Shown: positions 1-64,000 of the stretch, piece by piece
Position numbering within the stretch: the first letter of the stretch is position 1
How the letters are laid out: the number at the start of each line of letters is the position of its first letter
DNA from: Flavobacteriia bacterium
GTDB taxonomy: Bacteria; Bacteroidota; Bacteroidia; Flavobacteriales; Flavobacteriaceae
Reading direction: 5' to 3'
Assembly (NCBI GenBank): GCA_011391075.1
Contig: JAABRF010000004.1
Location: 1 to 64,000, forward strand
DNA: 64,000 nucleotides
Position numbers and translations under genes: made by a program
Notes under the pieces: model-generated
What the model was told of the DNA's origin: nothing
Databases searched by the model: none
Seen by the model: the letters and a program-made list of their open reading frames with translations, nothing else

Positions 1-938
1 TCGGTTATGCTGTAGGCCCATTCAGGAGTGAAAGGACGGACGTGTTCTTTGAGTTGATCAAATCCGGTAGTGTATTTGGCAACGTATTCTTTGTCGTATA
101 ATTCTTCGAAAATGATGACATTCATCCAAGCCAATAACAAAGCCATATCTGTCGCTGGACGAATAGGTAACCAGAACTTAGATTTGCTGGCTACTGTTGA
201 AAGACGTGGGTCAACCGTAATGATGCTCACACCTTTATCAATAGCTTCAGCAACTTCTTGTACTTGAGAATTATGCATGTTTTCACCAATGTGCGAACCG
301 ATGAATACCAAACATTTTGAATCTCTCATATCAGTGGACTCAGGAGAACCGCAACTTTCTCCGAAAGTTACTTTTAAACCCTCATCACGCGGACCTCTAC
401 ATTGTGCAAAAGCCGGTTCGGCGATAGTATCCGATCCGTAAGCTTGAAATAAATGATCCAAATGTTTTCCAATGTCACCATGTTTCAATAAGGCAAAGCT
501 TTCTGCACCATATTTTGACTTGATTTCAGTCATTTTTTTGGCAATTAAAGCGATGGCTTCTTCCCAAGAGGCTTCTTTGAATTTGGATGGTTCTCCTTTT
601 TTCGAAACTCGAATTAATGGTTTTTTAAGTCGGTCATTGTCAAAATGCAATCCTAAACCACCTGTTCCGCGGGTACATAATCTACCGCGACTCAGTTGGT
701 CGTCGTCATTCCCAATTACTTTTTTAATTTGACCTTCCTCATCTACATAGGCCCAAGCGGCGCATTTCCAGAAGCAGACATCACAATAAGTAGGTAAACG
801 TTTTAGTTCAGGACGGTTGTAATTGAAATCGTCTTTATCGTTTCCAAAAACATTTACAGGCATTAATGACCCTACTACCGCTGCTCCACCTACACCGAGT
901 GATGATATTTTTATAAAATCCCTTCTTGATGTGTTCAT
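1..938 (-). CDS. Molybdopterin oxidoreductase, thiosulfate/polysulfide reductase A-like (3' end outside window)
   Basis: This is the 5' part of a bis-MGD molybdoenzyme read on the minus strand. About 312 codons are visible and the C-terminus runs off the left edge. The N-terminus has a Tat signal with twin arginines (SRRDFIK, R5-R6) and a hydrophobic stretch to about residue 31, so the enzyme is probably exported folded with its cofactor. Cysteines 52, 55, 59 and 88 form a CX2CX3CX28C pattern, the binding site of a [4Fe-4S] cluster next to the active site in this family. Later segments match the molybdopterin oxidoreductase fold, such as FIGSHIGENMHN and TVDPRLSTVASKS. A cysteine in GESCGSPES could be the molybdenum ligand, but I cannot be sure. 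The general fold resembles PsrA/PhsA anaerobic respiratory reductases; the substrate cannot be read from this fragment. Partner iron-sulfur and membrane subunits, if present, lie outside the window. Confidence 0.85.
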   Translation of the reverse strand, partial: MNTSRRDFIKISSLGVGGAAVVGSLMPVNVFGNDKDDFNYNRPELKRLPTYCDVCFWKCAAWAYVDEEGQIKKVIGNDDDQLSRGRLCTRGTGGLGLHFDNDRLKKPLIRVSKKGEPSKFKEASWEEAIALIAKKMTEIKSKYGAESFALLKHGDIGKHLDHLFQAYGSDTIAEPAFAQCRGPRDEGLKVTFGESCGSPESTDMRDSKCLVFIGSHIGENMHNSQVQEVAEAIDKGVSIITVDPRLSTVASKSKFWLPIRPATDMALLLAWMNVIIFEELYDKEYVAKYTTGFDQLKEHVRPFTPEWAYSIT

Positions 939-984
939 TTTTGTTGGTTTTTTATATGTCTAAAATGGTTAATAATTAGTTTTA

Positions 985-1009
985 CAAAGTAAATCTCAGT
1001 TTTTAACAA
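985..1009 (-). promoter_or_regulatory. Possible promoter of the molybdoenzyme gene
   Basis: On the minus strand a TTG (1009-1007) lies 15 bp before TACTTTG (991-985), a near match to the Bacteroidota TTG/TAnnTTTG promoter. The start codon is 47 bp downstream. The spacing is short and the -7 box lacks one base, so this is tentative. Confidence 0.35.
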
Positions 1010-1122
1010 AGGAGATATTTTGAATTTTTAGTTTGAAAACCGATGTTTTTTTATAAAAAAACTAAATTTTTATTAAGTTTTCAAATTTGAGACAAAATTC
1101 GACATTAATTAAGTCTATATAA

Positions 1123-1136
1123 ATGATATAAATCAA
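1123..1136. promoter_or_regulatory. FNR/CRP-like palindrome
   Basis: The sequence ATGATATAAATCAA contains the dyad TGAT-N4-ATCA with outer bases A and A, close to the FNR consensus TTGAT-N4-ATCAA. It lies about 185 bp upstream of the molybdoenzyme start and 53 bp past the stop of the permease gene. The position is too far upstream for a standard activator site of the promoter I propose, and AT-rich DNA gives such dyads by chance. Confidence 0.3.
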
Positions 1137-1188
1137 GTTTAAACCTGATTTTGAGTAACATTTATTACAAGAATATTAAAACAGATTC

Positions 1189-2391
1189 TTATTCCAACAT
1201 TTTAAGATTGATTCTTTTCCCGGCAATTATAGAAGCTAAAAAGCTTAAAAAACTCATTGTCAAAATGACTATAATTATATTTTGAAGTGTTAATTTTACT
1301 GGGTATGACAAATTGGGGTTGATCATTAATAAATGAAATTGATCTTGTAGGATAACTAGAATTATACCCAGTATTAAACCCAACACAAGTCCAAACATAC
1401 TCAACATAAATCCTTGTAAAACAAATATTTTTTGTAATTCTGGAATGGTAACACCCAAACTATACAAAGTTTTTAAATTGGTTTTTTTATCTAGAATCAT
1501 CATGATGATGGTTCCAATAATATTAAACAATGCTATGATGAGTATCAAAGTAAAAACAAAGTACAATACGATATTTTCAGTATTGAGCATTCTGTAAAAT
1601 ACGGCGTTGAGTTGTTTTCGAGTTTGTACCTTAAAATCTGAGCCCAATTGGGTTTGCCACTTGGTTGCAAAATTTTCCGGATTGGTTTGGGGTTTTAGTC
1701 TTATGGTTATACCACTGATTTGGTCTAAAGGATAACCCAACAATTCCTGAACAATAGGTAAATGTGCAAAAACATATTTACTGTCTATTTCATCAATAAT
1801 AGCAAAAACCCCAATATTTTGCGTATTAATGTTATTAACTAAACTTTCAGGATTGGTAATGTCGTATGAATTACCTGGTTTAGGAACATAAATATTCAAA
1901 GGATTGATGTAATCTATTCCCAAAGATAACTTATTGGAAATACTGTTTCCCGCCACAACACCATAAGGCACATTGGGATTTAACCACTCACCTCCTATAA
2001 CAGTGGTGTCCATCTTGACAACATTTATAAAGTGTTCGTCAACACCATATATGTAAGCAATATGTTCCTTGTTTTGATAATTGAAAAAGGCGCGTTCTTC
2101 CAATGTTTTTGAATAGACTTCAATATCGGAATCATTCTTTAAATGCTGAATCAATGAATCGGTTATGTGAAAAGTTTTTCCTTTGGCTGCTGTAATTTTA
2201 ATGTCTGGGTCGGCTGCTTGATAAAAACCAATGCTGAAGTCTTTTAATCCGGAAAACCCCGATAAAACCACGAATAAAACCAATGTAGCAAAAACAACTC
2301 CCACAGCAGCAAAAATGGTAATAATGTTAATGGCATTATTACTGCTTTTTGAAATCAGATATCTTTTAGCTATGTATAGTGGAAAATTCAC
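1189..2391 (-). CDS. LolC/LolE-type ABC transporter permease (FtsX-like)
   Basis: The 400-residue inner-membrane protein has the MacB/LolCE topology: one helix near the N-terminus (about 22-48), a large periplasmic domain (about 50-270), then three helices (about 275-305, 325-355 and 370-395). LolCDE extracts lipoproteins from the inner membrane for delivery to the outer membrane, and this protein is a likely LolC/E component. The first start codon in the frame is GTG at 2391; no upstream ATG is available. It lies 75 bp downstream of the SDR gene on the same strand, so the two could be co-transcribed. No ATPase (LolD) gene is adjacent, as is usual for Flavobacteriia, where the subunits are scattered. 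The family assignment is strong; the exact substrate is inferred. Confidence 0.85.
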   Translation of the reverse strand: MNFPLYIAKRYLISKSSNNAINIITIFAAVGVVFATLVLFVVLSGFSGLKDFSIGFYQAADPDIKITAAKGKTFHITDSLIQHLKNDSDIEVYSKTLEERAFFNYQNKEHIAYIYGVDEHFINVVKMDTTVIGGEWLNPNVPYGVVAGNSISNKLSLGIDYINPLNIYVPKPGNSYDITNPESLVNNINTQNIGVFAIIDEIDSKYVFAHLPIVQELLGYPLDQISGITIRLKPQTNPENFATKWQTQLGSDFKVQTRKQLNAVFYRMLNTENIVLYFVFTLILIIALFNIIGTIIMMILDKKTNLKTLYSLGVTIPELQKIFVLQGFMLSMFGLVLGLILGIILVILQDQFHLLMINPNLSYPVKLTLQNIIIVILTMSFLSFLASIIAGKRINLKMLE

Positions 2392-2466
2392 TTTATAATG
2401 GGATTGCTAATTGGATTATGGTGTTGAAAGTTGGATTGTAATCGAAATAATAAGTGTTTTCACGAC

Positions 2467-3264
2467 TTATTTTACCTGACTTTTTAAGACAACACGGTGT
2501 AATAATTTTGGAAAAAACCGCTTCAAGTAAATCCCCAAAATCTCTTTTTTACCACCGATACAGACTTCAAACTTCTTCTTTTCAATTGAAACAATAAATT
2601 TTTGAGCCAATACTTCAGTAGTAATACCGTTAACAGTTGCCGGATCGTCAAAATTTTGTGGAGAGCCATTGGAAGTTAAAGCATTGCGCGAGGCATTGGT
2701 TTTGATAAACCCCGGACACACAAGGGTTACAAAAACACCGTCTTTTTCATGTTCCATGCGCAAAACGTCGAAAAATCCGTGTAAGGCATGCTTGGCACCG
2801 CAATAACCACTGCGATAAGGAGAGCCAAATTTTCCCATGACACTAGTTGTTACGGCAAAATGGCCACTTTTTTGTTTTATAAAATAAGGCAAAACTGCTT
2901 TAGCTAAAGCCACATTACTCAAGTAATCAACTTGTATCAAACGTTCGTAAACAGATATTTCGGTTTCATTTATAAGAGACCTTTGACTGACACCGCCATT
3001 GAGAATAACTACATCCAATCTTCCAAAAAAAACAAGGGCTTGTTGAACCCAATTCCCAACTTGTTCATAATGAGCTAAATCAAATGGTAAAACGGTAACA
3101 TCTTGTGTCTTGCATTGGGTTTTGACCCGTTCTAACGCTTCAACATTTCTACCGGACAAAATTAATTGGCAACCTTTTCGGGCATAGGCATAGGCAATTG
3201 CTTCTCCAATGCCACTTGAAGCTCCGGTAATCCAAACAATTTTTTTAATGTTTTTTTCAAACAT
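2467..3264 (-). CDS. Short-chain dehydrogenase/reductase (SDR)
   Basis: The 265-residue protein is a classical SDR. The nucleotide-binding motif TGASSGIG is near residue 15, NGGVS replaces the usual NNAG near residue 90, a serine sits in the TTSVMG segment, and the catalytic YxxxK appears as YCGAK near residue 155. It should catalyse an NAD(P)-dependent oxidation or reduction of a small carbonyl or alcohol substrate, but the substrate cannot be told from sequence. The C-terminal part (RFFPKLLHRVVLK) is basic and hydrophobic, as in SDRs of the DHRS7-like lipid-associated group. A TTG two codons upstream opens the frame, but ATG at 3264 is the natural start. The gene is divergent from the TonB receptor at 3422. 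Confidence 0.88.
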   Translation of the reverse strand: MFEKNIKKIVWITGASSGIGEAIAYAYARKGCQLILSGRNVEALERVKTQCKTQDVTVLPFDLAHYEQVGNWVQQALVFFGRLDVVILNGGVSQRSLINETEISVYERLIQVDYLSNVALAKAVLPYFIKQKSGHFAVTTSVMGKFGSPYRSGYCGAKHALHGFFDVLRMEHEKDGVFVTLVCPGFIKTNASRNALTSNGSPQNFDDPATVNGITTEVLAQKFIVSIEKKKFEVCIGGKKEILGIYLKRFFPKLLHRVVLKSQVK

Positions 3265-3339
3265 AAACAATCAGTTTTTAATCAGGTAAAAATACGCTAT
3301 TTTTAAACTACTCCTCATGGTGTTATCATTTTAAAGAAT

Positions 3340-3357
3340 GTTAATAATAACTTAACA
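3340..3357 (+). promoter_or_regulatory. Candidate Pho box A upstream of the phytase operon
   Basis: Two 7-bp direct repeats, GTTAATA (3340-3346) and CTTAACA (3351-3357), are separated by 4 bp and so recur every 11 bp. This is the geometry of PhoB boxes in proteobacteria and of PhoP boxes (TTAACA repeats) in Bacillus. The pair ends 11 bp before the TTG of the promoter that drives the receptor and phytase genes. Similar repeats lie at 21607-21624, 21738-21766 and 26440-26490. Confidence 0.45.
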
Positions 3358-3368
3358 ATCTAAACAAA

Positions 3369-3396
3369 TTGGAGTAATAAATAGAATCTAATCTTG
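3369..3396 (+). promoter_or_regulatory. Promoter of the TonB receptor/phytase operon
   Basis: TTG at 3369-3371 is followed after 17 bp by TAATCTTG (3389-3396), seven of eight matches to TAnnTTTG. The start codon is at 3422, giving a leader of roughly 20 nt. Confidence 0.6.
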
Positions 3397-3421
3397 CAAC
3401 ATAAACCATAATGTAAATTAA

Positions 3422-6178
3422 ATGAAAAATTTTTTACTTTTTACAATCGTTTCTTTTTTGATTTCATCGGCTTTTGCTCAAAGTGATTTGAGAGGTAAGG
3501 TGCTGGATGATCAACACAATCCACTTGTAGGTGCATATGTTTACTTGGAGGGATCTACTTTTTATAGCATGACAGATTCAAATGGGAGTTTTAAATTGTA
3601 TAGTTTAACTGCAGGAACCTACTCATTGGTTGTGAACTATGTGGGTTATTCTGACTACAAACAAGAAGTAGTATTATTAGAAAACCAACCACTTTATTTG
3701 GAAATAATATTAGATGAATCCATAAAGCTTGAAGAAATTATTATCAATGCTAGTATCGATGGTCAAGCCAAAGCATTGAATGCTCAAAAGAACAAAAACA
3801 ATATTGCACAAGTCGTTTCTAGTGAGCAAATAGAAAAATTTCCAGATGCCAATGTTGGAGATGCCTTAAAGAGATTGCCTGGCATAAATGTTCAGTATGA
3901 TCAAGGGGAAGCAAGATTTGCAAATATTAGAGGAACTTCTCCCGAACTCAACTCCATAACCATTAATGGTGAAAGAGTTCCATCTGCCGAAGCAGAAAAA
4001 AGATATGTTCAGTTGGATCTAATTCCGGCAGATATGGTGAAAACAATAGAAGTTAATAAAGCGCTTACCCCTGATATGGATGCTGATGCTATCGGTGGTT
4101 CAATAAACTTGGAAACAGAGAAAGCTTCAGCTAAACAAAAAATTTCAGGAACATTAGGCTCTGGATATAGTCTACTTACCGAAAAACTTATTTATAGAGG
4201 TCAATTCTCATACTCAAACAGATTTGAAGATGGAAAAATCGGATTGATTCTTGAAGGTTCTGTTTTGGACAAGTCAACCCGTTCTGATGATGTTGAGCCT
4301 TATTGGGATTATACAGATGAAAACAACAAAGATGCAACTGCCTTTACTTCCGAGTTGCAAATCCGTCAATATTATGTCGAACGTTTGAGAAAAAGTTTTT
4401 CTGCTACTTTAGATTTTGAATTGGATAAAAATCACAATATCTATGTAACAGGTATGTATAACCACAGAAATGACTGGGAAAATCGCTACCGCTTGGAATT
4501 TAAAGATATTGAAGAAGATGGTGGTGAGATGATTGCTGAAATTAGACGTCAAACTAAAGGTGGATCAAGTGACCATAAAAGTGCCCGTTTAGAAGACCAA
4601 AGAATGTTTAGCATTAAAACAGGAGGTGAACACTATTTCAATAAAACGTACTTCAATTGGTCTATTTCAGCTATGAAGGCAAGTGAGGATAGACCAAATG
4701 AACGTTACATCATGTTTAGAGAAAAAGATGCCGAAGTGCTATTGGATTTAACAGATCCACGTGAACCTAAAGTGACACCAGTCAACCCTGATTTATCAGA
4801 TTTTAGTGATGAGTTTGGTTTTAAAGAATTAACCGAGCAATTTCAAGATACTCAAGAAAAGGACTTTAACGGTAAATTTAATATTGAGATTCCAATATTA
4901 TATGGAGATAATAATAGCTTTCTCAAAGTGGGTTCTCGTTTCAAAATGAAAAATAAATTTAGAAATAATACTTTTAAAGAATATGAAGCTACCTCTGCCA
5001 ATGAAAGTGCCTTTGAAGATGGAGCCTATGCTTCTGCTACAAATCACACTTTCTCCAATTACAATGCTGGAGACTATACCGTTGGTTCATTTGTGTCCAA
5101 CTCATATCTTGGAGGTTTGGATTTAACAAATTCAAATTTATTTGAAGGGGAAGATATCAACGAAGAATTGGCAGTTAATTTTGAAGCAAAAGAAGATGTA
5201 TTTGCAGGCTATGCTATGTACACGCAAAATATTGGTGAAAAATGGATGTTTTTAGGAGGCGTAAGATTGGAGCATACCCAATTACAATATTCAGGAAAAA
5301 TTTATGATGCAGCAACTGATGAACTTTATGATAGTGGCCTTCAAAGAGATAATTACAACAATTTTTTGCCTGCTTTACATATTAAGTACAGTCCTTCAAA
5401 AAGCACAAACATTCGTTTAGCCTATACCAATACATTGGCAAGACCCAATTATTATGACATAGTTCCCTATCAAAATATAGATTCGGGCGACAACTTAATC
5501 AATATTGGAAACCCTGCATTATTGCCTACCACTTCAATTAATATTGATGTTTTAGGTGAACATTTTTTTAAAAATGTTGGGGTAATTACTGCAGGTGTTT
5601 TTTACAAGAGATTAAACGATGTAATAGCTAATAAAAACTTAAATGATTTTACCTTCCAAGGTAATGTTTATGATATTTTCACCCAACCTATAAATGCCGG
5701 AAATGCCAGATTATATGGATTTGAAGTAGGTGTTCAAAGGAGATTGGATTTTCTTCCCGGAGTATTGAAAAATTTAAGTGTTATGGCCAATTATACTTAT
5801 AATCAATCTGAATTGGAAGATATAAAATTGGAAGGAAGAGAAGATGAAATACTTCCTTTAGCTGGAACTCCGAATAACTTAATAAACGCTAGTTTAGCTT
5901 ATGATAGTAAGAAATTTGAAATGCGTGTTTCTTACAGTTTTGCTGATGAATTTGTTGAAGAATTTGGAGAAGAATCCTTTTATGATCGTTGGTATGATTC
6001 TGTAAATTATCTAGATATAAATGCCGATTATAAGATTACTAAAAATTGGAAAATATATGTAAGTTTGGAGAATCTATTAAACCAACCTCTTAGATATTAT
6101 CAAGGTGTTTCAGATAGAACACAACAAGCAGAATATTATGGACTTAATACTAAATTAGGTGTCAAATTTAAATTCTAA
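3422..6178 (+). CDS. TonB-dependent outer membrane receptor, phytate/phosphate-linked
   Basis: The 918-residue protein begins with a signal peptide ending at SSAFAQ (about residue 20). A CarboxypepD_reg-like beta-sandwich follows (about 22-105, with the DSNGSFKL turn). The TonB plug is at about 120-240 (VVSSEQIEKFPDANVGDALKR and the conserved IRGTSPELNSITINGE). A 22-strand-type beta barrel runs to the C-terminus, which ends in phenylalanine as outer-membrane proteins do. The plug resembles the TonB-Xanth-Caul subfamily rather than SusC, and there is no SusD partner. The phytase gene starts two bases after this stop codon, so the two are co-transcribed. Beta-propeller phytases are often found beside TonB receptors, so the receptor probably imports inositol phosphate or a related phosphorylated compound. 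That substrate is inferred from context only. Confidence 0.92.
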   Translation: MKNFLLFTIVSFLISSAFAQSDLRGKVLDDQHNPLVGAYVYLEGSTFYSMTDSNGSFKLYSLTAGTYSLVVNYVGYSDYKQEVVLLENQPLYLEIILDESIKLEEIIINASIDGQAKALNAQKNKNNIAQVVSSEQIEKFPDANVGDALKRLPGINVQYDQGEARFANIRGTSPELNSITINGERVPSAEAEKRYVQLDLIPADMVKTIEVNKALTPDMDADAIGGSINLETEKASAKQKISGTLGSGYSLLTEKLIYRGQFSYSNRFEDGKIGLILEGSVLDKSTRSDDVEPYWDYTDENNKDATAFTSELQIRQYYVERLRKSFSATLDFELDKNHNIYVTGMYNHRNDWENRYRLEFKDIEEDGGEMIAEIRRQTKGGSSDHKSARLEDQRMFSIKTGGEHYFNKTYFNWSISAMKASEDRPNERYIMFREKDAEVLLDLTDPREPKVTPVNPDLSDFSDEFGFKELTEQFQDTQEKDFNGKFNIEIPILYGDNNSFLKVGSRFKMKNKFRNNTFKEYEATSANESAFEDGAYASATNHTFSNYNAGDYTVGSFVSNSYLGGLDLTNSNLFEGEDINEELAVNFEAKEDVFAGYAMYTQNIGEKWMFLGGVRLEHTQLQYSGKIYDAATDELYDSGLQRDNYNNFLPALHIKYSPSKSTNIRLAYTNTLARPNYYDIVPYQNIDSGDNLINIGNPALLPTTSINIDVLGEHFFKNVGVITAGVFYKRLNDVIANKNLNDFTFQGNVYDIFTQPINAGNARLYGFEVGVQRRLDFLPGVLKNLSVMANYTYNQSELEDIKLEGREDEILPLAGTPNNLINASLAYDSKKFEMRVSYSFADEFVEEFGEESFYDRWYDSVNYLDINADYKITKNWKIYVSLENLLNQPLRYYQGVSDRTQQAEYYGLNTKLGVKFKF

Positions 6179-6179
6179 T

Positions 6180-7310
6180 ATGAACCAATCGATATCAATT
6201 TTTAACAGAGGAAAGGTGCTTTCCTCTGTTTTGATTTTTGTAGGCTTAGTTATAGTTACCGCTTGCAAAAGTTTAACTAATGTTGAAGCTATAGACGATG
6301 CAAATGCATTTAAGGAAGCCAAAAATTTACAATTAAAAATCGAAAATACTGTTTCAGCCGATGTCGAAACAACACCTGTTAATGCCGATAGTCCTGACGG
6401 TGATTCTGCAGATGATCCCGCCATATGGTATAATGAAGCATACCCAGAACAAAGTGTAGTTTTTGGTTCTAATAAACAGTTTGGTATACACGCCTACGAT
6501 TTAAAAGGTCGTGACTTACAATTTGTTAATTATGCTCAAATTAATAATATTGATGTGCGACAAACCATAAACTTTGGCACCCAAAAAGTCGATGTTTTAG
6601 CAGGGAGCAATCGCACCCAGCAATCTGTTGATATTTTTTTAATAAATGCTAACGGTAAGATAGCTATAAAACCCGATTACCAAATTCATTTAGGAGCCAT
6701 GAAGCCCTATGGATTGTGTTTGTACAAAGATATTCAAAACAATCTCAATATTTTTGTTAATGATAAGGAAGGCAATGTTTTACAAATTATAGTTAAATGG
6801 AACGTTGATGGTGGTATACAATCAGAAGTTGTGAGAAAACTTAAGTTGGATTCGCAAGTGGAAGGGATGGTTGTAGATGATGTGAACCACAAGTTGTACG
6901 TAGGTGAAGAAATGGCTGGTATACATGTTTTTGAAGCTGCTGCTAATGCAGATTCTCGTGGTTTTATGTTGCCACAAAGTAGTAAGTCTAATTCGCAAAT
7001 CAAGTATGATGTCGAAGGGTTGGCACTCTTACCTCCACACTATTTAATAGCATCCAGTCAGGGAAATTTTTCCTATGCAATATTTGACTTGAAAGAACAA
7101 AAGTATGTTACTTCATTTATAATTAATGAGAATCAAATAGACGGTGTTGAAGAAACCGATGGATTAGAGGTTTTTTACGGTAAATTAGGAACGCAATTTC
7201 CAAAAGGAATTTTTGTAGTACAAGACGGTTTTAATTTTCAAGGAAATGTCAAACAAAATCAGAATTTTAAAATAGTGGATCTTAATAAAATTCTCCCATT
7301 TTTGAATTGA
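6180..7310 (+). CDS. Beta-propeller phytase (3-phytase), lipoprotein
   Basis: The 376-residue protein belongs to the calcium-dependent beta-propeller phytase (BPP) family, which removes phosphates from inositol hexakisphosphate. Recognisable signatures are DSADDPAIW near residue 80, the VDVLAGSNR strand, KPYGLCLY, EGMVVDD followed by LYVGEE, YDVEGLAL, and the C-terminal DGVEETDGLEV and FVVQDGFN. These correspond to the calcium- and phosphate-binding loops of the family. The start chosen is ATG 6180, just after the receptor stop; a frame opening at 6159 would overlap the receptor gene. From 6180 the protein starts with a lipoprotein signal peptide whose lipobox is VTAC (lipid-modified Cys29), so it is tethered to the outer or inner membrane. 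The gene should be expressed under phosphate limitation, consistent with the repeats at 3340. Confidence 0.93.
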   Translation: MNQSISIFNRGKVLSSVLIFVGLVIVTACKSLTNVEAIDDANAFKEAKNLQLKIENTVSADVETTPVNADSPDGDSADDPAIWYNEAYPEQSVVFGSNKQFGIHAYDLKGRDLQFVNYAQINNIDVRQTINFGTQKVDVLAGSNRTQQSVDIFLINANGKIAIKPDYQIHLGAMKPYGLCLYKDIQNNLNIFVNDKEGNVLQIIVKWNVDGGIQSEVVRKLKLDSQVEGMVVDDVNHKLYVGEEMAGIHVFEAAANADSRGFMLPQSSKSNSQIKYDVEGLALLPPHYLIASSQGNFSYAIFDLKEQKYVTSFIINENQIDGVEETDGLEVFYGKLGTQFPKGIFVVQDGFNFQGNVKQNQNFKIVDLNKILPFLN

Positions 7311-7355
7311 TATTTTAGAGAATCAAGTAAGAAGTAATTTGATTAAGGATAATAT

Positions 7356-7748
7356 TTACATCTTTTTACGACGTGGTAAAATCTCAGGATGCGCAATGGG
7401 ATTCGGTTCTTCTCCCTTAAGTGCTTTGTCAATACCTTCAATAACATCCAATGAATCATCAACCATAAATCGCAACTCAGGGACACGACGCATTTGATTT
7501 TTGATGCGTAATGCCAATTGATGCCTGATTAAATGGCTGTGTTCTTCAATTTCCACCATTAGTGCTTCTCGGTGTTGGGAAGGAAAAACACTGATATAAA
7601 CCCTTGCCTCCATCATGTCGGGAGTTACTTTTACTTCGGTTACTGAAACAATAACGCCTTTATGCGCATTTCTCAGCGCATCTTGTATGATTTCTGCAAT
7701 GTCTTTTTGGATAATACCACCTATTTTTTTTTGTCTGTTTGTTTCCAT
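7356..7748 (-). CDS. rbfA: 30S ribosome-binding factor A
   Basis: The 130-residue protein is RbfA, a KH-fold assembly factor that binds the 30S subunit during 16S rRNA maturation. It shows the family features: an N-terminal helix (RQKKIGGIIQKDIAEII), VSVTEVKVTPDMMEARVYIS in the middle, and LRFMVDDSLDVIEGIDK at the end. The frame is open for 35 codons upstream, but ATG 7748 gives the normal family length and N-terminus. It is convergent with the phytase gene, 45 bp away, with only a weak hairpin between. A TATCTTTG box on the minus strand at 7858-7851 is the likely promoter. A short basic C-terminus (PRRKKM) is typical. Confidence 0.95.
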   Translation of the reverse strand: METNRQKKIGGIIQKDIAEIIQDALRNAHKGVIVSVTEVKVTPDMMEARVYISVFPSQHREALMVEIEEHSHLIRHQLALRIKNQMRRVPELRFMVDDSLDVIEGIDKALKGEEPNPIAHPEILPRRKKM

Positions 7749-7850
7749 TTTATTATGATTCAGAAGAATAACATTTACTTCCGACAAAAGAGGAAAATAA
7801 TGTTCTCTGATGTCGATAATTTGCAGTACATCTAATTGTGTACGAATGTA

Positions 7851-7858
7851 CAAAGATA
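7851..7858 (-). promoter_or_regulatory. -7 element of the rbfA promoter
   Basis: TATCTTTG on the minus strand matches TAnnTTTG fully. It lies about 100 bp before the rbfA ATG. No TTG is at the ideal distance. Confidence 0.5.
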
Positions 7859-7920
7859 TTTAAATTAGTTTCAATATGGAAATGATGTTCAAGAGGACTC
7901 GACGTCTCGGTTTTCTTTGT

Positions 7921-7928
7921 TACTTTTG
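7921..7928 (+). promoter_or_regulatory. -7 element of the mce promoter
   Basis: TACTTTTG matches TAnnTTTG fully, 19 bp before ATG 7948. It supports that start codon, since the longer frame from 7876 would begin upstream of the transcript. Confidence 0.55.
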
Positions 7929-7947
7929 CAAATCAAAACAACAAAAA

Positions 7948-8349
7948 ATGAAAAAAATAGAACACATTGGAATTGCTGTCAAAGATTTGGAACAGTCCAA
8001 AGAACTTTTTGCTAAACTATTCGGAAAACCCGCTTATAAACAAGAAACGGTTGAGAGTGAAGGAGTAACTACTTCATTTTTTGAAGTTGGACCTAATAAA
8101 ATTGAACTTTTAGTTGCCACAAATCCGGAGAGTCCAATTGCCAAATTTATTGAGAAAAAGGGTGAAGGCATTCATCACATTGCATTTGAAGTAACCGATA
8201 TTGTGAGCGAAGTAGCCCGTTTGAAAAATGAAGGTTTTGTCGTACTCAATGAAACTCCCAAAAATGGAGCCGATCATAAAATCATCGTTTTTTTACATCC
8301 AAAATCTACCAATGGGGTATTAATCGAGCTTTGTCAGGAGATTAAATAG
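7948..8349 (+). CDS. mce: Methylmalonyl-CoA epimerase
   Basis: The 133-residue protein belongs to the vicinal oxygen chelate (glyoxalase) superfamily. It interconverts the R and S forms of methylmalonyl-CoA between propionyl-CoA carboxylation and methylmalonyl-CoA mutase. The metal ligands and flanking motifs are visible: KIEHIGIAVKDL at the start, FFEVGPNKIELLV in the centre, GIHHIAFEV, and NGVLIELCQ at the end. The paired beta-alpha-beta-beta-beta repeats are as in the family. A frame opening at 7876 adds 24 residues with no similarity, and the promoter at 7921 excludes them. The gene is divergent from rbfA. Confidence 0.93.
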   Translation: MKKIEHIGIAVKDLEQSKELFAKLFGKPAYKQETVESEGVTTSFFEVGPNKIELLVATNPESPIAKFIEKKGEGIHHIAFEVTDIVSEVARLKNEGFVVLNETPKNGADHKIIVFLHPKSTNGVLIELCQEIK

Positions 8350-8458
8350 CTTAAAATAGTGTCGTTGGCGTATTTTTTAATAAAAAAAATATGAGCGTCA
8401 AATTCCATCTTCTGATTTCAATTCTGTATCTTGCGCCCCGAAAATAGTCTTTTTGTAC

Positions 8459-9334
8459 ATGTCAAAAATAGAAAAATATCAACAAAATCGCCTTCGTTCA
8501 TCCTATTTGTATGTAGTGTTGAGCATTGCTTTGGTTTTATTTGTATTGGGTTTGCTAGGCATTTTGGTTTTGCAATCCAATGTATTGGCCAAACATTTTA
8601 AAGAGCAGGTTTCGATGAATATTTTCTTAAATGATGAAATAAGTATATCAGAAATTCAAAAGTTTCAAAAGAAACTCGCTGAAAAAGAATATGTTAAATC
8701 AATACATTACATATCAAAAGATTCGGCTGCTCAAATGATGGAGCAAGAATTAGGAGAAGATTTTTTACAGTTTTTGGGAACCAATCCTTTGAAACAAACC
8801 TTAGAAATGCACTTAAAATCGGAGTATGTGACATTGGATAGTGTAGCCAAAATCAGAAAAGATATAGGTACTAATCCACATATTTACGAAATCAGTTATG
8901 ACGAAATACACATTGATAAATTGGATCGCAATATTGAAAAAATAACGCTTTGGGTTTTAGTGTTGAGTGGCATTTTGACCATGATAGCCGTATTGCTCAT
9001 CAATAGTACCATAAGACTATCCATTTATTCCAAACGGTTTACCATTAAAACCATGCAAATGGTAGGTGCAACCAAAAATTTTATTCGCAAACCTTTTATC
9101 ATTACCGGAATCAAACTCGGAATTGCTGGTTCAGTTTTGGCGATTATTGCTTTATATCTATTAGCAATGTATTTTGAAAAACAAATTCCGGATGTAAAAA
9201 TAACTCAACAATATGATATTCTGGCTATTGTGTTTGGTGGTATTCTAATTTTAGGAATAGTAATTACCGGAATAAGCACCTATTTTGCAACCAGAAGATT
9301 TTTAAATTTACGCACCGAAGAGTTGTATTATTAA
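8459..9334 (+). CDS. ftsX: Cell division protein FtsX
   Basis: The 291-residue inner-membrane protein is FtsX, which with the ATPase FtsE controls peptidoglycan hydrolases at the septum. The layout is as in the family: helix 1 at about 20-42, an extracytoplasmic domain (about 45-165, with VSMNIFLNDE and the SKDSAAQMM segment), then three helices (about 165-188, 215-240 and 260-280). TTG at 8453 opens the frame, but ATG 8459 is the natural start. A near-consensus -7 box, TATCTTGC, sits at 8427. No ftsE is nearby, as is common in Bacteroidota. The DUF3098 gene, uppP and truB follow on the same strand, an envelope/housekeeping cluster often seen in Flavobacteriia. Confidence 0.92.
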   Translation: MSKIEKYQQNRLRSSYLYVVLSIALVLFVLGLLGILVLQSNVLAKHFKEQVSMNIFLNDEISISEIQKFQKKLAEKEYVKSIHYISKDSAAQMMEQELGEDFLQFLGTNPLKQTLEMHLKSEYVTLDSVAKIRKDIGTNPHIYEISYDEIHIDKLDRNIEKITLWVLVLSGILTMIAVLLINSTIRLSIYSKRFTIKTMQMVGATKNFIRKPFIITGIKLGIAGSVLAIIALYLLAMYFEKQIPDVKITQQYDILAIVFGGILILGIVITGISTYFATRRFLNLRTEELYY

Positions 9335-9462
9335 TTTTTACATCTATTTGTTGATGTAAAATTGTGTTTTTTAACTTGATTAGCATCAAGCAAAAGATCG
9401 TAGAAATTATTTAATTGACAATATAGAATAGTTATATAGTATAGAACCTTTAATTTTCTCAA

Positions 9463-9729
9463 ATGAGTAAAAAAACAAATCAAAGTACTGAATCAAAAGA
9501 GCCAACAGCTGTATTTTTATTTGATAAAATGAATTATTACATCATGATAATCGGAATCGTGTTGATTGCTATTGGGTTTATTCTTATGTCGGGAGGCGGA
9601 AGTGAAGATCCCAACGTTTTCAACGAGGAGATTTATAATTTTCAACGCATCAGACTAGCTCCAACCCTTGTGATTATCGGACTTGGTTTACAAGTTTTTG
9701 CCATTTTATACAAGAAAAAAGCCTCATAA
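9463..9729 (+). CDS. DUF3098 small membrane protein
   Basis: The 88-residue protein has a short polar N-terminus with the VFLFDKMNY segment, then two transmembrane helices (about 25-47 and 65-83) joined by a loop containing a GGG turn and NVFNEEIYNFQRIRLAP. This pattern is the DUF3098 family of Bacteroidota, of unknown function. It sits between ftsX and uppP on the same strand, 42 bp before uppP, which suggests a role at the cell envelope or simple co-transcription. Confidence 0.85.
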   Translation: MSKKTNQSTESKEPTAVFLFDKMNYYIMIIGIVLIAIGFILMSGGGSEDPNVFNEEIYNFQRIRLAPTLVIIGLGLQVFAILYKKKAS

Positions 9730-9771
9730 ATTTCTCCTAAATCTCGTTTTTTCCTTTAATTTTGATTCAAT

Positions 9772-10557
9772 ATGAGTGTTTTTCAAGCCATTATCCTTGC
9801 CATCATTGAAGGATTAACAGAGTTTTTACCGGTTTCTTCAACCGGACATATGGTCTTGGCATCTTCATTTATGGGTATTGCACATGATGATTTCACCAAA
9901 CTATTTACCATTGCCATTCAATTAGGGACCATAATTTCTGTCTTGGTATTGTATTTCAAACGCTTTTTTCAAAGTGTAGATTTTTACTTCAAACTTTTTG
10001 TTGCCTTTATTCCTGCGGTTATTGTAGGGCTGTTGATTGGAGATTATGTAGATCAATTGCTTGAAAATCCGATTTCGGTAGCCGTTTTTTTGGTTATCGG
10101 CGGCTTTATTTTACTCAAAGTTGACAATTGGTTTGGAAATCACGAAAATACAGACATTACCTACAAACAAGCATTTAAAATTGGTATGTACCAATGTTTA
10201 GCCATTTTACCAGGCGTATCTCGTAGTGGTGCCAGTATTGTTGGAGGAATGTCCGAAAAATTATCCCGCACTATTGCAGCCGAATTTTCTTTTTTCTTGG
10301 CCATACCTACAATTTTAGGAGCCACAGTCAAAAAAGCATATGATTATTACGATGCAGGTTTTACAATTACCGATGATCAGGTAAATCTATTGATTATAGG
10401 TAATATTGTGGGATTTGTGGTGGCGATGATTGCAATAAAAACTTTTATAGGTTTTTTGAGTAAACACGGATTTAAATTTTTTGGATATTATAGAATTGCA
10501 GTAGGAATTATAATTTTAATTATTCATTTTACTGTTCTCAAGTTGACTGTTGTTTAA
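9772..10557 (+). CDS. uppP: Undecaprenyl-diphosphate phosphatase
   Basis: The 261-residue integral membrane protein is UppP (BacA). It dephosphorylates undecaprenyl diphosphate to recycle the lipid carrier for peptidoglycan and surface polysaccharides, and its loss or overproduction changes bacitracin sensitivity. The two signature motifs are present: EGLTEFLPVSSTGH at about residues 13-26 and PGVSRSGAS at about 147-155, both needed for catalysis. About seven to eight hydrophobic helices are seen. It lies 42 bp after the DUF3098 gene and 45 bp before truB, so these three are likely one transcription unit. Confidence 0.96.
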   Translation: MSVFQAIILAIIEGLTEFLPVSSTGHMVLASSFMGIAHDDFTKLFTIAIQLGTIISVLVLYFKRFFQSVDFYFKLFVAFIPAVIVGLLIGDYVDQLLENPISVAVFLVIGGFILLKVDNWFGNHENTDITYKQAFKIGMYQCLAILPGVSRSGASIVGGMSEKLSRTIAAEFSFFLAIPTILGATVKKAYDYYDAGFTITDDQVNLLIIGNIVGFVVAMIAIKTFIGFLSKHGFKFFGYYRIAVGIIILIIHFTVLKLTVV

Positions 10558-10602
10558 GTTTCTAATGGCAAAATTGCCGCATCTTTCAAATCCCAATTTT
10601 TA

Positions 10603-11319
10603 ATGAATGTATCTTTCGATGATTTTAAAGAAGGGCAATTACTTCTAATTGACAAACCTTTAAAGTGGACTTCATTTCAAGTCGTCAATAAATTGCGTTG
10701 GTTAATCAGCAATACTTTTAAAATAAAAAAAATCAAAGTTGGTCATGCCGGCACCTTGGACCCATTGGCTTCCGGTTTACTTTTGATTTGTACAGGAAAG
10801 ATGACCAAAAAAATCGAAGAATATCAAGGTATGCCCAAAGAATATACCGGTACTTTTACGGTCGGGGCAACAACCCCTTCATTTGATATGGAAACCGAAA
10901 TCAATCAAAACTTTCCGTTCGACCATATAACTGAAGGGTTCATCATAGAAACTGCTCAAAAATTTTTAGGAGAAATCGATCAAAAACCACCGTTGTATTC
11001 AGCAATCAAAAAAGATGGAGACAGATTATATGATATAGCTCGTAGAGGAGAAACGACCGAAATCGCCAGTAGAAAAGTCAGTATCTATACATTTGAAATA
11101 ACAGAAGTAAATTTACCGGATATATCTTTCAGAATTACATGTAGCAAAGGTACTTATATACGTTCTATTGCCGATGATTTTGGAAGAGCTTTAAATTCAG
11201 GAGCGTATTTATCGGCTTTAAGGCGCACCAAAATTGGTGATTATTCAGTTGAGAATGCGATAAGTCCTATTAAATTTCAAGAAAATTTAACCGGAATCAT
11301 GGTTGAAAACCAAACATAA
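10603..11319 (+). CDS. truB: tRNA pseudouridine(55) synthase
   Basis: The 238-residue protein is TruB, which forms pseudouridine 55 in the T loop of tRNAs. The catalytic aspartate lies in GHAGTLDPLASGLL near residue 53. Other motifs are LLIDKPLKWTSF at the N-terminus, YTGTFTVGATTPSFDME, PPLYSAIKKDG and CSKGTYIRSIADD. It is at the short end of the family and lacks a separate C-terminal PUA domain, as is common in Bacteroidota. It is the last gene of the uppP unit; the next gene starts 76 bp on with its own promoter. Confidence 0.96.
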   Translation: MNVSFDDFKEGQLLLIDKPLKWTSFQVVNKLRWLISNTFKIKKIKVGHAGTLDPLASGLLLICTGKMTKKIEEYQGMPKEYTGTFTVGATTPSFDMETEINQNFPFDHITEGFIIETAQKFLGEIDQKPPLYSAIKKDGDRLYDIARRGETTEIASRKVSIYTFEITEVNLPDISFRITCSKGTYIRSIADDFGRALNSGAYLSALRRTKIGDYSVENAISPIKFQENLTGIMVENQT

Positions 11320-11352
11320 CAAATCTTTTATCTGTGGTATAATAATTGTTTG

Positions 11353-11360
11353 TAAATTTG
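11353..11360 (+). promoter_or_regulatory. -7 element of the EEP phosphodiesterase gene
   Basis: TAAATTTG fully matches TAnnTTTG, 35 bp before ATG 11396. It supports that start over the longer frame from 11303. Confidence 0.5.
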
Positions 11361-11395
11361 TAGGCTTTTTTAAAACAATTCCAAACATTAAACAT

Positions 11396-12493
11396 ATGCA
11401 ACGTCACCTCAAATTTATCGCAGCTTTTGCGATTTTTACTGTACTAGTTTATTTGACCTCTGGACACGCTACAAATCCATTTGCAGAACAAAAAAAAATA
11501 CAACTAGATCAAACAGAATTTCAAATCAGAACCATAGCTTTTTACAATCTTGAAAATTTATTTGATACTATTAATGATCCTGATTTGAATGATGAAGCTA
11601 GTCCAATTATGGAGCTCAAGGGCAATCGTACAGTTTCTTATAATAAGAAATTAAACAATATGGCTAGAGTTCTTTCAGAAATTGGAATGAAAGAAGCCAA
11701 TACACCACCAGCCATTATTGGGGTATGTGAAATTGAAAACAAACAAGTTTTGGAAGATTTAATCCACACCGAATATTTAAAAAAATATGATTATGGCATC
11801 ATACATTACAATTCAAAAGATTTTAGAGGAATTGACGTAGCCTTATTGTATAGAAAACAGTTCTTTACACCTACATTTCACAAATCTTATGACGTAAAAT
11901 TGTACGATGCTGGTGATCGCGTTTTTACGCGTGACCAATTGTTGGTTTCGGGATTATTGGATGGTGAAATGATACATGTTATTGTCAACCATTGGCCTTC
12001 TAGAAGAGGAGGAGAAGCAGCAAGCCGACCACTTAGAATGGGCGCAGCCAAGTACAACAAGCAAATGATAGATTCGCTTCAAAAAATGTATGAAAATCCA
12101 AAGGTGTTCGGAATGGGTGACTTTAATGATGACCCTATTAATGCCAGTTTGAAAGAAGTATTACAAGCTACTGGTGTTAAAAAAGACGTCAAAGAAGGTG
12201 GTATTTACAATCCAATGGAAGATTTATTCAGAAGAGGTTTCAGTACTTTGGGATATCGTGATAATATCAATCTTTTTGACCAAATTTATATGACTTCGCC
12301 ATTGTTGGGCAACGATAAGGATTTTTCAACTTGGAAATTTTATCAGGCCAATATTTTTAATCCTATGTATTTGACCAATCCCAAAGGAAAATACAAAGGA
12401 TATCCCTTCAGAAGCTGGGATACAGCTGGATTCACAGGAGGATATAGCGATCATTATCCGGTTTATGTTTACGTAGTCAGAGAGAAGAAATAA
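11396..12493 (+). CDS. Secreted endonuclease/exonuclease/phosphatase (EEP) family protein
   Basis: The 365-residue protein has an N-terminal hydrophobic export signal (about residues 5-24) and then an EEP fold (DNase I-like). Motifs are FYNLENLFDTINDPD with the metal-binding glutamate region, GVCEIENKQVLEDL (catalytic Glu), VNHWPSRRGG (His), MGDFNDDPIN (Asp/Asn) and SDHYPVYV (Asp-His at the C-terminus). All expected catalytic positions are present, so the protein should be an active metal-dependent nuclease or phosphodiesterase outside the cytoplasm. DNA, lipid or nucleotide could be the substrate. A frame open from 11303 would add 31 residues overlapping the end of truB and is not used. A very strong hairpin follows the gene. 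Confidence 0.85.
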   Translation: MQRHLKFIAAFAIFTVLVYLTSGHATNPFAEQKKIQLDQTEFQIRTIAFYNLENLFDTINDPDLNDEASPIMELKGNRTVSYNKKLNNMARVLSEIGMKEANTPPAIIGVCEIENKQVLEDLIHTEYLKKYDYGIIHYNSKDFRGIDVALLYRKQFFTPTFHKSYDVKLYDAGDRVFTRDQLLVSGLLDGEMIHVIVNHWPSRRGGEAASRPLRMGAAKYNKQMIDSLQKMYENPKVFGMGDFNDDPINASLKEVLQATGVKKDVKEGGIYNPMEDLFRRGFSTLGYRDNINLFDQIYMTSPLLGNDKDFSTWKFYQANIFNPMYLTNPKGKYKGYPFRSWDTAGFTGGYSDHYPVYVYVVREKK

Positions 12494-12497
12494 TCCA

Positions 12498-12562
12498 AAA
12501 ATTCTTAAATAAAAAAACGGTTTGTCACAATGTAACAAACCGTTTTTTTATTTAAGAATTTT
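12498..12562. terminator. Bidirectional terminator, 28-bp perfect stem
   Basis: The arms 12498-12525 and 12535-12562 are perfectly complementary over 28 bp around a 9-nt loop. The core is ACGGTTTGT/ACAAACCGT flanked by A and T runs, so it can terminate both the EEP gene and the convergent AraC gene. Confidence 0.9.
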
Positions 12563-12604
12563 ATATCTTTCCAATATATTTCCTGCCCACTGCAAACTGC
12601 CTAC

Positions 12605-13468
12605 TCAAATCTTACCCATATATTTTTTAGGTGTCACTAAAAATTTCTTTTTAAAAGCCGCTATGAAATGACTGGGTGTGCTGTATCCTATTTCATACGC
12701 TACTTCGGATACATTGTATTTTTTGGTGTCTAATTTTCGACGCGCATATTCCATTTTATACTCCCATAGGAAGTTGAAAACTGTATCTCCATAGATTTGT
12801 TTGAATCCATCTTTTAAATAATGTGTAGGCAATCCAATCTCTTCTGCCAATGCTTGTAAAGTTGGAGGTTCAGCCATTCTTTCAATAATTATAGCCTTGG
12901 CGCGTCTTATTTTTTCAACATTTTCTTCTTGTTGCAAAAAGGGGCAATTATTGGAAGCATCGTCTTGGGGTTGGAAATAAATACTCAAGAGCTCATAAAT
13001 TTTTGCCTTTAGATATAATTTTTCCATAGTAGCCTGTACCTTATGAGAAATGATTTGACTCAATACAATACTTTCTCCAGGCGAAATACTCTTATCGGCA
13101 TAGTATTTTTTGCTTTTATTTTCTTCGCTTAAGAAGTGAATGATACCTGCTTCCGGGGTAAAAAAAGTATGCAATTTCTCAATGGAAATCAGTATAGTTA
13201 CCATTTTACCTTGAGGAACCAATTCAATATCCATAGGTAAATCTTGTACCGGATTATATAGCAACATGGATTTGCTTTCTGGCACATCTATGGCATATCT
13301 ACCTTGGTTGAAATACAGTTTGGAGTTGTGTTGTAAACTAAAGTGAATTTGAATGTAAGAACAATCAATTTCCTTGGCACATCGCACCAATTCTGGGGTG
13401 TCATTTAGATTTAAAAGGAGAATAAATCCAGGTTCAATTTCTGTTCCTTGAACGTTATATTTTGTCAT
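12605..13468 (-). CDS. AraC-family transcriptional regulator (PchR-like) beside the haem receptor
   Basis: The 287-residue protein has an N-terminal sensor region (about 1-180) and a C-terminal AraC/XylS double helix-turn-helix (about 185-285). The HTH shows AEEIGLPTHYLKDGFKQIYG in the first motif and VSEVAYEIGYSTPSHFIAAFKKKF in the second, followed by TPKKYM, as usual. It is divergent from the haem-type TonB receptor with 255 bp between, the arrangement of PchR-type regulators and siderophore or haem receptors. It is therefore likely to control that operon in response to iron or haem, an inference from position. A TATATTTG box at 13549-13542 (minus strand) is the probable -7 element. Confidence 0.88.
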   Translation of the reverse strand: MTKYNVQGTEIEPGFILLLNLNDTPELVRCAKEIDCSYIQIHFSLQHNSKLYFNQGRYAIDVPESKSMLLYNPVQDLPMDIELVPQGKMVTILISIEKLHTFFTPEAGIIHFLSEENKSKKYYADKSISPGESIVLSQIISHKVQATMEKLYLKAKIYELLSIYFQPQDDASNNCPFLQQEENVEKIRRAKAIIIERMAEPPTLQALAEEIGLPTHYLKDGFKQIYGDTVFNFLWEYKMEYARRKLDTKKYNVSEVAYEIGYSTPSHFIAAFKKKFLVTPKKYMGKI

Positions 13469-13541
13469 GATAAAAATTTAGAAAGTTAGTTTTAGATTGA
13501 AAATAGATTACAATTTGCCTTAATAATCAGCAATTACGTTG

Positions 13542-13549
13542 CAAATATA
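13542..13549 (-). promoter_or_regulatory. -7 element of the AraC gene
   Basis: TATATTTG on the minus strand fully matches TAnnTTTG, about 75 bp before the start codon. Confidence 0.45.
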
Positions 13550-13609
13550 TAAAAAATTCATTCGGTATTAATATTATTTTGAGCGTTATTTTTTTTTTCA
13601 TTATAGAGA

Positions 13610-13617
13610 TACTTTTG
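13610..13617 (+). promoter_or_regulatory. -7 element of the haem receptor operon
   Basis: TACTTTTG fully matches TAnnTTTG and gives a leader of about 100 nt before ATG 13724. No TTG is at the right distance, so an activator such as the divergent AraC protein may be needed. Confidence 0.45.
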
Positions 13618-13723
13618 CTGACATTTGATATTCAAATAAGAAATTCCTATTTTCTTATATCTATTTTGAAACTGTAATTATTGAATTCTGAAACATTTAT
13701 AAATAAAGCACTATACTTTGCAA

Positions 13724-15850
13724 ATGAAAACCCTTTTTAAATTTCCAATATTAATTGTTTTTTTCCCGATAGCCTTATTGGCTCAAGAGACCCAACTTGA
13801 TTCTATTCAAAAACTTGAAGAAGTAGTTGTTACCGGTCAATATTCCAAGCAATCGGTTAAGAAGTCTGTATATGAAGTTAAGGTGATAACTAATACTATT
13901 ATACAACAGAATGCGGCTAATAACTTGGCTGATTTACTCAATCAAAACTTGAATATTCAGATTATACCCAATGCACAAACAGGAAAATCTCAAGTGAGTT
14001 TGTTTGGTTTGGACGGACAATATATCAAAGTACTTATGGATGGAATTCCAATGGTGAGTGATGAAGGATTTGGAAATAATATTGATTTGACCCAGATTAA
14101 TCTAGATGATATTGAACAAATAGAAATTGTTGAAGGTGCTATGGGTGTAGAATATGGGGCTAATGCCGTAACCGGAATCATCAATTTAATTTCTAAAAAA
14201 TCTGCAAAAAACAAGATGGATTTTAATTTTTCTGTTCAAGAGGAAACCTTAGGAAACGAATATGAATGGTGGGCTAAAGGTAGACATATTCAAACCTTAT
14301 CTATATCTAGCAATATTTCACCCAAGTTTTATTCTTCTTTTAATTTTTCTCGTAATGATTTTGCAGGTTATTTCAATGATAGGCAAGGAAAAAATTATAT
14401 TTATGATGATGGAAGTAGAGGCTATGAATGGTTGCCTAAAGAACAATTAACAGGAAATGCCAGTTTGTATTTTAAAGGAAATAAACTAACCGCTTTTTAT
14501 AAATTTGGAATGTTTAGAGAAATGCTGAATTATTATGATCAAACAGTTACATCACGTTACAATACTGATACGCAACAATTGGATAAAACGGCAAGAGATA
14601 CTGATTTTCGTACTTTGAGATTTTCACACAACTTAAACCTCAACGGCAGAAGTTCAAATAATTTGATTTATGACTTCTCAGCATCATATCAAACTCAGAA
14701 AAGAGATTCAAGAGATTATATTTATGATTTGTACACTCGCAATGCTGACTATTATGATTATGTAGAATATCTAAACAGAAATACTTTTTATTCTAAAAGC
14801 ACACTCAGTAACTTCATTCAAAATAGTAAAATTAATTTTCAAGTAGGCGCAGAGTTCAATTACGAATCAGGATTTAGTGCTGCAACATCCACAGAATACA
14901 GTTTTGCAGATGTTAAAAATGAAATGCATAATTTTGATTTATTTATTACTTCTGAATATAGGCCTATTGAAAAATTGGCATTCAGACCAGGTTTCAGATA
15001 TTCTTTTCAATCCTTTTTTAAGAATCAGCAAGCTTATACTTTAAGTACAAAATATCAAATAGGGAAAAAGGTAGAATTGCGTAATGTGGTTGGAAGTGCA
15101 TATAGAACGCCTAATTACGAAGAACTTTTCACCTACTTTGTAGACAATACACATAATGTTCAAGGAAATCCAGACCTTAAAACAGAAAATGGATTTTCAG
15201 TTTTTACGCACCTAAAGGTAGATGTGTTTGATAAAACCAATAGTAAGATGACTTCTCAATTGACTTTTGGTTATTTGAATTTGGAGAATAAAATTAATTT
15301 AGCTATAGTAAGAATTGATCCATTGGAATATCGTTATATTAATATTGATCGATTTAAATCTTTGGAATTTACTTTGGATAATAAAATTAAAGTAAATAAT
15401 TTTGATTTTAAAATTGGTTTGAGTTTATTAGGAAAATCCGATCGTTTTGACAACGCTACTCAAATTGATAATGAATATTTGTACAAATTTAATGGGTCAT
15501 TAAGTGCTTTTTATACGATTGAAAAATACAATTTGAGTTTATCATTGACCCATAAATTAAACGGAAAGGACTATGAGTATATTGAAGATGAAGACGATGG
15601 AGAAAATGTAGTATATACCAAAGTTGAAACAGCATCCTATCAATGGACCGATTTTTCCATGAAAAAATATTTTTTGAATCGTTCATTAGAAACTACTTTT
15701 GGAGTTAGAAATATCTTTGATGTAACTAGTTTAAAAAGATCTGGGTTTGGACTCGGAGGAGAAACCCATGGAAATTTGGGGGATGGACTTATGTTGGGAT
15801 ACGGAAGATCCTATTTTGTAAAATTATCGTATAATCTAGACATAAAATAA
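13724..15850 (+). CDS. TonB-dependent receptor, haem/haemoprotein type (HmuR-like)
   Basis: The 708-residue outer-membrane receptor has a signal peptide ending at IALLAQ. The TonB box region (KLEEVVVTG) is near residue 30 and the plug domain is at about 40-150 (VSLFGLDGQYIKVLMDGIP and IEIVEGAMGVEYGANAVTGIINL). The beta barrel runs to the C-terminus. In the barrel, YRTPNYEELF and NPDLKTE correspond to the FRAP and NPDL boxes of haem receptors, with a histidine (DNTHNVQG) between them where HemR-type receptors have a haem-binding His. There is no CarboxypepD_reg domain. The HmuY-like gene follows 8 bp later and an AraC regulator is divergent, so haem or haemoprotein uptake is the best reading. 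TTG at 13718 opens the frame, but ATG 13724 is used. Confidence 0.88.
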   Translation: MKTLFKFPILIVFFPIALLAQETQLDSIQKLEEVVVTGQYSKQSVKKSVYEVKVITNTIIQQNAANNLADLLNQNLNIQIIPNAQTGKSQVSLFGLDGQYIKVLMDGIPMVSDEGFGNNIDLTQINLDDIEQIEIVEGAMGVEYGANAVTGIINLISKKSAKNKMDFNFSVQEETLGNEYEWWAKGRHIQTLSISSNISPKFYSSFNFSRNDFAGYFNDRQGKNYIYDDGSRGYEWLPKEQLTGNASLYFKGNKLTAFYKFGMFREMLNYYDQTVTSRYNTDTQQLDKTARDTDFRTLRFSHNLNLNGRSSNNLIYDFSASYQTQKRDSRDYIYDLYTRNADYYDYVEYLNRNTFYSKSTLSNFIQNSKINFQVGAEFNYESGFSAATSTEYSFADVKNEMHNFDLFITSEYRPIEKLAFRPGFRYSFQSFFKNQQAYTLSTKYQIGKKVELRNVVGSAYRTPNYEELFTYFVDNTHNVQGNPDLKTENGFSVFTHLKVDVFDKTNSKMTSQLTFGYLNLENKINLAIVRIDPLEYRYINIDRFKSLEFTLDNKIKVNNFDFKIGLSLLGKSDRFDNATQIDNEYLYKFNGSLSAFYTIEKYNLSLSLTHKLNGKDYEYIEDEDDGENVVYTKVETASYQWTDFSMKKYFLNRSLETTFGVRNIFDVTSLKRSGFGLGGETHGNLGDGLMLGYGRSYFVKLSYNLDIK

Positions 15851-15858
15851 TATTTAAA

Positions 15859-16938
15859 ATGAAATTTATTCACATAAAAAAATGGGTTGTTTTGAGTTTG
15901 GTTTTATCAACCTTGTTCGTCAGTTGTAGTAAAGAAGATCCTATTCCCGATAGAGAAGACTTTACTAACAATGCATTTATAAGTCCTATTGTTGGTGGTC
16001 CAAATCAACCAAATCAGGTTTATGTTAATTTAAGTAATCAAGAAACCAAAGCAGTGAAACGTGATTCATGGGATTTGGCTTTTTATTGTGGTGATAAATT
16101 TAGGATTGGAATCAACAGTTCCATCTATATGGCTGTTAAAAAATTGGAGACCAATCAAATGGATACAATCAATTCAGCCGATGTCAACGCCATGTATTCA
16201 CAAGTTGCCATTGGGACATTTAATCCAATTAATGTGGATTATGTCGATGATTTTGATGGTAATATATTGAATACAGCTATGGATGAAGTAAATATCTTAG
16301 ACATCAATAATTCGGTTTATTTACTCAACCTGGGTTATAGTGTAGGAACAAGTGTTCCGCCGATAGGTAGTGTAGCCGTAAACGGACCACATAGAGGATG
16401 GAAAAAAATTAGGGTTTTAAAAAGTTTTGACAGTTATATTTTACAATATGCAGATATAGACGATACAACTCATAAACAAGTTGTGATTTCAAAGGATGCA
16501 TTTTACAATTTTACTTTTTTCAGTTTTAATACTGAATCGGAAGTATCTGTAGAGCCCAAAAAAAACAATTGGGATTTGAATTTCACTGTATTTACCAATG
16601 AAATTCCGGGTTATGGAACCTATGGGTACACAGATTTTATTGCTACAAATGCTAAAATGAATGTTCAAAGTTATAAAGTAACCGAAACGGCCGAAACAAC
16701 TTTTACATCTTTTTCACTAAGTATGGTTCAGGAAAATCTATTTAGTAACTCTCAAAGAAAAATTGGTAGTAGTTGGCGTTCAGGTGGTGGGCCTACTACC
16801 TCACCAGGAGTTTATAATAATATTTTCTATGTTGTAAAAGATACTGAAGGTATATATTACAAAGTTAAATTTACCGCTTTGACAAATTCGCAAGGGGAAA
16901 GAGGTTATCCTCAGTTTCAGTATATATTGCTTCAATAA
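15859..16938 (+). CDS. hmuY: HmuY-family haem-binding lipoprotein
   Basis: The 359-residue protein starts with a lipoprotein signal peptide with lipobox FVSC (Cys at about residue 23). It contains the HmuY-type core: WDLAFYCGDKFRIGINSS near residues 68-85, ILQYADIDD, and a second NNWDLNFTVF near 230. HmuY proteins bind haem at the cell surface and pass it to the HmuR receptor. At 359 residues it is longer than the Porphyromonas protein, as are many Flavobacteriia members. Being 8 bp downstream of the receptor on the same strand supports the role. Whether haem ligands are conserved needs a structural comparison, so haem specificity is inferred. Confidence 0.82.
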   Translation: MKFIHIKKWVVLSLVLSTLFVSCSKEDPIPDREDFTNNAFISPIVGGPNQPNQVYVNLSNQETKAVKRDSWDLAFYCGDKFRIGINSSIYMAVKKLETNQMDTINSADVNAMYSQVAIGTFNPINVDYVDDFDGNILNTAMDEVNILDINNSVYLLNLGYSVGTSVPPIGSVAVNGPHRGWKKIRVLKSFDSYILQYADIDDTTHKQVVISKDAFYNFTFFSFNTESEVSVEPKKNNWDLNFTVFTNEIPGYGTYGYTDFIATNAKMNVQSYKVTETAETTFTSFSLSMVQENLFSNSQRKIGSSWRSGGGPTTSPGVYNNIFYVVKDTEGIYYKVKFTALTNSQGERGYPQFQYILLQ

Positions 16939-16957
16939 TATTTGATTGGTTAAGTTC

Positions 16958-17020
16958 CCCGATCTGATTAATCGGGAGAAAAATCGGCTTTATACGGAAT
17001 GTATGAGGCCGATTTTGTTT
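16958..17020 (+). terminator. Terminator after the haem uptake operon
   Basis: A small hairpin CCCGAT/ATCGGG (16958-16963 and 16971-16976) is followed by a second stem AAAATCGGC/GCCGATTTT (16980-16988 and 17008-17016) and a T-rich run. Confidence 0.7.
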
Positions 17021-17054
17021 TATTTAAACCGTTTATGGTTAAAGCAGTACTCGC

Positions 17055-17073
17055 TTATGTTATTTTAACATAA
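17055..17073. repeat. Inverted repeat upstream of batD
   Basis: TTATGTTA and TAACATAA are perfectly complementary around TTT, followed by a C and five T. It could be an operator or a weak terminator; it lies 77 bp before the batD start. Confidence 0.4.
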
Positions 17074-17149
17074 CTTTTTCATTGAAATGTTGTGTTTTTT
17101 CAAGTGGTATTCCGATTTTTGCCTCTCCATAAAATCACTTTTGAACAAT

Positions 17150-18916
17150 ATGTATAAGATTCAGAAATATTTAAGTGTATTTTTTGTATGGGTTTATACC
17201 ATTGGCTTTGCTCAAGATTTTCAATTTACAGCCAAAGCCAGTAAAAACACCCTTGGGTTAAATCAAAGAGTCAGGGTAGAATATAGTGTCAATCAAAATG
17301 GAACGGATCATTTTAAAGCTCCCGATTTTAAAGGATTTAAAGTAGTTGCAGGACCTAGCACTTCTGTTAGTCAAAGTTTCATCAACGGGAAATCTTCCTA
17401 TTCTCAATCGTATATTTACTTTTTACAGCCTACTTCAAAGGGAAATTTCACTTTACAAGGAGCCAGTATTTCCTTTCAAGGTAAAGAATTTAAATCCAAT
17501 GGACTTACTTTTACTGTAACTGATCAAGTGGATGAAGCAAAGAATCCGAATGATCCCACAACTGCTGCACAACAAAATATTTTTCTTGCAGCCCATATTT
17601 CCAAAGAAAACCCCTACGTTGGTGAAGGTATTTACGTAGAGTATCGCCTGTATTTCAGTAATCGGATTGAATTTAACAATCCACAGTTTGGAGAAATGCC
17701 TAAATATGAAGGATTTTGGAATCAAGAGATACCTATTACGAATTACGACATACAAGTAGGTGATTACAAAGGGGAAAAAATGAATTTTTTCACGCTTAAA
17801 AAAACAGTTTTAATCCCTCAAAAATCAGGCAAATTAACCATAGACCCTATAGAAATTGATGTGGTGGTAGGAGTTCCAACCGGAAAAACTGATTTCTTTG
17901 GTTATCCATTAATCCAAAGGGTAAATCAACATTATACATCGGGTGTCAGATCAATTCAAATTAAAGCCTTACCAGAAACAGGAAAACCTGAAGATTATAC
18001 AGGTGCAGTAGGTAACTATTCTTTGTCGGTGAAAGCGAGTAAAAATTCATTGGGTTCGAATGAGTCCTCACAGGTAAATGTAAGTATCAATGGAACCGGT
18101 AATTTTAAATTGTTTGATTTGCCCACTTTGAAGGTTCCTGCCGAGTTGGAAGTATATGCTCCCGAACGTAAAGAAAATTTAAATACAACGCTTTCCGGAT
18201 TAAATGGAAGTATTACAGAAAGTTATGCCATTGTTGCAAATTATATGGGTAAGTATCTCATTCCGCCTGTTACTTTTTCTTATTTTAATCCAAAAGATGG
18301 TAAGTATCATAGTTTGAGTAGTGAAGAAATTGTTCTAGAAGTTGTTGGTGGAAATATTGTTGATACTACTGACTCATCCATGAATCACAAACAAAAAGTT
18401 CAAACCAAAGGTGGTGATTTCAGACACATCCATTCTGAAACCCAACTCGATCCTATTCAAAACAAAGATTTTTATGGTAGTTTGGTTTATTATTCACTTT
18501 TAGGGGTACCCTTTTTAGCCATTCCAGTTATAATTTTTATTGGGAAAAAGCGCAAAGAACGCGAAGCAGATACAGTTGGCAATAAATTACGGGCAGCAGA
18601 AAAAATGACCAAAAAGTATTTATCTGAAGCAGGAAAACATTTGGGAAATAAAGATTTATTTTATGAAGCTTTAGAAAAAGCATTGCATAATTTTCTCAAA
18701 GCTAAATTGAATATTGAAACGTCAGATATCAGTCAGGATAAAATTTCTATTTTATTGAGAGAAAAAGGAGTGAGCGATATGGCTATTCATAACTTTATCG
18801 AACTTCTCAATGATTGTAATTTTGCTCGTTTTACGCCTATGGTCAGAAGTGCCATGGAGGCAGAATTGGATAAAGCAGCTCAGGTTATTTTAAAAATCAA
18901 TACCGAACTAAAATAA
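17150..18916 (+). CDS. batD: BatD family protein
   Basis: The 588-residue protein has a signal peptide ending at IGFAQ (about residue 22), a long beta-rich periplasmic region of repeated Ig-like units (for example FTAKASKNTLGLNQRVRVEYS, repeated later as LSVKASKNSLGSNESSQVNVS), one transmembrane helix at about 440-465, and a cytoplasmic helical tail. This is the BatD (oxygen tolerance, DUF11-like) architecture. Bat proteins form a periplasm-facing complex in Bacteroidota and spirochaetes with VWA-domain partners BatA/B; the role is poorly defined. The frame opens at 17087, but ATG 17150 places the signal peptide correctly. batE follows by 97 bp. The usual moxR, batA and batB are not in the window. 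Confidence 0.88.
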   Translation: MYKIQKYLSVFFVWVYTIGFAQDFQFTAKASKNTLGLNQRVRVEYSVNQNGTDHFKAPDFKGFKVVAGPSTSVSQSFINGKSSYSQSYIYFLQPTSKGNFTLQGASISFQGKEFKSNGLTFTVTDQVDEAKNPNDPTTAAQQNIFLAAHISKENPYVGEGIYVEYRLYFSNRIEFNNPQFGEMPKYEGFWNQEIPITNYDIQVGDYKGEKMNFFTLKKTVLIPQKSGKLTIDPIEIDVVVGVPTGKTDFFGYPLIQRVNQHYTSGVRSIQIKALPETGKPEDYTGAVGNYSLSVKASKNSLGSNESSQVNVSINGTGNFKLFDLPTLKVPAELEVYAPERKENLNTTLSGLNGSITESYAIVANYMGKYLIPPVTFSYFNPKDGKYHSLSSEEIVLEVVGGNIVDTTDSSMNHKQKVQTKGGDFRHIHSETQLDPIQNKDFYGSLVYYSLLGVPFLAIPVIIFIGKKRKEREADTVGNKLRAAEKMTKKYLSEAGKHLGNKDLFYEALEKALHNFLKAKLNIETSDISQDKISILLREKGVSDMAIHNFIELLNDCNFARFTPMVRSAMEAELDKAAQVILKINTELK

Positions 18917-19013
18917 CCTCATAATATATTCCGTACGATTTCTTTTGCCAAAAGAATAAATGGTTTAACGCATGAATATCAAACACTTTATAAAATTTAA
19001 ATCAATTTCAAAG

Positions 19014-19772
19014 ATGAAGCAGTTCATCTTGTTTTTTTTCTTTTTAGCAACGCAGTTGCTTTGGTCGCAAAGTCCATCTCAAAGTTTTGAGCAAGGAAAT
19101 ACAGCCTATCGTAATGGTAAGTTTGATGAAGCGATTAACCAGTATTTGCTGGTAGAAAAAGCCGGTTTTAATTCTGCAGACTTATATTTTAATATGGGGA
19201 ATGCATTTTATAAATCCAATAAAATTGCGCCAAGTATCTATTATTATGAAAAAGCGCTATTGTTGGATCAGAACCATATTGATGCTCGTAACAACTTAGC
19301 TTTTGCTCAAAGGATGACGATTGATGTAATAGAACCAATGCCTAAAACTTTCTTCCAAAAAATAAATGAAACGATTATATATCCAATTTCATACAACGCC
19401 TGGGCTTGGATTTCTGTAATACTTGCCTTTGTGAGCGCAGGTTTTTTTATTGCTTATTATTTTTCTGATTATTCTCGAAATAAACGATTGTTTTTTGTTT
19501 CGACTTTTGTGATTTTAGGACTATTTTTATTGGCACTCAGTATGGGAATTAAAGCCAGACATCATTTTATAAATGACCAACCTGCAATCATTTTTAATCA
19601 GCAAGTTTCGGTTAAATCAGAACCCGGAACTGGTAATTCGGAATTATTTGTTTTGCATGAAGGCACTAAAGTTCAAGTGGTGAACCAAGAGAATCAATGG
19701 CTTAAAATCAGAATAGCCGATGGAAAAACCGGCTGGATTTTGAAGGATAAAGTTAAGTTGTTGAAATATTAA
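19014..19772 (+). CDS. batE: BatE-like TPR and SH3 domain protein
   Basis: The 252-residue protein has a signal peptide ending at LLWSQ, two to three TPR motifs (about 25-105, for example AYRNGKFDEAINQYLLVEKAG and YYEKALLLDQNHIDARNNLAFA), two transmembrane helices (about 130-155 and 160-185), and a C-terminal bacterial SH3 domain (about 195-250, with VSVKSEPGTGNSELFVLHEGT and GKTGWI). This is the BatE pattern, and it sits downstream of batD. The earlier in-frame ATG at 18972 adds 14 residues and is not used because 19014 gives a clean signal peptide. It is convergent with the histidine kinase gene, only 6 bp apart. Confidence 0.85.
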   Translation: MKQFILFFFFLATQLLWSQSPSQSFEQGNTAYRNGKFDEAINQYLLVEKAGFNSADLYFNMGNAFYKSNKIAPSIYYYEKALLLDQNHIDARNNLAFAQRMTIDVIEPMPKTFFQKINETIIYPISYNAWAWISVILAFVSAGFFIAYYFSDYSRNKRLFFVSTFVILGLFLLALSMGIKARHHFINDQPAIIFNQQVSVKSEPGTGNSELFVLHEGTKVQVVNQENQWLKIRIADGKTGWILKDKVKLLKY

Positions 19773-19778
19773 TTGTTT

Positions 19779-20825
19779 TTATTTCTGTAGCAAATTGGAT
19801 TCCAATGTAAAGCAAAATTTGGATCCTTTTCCTTTTTCACTAAATACGGAGACGTGTTCTTTATGCGCTTCTACGATGTGTTTTACAATGGAAAGGCCTA
19901 AGCCAGAACCGCCTTCTTCGCGTGAACGACTGGTGTCAACCCTATAAAAGCGTTCAAAAATTCTAGGTAAATGTTCGGGAGCTATGCCATCGCCTTCATC
20001 TTGTACACATACTTCAATTTTATAATTGTCAAGCACTTCAAATTTGACAATACAAATCCCTTTTTTCTTGCCATATTTGATGGCATTGGTAATTAAATTT
20101 TCCAATACTTGCTCAATACGTTGCTTGTCTGCATATACCAAAATAGGATAATATGACTTATCAAATGTCAATTTTACATCATTTTTCTTTGCATTGATTT
20201 CCATCATTTCAAAAACACTTTTAGTCAAAGCGACGATGTCAAATTCTTGAATATTCAGGAGAATTCTCTTGGCGTCGAGTTTGGAAATAAAGTCAAGATC
20301 TTCTACAATATTTACCAAACGATCTACATTTTTGGCAGCTTGTTTGAGGTATTTATCTCTTACTGTTTTGTCTTTAATGGCTCCATCCAAAAGCGTTAAA
20401 AGATAACCTTGTATTGAAAATAAGGGCGTTTTAAGTTCATGGGCAACATTACCCATAAATTCGCGCCTGTATTTGGCTTGTTCATTTAGGGATTCAATTT
20501 CAGTTATTTTTTCATGTGCAAATTTGCTGACCTCTTTGGAAAGCGTTTCCATATCGGATGTAATGGGTGTATTTTTCAAATCTTTAATATCAAGGAGAGA
20601 AACTTCCTGATATATTTTTTTAACCCTTTGATAAATAAATTTTTCTATTCGGTGTTGAATCAATAAGAAGCCAAGCACAAATAAAACCAGAATGCAACTA
20701 ATAATAAACCAAAATGAAAGTTCAGGTTTGAAGAAATGGCGAAATAAGAGCCCTAAGATAATAGCCAATACTGCCCATTGGGCAGATGTTTTAAGGGCAA
20801 AAGAGTATGATTTTTTAATCTTCAT
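19779..20825 (-). CDS. PhoR-like sensor histidine kinase
   Basis: The 348-residue kinase has two N-terminal transmembrane helices (about 12-30 and 35-55) with almost no periplasmic loop. A short linker and a HisKA domain follow, with the phosphorylated histidine in HELKTPLFSIQGY near residue 128, then a HATPase_c domain (N box NLITNAIKYGKK, G1 DEGDGIAP, F box FERFYRVD, G2 GSGLGLSIV). The lack of a periplasmic sensor is typical of PhoR kinases, which sense phosphate through the Pst transporter and PhoU. Those genes are not in this window, so the phosphate role is inferred from the PhoB-like partner and the repeats nearby. It follows the response regulator by 35 bp on the same strand. Confidence 0.88.
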   Translation of the reverse strand: MKIKKSYSFALKTSAQWAVLAIILGLLFRHFFKPELSFWFIISCILVLFVLGFLLIQHRIEKFIYQRVKKIYQEVSLLDIKDLKNTPITSDMETLSKEVSKFAHEKITEIESLNEQAKYRREFMGNVAHELKTPLFSIQGYLLTLLDGAIKDKTVRDKYLKQAAKNVDRLVNIVEDLDFISKLDAKRILLNIQEFDIVALTKSVFEMMEINAKKNDVKLTFDKSYYPILVYADKQRIEQVLENLITNAIKYGKKKGICIVKFEVLDNYKIEVCVQDEGDGIAPEHLPRIFERFYRVDTSRSREEGGSGLGLSIVKHIVEAHKEHVSVFSEKGKGSKFCFTLESNLLQK

Positions 20826-20860
20826 TTATCAAATTTCTTAGGAAGATTACAAAAATACGA

Positions 20861-21550
20861 TTATACTTTGTCAATGACAAACTTGTAACCAACTCCTTTA
20901 ATTGTTTTGAAATATTGATCTCCGATTTTTTTTCTCAACTTTCGGATGTGCACATCAATGGTGCGATCACCCACCACGACATTACTCCATACTTTGTTTA
21001 GAATTTCATCCCTTTTAAAAACATTTCCTGGACTACTGATCAGCAAGGTGAGCAATTCAAACTCTTTTTTGGGCAAAGCAATCACTTTATCATTAACTGT
21101 AACGGTATAAGAACCACTATCTACCATCAAAGTTCCGATGTTTTGAACTTTTTCAGAGTCTTCAACATCCCTTAATCTTCTGGTCAAAGCTTTGACTTTT
21201 TTAATTAAAAGTTTGGGTTTGATAGGTTTGGTTATATAGTCATCGGCACCGGCATCAAAACCTGCTGACTGAGAAAACTCTTCACTTCTGGCAGTAAAAA
21301 AAACGATGATGGTATCTTTAAAAGCATCCAAATCACGCAATTTTTCACATGTTTCAATCCCATCCATTTCTGGCATCATGATATCCAATAAAATGAGATG
21401 AGGAAGAAAGTTTCGCGCTTTTACGAGTGCTTCAACACCATTATTGGCTGTTTCTAATGTATATCCTTCATTGGATAAATTATAACCCACGATTTCCAAA
21501 ATATCAGGTTCGTCGTCTACCAATAATATTTTGATATCTTTTTTCTTCAT
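20861..21550 (-). CDS. OmpR/PhoB-family response regulator
   Basis: The 229-residue protein has a receiver domain (about 1-120) with the acidic pair near residues 11-12, the phosphorylated Asp in LILLDIMMPEMDG near residue 55, Thr in FFTARS and Lys in DDYITKPIK. A C-terminal winged-helix DNA-binding domain (about 135-228, with DEILNKVW, DRTIDVHIRKLRKKIG and TIKGVGYKF) follows. The receiver plus winged helix and the partner kinase resemble PhoB/PhoR. The gene is first in its operon; a TAATTTTG box lies on the minus strand at 21580-21573, and GGTAACA-type repeats lie just upstream of that promoter (21607-21624), which could give autoregulation. Confidence 0.9.
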   Translation of the reverse strand: MKKKDIKILLVDDEPDILEIVGYNLSNEGYTLETANNGVEALVKARNFLPHLILLDIMMPEMDGIETCEKLRDLDAFKDTIIVFFTARSEEFSQSAGFDAGADDYITKPIKPKLLIKKVKALTRRLRDVEDSEKVQNIGTLMVDSGSYTVTVNDKVIALPKKEFELLTLLISSPGNVFKRDEILNKVWSNVVVGDRTIDVHIRKLRKKIGDQYFKTIKGVGYKFVIDKV

Positions 21551-21572
21551 GGAGATATGATTATTTATTCCC

Positions 21573-21580
21573 CAAAATTA
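21573..21580 (-). promoter_or_regulatory. -7 element of the response regulator operon
   Basis: TAATTTTG on the minus strand fully matches TAnnTTTG, 22 bp before the start codon. A TTG lies 21 bp further upstream. Confidence 0.55.
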
Positions 21581-21606
21581 AGTAAACTTTGATAACGAAC
21601 GCAATG

Positions 21607-21624
21607 GGTAACAATAAATTAACA
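21607..21624 (+). promoter_or_regulatory. Candidate Pho box B1
   Basis: GGTAACA (21607-21613) and ATTAACA (21618-21624) are 7-bp direct repeats with 4 bp between, an 11-bp period. They lie about 27 bp upstream of the -7 box of the response regulator operon, in the reverse orientation to it. Confidence 0.45.
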
Positions 21625-21737
21625 TAGTAAAATTGGGTTGTTCCTTGTAATAACCTATTAAACGGGTCTTTTTGAGTTAAAATTATATTATTTGGGCTAT
21701 TTGTATTTACATATTGATAACATATTGTTTTTGAAAA

Positions 21738-21766
21738 AGTAGCAATCACATAAACTTGACTTAACA
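21738..21766 (+). promoter_or_regulatory. Candidate Pho box B2
   Basis: AGTAGCA (21738), CATAAAC (21749) and CTTAACA (21760) follow each other at 11-bp steps and end directly before the -33 region (CTG 21767-21769) of the lipoprotein/receptor operon. The first two units are degenerate. Confidence 0.35.
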
Positions 21767-21794
21767 CTGCGAATTTGGAATGCCTCTACATTTG
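21767..21794 (+). promoter_or_regulatory. Promoter of the lipoprotein/TonB receptor operon
   Basis: CTG (21767-21769), a 17-bp spacer and TACATTTG (21787-21794), which fully matches TAnnTTTG. The start codon at 21826 is 31 bp later. The weak -33 triplet fits an activator-dependent promoter. Confidence 0.5.
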
Positions 21795-21825
21795 TCGCAA
21801 TTATTTTAATCAAATTTTATCCAAA

Positions 21826-23025
21826 ATGAAAAATCTTTTCTTATCAGTATTTACAGCTTTGTCATTAGGTTTGTTGTTCACATCGTGCGGAGGCGGCGAT
21901 GATACTCCTGAAACTCCAGACCCACAATCCATAACCGGTGAAATAACTGCTAATACAACCTGGACCAATGATAGAATCTGGGTGCTTAATCAAAAAGTTG
22001 TTGTTAAAAGTGGTGTTACTTTGACTATTGAAGCAGGAACAATTATTAAAGGTAGTGAAGGTCAAGGTTCTTTAGCATCAGCTTTAGTAATTGCAAGAGG
22101 TGGTAAAATCATGGCAGAAGGTACTGCTAGTGAACCCATTATCTTCACTTCAATCAACGATAATATAGCTGTTGGTCAAACAGCAGGGACCAATCTAACG
22201 GCAGCCGATAACGGTTTATGGGGCGGATTGTTAATCATGGGAAATGCTAAAGGTTCATTTACAGGTGATGTTTCAGAATTTAATATTGAAGGCATTCCTG
22301 CAAGTGATTCTTTCGGATTATACGGAGGAACAAATGATGCCGATAATTCAGGCGTTTTAAAATATGTCTCTATTCGTCACGGTGGTGCTGAAATTGGAGA
22401 AGGAAATGAAATAAACGGTTTGACCTTAGGATGTGTAGGTAGCGGTACTGTTATTCAAAATATTGAAGTAGTTGCAAACTATGATGATGGGATTGAATTT
22501 TTTGGAGGAACTGTTAGCGTTACTAATGCCTTAGTATGGTCGGTAGGTGATGATGGTTTGGATATTGATCAAGCTTATTCAGGAACCATTACCAATGCTA
22601 TGGTTATTCAAGGAACAACTTCTCAAAGTGGTTTGGAAATTGATGGTAGAGAAGGAGCTTTGGAAAGAGCATTTACGATTGATAAATTAACTTTAAAAGG
22701 AAATTCTAGTGCATCTAAAATTGCAGAATACAAATCCAAAGCTTATGGTATTACTAAAAATGTATATGCTTACGGATGGTCTGCAACTTCAACTATCAAG
22801 ATTTCTGATGTTGTATCTTCTGATAACTTTGTAGCTGGAAACCTCGATTTTATCAATTGGCAATTGACGCTTGCCTCAGGTGCTACCTTGGCAAGTACAT
22901 TATCCAATTCATTCAACGCAACTTTTGCAACCGATATTGCTTTTAGTACGGTTGTTACACCATCTACAGGTGCAGATGCTACTGCATTCAATTGGACTTA
23001 TGCGAAATCAAAATCAGCTTTTTAA
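21826..23025 (+). CDS. Outer-surface lipoprotein paired with a TonB receptor, probable beta-helix
   Basis: The 399-residue protein starts with a lipoprotein signal peptide whose lipobox is FTSC, followed by GGGDD. The body is rich in G, T, S, I and V with spaced turns (VVVKSGVTLTIEAGTIIKG, YVSIRHGGAEIG, IEVVANYDDGIEFFGGTVSV, LVWSVGDDGLDID), suggesting a right-handed parallel beta-helix. Similar proteins in Flavobacteriia are often labelled multidrug transporter, which is not supported by the sequence since there are no transmembrane helices after the signal. It precedes a TonB receptor by 80 bp on the same strand and is divergent from the PhoB/PhoR-like pair. A role in capturing a phosphorus compound at the cell surface is plausible but inferred. 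The frame opens at 21775; ATG 21826 fits the signal peptide. Confidence 0.8.
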   Translation: MKNLFLSVFTALSLGLLFTSCGGGDDTPETPDPQSITGEITANTTWTNDRIWVLNQKVVVKSGVTLTIEAGTIIKGSEGQGSLASALVIARGGKIMAEGTASEPIIFTSINDNIAVGQTAGTNLTAADNGLWGGLLIMGNAKGSFTGDVSEFNIEGIPASDSFGLYGGTNDADNSGVLKYVSIRHGGAEIGEGNEINGLTLGCVGSGTVIQNIEVVANYDDGIEFFGGTVSVTNALVWSVGDDGLDIDQAYSGTITNAMVIQGTTSQSGLEIDGREGALERAFTIDKLTLKGNSSASKIAEYKSKAYGITKNVYAYGWSATSTIKISDVVSSDNFVAGNLDFINWQLTLASGATLASTLSNSFNATFATDIAFSTVVTPSTGADATAFNWTYAKSKSAF

Positions 23026-23047
23026 TATAGATTCCATTTAAACGCTT

Positions 23048-23077
23048 TAATTGCTCGCTTTTTTAGGCGGGCAATTA
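23048..23077 (+). terminator. Intercistronic hairpin between lipoprotein and receptor genes
   Basis: TAATTGC (23048-23054) pairs with GCAATTA (23071-23077), with extra CGC/GCG pairing inside and no long T run afterwards. It may terminate partly or protect the upstream mRNA, giving more lipoprotein than receptor. Confidence 0.5.
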
Positions 23078-23105
23078 TTGTTATAATTATTTTACTATTT
23101 TTCAC

Positions 23106-25925
23106 ATGTTTAAAACTATTATTTTTAGTGCACTTTTCTTTTTGTCATTTTTTTCAAATGCTCAAAACGGAAAAATTTCCGGTGTTATCAAAGATGGGGA
23201 GTTTAATGATGTATTGCCATTTGCTAATGTTGTAGTTAAAGGTACAGAAATGGGAGCTACAAGTGATTTTGAAGGGGCATACGATCTAACTATTGCGCCG
23301 GGAACCTATACTTTGGTGTTTTCTTTTTTAGGATATCAAAACATGGAGATTACGGATGTGAAGGTTATAGCCAATCAAACTCAAGAACTCAATGTAACGC
23401 TTTTGCCTGAATCAAATCAATTGCAAGAAGTGATATTAACAGTCAATGTTGCCCGAAATTCAGAAGCTTCGTTAATCAAAACACAACGTCAATCGGTAAA
23501 TGTAATGAATGGTATTTCTGCAGAAGGATTGAATAAAACCAGTGCAGGTAATGTTGCAGCAGCTGTCAAAAGCATACCTGGTGTATCTGTACAAGGAGAT
23601 AAATATGTTTTTGTTCGAGGATTGGGTGATCGTTATACCAAAACGATACTCAACGGCGTGGATATTCCCGGATTAGATCCCGATAGAAATACGTTGCAGA
23701 TGGATATTTTTCCAACCAATATTTTAGATCAAGTTCAAGTGGTCAAATCTGCAACAGCCGATTTGGATGCCGATTTTACAGGTGGCATGGTCAATATTAT
23801 AACTAAAGACTTTCCTGCCAGCAAAACGACAACTTTTTCTATAGGCACATCCTATAAGCCAACGGTTCACTTTAACGATAAATTTTTACAATATAAGCAT
23901 GCTGCAACTGATTTTTTGGGTTTAGATGATGGCTCACGAAAACTACCGATCAGCAGAAATACTGATATTCCCGGTCCTTACGCTCAAGATGCTCGATTGT
24001 ATGAAATTACAAAGTCTTTTGACCCTGAATTAAAAGCAAAATCTGGAAATGCAAATCCCGATTTTTCTTTATCTTTTTCAATGGGCAATCAAAAAGAGGT
24101 GAAAAAAGGCAAGTTGGGATACTTGCTTTCAGTAGGTTATAAAAATTACACTGAATTTAATGAGAATTTTGAAAGAGGAAATTACATGAAAAATTCTGAT
24201 AGAAGCGTTTATGAATTGGATATAAAAAACATTCAAAACGGTGATTTGGGTACCAAAGGCGTTTTGTTGAATGGACTTTTTGGGTTGAGTTATAAAACTG
24301 AGAAAAGCAAGTATAGTTTGAATTTACTACACATTCAAAACGGAGAATCCAACGCATCTTATGCACATAAATACGAATATTTTTCCAATACAATTGAAAT
24401 TTTTAGCGATTACTTGGATTACAATCAACGCAGTATTTCCAACTTACAATTGTCAGGAAAACACACCAATACGGATGCCAGTTGGATTACAGAATGGACT
24501 ATTTCCCCAACCTATTCCAGTATTCAAGATAAGGATGTACGTTATACTCCATTTGAATATACTTCATCGGGTCAATATGCAATTACACCCAGTGGTGCAG
24601 GCGCGCCTCGTAGAATTTGGAGAAATTTGACAGAGATAAATACCGTTGCCAAAGTGGACTTTACCCGTAAACATCTATTATTTGGAAAAGAATCCAAATT
24701 GAAATTTGGTACAAAAGCAACTTTTAAAACGAGAGATTTTAGTGTTGACCAATATTTTATTGCTATTTATAATTCATCTGGGACAACTTTTGGTGGAGAT
24801 GCAGATGCTATTTTAGCGGAAGAAAATCTATGGAATGTTGGTGCATCAGAAGGTAGCTATATAAAAGGAAATTATGAACCCACCAATACATTTACTGCTT
24901 TTAATACGAATATAGCAGCTTATGTCTCTGAAGAATTCAATATGAATGAAAGATTGAAAGCTATTTTAGGGGTTCGATTGGAAAAATTTGATCAGTATTA
25001 TGATGGTCAAAACAACCAAGGTACCATAGTGCTTGACAATGAGAAAACGATGGATCAGTTGAACGTTTTTCCATCTGCCAACTTGATTTATAAACTCAAT
25101 GATAAAACCAATTTGAGAATGTCGTATTACATAGCAACAGCACGACCTTCTTTCAAAGAAACCTCGATTGCTCAAATATATGATCCATTGACCAATTTGA
25201 CTTATAATGGAAATTTGGATTTAGTTCCTTCTTTGATTCAAAATGCAGATGTTAGATATGAGTGGTTTAGCAGTGATAGCGAATTGATTGCGTTGAGTGG
25301 ATTCTTCAAATCCTTTCAAAACCCAATTGAGCTCACCTTTTACAGTGCATCAGCACCGGGAAATACCCAACATAGAAACATTGGCGAAGCCATGGTTTAT
25401 GGTGGAGAAATTGAACTCAGACAAAATTTTGATTTTATAGCCGATCAACTTAAAAACTTGGATTTGAATGTTAATTTTTCTTACATACAATCAATTCAGG
25501 AAATGGATAAAAGTCCCAATGGGGAGTATGAATCCAAATTAGCCAACTTGAGAGATGGAGAAACGATGAAAGATACCCGAACGCTTCAAGGACAATCACC
25601 TTATTTATTGAATGTGGTTTTAGGATATAACAGCTCTGAAAAGGGCTGGGATTCCAATTTGGCTTACAATATACAAGGAAAGACATTGGAAATAGTCGGT
25701 TTAGGTGTAATTCCAGATGTTTATACCTTGCCTTACAATAGTTTGAATTTCAATTTGAGTAAAAGTTTTGGAAACGATGCTAAATCGGCTATTAAGCTTC
25801 AATTCAATAATATTTTAAATGAAGAAAAAACAAGCGTATTCCAATCGTATGAAGCTAAAGACCAAATTTTTTCAAGGAGAAAAGATGGTATTAGTTTTGG
25901 GTTAACATACAGTTATAAGTTTTAA
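23106..25925 (+). CDS. TonB-dependent receptor paired with the lipoprotein
   Basis: The 939-residue outer-membrane receptor has a signal peptide ending at FFSNAQ, a CarboxypepD_reg-like domain (about 22-105, with ATSDFEGAYDLTIAPGTYTL), a plug (about 120-240, with AVKSIPGVSVQGDKYVFVRG and DADFTGGMVNIITK) and a barrel to the C-terminal YKF. It is not a SusC type and no SusD is present. The upstream lipoprotein and the divergent PhoB/PhoR-like pair suggest a phosphorus-related substrate, as for the receptor at 3422, but the two receptors differ in length and plug sequence. A strong terminator follows. Confidence 0.9.
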   Translation: MFKTIIFSALFFLSFFSNAQNGKISGVIKDGEFNDVLPFANVVVKGTEMGATSDFEGAYDLTIAPGTYTLVFSFLGYQNMEITDVKVIANQTQELNVTLLPESNQLQEVILTVNVARNSEASLIKTQRQSVNVMNGISAEGLNKTSAGNVAAAVKSIPGVSVQGDKYVFVRGLGDRYTKTILNGVDIPGLDPDRNTLQMDIFPTNILDQVQVVKSATADLDADFTGGMVNIITKDFPASKTTTFSIGTSYKPTVHFNDKFLQYKHAATDFLGLDDGSRKLPISRNTDIPGPYAQDARLYEITKSFDPELKAKSGNANPDFSLSFSMGNQKEVKKGKLGYLLSVGYKNYTEFNENFERGNYMKNSDRSVYELDIKNIQNGDLGTKGVLLNGLFGLSYKTEKSKYSLNLLHIQNGESNASYAHKYEYFSNTIEIFSDYLDYNQRSISNLQLSGKHTNTDASWITEWTISPTYSSIQDKDVRYTPFEYTSSGQYAITPSGAGAPRRIWRNLTEINTVAKVDFTRKHLLFGKESKLKFGTKATFKTRDFSVDQYFIAIYNSSGTTFGGDADAILAEENLWNVGASEGSYIKGNYEPTNTFTAFNTNIAAYVSEEFNMNERLKAILGVRLEKFDQYYDGQNNQGTIVLDNEKTMDQLNVFPSANLIYKLNDKTNLRMSYYIATARPSFKETSIAQIYDPLTNLTYNGNLDLVPSLIQNADVRYEWFSSDSELIALSGFFKSFQNPIELTFYSASAPGNTQHRNIGEAMVYGGEIELRQNFDFIADQLKNLDLNVNFSYIQSIQEMDKSPNGEYESKLANLRDGETMKDTRTLQGQSPYLLNVVLGYNSSEKGWDSNLAYNIQGKTLEIVGLGVIPDVYTLPYNSLNFNLSKSFGNDAKSAIKLQFNNILNEEKTSVFQSYEAKDQIFSRRKDGISFGLTYSYKF

Positions 25926-25941
25926 CTGAGAACTAAAACCA

Positions 25942-25979
25942 AAAAAACCTCAATTCTAATACAAGAATTGAGGTTTTTT
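25942..25979. terminator. Bidirectional terminator
   Basis: Arms 25942-25957 and 25964-25979 (CCTCAATTCT/AGAATTGAGG plus A6/T6) are perfectly complementary over 16 bp around a 6-nt loop. It separates the convergent receptor and YwqK-like genes. Confidence 0.92.
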
Positions 25980-25995
25980 GCTTCAAAAGAATGTG

Positions 25996-26349
25996 TTATT
26001 TTTGAGCTAAATAGTCTGATTTAGTCCATAAATTGTATTGAACCAACTTATTGGCTTGGAATACAACTTCTTTTAAAGAATCTTGATTCCAGAACAACCA
26101 GGTACCAACTTTCATTCCATTTTCGTATTCGCCTTGAACCAACACAATACCATCTTCATCATACATGACCCAATGACCTTCTAATTGGTTGTCAGCATTG
26201 AAATATCCATGCGTTTTAACTTGTCCATTGTCGTAATAGGAAGTCATTTCTGTGCTAGTTTTACTTTTTTTTATCTCTTTAGTTGTTTCTTGGCTAATGG
26301 CATTTGTAAAAACAAATAAAAAGACCAAACTTAAGATTATATTTTTCAT
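25996..26349 (-). CDS. Exported YwqK/MORN-repeat-like protein
   Basis: The 117-residue protein has a signal peptide ending at NAISQ (about residue 20) and two to three MORN-like repeats typical of the YwqK family (YYDNGQVKTHGYFNADNQLEG, YDEDGIVLVQGEYENGMKVG and TWLFWNQDSLKEVVF). Databases call this family a toxin-antitoxin antitoxin, but no toxin partner is next to it and the protein is secreted, so that label should not be trusted here. A full TACTTTTG box is on the minus strand at 26431-26424. The array of GGTAACA-type repeats at 26440-26490 lies just upstream of this promoter, so the gene may be phosphate-regulated. Confidence 0.75.
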   Translation of the reverse strand: MKNIILSLVFLFVFTNAISQETTKEIKKSKTSTEMTSYYDNGQVKTHGYFNADNQLEGHWVMYDEDGIVLVQGEYENGMKVGTWLFWNQDSLKEVVFQANKLVQYNLWTKSDYLAQK

Positions 26350-26423
26350 GATTTAAACTATTTAAAAGGTTTATTTTTAAGGATGTAATGGATTGATATT
26401 AATTTATTCCCATAAATACTATA

Positions 26424-26431
26424 CAAAAGTA
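26424..26431 (-). promoter_or_regulatory. -7 element of the YwqK-like gene
   Basis: TACTTTTG on the minus strand fully matches TAnnTTTG, 74 bp before the start codon. Confidence 0.5.
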
Positions 26432-26439
26432 AAACAATA

Positions 26440-26490
26440 TTTTACATATAAATAACAAATAGGTAACAATTTGGTAACATAAGCGTAAAA
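26440..26490 (+). promoter_or_regulatory. Candidate Pho box C, five-unit 11-bp repeat array
   Basis: Units at exact 11-bp steps: TTTTACA (26440), AATAACA (26451), GGTAACA (26462), GGTAACA (26473) and CGTAAAA (26484). The two central units are identical. The array lies between the divergent YwqK-like and T9SS cargo genes, immediately upstream of the minus-strand promoter and about 90 bp upstream of the plus-strand one. Confidence 0.5.
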
Positions 26491-26577
26491 TTTAACATTG
26501 GAATATGGAATGACTTATCTATCAGGTAAATATTGTGTTAAATTCAACTTTTTCAAGTTTATGTTTTTTAAATATAT

Positions 26578-26585
26578 TATCTTTG
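26578..26585 (+). promoter_or_regulatory. -7 element of the T9SS cargo gene
   Basis: TATCTTTG fully matches TAnnTTTG, 41 bp before ATG 26627. No good TTG lies upstream. Confidence 0.5.
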
Positions 26586-26626
26586 TTGTCTTAACACAAA
26601 ATTTTAAATTTTAATTATACTTAATT

Positions 26627-28333
26627 ATGAAAAAACTTTACTTTTTATTTTTTATTCTTGTTACCAGTTCATTTTCTTATGGGCAAGAATTATTGCTCAA
26701 CGGAGATTTTGAAACTTGGACTTCTACGACTGCACCAACTAGTTGGACAACAGCAGCCAACGTAACACAAGAAACGACAATTATACATGGAGGTGCATCC
26801 TCTGCTAAACAAGCCCCAACTGCAACAAGCGCTATTGTTCAAAAAATTACAGGTTTAACACCTGGAGATGCTATTACATTAAGTCTTTGGTACAAATCTT
26901 CTGGAGATGGAACTGATGCTAGAATATGGTCAAAATGGGGAAATAGCGGGACATTAGATAGCACTACCGATGCAGCGATTCTACAAGGACCTAATAATGC
27001 TTATTTACCAAATGGAGATTGGACCCAATATACGCTCAATTTAACAGTACCTGCCACAGCAAATGAATTTAATTTTGAAGTGAGAACATACAATGGAGGA
27101 ACAGTTTATTGGGATGATTTTTCATTTTTTAAAACAACAGGTTCTTCTTGCGATTTAGCGTTAGGTGCTACTACTGCCATTTGTGACGCTATAACTACCG
27201 GAACAGATACATATACTGCTACTGTTGCATTTACAGGAGGAGGAACAGAAACTTATACAATTACGCCAAGTTCTGGAACTGTTTCAGGAGACAATCCGAC
27301 TTCTGCAGTTACTGGAACTATCAATATTACAGGGATAAGTGAAGGAACTAATTTAACTTTGGACATTACCAGCACCAATTGTGATCTTGCCACTAATATT
27401 ACTTCTCCCACCTGCGTACCTGTTGGTACATTACCCATTTATGAACCATTTAATTATACTGTAGCTACAAATTTAGGTGGTCAAGGTGGATGGGTTAATT
27501 ATAATACTGGAGATGAAGTTGCTGTAGCCACAGGAAATTTAAGTTATAGCGGATTAAATGCATCTACAGGAAATTCAATTTCTTTTAATGGTGGTGGAAT
27601 AGATCCACAATTAACCTATGCACTTCAAAACGCTGGGACAGTTTATGCTTCTTTTATAATGAAAGTTACTGATTTGACAGCAGCTACTAATACAGCTGGT
27701 GGTTATTTCTTCGGTTTAGGTTCAACAAGTACTAATTTCGCATCAACTGTTTGGACCCTTAAAGATGGTGACAACTATAAAATAGGATTAGATAAAAGCA
27801 CAAGTACTACCAATTATGTGTTTACATCTTCAACCTATGCTATAAATGAAAATGTTTTCGTAGTTATTTCTTATGATTTTGCTTCAAATACCTCAAAAAT
27901 GTGGGTAAATCCTACTGAATTAGGAGGTACAGAACCTACTCAAACATTAGTAGCAACATTGGGGACAGATAGAACATCATTGGATAGAGTATTCTTAAGA
28001 CAAGATTCTGATTCTGAAACTCCATTTTTAGTTGTTGACGAAATAAGAGTTGGAAATACTTGGGCAAGTGTAACTCCGTCAGATTCTGCTAGTATCAATG
28101 ATAGCGAAATTGAAGGATTCTCAATATATCCAAATCCTACTCATAACACTATCAATATCTTTACTACTGCTAATCTAACTAAAAACGTTCAAATTTTTGA
28201 CTTAGTAGGTAAACAAGTAGTAAATGAAATGGTGACTGGAAATAGCTTAAGTCTTAACCTAAAATCAGGTATCTACGTAGTGAAGGTTGAAGAAGCCGGA
28301 AAAGTAGCTACTCATAAATTGGTGATTGAATAA
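26627..28333 (+). CDS. Secreted protein with carbohydrate-binding-like domain and T9SS type A sorting signal
   Basis: The 568-residue protein has a signal peptide ending at FSYGQ, then a jelly-roll domain at about 22-170 resembling CBM4_9/PA14-like modules (LLLNGDFETW, with the second half ending TVYWDDFSFF). A Ser/Thr-rich Ig-like segment (about 175-265) follows, then a second sandwich domain (about 270-480, beginning IYEPFNY and ending VVDEIRVGNTW). A C-terminal T9SS type A sorting domain is at about 495-568 (FSIYPNPTHNTINI, IFDLVGKQV, SGIYVVKVE, HKLVIE). It is therefore exported by Sec, crosses the outer membrane by T9SS and is either released or attached. No catalytic domain is recognised; glycan binding or adhesion is likely. 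The Ser/Thr richness is typical of such linkers. Confidence 0.88.
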   Translation: MKKLYFLFFILVTSSFSYGQELLLNGDFETWTSTTAPTSWTTAANVTQETTIIHGGASSAKQAPTATSAIVQKITGLTPGDAITLSLWYKSSGDGTDARIWSKWGNSGTLDSTTDAAILQGPNNAYLPNGDWTQYTLNLTVPATANEFNFEVRTYNGGTVYWDDFSFFKTTGSSCDLALGATTAICDAITTGTDTYTATVAFTGGGTETYTITPSSGTVSGDNPTSAVTGTINITGISEGTNLTLDITSTNCDLATNITSPTCVPVGTLPIYEPFNYTVATNLGGQGGWVNYNTGDEVAVATGNLSYSGLNASTGNSISFNGGGIDPQLTYALQNAGTVYASFIMKVTDLTAATNTAGGYFFGLGSTSTNFASTVWTLKDGDNYKIGLDKSTSTTNYVFTSSTYAINENVFVVISYDFASNTSKMWVNPTELGGTEPTQTLVATLGTDRTSLDRVFLRQDSDSETPFLVVDEIRVGNTWASVTPSDSASINDSEIEGFSIYPNPTHNTINIFTTANLTKNVQIFDLVGKQVVNEMVTGNSLSLNLKSGIYVVKVEEAGKVATHKLVIE

Positions 28334-28360
28334 ATCATTTTTTCCAAAAATATTTTTTTC

Positions 28361-28389
28361 AAAACGCTCTTGGTTACAAGAGCGTTTTT
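28361..28389 (+). terminator. Terminator of the T9SS cargo gene
   Basis: AAAACGCTCTTG (28361-28372) pairs with CAAGAGCGTTTT (28377-28388) around GTTA, followed by more T. The T run merges into the promoter at 28371-28400. Confidence 0.92.
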
Positions 28390-28400
28390 TTTTACTTTTG
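28371..28400 (+). promoter_or_regulatory. Promoter embedded in the terminator
   Basis: TTG (28371-28373), 19 bp, TACTTTTG (28393-28400): a full-consensus Bacteroidota promoter whose -33 and spacer are the terminator hairpin itself. It would start a transcript about 275 nt before the exonuclease gene. Confidence 0.55.
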
Positions 28401-28682
28401 TACCAGCTATTGAAAAAATTGCACTATGGAAATATCTTGATGTGTTTTTTGGTTAATATAATAAGTTGATTGGTTATTCAGCCCGCTTTACCGTCGAGGT
28501 AAGTTATTGGGTTATTGTGATAGTTAATTTGAAATTATCTTATATACCAAGTTGCATAATCAGTTTCAATTATACTTAATTCATCCATTTTGCAATGGAA
28601 ATATTATCCTTTAATCAACTAGGGAAGTTCAATAATAGTTTTTTTATTAATTCTAATTTCTAATTTCTAATTTCTATATGCT
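28401..28682 (+). other. 282-bp leader/intergenic region before the exonuclease gene
   Basis: No open frame of note is present: the first ATG (28426) reads four codons. A small hairpin TTACC/GGTAA sits near 28490-28505 and a heptad repeat lies just before the next gene. It may be a long leader or a non-coding RNA; nothing else is recognised. Confidence 0.4.
28651..28678 (+). repeat. Tandem heptamer repeat TTCTAAT, 3.7 copies
   Basis: Three perfect TTCTAAT copies (28651-28671) plus TTCTA end 5 bp before the ATG at 28683. It is the same class (one C then T then five A/T) as at 39135, 39716 and 57156. Confidence 0.85.
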
Positions 28683-29402
28683 ATGTTACAAAAAATTGAC
28701 TTGAAAAATGTACTGTTTCTAGATATTGAAACCGTACCAGCCGAATCCTCATTTGAACAATTATCCGAAGAGGAACAAAATCTATTTTCTCATAAAACAG
28801 CTTACCAGCGTAAAACAGAAGAAACTTCAGCGTCTGATTTTTATGAAAGAGCAGGAATTTGGGCCGAATTTGGTAAAATTATTTGCATTTCAGTGGGTTA
28901 TTTTATGGAATCCAATCAATTGTTGAATTTTAGAATAAAATCTTTTTTTGGTGAAGAAGTTATTCTTTTGAATGATTTTTCTCAATTAATCCATACACAT
29001 TTTAGTAAACCCGAACAGCTACTTTGTGCCCATAATGGCAAGGAGTTTGATTTTCCCTTTATTGCCCGTCGTATGATCGTGAATGGGATCAATATCCCTG
29101 AAAAATTAAATTTATTTGGGAAAAAACCTTGGGAAGTGGCCCATTTAGATACCTTGGAGCTGTGGAAGTTTGGAGATTACAAACACTATACTTCACTGCA
29201 TTTATTGACCCATATTCTTGGTATTCCTTCTCCTAAAGGAGATATTGATGGTAGTAAAGTAGCTGAAGTGTATTATAAAGAAAAGGATTTAGAACGGATT
29301 GTAAAGTATTGTGAAAGAGATGTATGGGCTGTAGCTCAAATCATGCTCAAATTTCAAAATAAACCTATCTTGGAATTTGAATCCAATGTTCTTACAGATT
29401 AG
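28683..29402 (+). CDS. Predicted 3'-5' exonuclease, DNA polymerase B exo2-like
   Basis: The 239-residue protein is a DEDD-superfamily exonuclease of the PolB-exo2-like family. ExoI motif VLFLDIETVPAE with Asp-Glu is at about residues 11-22, an ExoII region LCAHNGKEFDFPFI with Asn/Asp is at about 115-128, and ExoIII YCERDVWAVAQI is at about 215-226. The key acidic residues are all present, so it should be active on DNA or RNA 3' ends. It stands alone without a polymerase domain. The role is unknown; in Bacteroidota it is a conserved single gene. The heptamer repeat is directly before its start codon, and the terminator after it serves the convergent gene as well. Confidence 0.9.
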   Translation: MLQKIDLKNVLFLDIETVPAESSFEQLSEEEQNLFSHKTAYQRKTEETSASDFYERAGIWAEFGKIICISVGYFMESNQLLNFRIKSFFGEEVILLNDFSQLIHTHFSKPEQLLCAHNGKEFDFPFIARRMIVNGINIPEKLNLFGKKPWEVAHLDTLELWKFGDYKHYTSLHLLTHILGIPSPKGDIDGSKVAEVYYKEKDLERIVKYCERDVWAVAQIMLKFQNKPILEFESNVLTD

Positions 29403-29481
29403 TTTGGCTTCTAATTGTTTTTAATTCATCTATAAAGGGCAAGTATTTATAGATTAGTTTTGAAGCTACTTATATTAAAAA

Positions 29482-29517
29482 AAAAAGTCGTTCGGAAATA
29501 TTCCAGAACGACTTTTT
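29482..29517. terminator. Bidirectional terminator
   Basis: AAAAAGTCGTTC (29482-29493) pairs perfectly with GAACGACTTTTT (29506-29517), between the exonuclease and the convergent barrel-protein gene. A second inverted repeat TTTGTTTGGT/ACCAAACAAA (29520-29544) follows. Confidence 0.9.
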
Positions 29518-29552
29518 GGTTTGTTTGGTAACCAACCAAACAAATTAACCAA

Positions 29553-30821
29553 CTAAAACCTAAGATTTAAACCACTGTAGAGACCTACAGAATAGGGTTT
29601 GAATGCGTTTGTATTGTTAAGTGTATGGGTTTGAATTTTAAACATAGGAACCAAGTTAAAATTCACATTTTTATATACTTTATATTCAAGTTCAACACCT
29701 AAATTACCTGAAAAGTTTAACGAATTTAGGTTGGATGCTTCTCCAACTTTATTTGTAAAATCGGAGGTTTCTACATAGATTTCATTTTTATTGAGCAACA
29801 GTGTACTAAATCCACCTATAATGTTGATTCCCAAATCATCATCTGCATTTAAACGATATTTAGCCTCTAAAGGGATTTCAATATAACCGTAAACTTGAGT
29901 TAAATTTCCTTTTTCGGATAGGTTACTAGATTTACTAAAAGTGGAAGGATTCGTTGAAATGGTACTAATCAAGGATTTAGTATCGTCATAATTGATATTG
30001 GAAAATCGTGAAATAGGGTTGTTTGACGCTAGATAAATATCGTTGGTACTGTATGCAAAATCTACAATATGTACACCCGATTGAATAGAAAATCGTTTGT
30101 TGAATTGATAAGCAACTTGTACACCATATGCAGTCGAGATTTTACCTTGTTTTTCATTTGCATCCATTTGTGAATCGAGTGATGAGGCATCTTTGTTGAA
30201 GCTACTTAAATAAACAGGTGCTGCAACTGTTGATACACTCCAACCTTTATCTGGATTTGCATCCGAATTTGATAACGCTTCTGTTTCTGTTAGAGATTCA
30301 GTTCCAGAATGGTTTTTACTTGAAAAAAGCACCTCTTTTTTATTTGATTTTCCTAAAACAAAATCTTTAGACTGATTATCTACTTTAAAAGGATTATTTG
30401 ATTTAAGTATAGGAAACTTAAGATTAGTTTTAGAATTGGAACTTATCGAATTTGTTTCAAAACTGTCATGATTATTTCCCTTGTTGATAGGGACGGAAAG
30501 CATGTTTTTCAAATTAAAATCGACGTCTGCAGTAGTTTCAGTTTCTGCTTGAGGTTTTAATGGTGTGGAATTTTCATTATCTACCACTGAGTTTTGTTCA
30601 TTAGTTGGAGATAAAAACGAATTAAAAGGATTGTTAAATACAAATAAAAGAGTTAAACCGACTGCAATACCACTGAACCAAATCCACATATTGCGTTGGT
30701 TGGTAACAGGTTTTGGATTCATATTATTTTCAATATGATTCCAAACTCTTTCAGGAGGCAGCGATTCAAAATCTCTGAATTTTTCCTGAAATAAACGATC
30801 TATATTTTTATAATCTTTCAT
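29553..30821 (-). CDS. Trans-envelope protein: anti-sigma-like N-terminus, one TM helix, C-terminal outer-membrane-type barrel
   Basis: The 422-residue protein follows an ECF sigma factor gene by 93 bp. Residues 1-43 are polar and helical (MKDYKNIDRLFQEKFRDFE and PPERVWNHIENNM), one transmembrane helix is at about 45-65 (WIWFSGIAVGLTLLFVF), a low-complexity N/S/T-rich stretch runs to about 200, and the last 220 residues look like an eight-stranded barrel (alternating strands ending GLYSGLNLRF). The layout resembles an anti-sigma factor fused to an OMP_b-brl-type domain, a form seen downstream of ECF sigma genes in Bacteroidota. The N-terminal region probably binds the sigma factor. How one helix and a barrel fit in the envelope is not clear. 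It could also be a periplasmic beta protein. Confidence 0.65.
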   Translation of the reverse strand: MKDYKNIDRLFQEKFRDFESLPPERVWNHIENNMNPKPVTNQRNMWIWFSGIAVGLTLLFVFNNPFNSFLSPTNEQNSVVDNENSTPLKPQAETETTADVDFNLKNMLSVPINKGNNHDSFETNSISSNSKTNLKFPILKSNNPFKVDNQSKDFVLGKSNKKEVLFSSKNHSGTESLTETEALSNSDANPDKGWSVSTVAAPVYLSSFNKDASSLDSQMDANEKQGKISTAYGVQVAYQFNKRFSIQSGVHIVDFAYSTNDIYLASNNPISRFSNINYDDTKSLISTISTNPSTFSKSSNLSEKGNLTQVYGYIEIPLEAKYRLNADDDLGINIIGGFSTLLLNKNEIYVETSDFTNKVGEASNLNSLNFSGNLGVELEYKVYKNVNFNLVPMFKIQTHTLNNTNAFKPYSVGLYSGLNLRF

Positions 30822-30914
30822 GTGTATATAGTAGAATGTTTTTTATTGGTCACATGGAATTCGCTCTAAACATTTTAGCTTGGTGCCAATATTTGTAATG
30901 CTCATTTCATTTTA

Positions 30915-31466
30915 TTATTGAAATGCTCTTAAAAATCCCGACTCTTGTTGCCTACTTTCTATTTTTTCTTTCAGAATAGCTCTTGCTCGACTTAAATTTG
31001 ATTTTGAAGTTCCTTCACTTATTTTTAATTCTTTAGAAATTTCTTTATGTGAGTAACCGTCCAAAACGTATAAGTTAAAAACCAAACGATATTGATTGGG
31101 TAATTCCTGAATCAGTTTTAGTAGATAATCCAACGAAATATCATCTTCTTCGACTTCAACTATTACCTCTTCTTCATCTACGAAATCATATACTACATTG
31201 AGTACATTTTTGTCCCTGTATTTTTGAAGTGCTGTGTTGATAATTATCCGCTTCATCCAACCTTCAAATGACCCTTTATTCTTAAACTGAGATATTTTAT
31301 CGTAAATCTGAATAAATCCGTCTTGTAAATTATCTTCTGCCTCTTCTTTGTTTTTTGAATATTTCAAACAGAGCGCAAACATCTTACCGGCAAAAAGCCG
31401 ATATAATTGTTCTTGTGCAATAGGTTCTTTATTTGCACAGCCCAATATGAGTTTATCTAAACTCAT
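30915..31466 (-). CDS. ECF (RpoE-like) RNA polymerase sigma factor
   Basis: The 183-residue protein has the ECF sigma layout: region 2 (about 10-75, with EEAEDNLQDGFIQIYDKISQF and the region 2.4-type helix ending EGWMKRIIINTAL) and region 4 (about 115-170, with ELPNQYRLVFNLYVLDGYSHKEI and the helix-turn-helix ISEGTSKSNLSRARAILKE split across the region). The linker is very acidic (EEEVIVEVEEDD). It directs RNA polymerase to a set of envelope or stress genes. A TTG codon at 31469 opens the frame but ATG 31466 is used. The partner downstream is the probable anti-sigma/envelope sensor. TAACTTTG at 31527-31520 on the minus strand is the likely -7 element. Confidence 0.92.
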   Translation of the reverse strand: MSLDKLILGCANKEPIAQEQLYRLFAGKMFALCLKYSKNKEEAEDNLQDGFIQIYDKISQFKNKGSFEGWMKRIIINTALQKYRDKNVLNVVYDFVDEEEVIVEVEEDDISLDYLLKLIQELPNQYRLVFNLYVLDGYSHKEISKELKISEGTSKSNLSRARAILKEKIESRQQESGFLRAFQ

Positions 31467-31519
31467 CAAGACTTGGTTTTAGTGGTTAGTTGGTTAAAAA
31501 AATACTTCTACATGGTCTC

Positions 31520-31527
31520 CAAAGTTA
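31520..31527 (-). promoter_or_regulatory. -7 element of the sigma factor operon
   Basis: TAACTTTG on the minus strand fully matches TAnnTTTG; the start codon is 53 bp on. Confidence 0.45.
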
Positions 31528-31632
31528 CAAAAAATACAGTCTTATTTGGGTTAAATTTTTGGGCGAAATCTTTTTATCTGATTTTCTACTACATAGATAA
31601 AAAAATTGGGTTTTGGTTGCGTTGAAAACGAT

Positions 31633-31640
31633 TATCTTTG
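31633..31640 (+). promoter_or_regulatory. -7 element at the LuxE-like gene
   Basis: TATCTTTG fully matches TAnnTTTG and ends 6 bp before ATG 31647, so the transcript may begin at or within a few bases of the start codon (leaderless). Confidence 0.5.
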
Positions 31641-31646
31641 CGCGTC

Positions 31647-32624
31647 ATGAATCATAATCATCTCATAAAACCCTATTCGAAGGAAGAGTTTGTTCAAACA
31701 GCACTTTCAATATTTCGTTTTCAAGCCAAAAACACGCTTGTTTACAAGGATTTTTTAACACAGATCCAATGTAATCCAGAACAAGTTAACGCCTTGGAAC
31801 AAATTCCTTTTTTACCTATTTCTTTTTTTAAAACACACCAAGTCATTCATCAATCTACTAAACCTCAACTTACCTTTTTAAGTAGTGGAACGACCCAAAC
31901 CAATAGAAGCAAACATCTAATTGTATCACCTTTGTTATATGAAAAGAGTTTTCTTCTTGGATTTGATATGTTTTTTGGAAGTATAAAGGATTTTACCATT
32001 TTGGCTTTGTTGCCTTCTTATTTGGAACAACAAAATTCTTCATTGGTTTATATGGTTAATCACCTAATCCAAGCAACAGAACACAGTGACAGTGGGTTTT
32101 ACCTTCATAATTATTTGGAATTGATTGAAAAGTTGAACTACTTGGAAAAAGCTGGACGTAAAACCATATTGATTGGGGTGACGTATGCATTACTTGATTT
32201 ACTAGATTTGAAGCAGTTCCAATTGAAACATACATTGGTTATGGAAACAGGTGGCATGAAAGGACGTCGTCAGGAAATGATCAAAGAGGAATTGCACCAA
32301 ACATTAAAGTCCGGTTTTGGTGTGAATACTATATATTCGGAATATGGTATGACCGAACTTTTGAGCCAAGCATATTCCATGGGTTCTACGTATTTTAAAC
32401 CCAGTCCATGGATGAAAGTATTGATAAGGGAAGTAGAAGATCCGTTTGCTTTTTTGCCAAACGAAAGTTCAGGTGGCATCAATATAATTGATTTAGCCAA
32501 TGTGTTTTCATGTTCTTTTATTGAAACTCAAGATTTGGGTAAAACGCATGCCGATGGTACTTTTGAAGTCTTGGGTCGTTTTGATCATTCCGACATCAGA
32601 GGTTGTAATCTTATGATGGGTTGA
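31647..32624 (+). CDS. LuxE-like acyl-protein synthetase / acyltransferase
   Basis: The 325-residue protein belongs to the LuxE/PaaK family. The nucleotide-binding signature is FLSSGTTQTNRSKH near residues 73-86; further on are METGGMKGRRQEMIKEEL near 200 and YSEYGMTELLSQAYS near 228, which match the family A5-like motif. LuxE activates fatty acids with ATP and forms an acyl-enzyme thioester or ester, but no LuxC reductase is nearby, so bioluminescence is not implied. Similar stand-alone genes occur in many Bacteroidota and have no assigned role; acyl activation for lipid or secondary-metabolite synthesis is possible. The frame opens at TTG 31638 but ATG 31647 is used. Confidence 0.82.
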   Translation: MNHNHLIKPYSKEEFVQTALSIFRFQAKNTLVYKDFLTQIQCNPEQVNALEQIPFLPISFFKTHQVIHQSTKPQLTFLSSGTTQTNRSKHLIVSPLLYEKSFLLGFDMFFGSIKDFTILALLPSYLEQQNSSLVYMVNHLIQATEHSDSGFYLHNYLELIEKLNYLEKAGRKTILIGVTYALLDLLDLKQFQLKHTLVMETGGMKGRRQEMIKEELHQTLKSGFGVNTIYSEYGMTELLSQAYSMGSTYFKPSPWMKVLIREVEDPFAFLPNESSGGINIIDLANVFSCSFIETQDLGKTHADGTFEVLGRFDHSDIRGCNLMMG

Positions 32625-32695
32625 TAGCATCAAATTTTCACATTTTTTTTTGAATTTAATACTGTATTTTGGCAACTTAAAACATATTTTAAGCC

Positions 32696-34555
32696 ATGCC
32701 AAGATTTGCCTTGATTTTTTCTTTAGTTTTTCAGTTTACTTTTTTCTTTTTTTATGCTCAGGAATCGTATTTGCAACCTGCATATACTACTTATTGGCAA
32801 CAAAAAGTAGATTATACAATGGATATTGACATGGATGTCAATACCTATCAATATATTGGAAAACAAAAATTGGTGTACACCAATAATTCACCCGATTTAC
32901 TGAATAAGGTATATTATCACTTGTATTTTAATGCGTTCCAACCTGAATCGGAAATGAATGCTCGATTACAAGCCATTGTCGATCCCGATGAACGAATGGT
33001 TGAAGTCTCTGGTGATCGAAAGAATAAAGTTTACCAAAGTAAAATATCAAAATTAAAGCCTGAAGAAATGGGTTTTATCAAGATCAATTCATTTGCTCAC
33101 AATGGTAAAAGTGTTCATTATGTAATTGAAGGAACAGTAATGGAGGTGACTTTGGATACTCCGATTCCTTCGGGTGGAACGGCAGTGTTTGACATGGATT
33201 TTATAGGACAAGTCCCCAATATGATTCGTAGAGCAGGCAGAAATAGCAAAGAAGGGGTTGCTTTATCCATGGCGCAATGGTATCCCAAGATGGCTGCTTA
33301 TGATGTTGAAGGATGGCATACAGATCCATATATTTCAAGAGAATTTTATGGTGTTTGGGGTGATTTTGACGTCACGATTCATATTGATAAATCCTATATT
33401 TTAGGAGGTACCGGGTATCTCATCAATGCTCAAGAAGTGGGATATGGTTATGAAAATAAATCATTACCTATGCAATTGCCTAAGGGTGATCAACTTACAT
33501 GGCATTTTAAAGCACCTCATGTTCACGATTTTACTTGGGCAGCTGATAAAGAGTACGTTCATGATAGTTTTCAAGTTCAAAATGGTCCAATCCTTCATTT
33601 TTTGTATAAAAAAAACAATAACACTCAAAAATATTGGAAAGATATTCAGCCTTATGCTGCCCAGATCATGGCATTTTATGAAACATATATAGGAAAGTAT
33701 CCTTATCAACAATATTCTATCATTCAAGGAGGAGATGGTGGTATGGAATACGGAATGTGTACTTTGATTCACGGAGGGAATAATTTGAATGGCATGATTG
33801 GCTTATTGGCTCATGAAATGGCTCATGCTTGGTTTCAATTTGCATTGGCTACCAATGAAAGCAAACATCCATGGATGGATGAAGGATTTGCATCCTATAT
33901 AGAAACACTTGCCTTACAAGAAATCCAAAAGAAAAGAGATTTTTTTCCATTTGAAGAAACCTATGCCGGTTATTTTTATATGGCAACATCAGGAAATGAA
34001 GAGCCATTGACCACGCATGCAGATCATTATTATACAAATACATCTTATAGTATTAATGCTTATTACAAAGGAAGTGTGTTCTTGGCGCAACTTTCCTATA
34101 TTATAGGTAATGAAGCTCTTAAAAAAACAATTCGGGAGTATTATGTACAATGGGGTGGCAAGAATCCGGGACCGAATGATTTTATCAGGATTGCTGAAAA
34201 AGTGAGTGGTATTCATTTGGATTGGTATTTAAATGAATTTGTCGAAACTACACACGTGATTGATTATGCAGTTAAGTCGGTTCAAAATCAAGAGATTGTT
34301 TTAGAAAGATTAGGCACTATGCCAATGCCTATAGATTTAGAAGTGTTTTATGAAGACGGAAGTAAAGAACAGTTTTATATTCCACTAAATTTAATGCGAG
34401 GAGAAAAAAAGACATCGGCTACTATACTGAAAGATTGGGGTTGGGGATTTCCGACTTATAAGATTGAAACAACCAAAAAAGTAAAAATGGTGCACATTGA
34501 TCCCAGTCTTTATATGGCTGATATTGATAAAGAGAACAACTTATGGGGGAAATGA
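32696..34555 (+). CDS. M1-family zinc metallopeptidase, exported
   Basis: The 619-residue protein has a signal peptide ending at FFFFYAQ (about residue 23). An N-terminal beta-saddle domain is followed by the catalytic M1 domain with HEMAHAW (HExxH zinc motif near residue 368) and the third zinc ligand Glu in NESKHPWMDEGFASY. The exopeptidase GxMEN motif appears as the variant GGMEYG, which suggests altered N-terminal recognition. It should cleave peptides in the periplasm or outside. The gene is 71 bp after the LuxE-like gene on the same strand and ends directly against the convergent PAS gene (stop codons at 34553-34555 and 34556-34558). Confidence 0.9.
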   Translation: MPRFALIFSLVFQFTFFFFYAQESYLQPAYTTYWQQKVDYTMDIDMDVNTYQYIGKQKLVYTNNSPDLLNKVYYHLYFNAFQPESEMNARLQAIVDPDERMVEVSGDRKNKVYQSKISKLKPEEMGFIKINSFAHNGKSVHYVIEGTVMEVTLDTPIPSGGTAVFDMDFIGQVPNMIRRAGRNSKEGVALSMAQWYPKMAAYDVEGWHTDPYISREFYGVWGDFDVTIHIDKSYILGGTGYLINAQEVGYGYENKSLPMQLPKGDQLTWHFKAPHVHDFTWAADKEYVHDSFQVQNGPILHFLYKKNNNTQKYWKDIQPYAAQIMAFYETYIGKYPYQQYSIIQGGDGGMEYGMCTLIHGGNNLNGMIGLLAHEMAHAWFQFALATNESKHPWMDEGFASYIETLALQEIQKKRDFFPFEETYAGYFYMATSGNEEPLTTHADHYYTNTSYSINAYYKGSVFLAQLSYIIGNEALKKTIREYYVQWGGKNPGPNDFIRIAEKVSGIHLDWYLNEFVETTHVIDYAVKSVQNQEIVLERLGTMPMPIDLEVFYEDGSKEQFYIPLNLMRGEKKTSATILKDWGWGFPTYKIETTKKVKMVHIDPSLYMADIDKENNLWGK

Positions 34556-35176
34556 TTATTTCTTAAAAATTTTAGAGAAAATGGATTTATTTTCTTGCAG
34601 GATGGGCTGTTGGGAGGTAGGAGAACTTGCAAAAGGTTTTGCAATATTACCATAATTGAGGATCAATGACCTATTGTAATCATTAAAAGTCATCCCATTT
34701 TCTTCATTAAAACCATCGAAGTAAGTTTTGGCAACTTTAGCACCTGAATGTTGTTCAATTTTGAGTAATTTTTGATAAAAATTTTCAATTTCAGAAAGTA
34801 CAGGTCTTGGAGCTGCTTTTCTGCTACTTACAAATGAAATGAGATTATTGTCATTGTCTTTTTTAAATTCAAAATCAGTGAAGAACCAATAATACCTGCC
34901 GTCTCTTGCTTGATCTTTAATGATAACATTGATGTTTTTACCTTCTTTGACATGTTCCATAACATGATTGAAGATCGTCAATGGTAATTCGGAATGTTTC
35001 AAAGTTTCAATACCATTACCTACCACTTCATGAACTTCAAAACCACTGATTTCCACATAATAATCATTGACGTATTCAATTAAACCATTTGTGTTAAACT
35101 TGCAAAGCATGGCTCTATTGGGGTCCAATCTGATCTCACGGTCAATAGGGATAAAGTTTAGGTCATTTGTTGGCAT
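34556..35176 (-). CDS. Single PAS protein, diverged Aer-type
   Basis: The 206-residue protein has one PAS domain (about 20-115: AMLCKFNTNGLIEYVNDYYVEISGFEVHEV and GRYYWFFTDFEF), a following helical segment (about 120-175: YQKLLKIEQHS and TYFDGFNEENGMTFNDYNRSL) and a basic-hydrophobic C-terminus (NKSIFSKIFKK). It is the most diverged member of the local array: the flavin-associated RHPxMP motif of Aer is changed to KHSELP, so the domain may no longer bind FAD. No kinase, HAMP or methyl-accepting region is present. It is the last gene of the PAS cluster, 159 bp after the triple-PAS gene on the same strand. Confidence 0.85.
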   Translation of the reverse strand: MPTNDLNFIPIDREIRLDPNRAMLCKFNTNGLIEYVNDYYVEISGFEVHEVVGNGIETLKHSELPLTIFNHVMEHVKEGKNINVIIKDQARDGRYYWFFTDFEFKKDNDNNLISFVSSRKAAPRPVLSEIENFYQKLLKIEQHSGAKVAKTYFDGFNEENGMTFNDYNRSLILNYGNIAKPFASSPTSQQPILQENKSIFSKIFKK

Positions 35177-35335
35177 AAAATCTCAATAAGGGTTGTATTT
35201 CTAGCAAAAATAAAAATATATTTAGATTATTTTTCTTTTTGGAATACAAATCGTCTTCAGATTGATATCGATACTTCGGTAAAACGGGCATAACGGTTAC
35301 AACTATTTCTTACACAAACTATTGACAAAATCAAC

Positions 35336-37123
35336 TTATTTACTCAAAAGACGATTCATAAAACCTTTTTTTTCATTTATTGAAATTGAGGTAGCTGTTT
35401 GCACTTCAAAATACTGATTCAATTCGTTTTCTGTTACCCCTAGGATCCTCATGATAAATTGATGATAAGTAATCTTTTTTTCTTCCAATAAACCTAAAAA
35501 GTAGTTTAAAGCTACTTGCATATTTTGTTTTTGTTCGATACTTTTTAAAGTGTTATATAGCTTTTCAATTTCGATTACAGCATCTTTGGGAGCTGCTTTT
35601 CTTCTAGAATAGTATGAAACAATCTCATTGTTTTCATTGTATTTGAATTCAAAATTGGTTAGAACCCAATAATACTTACCGTCATTGGACATATTTTTTA
35701 CGATGGCATGAATATTTTCACCTTTTTGAATGGTATCCCATAAAAATTTAAAAATAGTTTTAGGCATGTCGGGATGTCTTACAACATTATGGGGTTCGCC
35801 CATCAAATCGTGTTGTTCATATCCCGATATTTCCATAAAATAATCGTTAGCATATTCAATAATCCCTTTGGCATTGGTCTTTGACATAATTATTTTAGAA
35901 GGATCCAATATTATTTCGCGATTGTTGGGGATAGGTTTTGAATTTCTTTTATGAATCGAACTCACTTCCGACTGCACATTAATAGTGTTTACTTCACTAA
36001 AATAATTGTTTAAAGTTTTTTCATCTGTGCCGAGAATATTTAATATGAATTCGTCATAAGTCATATTTTTATCCTCAAGTAAACCTTTGAAATACTGTTC
36101 GGCTATTTCAGGTTTTTGTTCCTTTTCGATAGATAAAAGTATTTTGTAATAAGGTTCGATACGTTTTACAGCACTAGAAGGTGAAGCTTTTCGGTATGAA
36201 AAGTAAGAATCAACCTTTCCATTTTCATCGTATTTAGGGTCAATGCGTGCTATAACCCAATAATAAGCACCAGTTTTAGTGAGATTTTTAACTAATGCAT
36301 ACAATCCTTCTCCTCTTTTCAAGCGATCCCACATGATTTTGAAAACGAGTTTGGGCATTTCGGGATGTCTGATGATATTGTGAGGTTGTCCCATCAATTC
36401 CTCTTTTGTATACCCACTTACTTCTACAAAATAATCGTTAGAATACTGAATGATTCCTTTTAAATCCGTTTTGGACATTATGGTTTTTGAGGGGTCTAAA
36501 GGCGTTTGAATATCATTGGGGATAGGTTTGTTTGTTTTATTATTTATTGGAGTTGTATTTGGATTTTTGTTTACATCCAAGCTGTTTTTAACACTTTTCC
36601 AATCTGAACCCAATAGGTTTTGAATAAATGTATCGTAGTCCAAGTTTAGTTCTTCTAATAAACCGTTGAAATATTTTTCTGAAACAGTTACCGGATTACT
36701 GGTTTCAATTTCCAATAATATTTTATAGTATTCCTCAACTTTTAATGCTGTTTCAACAGGTATTCCTCTTCGATTGGACACATATGAAATGATGTTTCCA
36801 TTGGCGTCAGTTTTGGGACCTACTTTTGCAATAACCCAATAAAACTGACCTTTTTTAGTCAAATTTTTAACGAAAGCATACATACTTTCTCCCTTTTGAA
36901 TATGATCCCAAAGCAACTTAAATATTACTTTTGGCATTTCGGGATGGCGAATTATGTTATGGGCTTGTCCCATTAATTCTGCTCTACTGTAACCACTTAT
37001 TTCGACAAAATAATCATTAGCAAATTCAATAACTCCTTTAGGGTCAGTTTTTGACTTTATGATACGATTGGGATCTGGAAAGATTTGTTGGTTGGAAGGG
37101 TTGGTTGTTTCTAAATTATTCAT
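35336..37123 (-). CDS. Triple-PAS protein, Aer-type sensor without output domain
   Basis: The 595-residue protein is three tandem copies of one module. PAS domains lie at about 20-118, 208-312 and 408-510, each followed by a 50-60 residue helical domain (about 126-178, 320-376 and 515-573, pattern YYKILLxIE, YFxGLLEExxxxYxxFI). Each PAS has the Aer flavin motif: RHPEMP at 59-64, RHPEMP at 252-257 and RHPDMP at 449-454, plus FANDYF/YSNDYF/YANDYF with the conserved Asn and a YWV core. E. coli Aer uses this PAS type to bind FAD and sense redox state. There is no transmembrane, HAMP, methyl-accepting, kinase or GGDEF region. The C-terminus is a short basic-hydrophobic tail (KKGFMNRLLSK). It probably works by protein-protein interaction; the partner is unknown. 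Confidence 0.88.
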   Translation of the reverse strand: MNNLETTNPSNQQIFPDPNRIIKSKTDPKGVIEFANDYFVEISGYSRAELMGQAHNIIRHPEMPKVIFKLLWDHIQKGESMYAFVKNLTKKGQFYWVIAKVGPKTDANGNIISYVSNRRGIPVETALKVEEYYKILLEIETSNPVTVSEKYFNGLLEELNLDYDTFIQNLLGSDWKSVKNSLDVNKNPNTTPINNKTNKPIPNDIQTPLDPSKTIMSKTDLKGIIQYSNDYFVEVSGYTKEELMGQPHNIIRHPEMPKLVFKIMWDRLKRGEGLYALVKNLTKTGAYYWVIARIDPKYDENGKVDSYFSYRKASPSSAVKRIEPYYKILLSIEKEQKPEIAEQYFKGLLEDKNMTYDEFILNILGTDEKTLNNYFSEVNTINVQSEVSSIHKRNSKPIPNNREIILDPSKIIMSKTNAKGIIEYANDYFMEISGYEQHDLMGEPHNVVRHPDMPKTIFKFLWDTIQKGENIHAIVKNMSNDGKYYWVLTNFEFKYNENNEIVSYYSRRKAAPKDAVIEIEKLYNTLKSIEQKQNMQVALNYFLGLLEEKKITYHQFIMRILGVTENELNQYFEVQTATSISINEKKGFMNRLLSK

Positions 37124-37241
37124 TAAAATTTTTGAATAAACTAGAGGGGAAGGATTATTACTAAATACTCCATGAATTACATTATATTTTCACAGGAATT
37201 TCATGCATGGTCATTTAATTCCTTTTTTATGGTTGAATTTT

Positions 37242-37985
37242 TTATGAAAAAAGTCGTCCTAAAACACCTTTTTTTCGTTCTTCAATTGCTTGTGGAACAA
37301 ATTTTTGATCAGAAAAATATTCTGAAAGTTGTTGTTGATTTACCTCGAGAATACTTAAAATAAACTGATTATAAGTCATATTTTTTTCTTCTAGCATTCC
37401 TATGAAATAATTGAGAGCTGTCTGCATGTCTTGTTTGTTCTCGATAGATTTAAGGATGTAATACAGTCTGTCGATTTCGTATATGGCATTTCTAGGAGCA
37501 GCTTTTCTACGGGCATAATAGGAAATTACATTGCCTTCAGCATCTTTTTTGATTTCGAAATTGGTTAAAACCCAATAATATCGACCATCTTTGGCCATAT
37601 TTTTTACAAACGCATGAATGTTTTGACCTTTCTCAATACTATCCCACATCAATTTAAATATGGTTTTAGGCATATCAGGATGGCGAATGATGTTGTGGGG
37701 TTGACCCATTAACTCAAATTCTTCATACCCTGAAATTTCCATAAAATACTCATTTGCATATTCAATAATACCCCGAGTATCCGTTTTAGACATAATGGTT
37801 TTGGTAGGATCTAAATTGATTTCTTTATCCACAGGAAAAGGTTTTTTACGATTAACAGATTGATTTAATAAATCATTTTGTTCAATCTTTTCATTTTCGT
37901 TATAGGAAGTAACTTGGAAATTATCCATAAGATTATCAATCATCACTTTTTCTGACAATGAATTTAATTCGTTAAAATTAGACAT
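37242..37985 (-). CDS. Single PAS protein, Aer-type
   Basis: The 247-residue protein begins with a polar linker (about 1-60), then one PAS domain (about 62-165, with IMSKTDTRGIIEYANEYFMEISGY, RHPDMP and GRYYWVLTNFEI) and the same helical companion domain (about 170-230, with RLYYILKSIENKQDMQTALNYF and MTYNQFILSILEV). The end is a basic-hydrophobic tail (KKGVLGRLFS). The flavin-binding signature is intact. It is the first gene of a three-gene PAS cluster on the minus strand; the next starts 118 bp on. Of the array, its PAS is closest to the third domain of the triple-PAS protein, which suggests local duplication. Confidence 0.88.
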   Translation of the reverse strand: MSNFNELNSLSEKVMIDNLMDNFQVTSYNENEKIEQNDLLNQSVNRKKPFPVDKEINLDPTKTIMSKTDTRGIIEYANEYFMEISGYEEFELMGQPHNIIRHPDMPKTIFKLMWDSIEKGQNIHAFVKNMAKDGRYYWVLTNFEIKKDAEGNVISYYARRKAAPRNAIYEIDRLYYILKSIENKQDMQTALNYFIGMLEEKNMTYNQFILSILEVNQQQLSEYFSDQKFVPQAIEERKKGVLGRLFS

Positions 37986-38168
37986 TTTTTATTTTTTTGG
38001 GTTTAAAAAATGCTAGGACTCTTGAGGAAGTAATTTTCAGCAAATGTATAAAAAAAATCAAAAGATGGCACATTTATAGAACCATTTTATTGATTTGATG
38101 TCAAAATGACTTCAAAAAAACAATTAGTTAAAAAAATAAATAATCAACCGAAGGATATAGCGCATGAA

Positions 38169-39095
38169 TTAATCCAAATCTATATCAAATTGAGTCAATT
38201 CTTTAAATTGTTGTAATCTTATTTGAATTTCTTCTCGTGTAAGTTCTTCCATGCGTTGTGTCCCAAATTTTTCAACACAAAACGAAGCCAGGTTGGAGCC
38301 TACGATAACTGCTCTTTTCATGTTGTCAAATGAAACGTCATGCGTTCCTGCCAGATAGCCAATAAATCCGCCTGCAAAGGTATCACCCGCTCCAGTAGGG
38401 TCAAATACTTCTTCCAATGGTAAGGCTGGGGCAAAAAAGGCCGTGCCATTGTGGAACAATAAAGCGCCGTGTTCTCCTTTTTTAATTACTACAAATTCAG
38501 GTCCCATGGCATGAATTTTATGTGCTGCTTTTACCAAAGAATATTCTCCACTCAACTGGCGTGCTTCTTCGTCATTAATAGTTATGACATCCACTTTTCC
38601 AATTACTTGCATCAATTCATCCCAAGCATTATTCATCCAAAAATTCATGGTATCCAAGACCACTAATTTGGGCTTTACAGGAATTTGATTGATAACCGAC
38701 ATTTGTACGGCCGGATGTAAATTACCCAACATTAAAAAATCGGGAGAAGTGAATAATTGAGGAACTTTGGGATTGAAATCGGCTAAGACATTCAACTCGG
38801 TTGCCAAGGTATCACGGGTATTTAAATCATTGTGGTATTTTCCCGCCCAAAAAAAGGTTTTGCCACTTTCTATGATTTCAATTCCTTCAGTATTGATATT
38901 TTTTCCATTTAAATAGGCTAAATATTCTTTTGGGAAATCGCCTCCGACTACTGATACGATAGCGCTTTCTATATCAAATTGAGAAGCAGCCAATGCAATA
39001 TAGGTGCCTGCTCCTCCAATAATTTTATCTGTTTTTCCAAATGGAGTCTCAATAGCATCAAAAGCTACTGTTCCTACTATTAAAAGTTTGCTCAT
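38169..39095 (-). CDS. PfkB-family sugar/nucleoside kinase
   Basis: The 308-residue protein is a ribokinase-like kinase. The PfkB signature 2 with the catalytic Asp appears as DPTGAGDTFAGGF near residue 233; GGAGTYIALAASQF near residue 28 and TINDEEARQLSG near 180 are further family segments. It transfers phosphate from ATP to a sugar, nucleoside or related substrate that cannot be named from sequence. It is divergent from sufE, and its -7 element TACCTTTG is at 39126-39119 on the minus strand, with heptad repeats directly upstream in the -33 region. Confidence 0.9.
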   Translation of the reverse strand: MSKLLIVGTVAFDAIETPFGKTDKIIGGAGTYIALAASQFDIESAIVSVVGGDFPKEYLAYLNGKNINTEGIEIIESGKTFFWAGKYHNDLNTRDTLATELNVLADFNPKVPQLFTSPDFLMLGNLHPAVQMSVINQIPVKPKLVVLDTMNFWMNNAWDELMQVIGKVDVITINDEEARQLSGEYSLVKAAHKIHAMGPEFVVIKKGEHGALLFHNGTAFFAPALPLEEVFDPTGAGDTFAGGFIGYLAGTHDVSFDNMKRAVIVGSNLASFCVEKFGTQRMEELTREEIQIRLQQFKELTQFDIDLD

Positions 39096-39118
39096 ACGGT
39101 AATAATTGGTTTAATTTG

Positions 39119-39126
39119 CAAAGGTA
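39119..39126 (-). promoter_or_regulatory. -7 element of the PfkB kinase gene
   Basis: TACCTTTG on the minus strand fully matches TAnnTTTG, 23 bp before the start codon. The -33 region is made of heptad repeats instead of TTG. Confidence 0.55.
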
Positions 39127-39134
39127 TGAAAATG

Positions 39135-39162
39135 TTTAAAGTTTAAGATTTAAAGTTTAAAG
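39135..39162. repeat. Tandem heptamer repeat TTTAAAG, four units
   Basis: Units TTTAAAG (39135), TTTAAGA (39142), TTTAAAG (39149) and TTTAAAG (39156) in register between the divergent PfkB and sufE genes; the second unit is imperfect. It covers the -33 region of the PfkB promoter. Confidence 0.8.
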
Positions 39163-39180
39163 TAAAAAAGCAATATAAAG

Positions 39181-39194
39181 GTCTGAATTCAGAC
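39181..39194. promoter_or_regulatory. Perfect 14-bp palindrome upstream of sufE
   Basis: GTCTGAATTCAGAC is self-complementary and lies 21 bp before the sufE ATG, a position where a dimeric repressor could bind. No regulator is identified. Confidence 0.4.
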
Positions 39195-39215
39195 AATGCT
39201 TCAAAACACTTAATT

Positions 39216-39629
39216 ATGCAAATACAAGATATACAACAGGAAATAATCGATGAGTTTGAATTTCTAGAAGATTGGATGCAGAAATACGAACACCTTATCG
39301 AATTGGGAAAAAATCTACCGATTATTGATGAAGCGCACAAAACGGAAGACAATCTCATCAGTGGTTGCCAATCTAAAGTTTGGATTTATGCCGAAAAACA
39401 AGATGATAAACTCATCTATACTGCCGATAGTGATGCGATTTTAACCAAAGGGGTTGTCGCTTTATTGTTGAGAGTTTTTTCAAATCAATCTGCACAAGCC
39501 ATATTGGAAACCAATACAGATTTCATTGATCAAATAGGACTTAAGGAACATTTATCTCCTACACGTGCCAATGGTTTGTTGTCCATGGTGAAACAAATTA
39601 AATTGTATGCTTTGGCTTTTTCAAAATAA
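39216..39629 (+). CDS. sufE: Cysteine desulfuration protein SufE
   Basis: The 137-residue protein is SufE, which takes persulfide sulfur from the desulfurase SufS and passes it to the SufBCD scaffold. The active-site cysteine is in GCQSKVWIYAE near residue 51, with the conserved EDNLISG segment before it and PTRANGLLSMVKQIK near the end. It is divergent from the PfkB kinase. The DUF59 gene, also linked to iron-sulfur assembly, follows 142 bp later with its own promoter. The rest of the suf operon is not in this window. Confidence 0.94.
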   Translation: MQIQDIQQEIIDEFEFLEDWMQKYEHLIELGKNLPIIDEAHKTEDNLISGCQSKVWIYAEKQDDKLIYTADSDAILTKGVVALLLRVFSNQSAQAILETNTDFIDQIGLKEHLSPTRANGLLSMVKQIKLYALAFSK

Positions 39630-39715
39630 CTTTAAGGGTTTTTTTTGACAAATGAGTTGCTTTTTTTAAGATGTTTTTATTTTTTGAAAGCATATAAAAA
39701 AATATTATTGTTAAT

Positions 39716-39735
39716 CTAAAATCTAAATCTAAAAT
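39716..39735 (+). repeat. Short tandem heptamer CTAAAAT/CTAAAT
   Basis: CTAAAAT (39716-39722), CTAAAT (39723-39728) and CTAAAAT (39729-39735). One unit has lost a base. The run occupies the -33 region of the promoter at 39741. Confidence 0.65.
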
Positions 39736-39740
39736 TCGCA

Positions 39741-39748
39741 TATCTTTG
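39741..39748 (+). promoter_or_regulatory. -7 element of the DUF59 gene
   Basis: TATCTTTG fully matches TAnnTTTG, 23 bp before ATG 39772. The -33 position lies inside the heptad repeat. Confidence 0.6.
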
Positions 39749-39771
39749 CCCTTATTTAGAATCAATATAAA

Positions 39772-40095
39772 ATGGATATCGTCAGTCAAGAAACATTAAC
39801 TACCCGTATCATAGAAACCTTAAAAACCATATATGACCCCGAAATTCCTGTGGACATTTATGAATTGGGTTTGATTTATGATGTATTTGTGAAGAATGAA
39901 AATAAAGCGGTCAAAATTATCATGACGCTTACTACTCCCAACTGTCCTGTTGCTGAATCATTGCCACAAGAAGTTGAAGATAGAATTAAAGCAATTGATG
40001 GTATTGAAGAAGTGGTGTTAGAATTAACTTTTGATCCACCTTGGCATCAGGATTTAATGAGTGAAGAAGCCAAACTGGCTTTAGGCTTCTTATAA
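39772..40095 (+). CDS. DUF59/MIP18-family iron-sulfur assembly protein (SufT-like)
   Basis: The 107-residue protein is a single MIP18-family domain: IIETLKTIYDPEIPVDIYELGLIYDV at the N-terminus with the conserved DPE, MTLTTPNCPVAESLP with the conserved cysteine, and ELTFDPPWHQDLMSEEAK at the end. Members called SufT or PaaD help load or mature iron-sulfur clusters. Its place beside sufE supports that role. Confidence 0.92.
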   Translation: MDIVSQETLTTRIIETLKTIYDPEIPVDIYELGLIYDVFVKNENKAVKIIMTLTTPNCPVAESLPQEVEDRIKAIDGIEEVVLELTFDPPWHQDLMSEEAKLALGFL

Positions 40096-40324
40096 CAAAT
40101 CACAATACTTATATTTAACTTAATGTGGTTTTTAGAATTGGTTGAAAACTGATTTTGGAACCACTTTATATTTTGAATAAATTTGTTGAAAATAGGAATT
40201 TTATAAATTTCATTAGGCTTTTTCATTGAAAAAATTCAGTGAAAATACCGTAGTAAACTCAGGGTTTTTCCTATATCTATTGACCTTGATTCATCGGACA
40301 TTTGTGACATCAAAACTAAATAGT

Positions 40325-40555
40325 ATGTCACGAACAATTAAATCTTCAGCATTATTTATCGGAATTGGAATTATTTTATTCCTATTCATCAGTTTAGTTG
40401 CGCCAAACCATCCAAAACCTGTGGATGAAAGAAAGATGGTAGAAATGATTTTGGCAGAGTACGACAACGAAATGGCTTATGGCAATCCCAATATCAATGT
40501 GGATGCTTTTGTAGACCAAGTTCTTATCGAATCTCTAAAAAAAAATAACCAGTAA
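40325..40555 (+). CDS. Small hypothetical membrane protein
   Basis: The 76-residue protein has one hydrophobic helix (about residues 8-26) and a polar acidic C-terminal part with PKPVDERKMVEMILAEYDNE. The frame opens at 40226, but ATG 40325 gives a sensible N-terminus. I do not recognise a family. It sits between the DUF59 and DUF1599 genes on the same strand. Confidence 0.55.
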   Translation: MSRTIKSSALFIGIGIILFLFISLVAPNHPKPVDERKMVEMILAEYDNEMAYGNPNINVDAFVDQVLIESLKKNNQ

Positions 40556-40619
40556 TTTCAGTATTTTTTTGTCAAACAAGCATTTTTATCGAACTTTACA
40601 CCCGTTAGAGTAGATATTT

Positions 40620-41168
40620 ATGCAAAAAACTTCACAACAGTTTGACAACATCATCGACCAATGCCGCAGTCTTTTTATTAAAAAAATGACTGATTACGGT
40701 AGCGCTTGGCGCATTTTGAGAATTCCCTCACTTACCGACCAAATCTTTATCAAAGCCCAACGCATCCGAATGATGCAAGAACAAAGTGTGCGTAAAATTG
40801 ATGAAGATGAAATTCCTGAATTCATTGGCATCATCAATTATTCCATTATGGCTTTGATCCAATTGGAAAATGGAGTAGTTGATCAGCCTGACCTCAACAC
40901 TTCAGAAGCGACCATTCTTTATGATAAAGCTGTTGCTGAAACCAAATTCTTGATGGAAAATAAAAATCACGATTATGGCGAGGCTTGGCGTGAAATGCGG
41001 GTCAGTTCATTGACCGATTTGATTTTGCAAAAATTATTGAGAGTCAAACAAATTGAAGACAACCAGGGAAAAACATTGGTTTCGGAAGGTGTAGATGCCA
41101 ATTACCAAGACATCATCAACTATGCGATTTTTGCATTAATCCAAATTGAAGAATCTAAAACAATTTAA
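40620..41168 (+). CDS. DUF1599 protein with internally duplicated domain
   Basis: The 182-residue protein is built of two copies of a 60-70 residue unit: MTDYGSAWRILRIPSLTDQI to NYSIMALIQLE (about 20-82) and NHDYGEAWREMRVSSLTDLI to NYAIFALIQIE (about 118-178). The DYG, SLTD and INYxIxALIQ positions repeat exactly. This is the DUF1599 (nucleotide modification associated domain 1) family. A biochemical role is not established. The DoxX-like gene follows by 25 bp and is probably co-transcribed, a pairing common in Bacteroidota. Confidence 0.88.
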   Translation: MQKTSQQFDNIIDQCRSLFIKKMTDYGSAWRILRIPSLTDQIFIKAQRIRMMQEQSVRKIDEDEIPEFIGIINYSIMALIQLENGVVDQPDLNTSEATILYDKAVAETKFLMENKNHDYGEAWREMRVSSLTDLILQKLLRVKQIEDNQGKTLVSEGVDANYQDIINYAIFALIQIEESKTI

Positions 41169-41193
41169 AAACGATATTTATAAACTTATTTTT

Positions 41194-42156
41194 ATGAAAA
41201 TCATAACCCATATCATTCGTTTTCTAGTTGCCGCTACATTTATTTTTTCTGGTTTTGTCAAAATGGTAGATCCTATTGGCTCAGATATTAAAATGAAGGA
41301 ATATTTATCTCCGGATGTTTTAAATATACCTTCTTTAATTCCTTATACCTTGGCTTTGGCTATTTTACTCATTTTAGCCGAATGGCTTTTAGGATTCATG
41401 TTACTACTAGGCTATAAACCCAAATTGACTTTGGTAGGCATTACTCTATTGATGATTGTCTTTTTATATTTGACTTGGTATTCAGCTTATTACAACAAAG
41501 TGACCGATTGTGGTTGTTTTGGAGAAGCTGTTAAATTGGGAACATGGGAAACGTTTTATAAGAATGTAGTTTTAATTTTACTCATTGCATTTTTATGGAT
41601 TAGAGTGAAAGATATCTCACCATTGTTTCACAAATGGGTTGCTATTTGGGGCTCATTTTTAGCATTACTAGTCGGTCTTTTTATCAGTTATTACGTTTTG
41701 ATACATTTACCAATTATTGATTTTACACCCTATAAAGTAGGTGCTAATATACCGGAAGGTATGGCTTATAAAGATGGCGTAGAGATTCCACCTATTCACG
41801 ATTTTATTTTCGAAAATGAAACCGATGATTTGACCGATACAATTCTACAATCGGATAAAGTCATGTTGATTATTTCAGTTAATTTAGCTGAAAGTAACTT
41901 GGAAAGTTTTAAAGAAATAAAGGCTTTGACAGACAAAGCCATTCAAAAAGGCTATAAAGTATTTGCACTTTCTGCTTCCAGTATGGAAGATTTTCAATTT
42001 TTGAAAGAAAAATATTCCTTAAATTTTGAAATGCTTTGGGGTGATGGTACTACACTTAAAACCATGATCAGAGCCAATCCTGGCATCATGACCCTCGAAA
42101 AAGGGGTGATTAAGGGAAAAAGGAATGTTACAGATATCAAAAAAGTGAAAATATAA
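41194..42156 (+). CDS. DoxX/MauE-like membrane protein (BT_3928-type)
   Basis: The 320-residue protein has about four to five transmembrane helices (about 5-25, 50-72, 78-100, 120-140 and 150-175) in a DoxX/MauE-like arrangement, with the conserved TDCGCFGEAVKLG between helices. The C-terminal 130 residues are soluble with a thioredoxin-like pattern (KVMLIISVNLAESNLESFKEI) but no CXXC. The CGC in the membrane part may take part in thiol redox chemistry, as proposed for MauE. The frame opens at 41146 inside the upstream gene; ATG 41194 is used. It lies 25 bp after the DUF1599 gene. Confidence 0.82.
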   Translation: MKIITHIIRFLVAATFIFSGFVKMVDPIGSDIKMKEYLSPDVLNIPSLIPYTLALAILLILAEWLLGFMLLLGYKPKLTLVGITLLMIVFLYLTWYSAYYNKVTDCGCFGEAVKLGTWETFYKNVVLILLIAFLWIRVKDISPLFHKWVAIWGSFLALLVGLFISYYVLIHLPIIDFTPYKVGANIPEGMAYKDGVEIPPIHDFIFENETDDLTDTILQSDKVMLIISVNLAESNLESFKEIKALTDKAIQKGYKVFALSASSMEDFQFLKEKYSLNFEMLWGDGTTLKTMIRANPGIMTLEKGVIKGKRNVTDIKKVKI

Positions 42157-42199
42157 TTGGTAGACTACATTCTATTTTCTATTATCAATTTTCAAATCT

Positions 42200-42207
42200 T
42201 ATATTTG
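42200..42207 (+). promoter_or_regulatory. -7 element of tyrS
   Basis: TATATTTG fully matches TAnnTTTG, 17 bp before ATG 42225. Confidence 0.5.
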
Positions 42208-42224
42208 CCGAAAATATTTAAAAC

Positions 42225-43517
42225 ATGACAAATTTTGTAGAAGAATTGCGTTGGAGAGGATTGATTCACGATATGATCCCCGAAACGGAAACATATCTTA
42301 AAGAAAATATTACTGCCGGTTATATTGGATTTGATCCTACCGCTGATTCTTTGCATATTGGGAGTTTGGTGCAAATTCTAGTATTGATGCATTTTCAACG
42401 TTCTGGACACAAACCTATTGCTTTGGTAGGTGGCGCTACAGGTATGGTAGGTGATCCATCGGGGAAATCTCAAGAGAGAAATCTATTGGACGAAGCTACT
42501 TTAAATAAAAATGTTGCCGGTGTAAAAGCGCAATTGGCTCGTTTTCTCGATTTCAATGCCGAACATACCAATGCTGCAGTTTTGGTCAATAATTACGATT
42601 GGATGAAATCATTTACTTTGATTGATTTTGTTAGAGATATTGGCAAACACATCACGGTAAACTACATGATGGGCAAAGATTCTGTCAAAAAACGATTGGG
42701 TGAGGATGCTAAGGAAGGAATGAGTTTTACCGAATTTACCTATCAGTTATTCCAAGGATATGATTTTTTATATCTCTATGAAAACTTCAATTGCCGCATT
42801 CAAATGGGTGGTTCCGACCAATGGGGAAATATCACCACAGGTACAGAATTGGTTCGCAGAAAGGCACAAGGCAAAGCGTATGCGCTCACCGTTCCCTTGG
42901 TAACCAAGGCAGATGGAACTAAATTTGGAAAAACAGAAGGAGGCAATGTGTGGTTGGATGCAGACCGAACTTCGCCCTATAAATTTTACCAATATTGGCT
43001 CAACACCAGTGATGAAGATGCTGAAAAATACATCAAAATTTTTACTTTTTTGGATCAAGAAACAGTAGAAAATTTGATAGCTCAACACAAAGAACAACCG
43101 CATTTGCGTATTTTACAACGCAGAATAGGAGAGGAAGTGACTGTCTTGGTTCACGGATTGGAAGCCTTTGAAAATGCTGTAAAAGCTTCTGAAGTATTGT
43201 TTGGAAAATCCACCACCGAAGATTTATTGACTTTAGATGAGCAAACATTCTTGGATGTGTTTGAAGGCGTTCCACAAGCCGAGATTTCAAAAGCAGATCT
43301 ACAAGATGGATTGGATATTGTTTTGGCTTTTAATGAAAAAACAGGGTTTTTAAAATCAAATGGAGAAGTGAGAAGAGCTTTGGCTGAAAATTCCATTTCA
43401 GTTAATAAAAATAAAGTTTTGGAAGGGTTTAAAATCACGCCACATGATTTAATTGCTGAAAAATATATTCTTTTACAAAGAGGGAAAAAACAATACTTTA
43501 TTTTGAAAGTAAAATAA
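42225..43517 (+). CDS. tyrS: Tyrosine-tRNA ligase
   Basis: The 430-residue protein is a bacterial TyrRS, class I synthetase. The HIGH motif is HIGS in [15 protein letters not shown] near residue 45, the KMSKS motif is KFGKT in [10 protein letters not shown] near residue 232, and the tyrosine-binding region shows [17 protein letters not shown] and [11 protein letters not shown]. The C-terminal S4-like RNA-binding domain is at about 355-430 ([20 protein letters not shown]). Length and motifs are normal. A strong hairpin follows. Confidence 0.97.
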
Positions 43518-43541
43518 TTGCCATTTTTAAAAAAATATTTT

Positions 43542-43576
43542 AAAAACACATTTTACGCGTTAAAATGTGTTTTTTT
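43542..43576 (+). terminator. Terminator of tyrS
   Basis: AAAAACACATTTTA (43542-43555) pairs with TAAAATGTGTTTTT (43561-43574) around CGCGT, followed by T residues. Confidence 0.9.
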
Positions 43577-43652
43577 GCTTTAGGATAATAAGGAAACGTT
43601 TAAAAATTCAATAATATTTGTTTAAGTCCGTTTTTTTGTAGACGTTTGTCCT

Positions 43653-45464
43653 ATGTTTCACACCCGCAACTATATAATCTTCTTTGTACTGATGTTTGTA
43701 TCAGTATTCCATACATTTGCTCAAAATGAAGTCTTGGCTCAGGAGTATTTTGATAAAGGAGAATTTGAAAAAGCTGAAAATTTGTATCAAAGTTTATGGG
43801 AAAAACAGCCTAACAATTTTTTTCTTCTCGACAGATTAATTCAATGTCAACAATCTTTGCAAAAATATGATGAAGTTGAACAATTGATCCTCACGCAATT
43901 GGAATTAATGAGCAAAAGGAAGGGTGATAATCCCTTGGAATATTTACATGTAGAATTGGGATATAGCTATGAAGTGCAAGATCAACTAGAAGAGTCTAAA
44001 GTTTACTATGACAAGGCTTTAAATTCCGTTCTATCTAAACCAAACAATGGTTATCAAATTGCTAAAAGTTTTCAGGATCATCAAAAATTGGATTATGCTT
44101 TACAATGTTATCAAGCTATGATGGCAGCCTTCCCAACGGCCAATTATTACAATCAAATTGCTATTATATATGGAGAAATGGGGGATATACAGTCTATGTT
44201 TGATACCTATTTGGATATGATGAGTAAGCAAAATGCCGATATTCTAAGTACACAACGTTTTATGGGTAAGTTTTTAACAGAAGATGACCAAGGTGATAAT
44301 AATGTACTTTTGAGAAAGATATTGGTTAAAAGGATTCAAACCGAACCTCAAATAGAATGGTATAAAATGCTATCATGGTTATATTTACAACAAAAGGATT
44401 ATAGTAAAGCTTTAATTCAAGAAATAGCTTTACACAAGAGAAATCCTGAAAATATGGATGGCGTTATTGATGTAGGCAAAATTGCTTTTGATGATTTTGA
44501 TTACAGCACAACTCAGGATGCTTTCAATTATATCATCAATCAGGAAACCGATGTGGATCGCAAGATAGAAGCGCATTATTACCTTTTGGAAAGTCAAAAA
44601 AAAGTATTTACTGATTATCCAACTCTTGACACATCCTACCAAACCTTTTTTAAGGATTTTGGCAAAGGCAAGAATACCATTTCAATTCAAACTTCTTATG
44701 CGCAATTTTTAACTTTCCATCAAAACAAACCCCAAGAAGCAATTGATTTTCTTGAGGCCGCTTTAGAACTCAACCTTGACAGGTTTAAAAAATCTGAGAT
44801 TAAAACTCAAATGGCAGATATTCTCGTTTTTACGGGGCAATATAACCAGGCTTTGATTGCTTATACGCAGGTTCAGAATGAACTTCAAAATCATATTTTG
44901 GCACAAACTGCTCGTTATAAAGTAGCCCAAACGTCTTATTTTAAAGGAGATTTTGAGTGGGCTAATACCCAATTGAAAGTTTTGAAAAAAGGAACGACCA
45001 AGTTAATTGCCAATGATGCTATTGATTTGAGTTTGCTCATTAGTGACAACATAGCCCAGGACAGTGTTCAAAACGCTTTGAAAAGCTATGCAGTAGCCGA
45101 TTTATTGGCTTACCAAAACAAAACACAACAAGCCATTGATACTTTGTCGCAAGTGTTGATTCATCATAAAGGTCATCCCATTGAAGATGAAGCCTTGTTT
45201 AAACAAGCTAATTTATTCGAAAAAAAAGGAAAATATCTAGAAGCTATTCAAAATTATGAATTGATTCTTCTATTGAATCAAGATGACATTTTGATTGATG
45301 ACTCTTTGTATGCCTTGGCAATTATTTATGATGAAAAGCTATTGGATTTTGAAAAAGCCAAGATTTATTATGAAAAAATTGTTTTGGAGCAGCCGTCTAG
45401 TATTTACCTCGTTCCCGCTCGTAAACGATTCAGAGAATTGAGAGGTGATGAACTCATGCCTTAA
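43653..45464 (+). CDS. Exported TPR-repeat protein
   Basis: The 603-residue protein has a signal peptide ending at HTFAQ (about residue 24) and TPR or TPR-like helices along its whole length (for example ALQCYQAMMAAFPTANYYNQ, YLEAIQNYELILLLNQDD and FEKAKIYYEKIVLEQPSS). No enzymatic domain is seen. It is likely a periplasmic scaffold; exported TPR proteins are frequent in Bacteroidota. It ends 2 bp before the convergent DUF420 gene, without a clear terminator between. Confidence 0.85.
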   Translation: MFHTRNYIIFFVLMFVSVFHTFAQNEVLAQEYFDKGEFEKAENLYQSLWEKQPNNFFLLDRLIQCQQSLQKYDEVEQLILTQLELMSKRKGDNPLEYLHVELGYSYEVQDQLEESKVYYDKALNSVLSKPNNGYQIAKSFQDHQKLDYALQCYQAMMAAFPTANYYNQIAIIYGEMGDIQSMFDTYLDMMSKQNADILSTQRFMGKFLTEDDQGDNNVLLRKILVKRIQTEPQIEWYKMLSWLYLQQKDYSKALIQEIALHKRNPENMDGVIDVGKIAFDDFDYSTTQDAFNYIINQETDVDRKIEAHYYLLESQKKVFTDYPTLDTSYQTFFKDFGKGKNTISIQTSYAQFLTFHQNKPQEAIDFLEAALELNLDRFKKSEIKTQMADILVFTGQYNQALIAYTQVQNELQNHILAQTARYKVAQTSYFKGDFEWANTQLKVLKKGTTKLIANDAIDLSLLISDNIAQDSVQNALKSYAVADLLAYQNKTQQAIDTLSQVLIHHKGHPIEDEALFKQANLFEKKGKYLEAIQNYELILLLNQDDILIDDSLYALAIIYDEKLLDFEKAKIYYEKIVLEQPSSIYLVPARKRFRELRGDELMP

Positions 45465-45466
45465 TT

Positions 45467-45970
45467 TTAAGCATAATAAGGTCGAATCATCAGATATACT
45501 ACCACTCCAGTAATTGCCACGTATTCCCATAAGATAAAAGTGATTTTACCTAGTTTTTTGTGCGCAGGAAATTGATTGGTAATTGCTCTGAAATATGTGT
45601 TGAGTACCAATGGGACAATGAAAATTGATAAAACGATGTGCGATACAAGTATGGAAAAATAAACCACTTTTATAAATCCTGTTCCTCCAAATTTTGTTTC
45701 TTCTGTTGTGGCGTGATACAATACATACATCACCAAAAAGCTAATAGAAAGTATTAAAGCCGTTTTCATCAATCTTTCATGTGTTTTTCGATTGCCTTTT
45801 TTGATTTGAAAGATGGCTATTGGTAAAATCAAAGCTGTTAATGCGTTGATAGGTGCGTAAATATGTGGTAAGAATGAAAGATTTACGCCATCTATTTTTA
45901 CTCTGAATAATGCTATAACAACTAAGGGAATGGCAACACTTAAGATGATGATGGTTTTCTTGTTGAGCAT
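45467..45970 (-). CDS. DUF420 membrane protein
   Basis: The 167-residue protein has four to five transmembrane helices (about 7-22, 32-52, 65-85, 98-125 and 140-160) and the family segments HIYAPINALTAL and RKTHERLMKTAL with conserved histidines, plus HKKLGKITFILWEYVAITG. DUF420 proteins are often encoded with haem-copper oxidase assembly genes and may bind haem or copper. Here it stands next to lpxH with 86 bp between, so context gives no clear function. Confidence 0.87.
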   Translation of the reverse strand: MLNKKTIIILSVAIPLVVIALFRVKIDGVNLSFLPHIYAPINALTALILPIAIFQIKKGNRKTHERLMKTALILSISFLVMYVLYHATTEETKFGGTGFIKVVYFSILVSHIVLSIFIVPLVLNTYFRAITNQFPAHKKLGKITFILWEYVAITGVVVYLMIRPYYA

Positions 45971-46056
45971 GGTTTGGTGGTTGGTTATTTTGATATTCGT
46001 TATTGAGTTATTGAGAAATAAAATTTAAACAGAAATTATGATGCGAAAAGATGGAC

Positions 46057-46797
46057 TCATTTTTCAAAGTATTTCAAACTCAATTTTTTTCCGTCAAATA
46101 TTGCATAGGAAAAATATGTAATCCAATCTCCGGTGTTGATATACGAGCTTTGTTCCGATATTTTGATTTCTAAGGGTAAATGTCGATGCCCAAAAACATA
46201 ATAGTCATGTGGATTTGTATTTTGAACTTCCTTACAAAAAAGGATTAATAATTCTTTATCTTCTCCCAAAAATTTCACATCATCCTCACCTGAAATAAGC
46301 CGGTTTTCTACAGAAAAATACTGTCCCAATCGCATACCTATATCAGGATGTAACCAACGGTATAACCATTTTGATAACGGATTTTTAAAAACAGCATTCA
46401 TAAATTTATAGCCATAGTCACCCGGACCTAATCCATCTCCGTGTCCAATTAAAAACTTTTTACCATTCCATTCAAAAGTTTGAGGATTGCGATAAATAGA
46501 AATCCCAAGTTCGGTTTCAAAATAATCCCGCATCCACAAATCATGGTTTCCTGTAAAAAAGTGAATTTCTATTCCGGTATCTTTTAAAGCTGCTAATTTT
46601 CCCAAAACCCTCACAAATCCTTTAGGCACTACTTGTTTATATTCAAACCAAAAGTCAAATAAATCTCCAAGTAAAAAAAGATGAGTAGCATCACTTTTTA
46701 TTTCGTCCAACCAAGTCACAAATCGTTCTTCCCGTACTTTACTTTTTATCGTATTGGGAGCTCCAAAATGTTGGTCGGATGCAAAATAAATCTTCAT
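46057..46797 (-). CDS. lpxH: UDP-2,3-diacylglucosamine diphosphatase
   Basis: The 246-residue protein is a calcineurin-like phosphoesterase of the LpxH type, which makes lipid X (2,3-diacylglucosamine 1-phosphate) in lipid A synthesis. Metal-binding motifs are FASDQHFG (D and H near residues 5-8), LFLLGDLFDFWFEY (GDxFD), FTGNHDLWMRDYF (GNHD) and GHGDGLGPGDYGY, with FGHRHLPLEI near residue 205. It is last in the minus-strand group dCMP deaminase, processing protease, lpxH, with 12 bp to the protease gene upstream. Confidence 0.93.
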   Translation of the reverse strand: MKIYFASDQHFGAPNTIKSKVREERFVTWLDEIKSDATHLFLLGDLFDFWFEYKQVVPKGFVRVLGKLAALKDTGIEIHFFTGNHDLWMRDYFETELGISIYRNPQTFEWNGKKFLIGHGDGLGPGDYGYKFMNAVFKNPLSKWLYRWLHPDIGMRLGQYFSVENRLISGEDDVKFLGEDKELLILFCKEVQNTNPHDYYVFGHRHLPLEIKISEQSSYINTGDWITYFSYAIFDGKKLSLKYFEK

Positions 46798-46809
46798 TTT
46801 GATTCAAGT

Positions 46810-48372
46810 TTAGTTTTGTTCCAATTCAAGAACTTTCAAAATCATTTGATCATTTTCCTGATAGACTTTATAGAATCCTAAATCTCCATATATTTCTCTC
46901 GCTACCAATGCTTTCAAATACCATTTCATGCGATCCAATGAGGCGTCTTTGTTGTGAAATTTGGTTTCTTTATTTTGTAGGTATTGATTGATGAGTATTT
47001 GAGCATCAAAAGTTTTATTAAATTGGTCGAAAGTCATCCCAGAATAGGTTTTTCTATTGGAATCAACATGTTCAAATACCAATTCATTGATGTCGGAGAT
47101 TAAAAATCCATGGTAAAAGAAAGTAGTGTCTATCGGAACAAAAACATCGGGAATGATGCCGCCACCGCCGTATACGATTTTTCCTTTTGGGGTTTTGTAT
47201 TTCAAACTATCCACTACCGGAATACTATCCTTATACAGTAATTCTCCGTTGGTAGCCCTCATTTCGCTGTCATCAAAATAGTCTTCATTACCGTGGTCAT
47301 AAGGTTTTTGGATAGATCTGCCTGTTGGGGTGTAATATCGTGCTGTGGTCAATCGCACAACAGATCCATCTCCAAGGTCCATTTCTTGTTGTACCAGACC
47401 TTTACCAAATGAACGTCTTCCTACAATGGTACCTCTATCATTATCTTGTATGCTTCCTGCTACGATTTCACTAGCTGAAGCTGATTCTTCATTGATTAAA
47501 ACATAAACTTTTCCATTTTCAAAATCTCCTTTTGAAGTAGCAAAGCTCTTGTCAATATTCCCCGATTTACTCTTGGTAAATACCATGAGTTTGCCATCGG
47601 TTAGAAAATCGTCCATAATATCGTTGGCAATATCCATAAAACCACCAGTATTGTTTCTTAAATCCAAAATCAAGGTTTGCATGCCTTGTTTTTTGAGTTC
47701 TAAAAGTGCTTTGTGAAATTCCTTGTAAGTAGTACGAGCAAAAATCTCAATTTTTATAAAACCGATTTGCTTATCTATCATGTAATAAACGGGAACACTT
47801 GATAGATTTACGGTGCCTCTATTAAAGCTAAACCTCAAGGTTTTACGATCTGTTTTTCTATAAACAAGCAATTGAATAGCGTCGGGTTTGGCGCTTTTTA
47901 AATGCGTCATAACCTTTTCACTGGTATATTTCTTTCCATACAAAGTGTCTTGATCGGCCATGAGAATACGATCGCCAGCTTTAATACCTGCTAGATCACT
48001 TGGTCCACCTTTGATGACACTCACAACCGTTACGGTATCCCGAATCATTCTAAATTGAATGCCTATGCCTGTAAAGTTTCCATTCATGGTTTCTTGTACG
48101 TTTGCCAATTCACTTTTGGGAATGTAAACCGAATGAGGATCCAGATTTTTCAGTAATTCGTCTATAGTTAAATCCAATATGGAATCAGTATCAACCGCAT
48201 CAACATAATCATATTGAATGTAGTTGATCAATCTTTTAATTTTGGCTTCTTGCGATGATTCGCTGAACGGATTCACCGGTTTTCCTTTGAAATTAAAGAA
48301 ACTACCTATGAATACGCCAACGGCAACGGCAATTCCAATGTATAAGATGGTATATGAACTGTTTTTAGACAT
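46810..48372 (-). CDS. S41-family C-terminal processing peptidase
   Basis: The 520-residue protein starts with a membrane anchor (about residues 7-25), followed by a PDZ domain (about 85-170, with GNFTGIGIQFRMI and GDRILMADQDTLYG) and the S41 protease core. The catalytic serine is in ESASASEIVAGS near residue 290 and the lysine in GRRSFGKGLVQQE near 315. It cleaves periplasmic proteins near their C-termini. Its start overlaps the end of the dCMP deaminase gene by 8 bp, and lpxH follows 12 bp later. In some Bacteroidota such a protease matures secreted or cell-wall proteins; the substrate is unknown. Confidence 0.93.
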   Translation of the reverse strand: MSKNSSYTILYIGIAVAVGVFIGSFFNFKGKPVNPFSESSQEAKIKRLINYIQYDYVDAVDTDSILDLTIDELLKNLDPHSVYIPKSELANVQETMNGNFTGIGIQFRMIRDTVTVVSVIKGGPSDLAGIKAGDRILMADQDTLYGKKYTSEKVMTHLKSAKPDAIQLLVYRKTDRKTLRFSFNRGTVNLSSVPVYYMIDKQIGFIKIEIFARTTYKEFHKALLELKKQGMQTLILDLRNNTGGFMDIANDIMDDFLTDGKLMVFTKSKSGNIDKSFATSKGDFENGKVYVLINEESASASEIVAGSIQDNDRGTIVGRRSFGKGLVQQEMDLGDGSVVRLTTARYYTPTGRSIQKPYDHGNEDYFDDSEMRATNGELLYKDSIPVVDSLKYKTPKGKIVYGGGGIIPDVFVPIDTTFFYHGFLISDINELVFEHVDSNRKTYSGMTFDQFNKTFDAQILINQYLQNKETKFHNKDASLDRMKWYLKALVAREIYGDLGFYKVYQENDQMILKVLELEQN

Positions 48373-48787
48373 CTTCCAATTTATTAATTTCTACACCTGC
48401 TTTTACTAAAAAATCCAACCCGGAAGTGTCACTGTATGCATCTTGGTAAACCACTCGTTTAATCCCCGATTGATGTATGAGTTTGCTGCATTCTTTACAA
48501 GGTGATAAAGTGAGGTAAAGTGTTGCATCTTTAACAGATTGAGTTGATCCGGCAACTTTGAGAATAGCATTGGCTTCGGCGTGTAATACATACCATTTGG
48601 TGTAACCAGAATCATCTTCACAAGGATTTTCAAACCCAGATGGAGTACCATTAAAACCATCAGAAATAATCATCCGATCTTTAACAATCAAAGCCCCAAC
48701 TTGTTTTCTGGTACAATGGGATAATTTGGACCATTCCTGCGCCATTCTCATGTAGGCTTTGTCATATCTGTTTTGCTTTTTACTCAT
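48365..48787 (-). CDS. Deoxycytidylate (dCMP) deaminase
   Basis: The 140-residue protein is a zinc-dependent deoxycytidylate deaminase-like enzyme of the ComEB type, converting dCMP to dUMP for dTTP supply. The zinc motif is HAEANAIL near residue 70 (His-Ala-Glu) with PCKECSKL about 30 residues on. The N-terminus has CTRKQVGALIVKD, as in the family. It overlaps the protease gene by 8 bp. Confidence 0.92.
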   Translation of the reverse strand: MSKKQNRYDKAYMRMAQEWSKLSHCTRKQVGALIVKDRMIISDGFNGTPSGFENPCEDDSGYTKWYVLHAEANAILKVAGSTQSVKDATLYLTLSPCKECSKLIHQSGIKRVVYQDAYSDTSGLDFLVKAGVEINKLEDV

Positions 48788-48798
48788 AGAAGAAAGAA

Positions 48799-50157
48799 TT
48801 ATTTTAAATTATCAAATATTTCCTCAGCTTCTTCAAAATCATAAGGTTTGAATAGAATTTTTTTAGATGTATCTAAAATGAAATAATTGGGTGTAGTATG
48901 AATATTGTAGTCTCTGGCGATTGAATTTTCCCATTTACCCAATCCCATTACATTGATGAAAGCATGATAGTCATATATCTCCGATTCCCAATTGGCTTTG
49001 CTGTCATAAGTTTCCAAGCCAATGGCAATCACTTTGGTATCAGGACGATCTTTAATGTAATCGTAAAACATGGGTATTTCTTTCAAACAATGAGAACAAG
49101 AAGTGCTCCAAAATACAATTACGTAATATTTATAACCACTTAATTTATATAGACTTGAAATATTTTTATTAAATATAAACTCAAAGTCTGGAGCGGTTCT
49201 TCCAATGGCTGTTTTTAATTGATTTTGAATTCCGTTTTTCCAATTGGTGTTTTGTTGATCAGCAGGTAGTAAATTGTAATATTTTTCAAATAAAACATCT
49301 ATTACTTCAGTATTTTCATCTTGTAAAAAGGACTGAATCAGTGCTTGAATAAACCCTTTTTTAATGGTCTCATTTTGAATTTTTTGTATTACCTCTTGTA
49401 TAGCATTTATATACAAAGCATTTTGAGATTCTGGGGTTTCTGCAACAGTTAGATAAAAGACATAATCCATTACTTTATCCAAAAGAATAGACGAATGTAT
49501 CATATTTGTATTATTGAAATCGATATGATCAAAGAAATGCAATTTTATAAAATTTAAATATTCCAATGGATCTTGGATAGGCGCTTGAGGCAATACTCTT
49601 TCATGTGCTTTCAGGATGTCTTTAATCAGTGGATTTTGTTCTGTTTTTTCGAGCAAACTTGCCCATTCAACCCCTTCTGCTCTTTTGATAGCGTATTGAT
49701 TTTGAAGTCCACTCAAAGCTTGTGTATTTTCGGTCTTGAAAATTTCAATTTGAATAGAGTCCATTTTTTGTTGGATTCTGTTGATGGTAAAAAGTTGTTT
49801 AAAATATTGTGTATTTTCTTCAGAGCCCACAAATATTGGTAATTCATTGGGATCTGAAGGATTAAAAGTAATCTCAAAAGATTTCCCTAAATATAAAAAA
49901 TCTATGTAATCCATAGTTTCCTGATTGTAAACCATCCGATATGAAGCATGTGGTGCCTCGGTTGGGATACTCAATTGAAAAATACCGGTTTCGGATTCCC
50001 CATGGGTGATGTATTTTTGTTGTGCACCTTCGGATGCATACAATACAACTTGTTTGTAAGCAGCCGGTTGCATTTTAACCAAAATAGTTTGATTATTGGT
50101 TTGAGCGAATGAAAACCAACTGACCAAGGTTAAGACTATACTTAGAAATTTATTCAT
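48799..50157 (-). CDS. Thioredoxin-like (TlpA-type) exported protein with DUF4369-like domain
   Basis: The 452-residue protein has a signal peptide ending at FSFAQ, an N-terminal beta-rich domain resembling DUF4369 (about 22-120), a helical middle region, and a C-terminal TlpA-type thioredoxin fold (about 310-450). The active site is WSTSCSHCLKEIPMF, with the redox pair CSHC and the cis-proline region YNIHTTPNYFIL. It probably reduces or oxidises disulfides of exported proteins in the periplasm. It is 11 bp upstream of the dCMP deaminase gene on the same strand. The thiol pair CSHC differs from the more common CPPC. Confidence 0.88.
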   Translation of the reverse strand: MNKFLSIVLTLVSWFSFAQTNNQTILVKMQPAAYKQVVLYASEGAQQKYITHGESETGIFQLSIPTEAPHASYRMVYNQETMDYIDFLYLGKSFEITFNPSDPNELPIFVGSEENTQYFKQLFTINRIQQKMDSIQIEIFKTENTQALSGLQNQYAIKRAEGVEWASLLEKTEQNPLIKDILKAHERVLPQAPIQDPLEYLNFIKLHFFDHIDFNNTNMIHSSILLDKVMDYVFYLTVAETPESQNALYINAIQEVIQKIQNETIKKGFIQALIQSFLQDENTEVIDVLFEKYYNLLPADQQNTNWKNGIQNQLKTAIGRTAPDFEFIFNKNISSLYKLSGYKYYVIVFWSTSCSHCLKEIPMFYDYIKDRPDTKVIAIGLETYDSKANWESEIYDYHAFINVMGLGKWENSIARDYNIHTTPNYFILDTSKKILFKPYDFEEAEEIFDNLK

Positions 50158-50350
50158 TATGTGAGAATGGTTTGAATGTATATAACGTTATAAACTAGCA
50201 TTTCTGCATACCAAAGTTGCGAAATTACAATAATCACATCAAATATGGCAAATTATGTATGTCAAATTCGATATTGATGAAGTGAAACTGACTTTAGGTT
50301 ATGGTTAGGACTGCTTGTGAATATTTAGGTTATTTAGTAATAAGGTTATG

Positions 50351-50383
50351 TCCTCCCCCCAGCCCCCTCCAAAGGAGGTGGAG
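50351..50383. repeat. C-run/G-run foldback element
   Basis: A pyrimidine-rich run with CCCCCTCC, then AAA and GGAGG, forms a small GC-rich hairpin in AT-rich DNA. Very similar C-run/GGAGG elements are seen in many Bacteroidota intergenic regions, from memory. Confidence 0.5.
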
Positions 50384-50468
50384 ATTGGTCAGTGATTAAT
50401 TTATGAGTTATTGGGATAACAGAAGGTTGGTGAGATTACCTGTTTTGTAATTGCATAAGTCATCGTAG

Positions 50469-50488
50469 AGACAAGGCATGCCTTGTCT
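50469..50488. repeat. 20-bp perfect palindrome
   Basis: AGACAAGGCA and its exact complement TGCCTTGTCT are adjacent. GTAGAGAC-N-GTCTCTAC palindromes of this type recur as dispersed repeats in several bacterial phyla; here the right flank is degenerate. Confidence 0.6.
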
Positions 50489-50536
50489 TTATCAAAATAG
50501 TATGGATTTTTATTTATGGATTTTGAACCTTTCAGC

Positions 50537-50933
50537 ATGAAATGACCATAAGATAAGCATCATACCAACCGAAATGTTTATTAAGGTCATTCCACTCGCC
50601 TCGCTGCGAAGCGGGTCTGACCATTAAAAATAAATAATTATAAACAGATGAAATGTCCATAAGCAATGTTGCATACCAACCGCAATGTTTATTTGGACAT
50701 TCCATGTGACCAATAAAATCAAATAAAAATAAACAGATGAAATAGCCATAAGATTGACATCATACCAACCGGGAATGATTAAATGGCTATTACACTCGCC
50801 TCGCGAAGCGGGTGTGACCAATAAAAAACAATAAATTTAAACACATGAAATGACCATAAGCAATGTTTCATACCAACCGCAATGTTTATTTGGTCATTCC
50901 ATGTGACCAATAAAAACAAATAAAAATAAACAC
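50537..50933. repeat. Four tandem stem-loop repeat units (89-111 bp)
   Basis: Units begin with ATGAAAT at 50537, 50648, 50737 and 50845 and measure 111, 89, 108 and 89 bp. Each has arms around a loop with CATACCAACCG: AATGACC/GGTCATT (50541-50547, 50585-50591), AATGTCC/GGACATT (50652-50658, 50695-50701), AATAGCC/GGCTATT (50741-50747, 50785-50791) and AATGACC/GGTCATT (50849-50855, 50892-50898). The arms change together, so the stem is preserved. Units 1 and 3 also contain a second GC-rich hairpin (ACTCGC/GCGGGT with a G-T wobble), which is replaced in units 2 and 4 by CCATGTG. Confidence 0.85.
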
Positions 50934-50972
50934 ATGAAATTTATTTTCCAGTTTTATTTAGTGTATTAATGT

Positions 50973-51002
50973 TTGTCAATTGAAATTTTAAAAATAGTTT
51001 TG
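50973..51002 (+). promoter_or_regulatory. Promoter of the ABC-F gene
   Basis: TTG (50973-50975), 19 bp, TAGTTTTG (50995-51002), a full consensus. The ATG at 51007 begins 5 bp after the -7 box, so the transcript is probably leaderless. Confidence 0.6.
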
Positions 51003-51006
51003 CGAC

Positions 51007-52875
51007 ATGAACTTAGTATCCATAGAAAACGTACATAAATCATTTGGAGAACGTGTAATTCTTCATGATATCTCATTTGGAATCAATAAAGACCAAAAAA
51101 TTGCATTTGTTGCTAAAAACGGAACCGGAAAAACCACTTTGCTGAACATAATTGCAGGGAAAGATAGTGCTGATATTGGACAAGTGGTATTCAGAAAAGG
51201 TCTCAAAGTGGCTTATTTATCCCAAAAGATGGATTTAACTCTAGATTTAACCGTTGAAGAAAGTATTTTCAACGCGGACAATCCTATTTTAAAAATTATT
51301 GAAGCTTATGAGCACGCTTTGGAACATCCAGAAGATTCCGAACGTTATCAAAAGGCTTTTGACGAAATGGAATTGCATCATGCATGGGATTTTGAAACCC
51401 AGTACAAACAGATTTTATTCAAATTGAAGTTGGAAAATCTGCATCAAAAGGTAAGTGAGTTATCGGGTGGACAACAAAAAAGATTGGGTTTGGCGATTTG
51501 TTTGCTGATGAATCCCGATTTGTTGATTTTAGATGAACCTACCAATCATTTGGATTTGGAAATGATTGAATGGTTGGAAACATACTTACAGAAAACAAAA
51601 CTCACTTTATTCATGGTTACTCACGACCGATATTTTTTGGAGCGTGTTTGTAATGATATTGTGGAATTGGACGAAGGAATTATCTATCGCTACACGGGAA
51701 ACTATTCTTATTTTTTAGAAAAAAAAGAAGCCAGACTTGCCATTGAACAAGCTACTGTTGATAAAGCCAAAAATCTATATGTAAAAGAATTGGATTGGAT
51801 GCGTAGAATGCCTCAAGCGAGAACGACCAAATCTAAATCTAGAATTGATGCTTTTTATAAAACAGAAGAAGTTGCCAAAAGTCGTAGAAAGGAACATCAG
51901 GTTCAATTGGAAATCAATATGGAACGATTGGGAAGTAAAGTGGTTGAGTTGCATAAAGTTTCCAAATCCTTTGGTGAAAATACCATATTGAAGAGTTTTG
52001 AATATGTGTTTCAACGGGAAGACCGAGTTGGAATTATTGGTAATAATGGAAGTGGAAAAAGTACTTTACTAAACCTCATCACAGGAAGTTTGAAACCCGA
52101 TTCAGGGAAAATAATTATTGGAGACACGGTTAAAATGGGTTATTATACCCAAGAAGGCATCGTAATCAAACCAGGACAAAAAGTATTGGAAGTCATTCGC
52201 GAATTTGGAGAGTATATTCCATTGACTAAAGGTAGGACTTTGAGTGCCGGTAGTTTGTTGGAAAAGTTTTTGTTTGATCGCAAGCAACAATATGATTTTG
52301 TTGAAAAACTGAGTGGCGGAGAATTAAAGAGGTTATTTTTATGTACCGTATTGATTCAAAATCCCAATTTTTTAATTTTGGACGAACCTACGAACGATTT
52401 GGATATTATTACCCTAAATGTTTTAGAAGACTTTTTATTGGATTATCCCGGGACATTAGTTGTCGTATCGCATGATCGATATTTTATGGATAAAATAGTA
52501 GACCATTTATTTGTTTTGAAAGATGGTATCGTTAAGGATTTCCCTGGAAATTACAGTGATTACAGAGATTTTGAAATGTTTACAGAAGAACAAAAAAGAG
52601 AAGATAAATCAGAAATAGCATCCTTTGCAAAAGCTTCTGATGAAGGAAATGCTAAAAAAGTCAAGTTGAGTTATCATGAAAAGAAAGAATTTGAGCAGAT
52701 TGAAAAGGATATTGCAAAATTAAACTTAGAAAAAGCCAAAATTGAATCTGATTTTGTTGAAGCTCGCATTCCGGAAGATCAAATGTATGCCATGGGTAAG
52801 AAATTGGAAGAGATTATTGCTCAAATCAACCAAAAGGAAGAACGATGGTTGGATTTGAGTTTGAAAATGGAATGA
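51007..52875 (+). CDS. ABC-F family ATPase (Uup-like)
   Basis: The 622-residue protein has two ABC nucleotide-binding domains and no transmembrane part. Walker A motifs are KNGTGKTTLL near residue 37 and GNNGSGKSTLL near 345; signature motifs are LSGGQQKR and LSGGELKR; Walker B is LLILDEPTNHLD and FLILDEPTNDLD. A linker (about 240-310) and a C-terminal coiled coil (about 550-622, with EFEQIEKDIAKLNLEKAKIE split by short breaks) match the Uup subgroup. ABC-F proteins act on the ribosome or on DNA-related processes. Length is typical. The gene follows the repeat island. Confidence 0.93.
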   Translation: MNLVSIENVHKSFGERVILHDISFGINKDQKIAFVAKNGTGKTTLLNIIAGKDSADIGQVVFRKGLKVAYLSQKMDLTLDLTVEESIFNADNPILKIIEAYEHALEHPEDSERYQKAFDEMELHHAWDFETQYKQILFKLKLENLHQKVSELSGGQQKRLGLAICLLMNPDLLILDEPTNHLDLEMIEWLETYLQKTKLTLFMVTHDRYFLERVCNDIVELDEGIIYRYTGNYSYFLEKKEARLAIEQATVDKAKNLYVKELDWMRRMPQARTTKSKSRIDAFYKTEEVAKSRRKEHQVQLEINMERLGSKVVELHKVSKSFGENTILKSFEYVFQREDRVGIIGNNGSGKSTLLNLITGSLKPDSGKIIIGDTVKMGYYTQEGIVIKPGQKVLEVIREFGEYIPLTKGRTLSAGSLLEKFLFDRKQQYDFVEKLSGGELKRLFLCTVLIQNPNFLILDEPTNDLDIITLNVLEDFLLDYPGTLVVVSHDRYFMDKIVDHLFVLKDGIVKDFPGNYSDYRDFEMFTEEQKREDKSEIASFAKASDEGNAKKVKLSYHEKKEFEQIEKDIAKLNLEKAKIESDFVEARIPEDQMYAMGKKLEEIIAQINQKEERWLDLSLKME

Positions 52876-53131
52876 TTTTGAATTTTTTTGTTCAATAAGT
52901 TTTGAAATTATCGATTCTATTCGTTAAAAGTAAAGCAATTTTGAAGCAACTGAAAAACTAATAAGCAATAAAAAAAGTACAATTATTTACACATAAAAAT
53001 AATATTTCTATATTTGTAAAAAAATTGAAATTGACCCAGCAAATACTATAAATCATCTCCAAGAACATGGAAGATTGATAAAGCTATGAATATTTAAAAT
53101 TAATTTAATTAACTTAAACATTAACTGAGAT
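52876..53131 (+). promoter_or_regulatory. recA upstream region with -7 element
   Basis: TATATTTG at 53009-53016 fully matches TAnnTTTG and gives a leader of about 110 nt before recA. No LexA-like dyad is obvious. The rest shows nothing further. Confidence 0.45.
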
Positions 53132-54139
53132 ATGTCAACAGATGCCGAAAAAACAGCCAAACTGAAAGCCCTTCAACTTACATTAGACAAATTAGACAAA
53201 ACGTATGGTAAAGGTACCGTCATGAAAATGGGGGATCAAGCTATAGATGAAATAGAATCCATTCCAACCGGTTCTTTGGGCCTTGACATCGCTTTGGGTG
53301 TAGGAGGTTATCCACGCGGAAGAGTGGTAGAAATTTTTGGTCCGGAATCTTCAGGAAAAACCACACTTACGCTTCATGCCATGGCTGAAGTTCAAAAACA
53401 AGGTGGTATAGCTGCATTTATCGATGCGGAACATGCTTTTGACCGAACATATGCGCAAAATTTGGGTGTGGATATCGATAATTTGATTATCTCTCAACCC
53501 GATCACGGTGAACAAGCCCTAGAAATTGCCGATAATTTGATTCGTTCTGGCGCTATTGACTTGGTCATTATTGACTCGGTTGCGGCTTTGACTCCCAAAA
53601 GCGAAATTGAAGGAGAAATGGGTGACAGTAAAATGGGATTGCATGCCCGTTTGATGTCACAAGCGCTTAGAAAATTGACAGGCGCTATTCACAAAACCAA
53701 TTGTACCGTTATTTTCATCAATCAATTGCGTGAAAAAATTGGGGTCATGTTTGGAAATCCGGAAACCACTACAGGTGGAAATGCCTTGAAGTTTTATGCT
53801 TCCATCCGATTGGATATACGCAAAGGAACTCAAATCAAAGATGGAGATACTTCGATGGGAAATAGAACGAAGGTGAAAGTAGTAAAAAACAAAGTGGCAC
53901 CACCTTTTAAAATCGCCGAATTTGATGTGCTTTACGGCGAAGGAATTTCCAAAATTGGGGAAATTATCGATTTAGGAGTCGAGTATAACATCATCAACAA
54001 AAGTGGTTCTTGGTTTAGTTATGGCGAAACCAAATTGGGTCAAGGACGCGATGGCGTAAAGAAAATATTACAAGATAATCCTGAATTGGCAGAAGAATTG
54101 GAAGGAAAGATTAAAGCTGAGATTATTAAAGGGAAATAA
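53132..54139 (+). CDS. recA: Recombinase RecA
   Basis: The 335-residue protein is RecA, the strand-exchange protein of homologous recombination and SOS activator. Walker A is [10 protein letters not shown] near residue 70, Walker B is [10 protein letters not shown] near residue 145, and the DNA-binding loops L1 and L2 are at [20 protein letters not shown] and [18 protein letters not shown]. The length is normal, with a short C-terminal domain. A terminator follows. Confidence 0.98.
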
Positions 54140-54168
54140 TATATAAAAGTCGTTTGTATGAATTAATG

Positions 54169-54206
54169 AACCCCGAGGAGTTAAAAACTTTCGGGGTTTA
54201 TTTTTT
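54169..54206 (+). terminator. Terminator of recA
   Basis: AACCCCGA (54169-54176) pairs with TCGGGGTT (54191-54198), then a T-rich tail. Confidence 0.88.
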
Positions 54207-54329
54207 AAATTAGTTATTTCTGTAGAAATTTTATTTTTAAACAAATGACTAAAACCTGTTTTAATATACTATTATATAACTTTTTTCTAACTTCTAAGCA
54301 CTTAACTAGTGGAAAACTTCTAACTTTTC

Positions 54330-54337
54330 TATCTTTG
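54330..54337 (+). promoter_or_regulatory. -7 element of the U32 peptidase gene
   Basis: TATCTTTG fully matches TAnnTTTG, 26 bp before ATG 54364. Confidence 0.55.
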
Positions 54338-54363
54338 CCCCCTAAAAACTACAATTTAAACTT

Positions 54364-55677
54364 ATGACTACTACCGGAAAAATAGAACTCATGGCACCTG
54401 CCGGAAGTTTTGAATCCTTACAAGCTGCTTTAGACAATGGAGCAGATTCTGTATATTTTGGCGTCGAACAACTCAATATGCGGGCACAAGCTTCTATCAA
54501 TTTTACACTCGATGATCTACCCGAAATTGCCAAACGTTGTAAAGCCAAAAACGTCCGAACGTATCTCACACTCAATACCATCATTTACGACCATGATTTA
54601 AGTATCATCAAAAAGCTGTTGGATCGTGCTAAAAAAGCCGGAATAACTGCTGTGATTGTGATGGACCAAGCAGTGATTTCTTACGCGCGCAGTATAGGAA
54701 TGGAAGTGCATATTTCGACCCAAATTAATATTACCAATATTGAAACCCTAAAATTCTATGCATTATTTGCCGATACCGTAGTGTTGAGTAGAGAATTGAG
54801 TTTGGGACAGATTAAAAAAATTGCCGAACAGGTCAAAAAACAAGAAGTTAAAGGGCCTTCCGGAAATTTGGTTGAAATTGAAGTTTTCGGTCATGGTGCT
54901 TTGTGTATGGCTGTTTCCGGAAAATGTTACATGAGCTTACACACTTTTAATTCAAGTGCCAATCGTGGTGCTTGTAAACAAAATTGTCGGAAACCTTATA
55001 CGGTTATTGACAAAGAAAGTGGTGTGGAGTTGGAAATTGACAATGAATACATTATGTCGCCAAAAGATTTGTGTACCATTGATTTTTTAGATGAATTGGT
55101 TGATGCCGGAGTAAGTGTGTTAAAAATTGAAGGCCGCGGTCGTGCACCCGAATATGTAGCCAAAACCATCAAAGCTTATAGGGAAGCCATTGATTCCGTA
55201 GCCGATGGAACCTATTCAACTGAAAAAGTTGATGTTTGGATGGATGAATTGGAAAAGGTGTATAACCGAGGTTTTTGGGGTGGTTATTATCTTGGTAAAA
55301 AGTTGGGTGAATGGAGCAAGACTCCTGGAAGTCAGGCTACGCAAAAGAAAGTTTTTATTGGAATAGGTAAACACTATTTTCCCAAAGCCAAAATCGGGGA
55401 GTTTTTAATTCAAGCATTTGATATCAATATTGGTGATACCATTTTGGTAACCGGACCATCAACCGGTGCTCAGGAAATGTTGGTAACCGAAATGTTTGTC
55501 AATGACATTAAAAGCGAATCGGCTACCAAAGGAGATACGGTCACATTTCCATTGCCCTTTAGAATACGTTTATCAGATAAATTGTATAAGATTGTCAAAA
55601 CCGAGTATGCCGATAATGATTCAGTAAAATCTAACGAGCTTGATGAATTACCTATTTTATCGGGTCAACAGATATAA
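54364..55677 (+). CDS. U32-family peptidase-like protein (TrhP/RlhA-type)
   Basis: The 437-residue protein belongs to the U32 family. It starts with MAPAGSFESLQAALDNGADSVYFG-type sequence (split here at about residue 11), has the signature EVFGHGALCMAVSGKCYMS near residue 178, and a cysteine cluster in the ALCMAVSGKC and RGACKQNCRKPY segments. Several U32 members work in RNA hydroxylation (TrhP for tRNA, RlhA for rRNA) through an iron-sulfur-like Cys cluster and prephenate; classic peptidase activity is doubtful. This member is close to TrhP in length. The radical SAM/ferredoxin pair follows on the same strand after 117 bp, but a common role is not shown. Confidence 0.88.
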   Translation: MTTTGKIELMAPAGSFESLQAALDNGADSVYFGVEQLNMRAQASINFTLDDLPEIAKRCKAKNVRTYLTLNTIIYDHDLSIIKKLLDRAKKAGITAVIVMDQAVISYARSIGMEVHISTQINITNIETLKFYALFADTVVLSRELSLGQIKKIAEQVKKQEVKGPSGNLVEIEVFGHGALCMAVSGKCYMSLHTFNSSANRGACKQNCRKPYTVIDKESGVELEIDNEYIMSPKDLCTIDFLDELVDAGVSVLKIEGRGRAPEYVAKTIKAYREAIDSVADGTYSTEKVDVWMDELEKVYNRGFWGGYYLGKKLGEWSKTPGSQATQKKVFIGIGKHYFPKAKIGEFLIQAFDINIGDTILVTGPSTGAQEMLVTEMFVNDIKSESATKGDTVTFPLPFRIRLSDKLYKIVKTEYADNDSVKSNELDELPILSGQQI

Positions 55678-55794
55678 CGGCAAGTGCTGTATTGTGGAGC
55701 GAAAGTTTTTTAAAGAAAAAAATTTGAGCAGTTAATATTTAAAAACGAAAACATCAAAAAGCCTAGAACATATCTTTTACTAAAGCTAAACAGT

Positions 55795-56775
55795 TTGATT
55801 AAGAATCATAGACTTAAATTTATAGGGTTGTGGTTGTTACATACTTTTAATAAGCGGTATTTGTCTGTGAATTTTGATCCGGTCAATGCTTGTAATCTGA
55901 AATGTAAAATGTGTTATTTTACAGATGAACAATACGTCCAAAAACTGAAAGGGGTTTTTGATAAAGAAGATTTGGCTTTGTGGGCGCAACGCATTTTGCC
56001 TCGAGCTTTAAAACTTCAAGTGGGATGTGGAACAGAACCTACTTTGTACAAGCATTTGGACGCTGTTTTTGTTTTGGCTCAACAATACAAAATCCCTCAC
56101 ATTTCACTGACTACCAATGCCAATCTATTGGAAAAAGAGTCCTTGGAAAAGTGGATTCAAAAAGGATTGAATGAAATCATTGTTTCATTACATGGTGTAT
56201 ATCAAAACTCGTATGAGTTTTTCATGGGAAAAGGGGATTATGAAAGGTTTAATACGTCGCTTCGTATCATCACCGAGTTGAAGCAAGTATATCCTCATCT
56301 CACCTTACGAATCAACTACACTTTTAATGAAGATAATTTTTTAGAACTTCGTGATTTCTTCAAAGTTTTTGGCTCTTATTCCATTGATATTATTCAATTG
56401 AGACCTATTCGCAAATTGGGTGAAACGGAATATCACAATTTTAAATTGGATCAAATATTTCCCATATATAAAGAAATTTTAGAAGGGTTTAAAATACAAT
56501 CCAAAGCCCGAAAAATCACTTTGATTGCTACCGATCAAATTGATAAATTACAGAATCGAAACAACGATGAAAGTTTGATTTTCCAATATACCTATTGTTA
56601 TATTTCACCAACTGCCTTTTGGCATCCAGATTTCAAATGGAGAACCGAAAGTTTTAATGCCTATTGTAAGAAAACAGGCTGGGGAAAACAAATATTTAGT
56701 AATATATTTAAGTCAAAGGCTAAAATGAAATCTTTGCAAAGTGAACATTTGAACTATGATATTGATTTAAATTAA
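55795..56775 (+). CDS. Radical SAM protein paired with a ferredoxin
   Basis: The 326-residue protein has the radical SAM cluster motif CNLKCKMC near residue 35 (CX3CX2C), a SAM-binding region (VGCGTEPTLYKHLD with GxEP at about 77-90) and a TIM-barrel-like pattern (ISLTTNANLLEKE, EIIVSLHG, LRINYTFNEDN). The C-terminal 70 residues have YTYCYISPTAFWHPD and two isolated cysteines, with no full SPASM or Twitch cluster. The start is TTG 55795; no ATG lies before the cysteine motif. A 76-residue ferredoxin gene follows 15 bp later and probably supplies electrons. The product is unknown. Nothing nearby encodes a precursor peptide. Confidence 0.85.
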   Translation: MIKNHRLKFIGLWLLHTFNKRYLSVNFDPVNACNLKCKMCYFTDEQYVQKLKGVFDKEDLALWAQRILPRALKLQVGCGTEPTLYKHLDAVFVLAQQYKIPHISLTTNANLLEKESLEKWIQKGLNEIIVSLHGVYQNSYEFFMGKGDYERFNTSLRIITELKQVYPHLTLRINYTFNEDNFLELRDFFKVFGSYSIDIIQLRPIRKLGETEYHNFKLDQIFPIYKEILEGFKIQSKARKITLIATDQIDKLQNRNNDESLIFQYTYCYISPTAFWHPDFKWRTESFNAYCKKTGWGKQIFSNIFKSKAKMKSLQSEHLNYDIDLN

Positions 56776-56790
56776 AAGTTTAATAAATTA

Positions 56791-57021
56791 ATGTTAATCA
56801 TCTCATTACAAAGAGGAAAATGTATTGGTTGTAATTTCTGTCAAGAAGTTGCCCCCGAACAATTTCGCATGTCTAAGAAAGATGGAAAAGCAGTTTTACT
56901 CAATGCACGTGACCGAAAAGGATTTCACACGGTTAAGTTGCATGATGAATCCTTTTTTGAAGCCAATCAAAAAGCGCAGGAGAGTTGTCCTTCCAAAATC
57001 ATACAAGTGAAAATCATTTGA
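56791..57021 (+). CDS. Small [4Fe-4S] ferredoxin
   Basis: The 76-residue protein has one [4Fe-4S] site: CIGCNFC near residue 11 (CX2CX2C) with the remote cysteine in SCPSKII near residue 68, the pattern of single-cluster ferredoxins. The size and position 15 bp after the radical SAM gene suggest that it donates electrons to that enzyme. A frame in another phase (56825) is a shadow. Confidence 0.88.
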   Translation: MLIISLQRGKCIGCNFCQEVAPEQFRMSKKDGKAVLLNARDRKGFHTVKLHDESFFEANQKAQESCPSKIIQVKII

Positions 57022-57155
57022 TAATTTTACTACTTGATTTAAATTCATTACTTTTGAAAACTGCTAGTTGCGTTTTTGAATATTTGTAATTGGTGGATAA
57101 AATAATCAAAGTTAGGATTACACAGTCTTTTGACCGAAAAATGAATGAATAGAGA

Positions 57156-57191
57156 CTTTTAACTTTTAACTTTTAACTTTTTAACTTAAAA
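57156..57191 (+). repeat. Tandem heptamer CTTTTAA, three perfect copies plus variants
   Basis: CTTTTAA at 57156, 57163 and 57170, then CTTTTTAA (57177-57184) and CTTAAAA (57185-57191), ending 1 bp before ATG 57193. Confidence 0.85.
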
Positions 57192-57192
57192 G

Positions 57193-58593
57193 ATGGGTTG
57201 TACCAATTGTAATACTGAATCAGATATAAAAACTTTGCCGGGTGGTTGCCAAAACCACGGAAGTTGTGGAACTTTGAGTTGTGATAAGAAAAGCGTTTTT
57301 GATTGGTTGGGTAATATGAAACTACCCACACATCAAACCCCTTTCGAAATATATGAAGTAAGGTTTAAAAATGGGCGTAAGGAGTACTTTCGCAACATCA
57401 ATAATCTAAATTTGTGCATGGGTGAAGCCGTTGCTGTAGAAGGTAATCCCGGACATGATATTGGATCTGTTTCTCTATCGGGGGAATTGGTGAAAGTTCA
57501 AATGCAAAAGAGAAAGATTGCACACGATAGTGATGAAGTAAAAAAAATATACCGCAAGGCATCTCAAAGCGATATAGATATTTGGCAAACGGCTCGCAGT
57601 AAAGAAGCCGAAACCCAGAAGGAAGCCCGAATCATCATTGAGAAGCTCAAATTACAGATGAAACTTTCAGATGTTGAATATCAAGGTGATGGAAAAAAGG
57701 CTGTTTTTTATTATACAGCCGAAACTCGGATTGATTTTAGACAATTGATTAAAGATTTGGCTAGCAAATTCTCTATTCGAATTGAAATGAAACAAGTCGA
57801 TTATAGAAATGAAGCTGCTCGATTAGGAGGCATAGGTTCGTGTGGAAGAGAATTGTGTTGTTCTACTTGGCTCACTGATTTTAGAAAAGTAAATACCAAT
57901 GCGGCCAGATATCAACAACTTTCTTTGAGCCCACAAAAACTGCAAGGCCAGTGCGGAAGATTAAAGTGTTGCTTGAACTATGAATTGGATTCATATATGG
58001 ATGCTTTAAAGGATTTCCCCAATACAGAAGTTCCATTAGAAACCGAAAAAGGGACAGCGTATTTCATCAAGATGGATATTTTCAAAGAAACCTTATGGTA
58101 TGCCTACAACAATAATGAGGATTTCAAATGGTATAGTTTGAATGTAAATCAAGTAAATGAAATAGTTTCTCAAAACAAAATTGGGAAAAAAGCCAAGTCC
58201 CTTTCCGAATTTGAAATAGTTGAGGCAGTTGCCAGTTCTGGATTTGAAAATGTGGTTGGAGAGGAAAGTTTAACCCGATTTGACAGACCCAAAAACAAGA
58301 AAAACAAGAAAAAGAACAAAAACAACCCCAATAAAAATCCACAAGGAACACCGGTTCATAATCAAGTTAAGAATCCATCAAATTCTAATGATAATCAACC
58401 AAGATTACCTAGAGAGCAAGAAAATAGTAGCCCAAAAGTATTGATTAAAAAATCGGATCAACAGACTCCAATCGTTCAAGAAAATAATACAGATCAAACT
58501 GTTAAAAAGGAAGGAAACTCCAAGCCAAAGAAGTTCAATCGTTCTAAAAAGAAAAATAAACCCAATCAGTCAAATAATGAAGCCAATACATAA
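57193..58593 (+). CDS. PSP1 domain protein (RicT/YaaT-like)
   Basis: The 466-residue protein has a PSP1 C-terminal-type domain at about 85-275, with the conserved cysteine segments GSCGRELCCSTWL and QGQCGRLKCCLNYELDSYM. RicT proteins of Bacillus form an iron-sulfur-containing complex with RicA and RicF that tunes mRNA cleavage and sporulation; the role in Bacteroidota is not set. An extra N-terminal cysteine-rich leader (GCTNCN, CQNHGSCGTLSC) precedes it, and the C-terminal 100 residues are low-complexity K/N/Q/P-rich and disordered, with potential RNA binding. The 3' end overlaps gldH by 17 bp, so the two are translationally coupled. Confidence 0.87.
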   Translation: MGCTNCNTESDIKTLPGGCQNHGSCGTLSCDKKSVFDWLGNMKLPTHQTPFEIYEVRFKNGRKEYFRNINNLNLCMGEAVAVEGNPGHDIGSVSLSGELVKVQMQKRKIAHDSDEVKKIYRKASQSDIDIWQTARSKEAETQKEARIIIEKLKLQMKLSDVEYQGDGKKAVFYYTAETRIDFRQLIKDLASKFSIRIEMKQVDYRNEAARLGGIGSCGRELCCSTWLTDFRKVNTNAARYQQLSLSPQKLQGQCGRLKCCLNYELDSYMDALKDFPNTEVPLETEKGTAYFIKMDIFKETLWYAYNNNEDFKWYSLNVNQVNEIVSQNKIGKKAKSLSEFEIVEAVASSGFENVVGEESLTRFDRPKNKKNKKKNKNNPNKNPQGTPVHNQVKNPSNSNDNQPRLPREQENSSPKVLIKKSDQQTPIVQENNTDQTVKKEGNSKPKKFNRSKKKNKPNQSNNEANT

Positions 58594-59068
58594 AATAGGT
58601 TTTTTGATATTTTTTATTGGAGTATTGCAATCCTGCAAACAAGACGTGGTTTTTAATCAATATGAATCTTTGGATAAAGCGCAATGGCCCAATGGACAAG
58701 TAGTTGCCATTGAAATCCCGATAAAGGATACCGTTTCGTTTTACAATCTCTATATCAATTTGAGAAATACAAAAGATTACCCTTATAGTAATCTTTATTT
58801 GATTGCTCGAATGTCCTTTCCTGACAACAAACAAGTTACCGACACTTTGGAATACGAAATGACTGATTCTAAAGGAAATTTTTTAGGAAGTGGCTTTTCT
58901 GAATTGAAAGAAAATAAATTGTTTTACAAAGAAAAAATCAGATTTGCCAAACCAGGGAATTACTTGTTTGAAGTCAAACAAGCCATGCGTAAACGCAATG
59001 AAATTGAAGCCATCGATCCTTTACTTGGTGTTTCGGATGTGGGTATAAGCGTTGAAATTGCTAAATAA
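58577..59068 (+). CDS. gldH: Gliding motility lipoprotein GldH
   Basis: The 163-residue protein is GldH, a lipoprotein needed for gliding motility and chitin use in Flavobacterium johnsoniae. It has a lipoprotein signal with lipobox LQSC (Cys near residue 20) and the family segments PIKDTVSFYNLYINLRNTKDYPYSNL and YEMTDSKGNFLGSGFSELKEN. It overlaps the PSP1 gene by 17 bp and is followed by a class A PBP gene, the neighbourhood of gldH in many flavobacteria. The start ATG 58577 lies within the end of the previous gene. Confidence 0.92.
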   Translation: MKPIHKIGFLIFFIGVLQSCKQDVVFNQYESLDKAQWPNGQVVAIEIPIKDTVSFYNLYINLRNTKDYPYSNLYLIARMSFPDNKQVTDTLEYEMTDSKGNFLGSGFSELKENKLFYKEKIRFAKPGNYLFEVKQAMRKRNEIEAIDPLLGVSDVGISVEIAK

Positions 59069-59143
59069 ACTATTTTGCAAATAAATTGATATAGTCTATT
59101 AATTCTTAACTTTTTATAAGGTTTTTTCAACCTTGAAAATTAC

Positions 59144-59151
59144 TATTTTTG
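59144..59151 (+). promoter_or_regulatory. -7 element of the class A PBP gene
   Basis: TATTTTTG fully matches TAnnTTTG. It lies upstream of ATG 59191 and would exclude a start at 59149. Confidence 0.5.
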
Positions 59152-59190
59152 CATCCAATCAAGTCTCTAATCTTTCAATATTGTACAATT

Positions 59191-61509
59191 ATGATTCGAA
59201 CTTTTCAAAAATGGTCACACTTTGATCAAGCACCAACAGAATTTAAGAAATACATCATTTGGTTTTGGAAGTTGGCACTCTACGGAATAGGTTTTATCAT
59301 TCTGCTGTTTATTATAGCCGGAGTTGGAGCTTTTGGAAAAATGCCCTCATTTGAAAGATTGGAAAATCCCGATAATAATCTCGCTACCGAAATTATTGGA
59401 AGTGATGATAGAATCATCGGAACATTTGCCGTTGAAAATAGAACGCCTGTACATTACACCGAATTGCCTAAAAACTTAATTGATGCTTTGGTATCTACCG
59501 AAGATGAGCGTTTTTACCAACACTCAGGCATCGATTTTAGAGGCACAATGAGAGCTGTCCTTAAATTGGGAAGTGATGGTGGTGCAAGTACAATTACCCA
59601 GCAGTTAGCTAAGATGATGTTTACCAAAAGGATGAACTCAAATAAACTCACCCGATTGTTTCAAAAAGTAAAAGAAATTATCATTGCTATCAGACTTGAA
59701 AAACGTTATTCCAAAGATGAGATTATAGCTATGTATCTCAATCAATATGATTTTCTCAATCAAGCTGTAGGGATTCGGTCGGCTTCGCGTATTTATTTTG
59801 GGAAAGAACCCAATGAATTGTTAACTCACGAATCAGCTATGTTGGTTGGTATGTTGCAAAATTCTTCTTATTACAATCCCTTAAAAAAATCGAGACTAGA
59901 GAATGTTAAGTCGAGAAGAAATGTGGTTTTTGCACAGATGTATCGCAATGATAAAATTTCCAAAGCCGAAAAAGATTCCCTTCAACATACAGATTTGGGC
60001 CTCAATGTGCATAGAGAAAGTCATAAAGAAGGTTTGGCACCTTATTTCAGAGAATATTTACGAGCATACATGCAAAAATGGATTGATCAAAATCCCAAAG
60101 CCGATGGTTCCAAATACGATTTATATACCGACGGACTAAAGATTTATGTATCCATCGATTCACGTATGCAAGAATACGCTGAAGAAGCCGTAAATGCACA
60201 CATGGCCAATCTTCAAGAAGCATTTTTCAAGGAACAAAAAACCAATAAAACAGCTCCTTTCAGAAGCTTGACTACCGAAGAGATTGATAAAACCATCAAC
60301 AGAGCCATGCGGGTTTCTGAAAGATGGCGAAAAATGAAGGAAGCTGGTGTTTCCGAAAAAGAAATTATCGCCTCATTTGATAAAAAAGCTGAAATGAGTG
60401 TTTTTTCTTGGAAAGGTGAAATTGACACCATCATGACGCCTAGGGATTCTATTTATTATTACAAACATTTCCTCAGAACAGGTTTTGTAGCCATCGAGCC
60501 ACAAACGGGTTTGGTGAAAGCTTGGGTCGGAGGTATAGATTACAGACATTTTATGTATGATGCTGTAGAAAAACAAAAGCGTCAAGTAGGTTCTACTTTC
60601 AAACCGTTTGTGTATATCACAGCCATCAATCAAATGCAATTATCGCCTTGTAATGTGTATCCCAATTCGCGTTATACCATTCCTGCCGGAAAATACGGTT
60701 TGCCTCAAGATTGGTCCCCCGACAACTCTGATGGAAATTATGGTGGCACCTATACTTTGAAAAGTGCATTGGCCAATTCAGTCAATGTTATTTCAGCCCG
60801 TTTGATAGATGAAGTGACCCCAACTACTGTAGCCGAACTCGCCAATAGAGCCGGAGTTAAATCAGAGATTCCGCATGTGCCGTCCATTTGTTTAGGATCA
60901 GTTGAACTGAGTTTATACGAATTGATTAGTGCCATGGGAAGTTTTGCGAACAAGGGTCAGCATGTTGAGCCCATTGTTGTATTACGCATTCAAGATAAAA
61001 ACGGACTTGTATTGGAAGAATTTGTACCTGAATCCAGCGAAGTAGTTAGTGAGGAATCATCTTACGTTTTAATGGAAATGATGAAAGGGGTAACCGAATC
61101 GGGAACTGGTGCCCGTTTGAGGGGAAATTGGACTTCAGGCGGTAGTTTGATTACCGGACATCCTTATAATTTTACCAATCCTATAGCAGGTAAAACCGGA
61201 ACGACTCAAAATCAATCTGATGGTTGGTTTGTGGGTATTGTACCCAATTTAATTGCCGGTGTATGGGTAGGAGGAGAAGACCGTTCTATACATTTTAGAA
61301 ACATCGATAAAGGTCAAGGAGCAACCATGGCATTGCCTATATGGGCGCTGTTTATGAAACAATGTTATGCCGATACCACCTTGAAGGTAAGTAAAGATGA
61401 TTTTCCCAGACCAGCTGTTCTCAATATCGAAATGGATTGTAGTAAAGTGTCCAACAATATGGATGTGGGCGATCCTAATTACCCCGAACCAGGAGCCATT
61501 GACTTTTAG
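59191..61509 (+). CDS. Class A penicillin-binding protein (PBP1A-like)
   Basis: The 772-residue bifunctional enzyme builds peptidoglycan by glycosyltransfer and transpeptidation. An N-terminal anchor helix (about 30-50) precedes the GT51 domain (about 70-245, with EDERFYQHSGIDFRG and the TITQQLAKMMF segment). The transpeptidase domain follows, with catalytic serine in GSTFKPF near residue 470, SVN near 530 and KTGTT near 670. The C-terminus is short and acidic. The start at 59191 fits the promoter at 59144; the frame opens at 59149. The stop is followed after 2 bp by the AMP-forming ligase gene, so the two are co-transcribed. Confidence 0.96.
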   Translation: MIRTFQKWSHFDQAPTEFKKYIIWFWKLALYGIGFIILLFIIAGVGAFGKMPSFERLENPDNNLATEIIGSDDRIIGTFAVENRTPVHYTELPKNLIDALVSTEDERFYQHSGIDFRGTMRAVLKLGSDGGASTITQQLAKMMFTKRMNSNKLTRLFQKVKEIIIAIRLEKRYSKDEIIAMYLNQYDFLNQAVGIRSASRIYFGKEPNELLTHESAMLVGMLQNSSYYNPLKKSRLENVKSRRNVVFAQMYRNDKISKAEKDSLQHTDLGLNVHRESHKEGLAPYFREYLRAYMQKWIDQNPKADGSKYDLYTDGLKIYVSIDSRMQEYAEEAVNAHMANLQEAFFKEQKTNKTAPFRSLTTEEIDKTINRAMRVSERWRKMKEAGVSEKEIIASFDKKAEMSVFSWKGEIDTIMTPRDSIYYYKHFLRTGFVAIEPQTGLVKAWVGGIDYRHFMYDAVEKQKRQVGSTFKPFVYITAINQMQLSPCNVYPNSRYTIPAGKYGLPQDWSPDNSDGNYGGTYTLKSALANSVNVISARLIDEVTPTTVAELANRAGVKSEIPHVPSICLGSVELSLYELISAMGSFANKGQHVEPIVVLRIQDKNGLVLEEFVPESSEVVSEESSYVLMEMMKGVTESGTGARLRGNWTSGGSLITGHPYNFTNPIAGKTGTTQNQSDGWFVGIVPNLIAGVWVGGEDRSIHFRNIDKGQGATMALPIWALFMKQCYADTTLKVSKDDFPRPAVLNIEMDCSKVSNNMDVGDPNYPEPGAIDF

Positions 61510-61511
61510 TT

Positions 61512-63341
61512 ATGGAGCATGCTCTTGCAATATGGAAACCAAATTCTAAAGCGATTGAAAAAACCAATATTTATCAATCGATGAAAGTTTTGGGATTTGA
61601 TACCTATGAATCCTTCTGGGAATGGTCTGTAGAAAGAAGAGAATCTTTTTGGGAATTTGTCGTTGAAACCATTGAAATTCCTTTTGAACAAAAACCCATT
61701 CAAGTATTGGATGTGTCGCAAGGCGTCACGCAACCTCAATGGCTTCCCGGAGCCAGTTTCAATATTGTAGATGCTTGTTTTAAACAACAACCAGATGCAA
61801 TTGCCATTATCTTTCAGAATGAAGGTGCCAAACTTGAGTATTGGACCTATGGTCAGTTGGATCAATTGGTCAATCGAATTGCCAATTCTCTGATCCAACA
61901 CAAACTTCAAAAAGGAGATCGCATTGCAATAGACCTTTCCATGCATGTGGAAGCAATAGCTTTGTATTTGGCAGGGATAAAAGCCGGTTTATCAGTAGTT
62001 ACCATTGCCGATAGTTTTACGCCTGAAGAAATTGCTGTACGTTTGGAGATAACCCAACCCAAATTGGTTTTTACGCAGGATTATATCCTTAGAAATGGCA
62101 AGAAACTGCCGCTGTATGAAAAAGTGTGTTCAACTCAAGCACCCAAAATTGTAGTCATCAATCAAGAGCCTTTAGAACTCAGAGATCAGGATCTTTTATG
62201 GTCTGATTTTTTAGGTAATAAGACGGATTTTATTTCTGTGAAATGCGCTTCAGATGATATTACTACTATATTATTCTCTTCGGGGACTACTTCAACTCCC
62301 AAAGCGATTCCTTGGACACACACAACTCCAATCAAATGTGCCAGTGACGGCTATTTTCATCAAGATATTCAACAAGGTGACGTTGTGGCTTGGCCAACCA
62401 ATTTGGGTTGGATGATGGGTCCTTGGTTGGTTTTTGCTGCTTTAATGAATAAGGCAAGCATTGGATTGTATGGTGGCTCACCTTTGGGAAGTGATTTTGG
62501 AACTTTTGTGCAAGAAGCCAAAGTCAGTATTTTGGGTGTGGTACCTTCTATTGTCAAACAATGGAAACTAACCCAATGCATGAAAGATGTTAATTGGAAC
62601 CATCTTAAATGTTTTAGTTCTACGGGAGAAGCTTCCAATCCGGAAGAATACAGTTATTTGATGCAAATGGCCGGTAATAAACCCATTATTGAATATTGTG
62701 GGGGAACAGAAATTGGAGGTGGTTATTTGTGTAGTACATTGGTTCAAAATAATATACCATCAACATTTTCTACCAAAGCTTTAGGTTCAGATTTTGTTCT
62801 TTTAGATGAAAACAATCAAGTCAGTACTTTGGGAGAAGTGTTTATTATTCCTCCGAGTATGGGTCTTTCGAATGTTTTGCTCAACAAAGACCATCACCAA
62901 GAATACTATCATGGATTACCCTTGTATGAAGGAAAGGTGTTGAGACGACATGGAGATCAAATCGAACAATTGGAAAACGGTTATTTCAAAGCACAAGGTA
63001 GAGTTGATGATGCTATGAATTTGGGAGGTATCAAAGTGAGTAGTTTACAAATTGAGGAATGGGTTCAGACGTTGGATTTTATCAAAGAATCGGCTGCTAT
63101 ATCAGTGCCACCAAAGGAAGGTGGACCTGAACAATTGGTTGTATATTTTGTACCAACATATGAAATAGAACATGTGCAAGCTTTATCTGAAATAAACCAT
63201 ATTGTAAAAAGTAAAATCAATCCATTGTTCAAAGTTTCCGATGTGGTATCTATAGGAGTTTTGCCTCGCACAGCTTCGGGTAAGATCATGCGCCGAATGT
63301 TACGCAAATCACATATTGGAGTTCAATTAAATAATTTATAA
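61512..63341 (+). CDS. AMP-forming acyl-CoA synthetase-like enzyme
   Basis: The 609-residue protein is an ANL-superfamily ligase. Motifs are TTILFSSGTTSTPKAIPWTH (A3, near residue 255), EYCGGTEIGGGYL (A5), GRVDDAMNLGGIKVSS (A8 hinge) and RTASGKIMRRML with the catalytic lysine near the C-terminus. It activates a carboxylate with ATP and probably forms the CoA thioester. The N-terminal 100 residues resemble those of acetoacetyl-CoA synthetase-like and plant AAE17/18-like enzymes rather than acetyl-CoA synthetase. The substrate is not known. It starts 2 bp after the PBP gene stop; the functional link is unclear. Confidence 0.9.
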   Translation: MEHALAIWKPNSKAIEKTNIYQSMKVLGFDTYESFWEWSVERRESFWEFVVETIEIPFEQKPIQVLDVSQGVTQPQWLPGASFNIVDACFKQQPDAIAIIFQNEGAKLEYWTYGQLDQLVNRIANSLIQHKLQKGDRIAIDLSMHVEAIALYLAGIKAGLSVVTIADSFTPEEIAVRLEITQPKLVFTQDYILRNGKKLPLYEKVCSTQAPKIVVINQEPLELRDQDLLWSDFLGNKTDFISVKCASDDITTILFSSGTTSTPKAIPWTHTTPIKCASDGYFHQDIQQGDVVAWPTNLGWMMGPWLVFAALMNKASIGLYGGSPLGSDFGTFVQEAKVSILGVVPSIVKQWKLTQCMKDVNWNHLKCFSSTGEASNPEEYSYLMQMAGNKPIIEYCGGTEIGGGYLCSTLVQNNIPSTFSTKALGSDFVLLDENNQVSTLGEVFIIPPSMGLSNVLLNKDHHQEYYHGLPLYEGKVLRRHGDQIEQLENGYFKAQGRVDDAMNLGGIKVSSLQIEEWVQTLDFIKESAAISVPPKEGGPEQLVVYFVPTYEIEHVQALSEINHIVKSKINPLFKVSDVVSIGVLPRTASGKIMRRMLRKSHIGVQLNNL

Positions 63342-63370
63342 AGTTATAAGTAATGACGTTTTAAGTATTT

Positions 63371-63440
63371 CAAGACTTCAAGACTTCAGGATAACAAGAC
63401 AAAAGGACTTCACAACTACAGGACTACAGGACTTTAAGAC
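63371..63440 (+). repeat. Imperfect octamer tandem repeat (AAGACTTC/AGGACTAC)
   Basis: CAAGACTT occurs twice in register (63371-63386), then CAGGATAA, CAAGAC, AGGACTTC and two ACTACAGG copies. It looks like a decayed 8-bp microsatellite. Confidence 0.65.
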
Positions 63441-63564
63441 CAATATTTTTTTGATACCATACTTCTACTATACAAATGGTGTGGTTATAAGTGGTAGGTC
63501 TATCGGAAATAGGTGTAAAATAAATACAACAGGATAGGAAAATCTGGTTTTATTTGAAATTATT

Positions 63565-63572
63565 TATCTTTG
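63565..63572 (+). promoter_or_regulatory. -7 element of the DUF1801 gene
   Basis: TATCTTTG fully matches TAnnTTTG; CTG lies 18 bp before. The start codon at 63714 is about 140 bp downstream. Confidence 0.45.
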
Positions 63573-63713
63573 GCTCTTCATGTTTGGACTGAATAGTTGC
63601 GAAAATGGATGCTTCAATAAGTAATTAAAACATCCTCAATAAGAGCTATTTAAGTTTCAAATCATCTCAAGGTTATCGAGAGATTTATTTTTTAAATCAC
63701 AAAAATCATAAAT

Positions 63714-64000
63714 ATGTACGAACTCAAAACCAAACTAAACGACGCATCAGTACTCGATTTTATCAACACAGTTGATGAAACTCAAAAGAAATCAGATGCT
63801 TATGAAATCATTGATATGATGAAAGAAATTTCAGGTCAAGAACCCAAAATGTGGGGAGGAAGTATTGTGGGATTTGGTTCCTATCATTACAAATATAAAA
63901 GTGGAAATGAAGGCGATTGGATGAAAATTGGATTTTCTCCTCGCAAACAAGCCTTGACCCTTTATTTATCATGTGACTTATCTCAACACGAAGCGACCTT
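63714..64000 (+). CDS. DUF1801 (YdhG-like) protein, 3' end outside window
   Basis: About 95 codons are visible, beginning MYELKTKLNDASVLDFINTV. The segments DAYEIIDMMKEISGQEPKMWGG, GFGSYHYKY and MKIGFSPRKQALTLYL match the DUF1801/YdhG family, a small fold of unknown function common in Bacteroidota. ATG 63714 has no good Shine-Dalgarno, as usual here. The C-terminus lies past the right edge. Confidence 0.85.
   Translation, partial: MYELKTKLNDASVLDFINTVDETQKKSDAYEIIDMMKEISGQEPKMWGGSIVGFGSYHYKYKSGNEGDWMKIGFSPRKQALTLYLSCDLSQHEAT

Follow-up and report, generated by a model that had tools for sequence, protein, structure and literature searches.

Positions 50537–50933 of the window, the whole 64,000-nucleotide stretch of DNA analysed here, hold an array of repeats that are copies of a mobile hairpin family of about 90 nt dispersed across the Bacteroidota. 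Copies are scattered over different loci, some of these loci also have an allele without the element, and an inserted element has ATGAAA at each of its two junctions. The element probably inserts precisely and in the sense orientation at ATGAAA, chiefly at gene start codons. Its left hairpin and a second helix, formed by CATNTG and CANATG, are kept by compensatory change. As far as found, the element has apparently not been described before, and there is a fair chance that it represents a new class of small, structured, non-autonomous mobile element.

The tandem array and its nested hairpins

The four tandem units of 111, 89, 108 and 89 bp that had been predicted from the sequence are present at 50537–50933. 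They share the loop word CATACCAACCG, and their arms change in step as claimed (AATGACC/GGTCATT, AATGTCC/GGACATT, AATAGCC/GGCTATT, and AATGACC/GGTCATT). With at most one mismatch, the loop word occurs six times in the window, compared with 0.46 expected. Each unit starts with ATGAAAT and ends with AAACAS, and a further ATGAAA closes the array. On the + strand, each unit folds better than its own shuffles (z −2.3 to −4.5). The features of the array are as follows, with scores from R2, the full-length covariance model.

50537–50647, + strand: unit 1, long form of 111 nt, starting with ATGAAATGACC and ending with AAACAG
50595–50615, + strand: 21-nt GC-rich hairpin CTCGCCTCGCTGCGAAGCGGG inside unit 1, inserted at CCA^TCTGACC
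50648–50736, + strand: unit 2, short form of 89 nt, ending with AAACAG; R2 score of 95.5 bits over 50648–50742
50737–50844, + strand: unit 3, long form of 108 nt, ending with AAACAC
50795–50812, + strand: 18-nt hairpin CTCGCCTCGCGAAGCGGG inside unit 3, at the same insertion point as that of unit 1 by alignment
50845–50933, + strand: unit 4, short form of 89 nt, ending with AAACAC; R2 score of 104.1 bits over 50845–50939
50900–50905, + strand: internal CATGTG of unit 4, whose partner is the right-end CACATG at 50931–50936
50934–50939, + strand: ATGAAA at the right junction of the array, opening an 11-codon frame only, upstream of the ABC-F ATG at 51007
51007–52875, + strand: downstream gene, an open reading frame for an ABC-F-type ATPase of 622 aa, named by eye from its paired Walker A and ABC signature motifs

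The alternation of long and short forms with a period of about 200 bp, also noted in the original prediction, is real: TRF, independently of the unit calls, reports a period of 197 bp with 2 copies and a score of 603. Its cause is a GC-rich hairpin of 18–21 nt in units 1 and 3, placed at one fixed point, which is the main difference from units 2 and 4. Orthologous copies in the own genome (G000, contig C24, L002) and in its close relative G003 (contig C106, L201) differ by exactly the 21-nt hairpin CTCGCCTCGCTGCGAAGCGGG at CCA^TCTGACC, and other copies carry different hairpins at or near this point or in the loop. The GC-rich hairpins are second-order insertions, and they account for the ‘long’ forms and the period of about 200 bp. 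Copies L002 and L201 are otherwise near-identical, and a target duplication is not visible between them; as a side reading, the 21-nt hairpin would be a palindrome that can itself move or be excised, lying inside a larger mobile element. Separately, a second recurrent module, CTGCG..AGCA..ATCAGTGAACTCC ... AAAGTGAA(C/T)T, was observed as an insertion in the A-rich tail at L001:1555-1640, L059:1400-1500, L086, and L082.

The array lies in the leader of the ABC-F gene, and the ATGAAA at this site is not the gene start, as it opens the 11-codon frame. In the ABC-F leader of G003, the last ~60 nt next to the array point are alignable and lack the element. The ATGAAAT at 50934, previously taken for a truncated fifth unit, actually belongs to the right end of unit 4, as its conserved ATGAAA junction. 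The array would be the result either of four insertions stacked at one ATGAAA or of tandem duplication of inserted units; in serial stacking, the right-end ATGAAA of each unit would be a fresh target. Just upstream, at 50469–50488, the window contains a perfect palindrome, AGACAAGGCATGCCTTGTCT, of which one more copy was seen among the fetched loci, in G003 (L223).

Architecture and covariation of the element

From 5′ to 3′, the element consists of ATG, a mismatched A, a 7-bp stem arm, a partly conserved loop of ~36 nt, the opposite arm, a single mismatched base, CATNTG, ACC, ~25 nt rich in A, and CANATG followed by AAA. Among 25 diverse copies, 94.8% of the cells in the two helices are standard pairs, and 41 cells show double changes, compared with 14.4 in shuffles and at most one when the register is slid. 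The helix covariation is 0.314, compared with at most 0.051 in a slid register. The shuffles keep relatedness, yet the changes recur independently in several subfamilies, which come from different genera. These values uphold the earlier proposal that pairing is under selection. Within the stem, positions 7–10 differ in Watson–Crick type among 46 non-redundant copies, a subset of which has a tandem G.A variant (TGAGCC/GGCGA), and position 4 is an A opposite C, A, or G, never T, in all 46. A subfamily with the arms AATGAGCCA/TGGCGAATT (L310, L317, L148, L130, and others) was also observed, in which mid-stem tandem G.A mismatches replace two Watson–Crick pairs.

The second helix is formed by the internal CATNTG and the right-end CANATG, with the covarying types GTG/CAC, CTG/CAG, TTG/CAA, and ATG/CAT. 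For the two common types, CATGTG goes with CACATG in 37 copies and CATCTG with CAGATG in 24, i.e., 61 of 62 follow the rule (Fisher p 3e-16, uncorrected for relatedness). The one crossed copy is unit 2 of the array, in which CATGTG is mismatched with CAGATG, and this suggests recombination between array units. Distant genomes contribute further pairs, CATATG/CATATG, CATTTG/CAAATG, and CATAGG/CCTATG. The fold that had been proposed to compete with the hairpin, between GGTCA of the right arm and a downstream TGACC, is unsupported, since TGACC does not vary with the arms; an alternative pairing, CATNTG with CANATG, does covary.

Dispersal and insertion at gene starts

The unit and its loop word recur on other contigs of G000 and in two of three congeners. 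With R1, a covariance model of the first stem-loop, and matches counted at E ≤ 0.1, there are 20 matches in G000, 30 in G002, and 28 in G003, and none in the fourth congener, G001. R1 matches were found in 55 of the 299 Flavobacteriaceae genomes sampled, and R2 matches in 39 of 395 genomes sampled over the Bacteroidota as a whole, other orders and classes included. Four other genera have 12–25 copies each; one of them has at least 15 copies of equal score, and the five of these that were fetched are identical over the core. Among named genomes, a pattern scan for the stem together with the right end gave matches in Polaribacter sp. SulCav, Flavobacteriaceae SJ88, Sphingobacteriia, Chitinophagaceae, Prolixibacteraceae, and other Bacteroidia MAGs. 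The element was not seen in the viral contigs, phages, or plasmids searched. In G001, the congener without the full element, three loci (L044, L064, and L068) carry a right-end-like GTGACCATTAAA...AAACACATGAAA before ATGAAA.

A fifth copy in the window, outside the array, is placed exactly at a gene start:

30816–30910, − strand: fifth copy, made up of the element (30822–30910) and the gene-start ATGAAA; R2 score of 67.7 bits; exactly at the start of the open reading frame 29556–30821; the site is empty in G003

This copy directly follows the stop of an upstream frame that, by inspection only, resembles a sigma-factor C-terminus. Its empty site in G003 (site C49b) reads ...CAATAATAAA|ATGAAAGATTA... 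where the window has the 89-bp insertion at 30822–30910, and the flanks are 99% identical. At site C35, the empty allele of G003, ...ACATACAC|ATGAAACATCT... corresponds to a double unit of 219 bp, with flanks 94% identical. These are the only two fully alignable empty sites, both being G003 alleles. At a third gene start, G000 (C71) is free and G003 (C50) is occupied, with diverged upstream DNA. As a source of empty sites, G001 was discarded, being ~72% identical with unalignable intergenic regions. The empty sites and the multiple copies in the own genome and its relatives bear out the suggestion that the units derive from a mobile element. The original interpretation is partly supported: the units are not confined to a single locus and their arms do covary, but the competing TGACC fold and the truncated fifth unit find no support. 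To this are added start-codon targeting, the second covarying right-end helix, and the conserved mismatch, which were absent from it.

After insertion, ATGAAA stands at both junctions, and at the right end 69 of 73 elements have AAA directly behind the ATG. In a few copies the gene start is other than ATGAAA, with AGA, AAT, or CAT after the ATG, and the left junction is still ATGAAA or ATGACA; the left AAA therefore appears to belong to the element. The cut site would lie somewhere within the shared ATG, and for ATGAAA the target, element end, and duplication are inseparable. Of 58 family-level copies, 48 have a right-end ATG that opens an open reading frame of 60 codons or more, compared with a background of 22% over every ATGAAA in these loci. 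At the genus level this holds for 24 of 45, many of the others being internal junctions of tandem arrays, and some copies adjoin an ATGAAA that opens no gene. Part of the start-codon enrichment may come from selective removal of within-gene insertions. The targets include fabG, lpxB, serC, proC, the formate–THF ligase gene (Fhs), and trpD within a trp operon. Among the dozens sampled, the downstream genes are functionally unrelated, and no set of related genes conserved across genera, as a regulon would be, was found; orthologous occupancy was seen only for a trkA-like gene, within the genus.

After insertion, the frame of the original, displaced ATG is ATG AAA TGA, ATG AAA TAG, or ATG AAA NNN CCA TAA/TGA, and in 80 of 94 frames the resulting mini-ORF is 2 or 4 codons long. 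The gene with the insertion keeps an intact ATGAAA start at the right end of the element, behind an A-rich leader that the element brings. From the nature of the target genes, we infer that they are still expressed after insertion. Insertions at the starts of fabG, lpxB, and others are proposed to persist because the A-rich right end permits translation. At one copy (L127:1501-1589), the upstream frame is 29 codons long and ends in a TGA that shares bases with the ATG downstream (ATGA), resembling translational coupling.

Possible mechanism, known systems and rival explanations

The best reading of these data is a non-autonomous, start-codon-targeting element, a reading that we consider likely, and one that probably moves as single-strand DNA. 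In such a mechanism, one strand of the element would fold and expose both cleavage sites. The internal TTNCATNTG is a putative guide that would pair with the left ATGAAA or the right-end CANATGAAA, and the target ATGAAA would be picked by the same TTNCATNTG pairing. Transposition would be of the single-strand HUH/Y1 type, IS200/IS605-like, with the enzyme supplied in trans, and the A-rich right end would keep the target gene translatable. Like IS200/IS605 and its non-autonomous derivatives, the element has a folded hairpin with a conserved unpaired base near the end, an internal short sequence pairing with the end (here the CATNTG/CANATG covariation, with a putative role in cleavage), a short fixed target at the junction (ATGAAA) without variable target duplication, and directional insertion without terminal inverted repeats. 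Unlike them, it is only ~90 nt long, would use one guide, 3′ of the hairpin, for both ends, and has the start codon ATGAAA as its target. Its cognate Y1 gene was not found, and the IS200 copies examined carry other end sequences. No Y1 gene flanked by element ends was found; we therefore liken the mechanism to that of IS200/IS605 without assigning the element to the family.

Within 1.5 kb of 60 Y1/REP-transposase loci the element is absent, and a few copies lie kilobases away. With the own genome 68% complete, the failure to find a mobiliser carries little weight. Y1 genes are commoner in element-positive genomes (30 of 55, compared with 104 of 299), an association that is weak and may be confounded by phylogeny. 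An IS200 class 1.1-like Y1 is associated with the element (29 genomes have this Y1, and the element is present in 12; p 0.002), but those of its IS copies that were read, some only, have other end sequences. Subclass 1.2-like Y1 was rejected as the mobiliser, as it shows no association: the element is present in 8 of 30 genomes with it (p 0.16), and the genomes richest in copies are without it. A broken subclass 1.2-type transposase, 39% identical to that of G184, was observed in G002 (C28:137872-138243, L419); none was found in G000.

Several families of small repeats offer further comparisons. MITEs are also short, non-autonomous, and dispersed, with empty sites seen, but terminal inverted repeats (at least 8 of 10 matches) are present in 0 of 73 elements, whose ends are direct ATGAAA copies. 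The integron attC core sites RYYYAAC and GTTRRRY occur in only 2 and 6 of the 73. Rickettsia palindromic elements (RPEs) are small mobile palindromes within coding frames that coexist with gene function. The present element is likewise a small mobile palindrome compatible with gene function; unlike RPEs, it lies at start codons and leaves the protein unchanged. The Rfam Bacteroidota RNAs, e.g., Flavo-1, a Flavobacteria motif, are similarly structured elements of Flavobacteria-like genomes. No Rfam family was detected at threshold on the array or on nine loci with relatives, and a relaxed threshold gave chance-level matches only. In the open-access literature, no description of such an element was found, subscription papers being mostly outside the search.

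REP/REPIN sequences with RAYT transposases resemble the element in being small, multi-copy, and structured, with genome-specific subfamilies and tandem or composite arrangements. They differ in that the GT[AG]G foot is present in 0 of 73 elements, that the element is not adjacent to RAYT genes and inserts at start codons in one orientation, and that the local RAYTs come with other palindromes. A REP/RAYT identity was rejected on account of the foot, the flanking, and the cognate palindromes. The element could still be an atypical REP that belongs to a REP transposase of the Bacteroidota (RAYT group 5/TnpA_REP subclass 2.6), given that Quentin et al. (2018, PMC6006769), in the closest published account found, describe atypical structures lacking GT[AG]G in the vicinity of subclass 2.6 genes of Bacteroidetes, that G000 encodes one RAYT-like gene with the YIHNNP motif, and that RAYT genes co-occur with the element (32 of 55 genomes, compared with 121 of 299; p 0.003). 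This is improbable, however, as the G000 gene is followed by two copies of another palindrome, CCCTTTCAGAGTTTGAAACTCTGAAAGGG, the RAYT of another element-bearing genome sits among ACCTCACAGGTTTTGAAAACCTGTGAGGT copies, the element is not adjacent to the RAYT genes examined, and 23 of the 55 element-positive genomes are without a RAYT match. The two genes in question, in G000 (L285:6670-7470, contig C20, 206 aa) and at L287, are REP-transposase-like, and CCCTTTCAGAGTTTGAAACTCTGAAAGGG and ACCTCACAGGTTTTGAAAACCTGTGAGGT are probably their cognate REPs.

The helices might instead be selected as RNA, the element being a dispersed 5′-UTR regulator whose CAUNUG masks the upstream AUG or the downstream start as a translational switch or attenuator, with mobility incidental. 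A functional RNA would give identical covarying helices, and the sense orientation of copies immediately before start codons, the downstream AUG within a covarying helix, the common stop of the mini-ORF, and the conserved loop sequences all agree with this. We consider it rather unlikely, because the downstream genes are unrelated, an orthologous regulon was not seen except for the trkA-like gene within the genus, there is no Rfam match, and some genus-level copies stand at an ATGAAA without a gene, though many short-frame ends are array junctions. Insertion into mRNA at AUGAAA, in a manner like reverse splicing, followed by reverse transcription is highly improbable for an element of ~90 nt with neither a group I/II intron-like core nor an Rfam match, and non-genic ATGAAA insertions also exist; it would account for sense-only insertion at a translation signal and for a guide-like pairing reminiscent of EBS/IBS. 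Passive tandem duplication or recombination of an ordinary palindromic repeat, with no transposition, would produce tandem arrays and mosaic units such as unit 2, where CATGTG is found with CAGATG, but it is extremely unlikely in view of the precise ATGAAA insertion in unrelated loci and the identical architecture phylum-wide.

Taking the transposable-element reading further, we tentatively suggest, as a possibility short of our favoured view, an undescribed, phylum-wide class of Bacteroidota elements that finds start codons through base pairing (TTNCATNTG with ATGAAA), re-supplies the initiation region, is tolerable at essential genes, and uses new or unrecognised machinery. With two helices that covary and a mismatch that is conserved, the mechanism lends itself to direct tests. 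If true, a start-codon target reached by base pairing would be an unusual way to insert harmlessly in dense bacterial genomes. The element would supply new 5′ leaders and upstream mini-ORFs across the Bacteroidota, which bears on gene-start annotation and expression studies.
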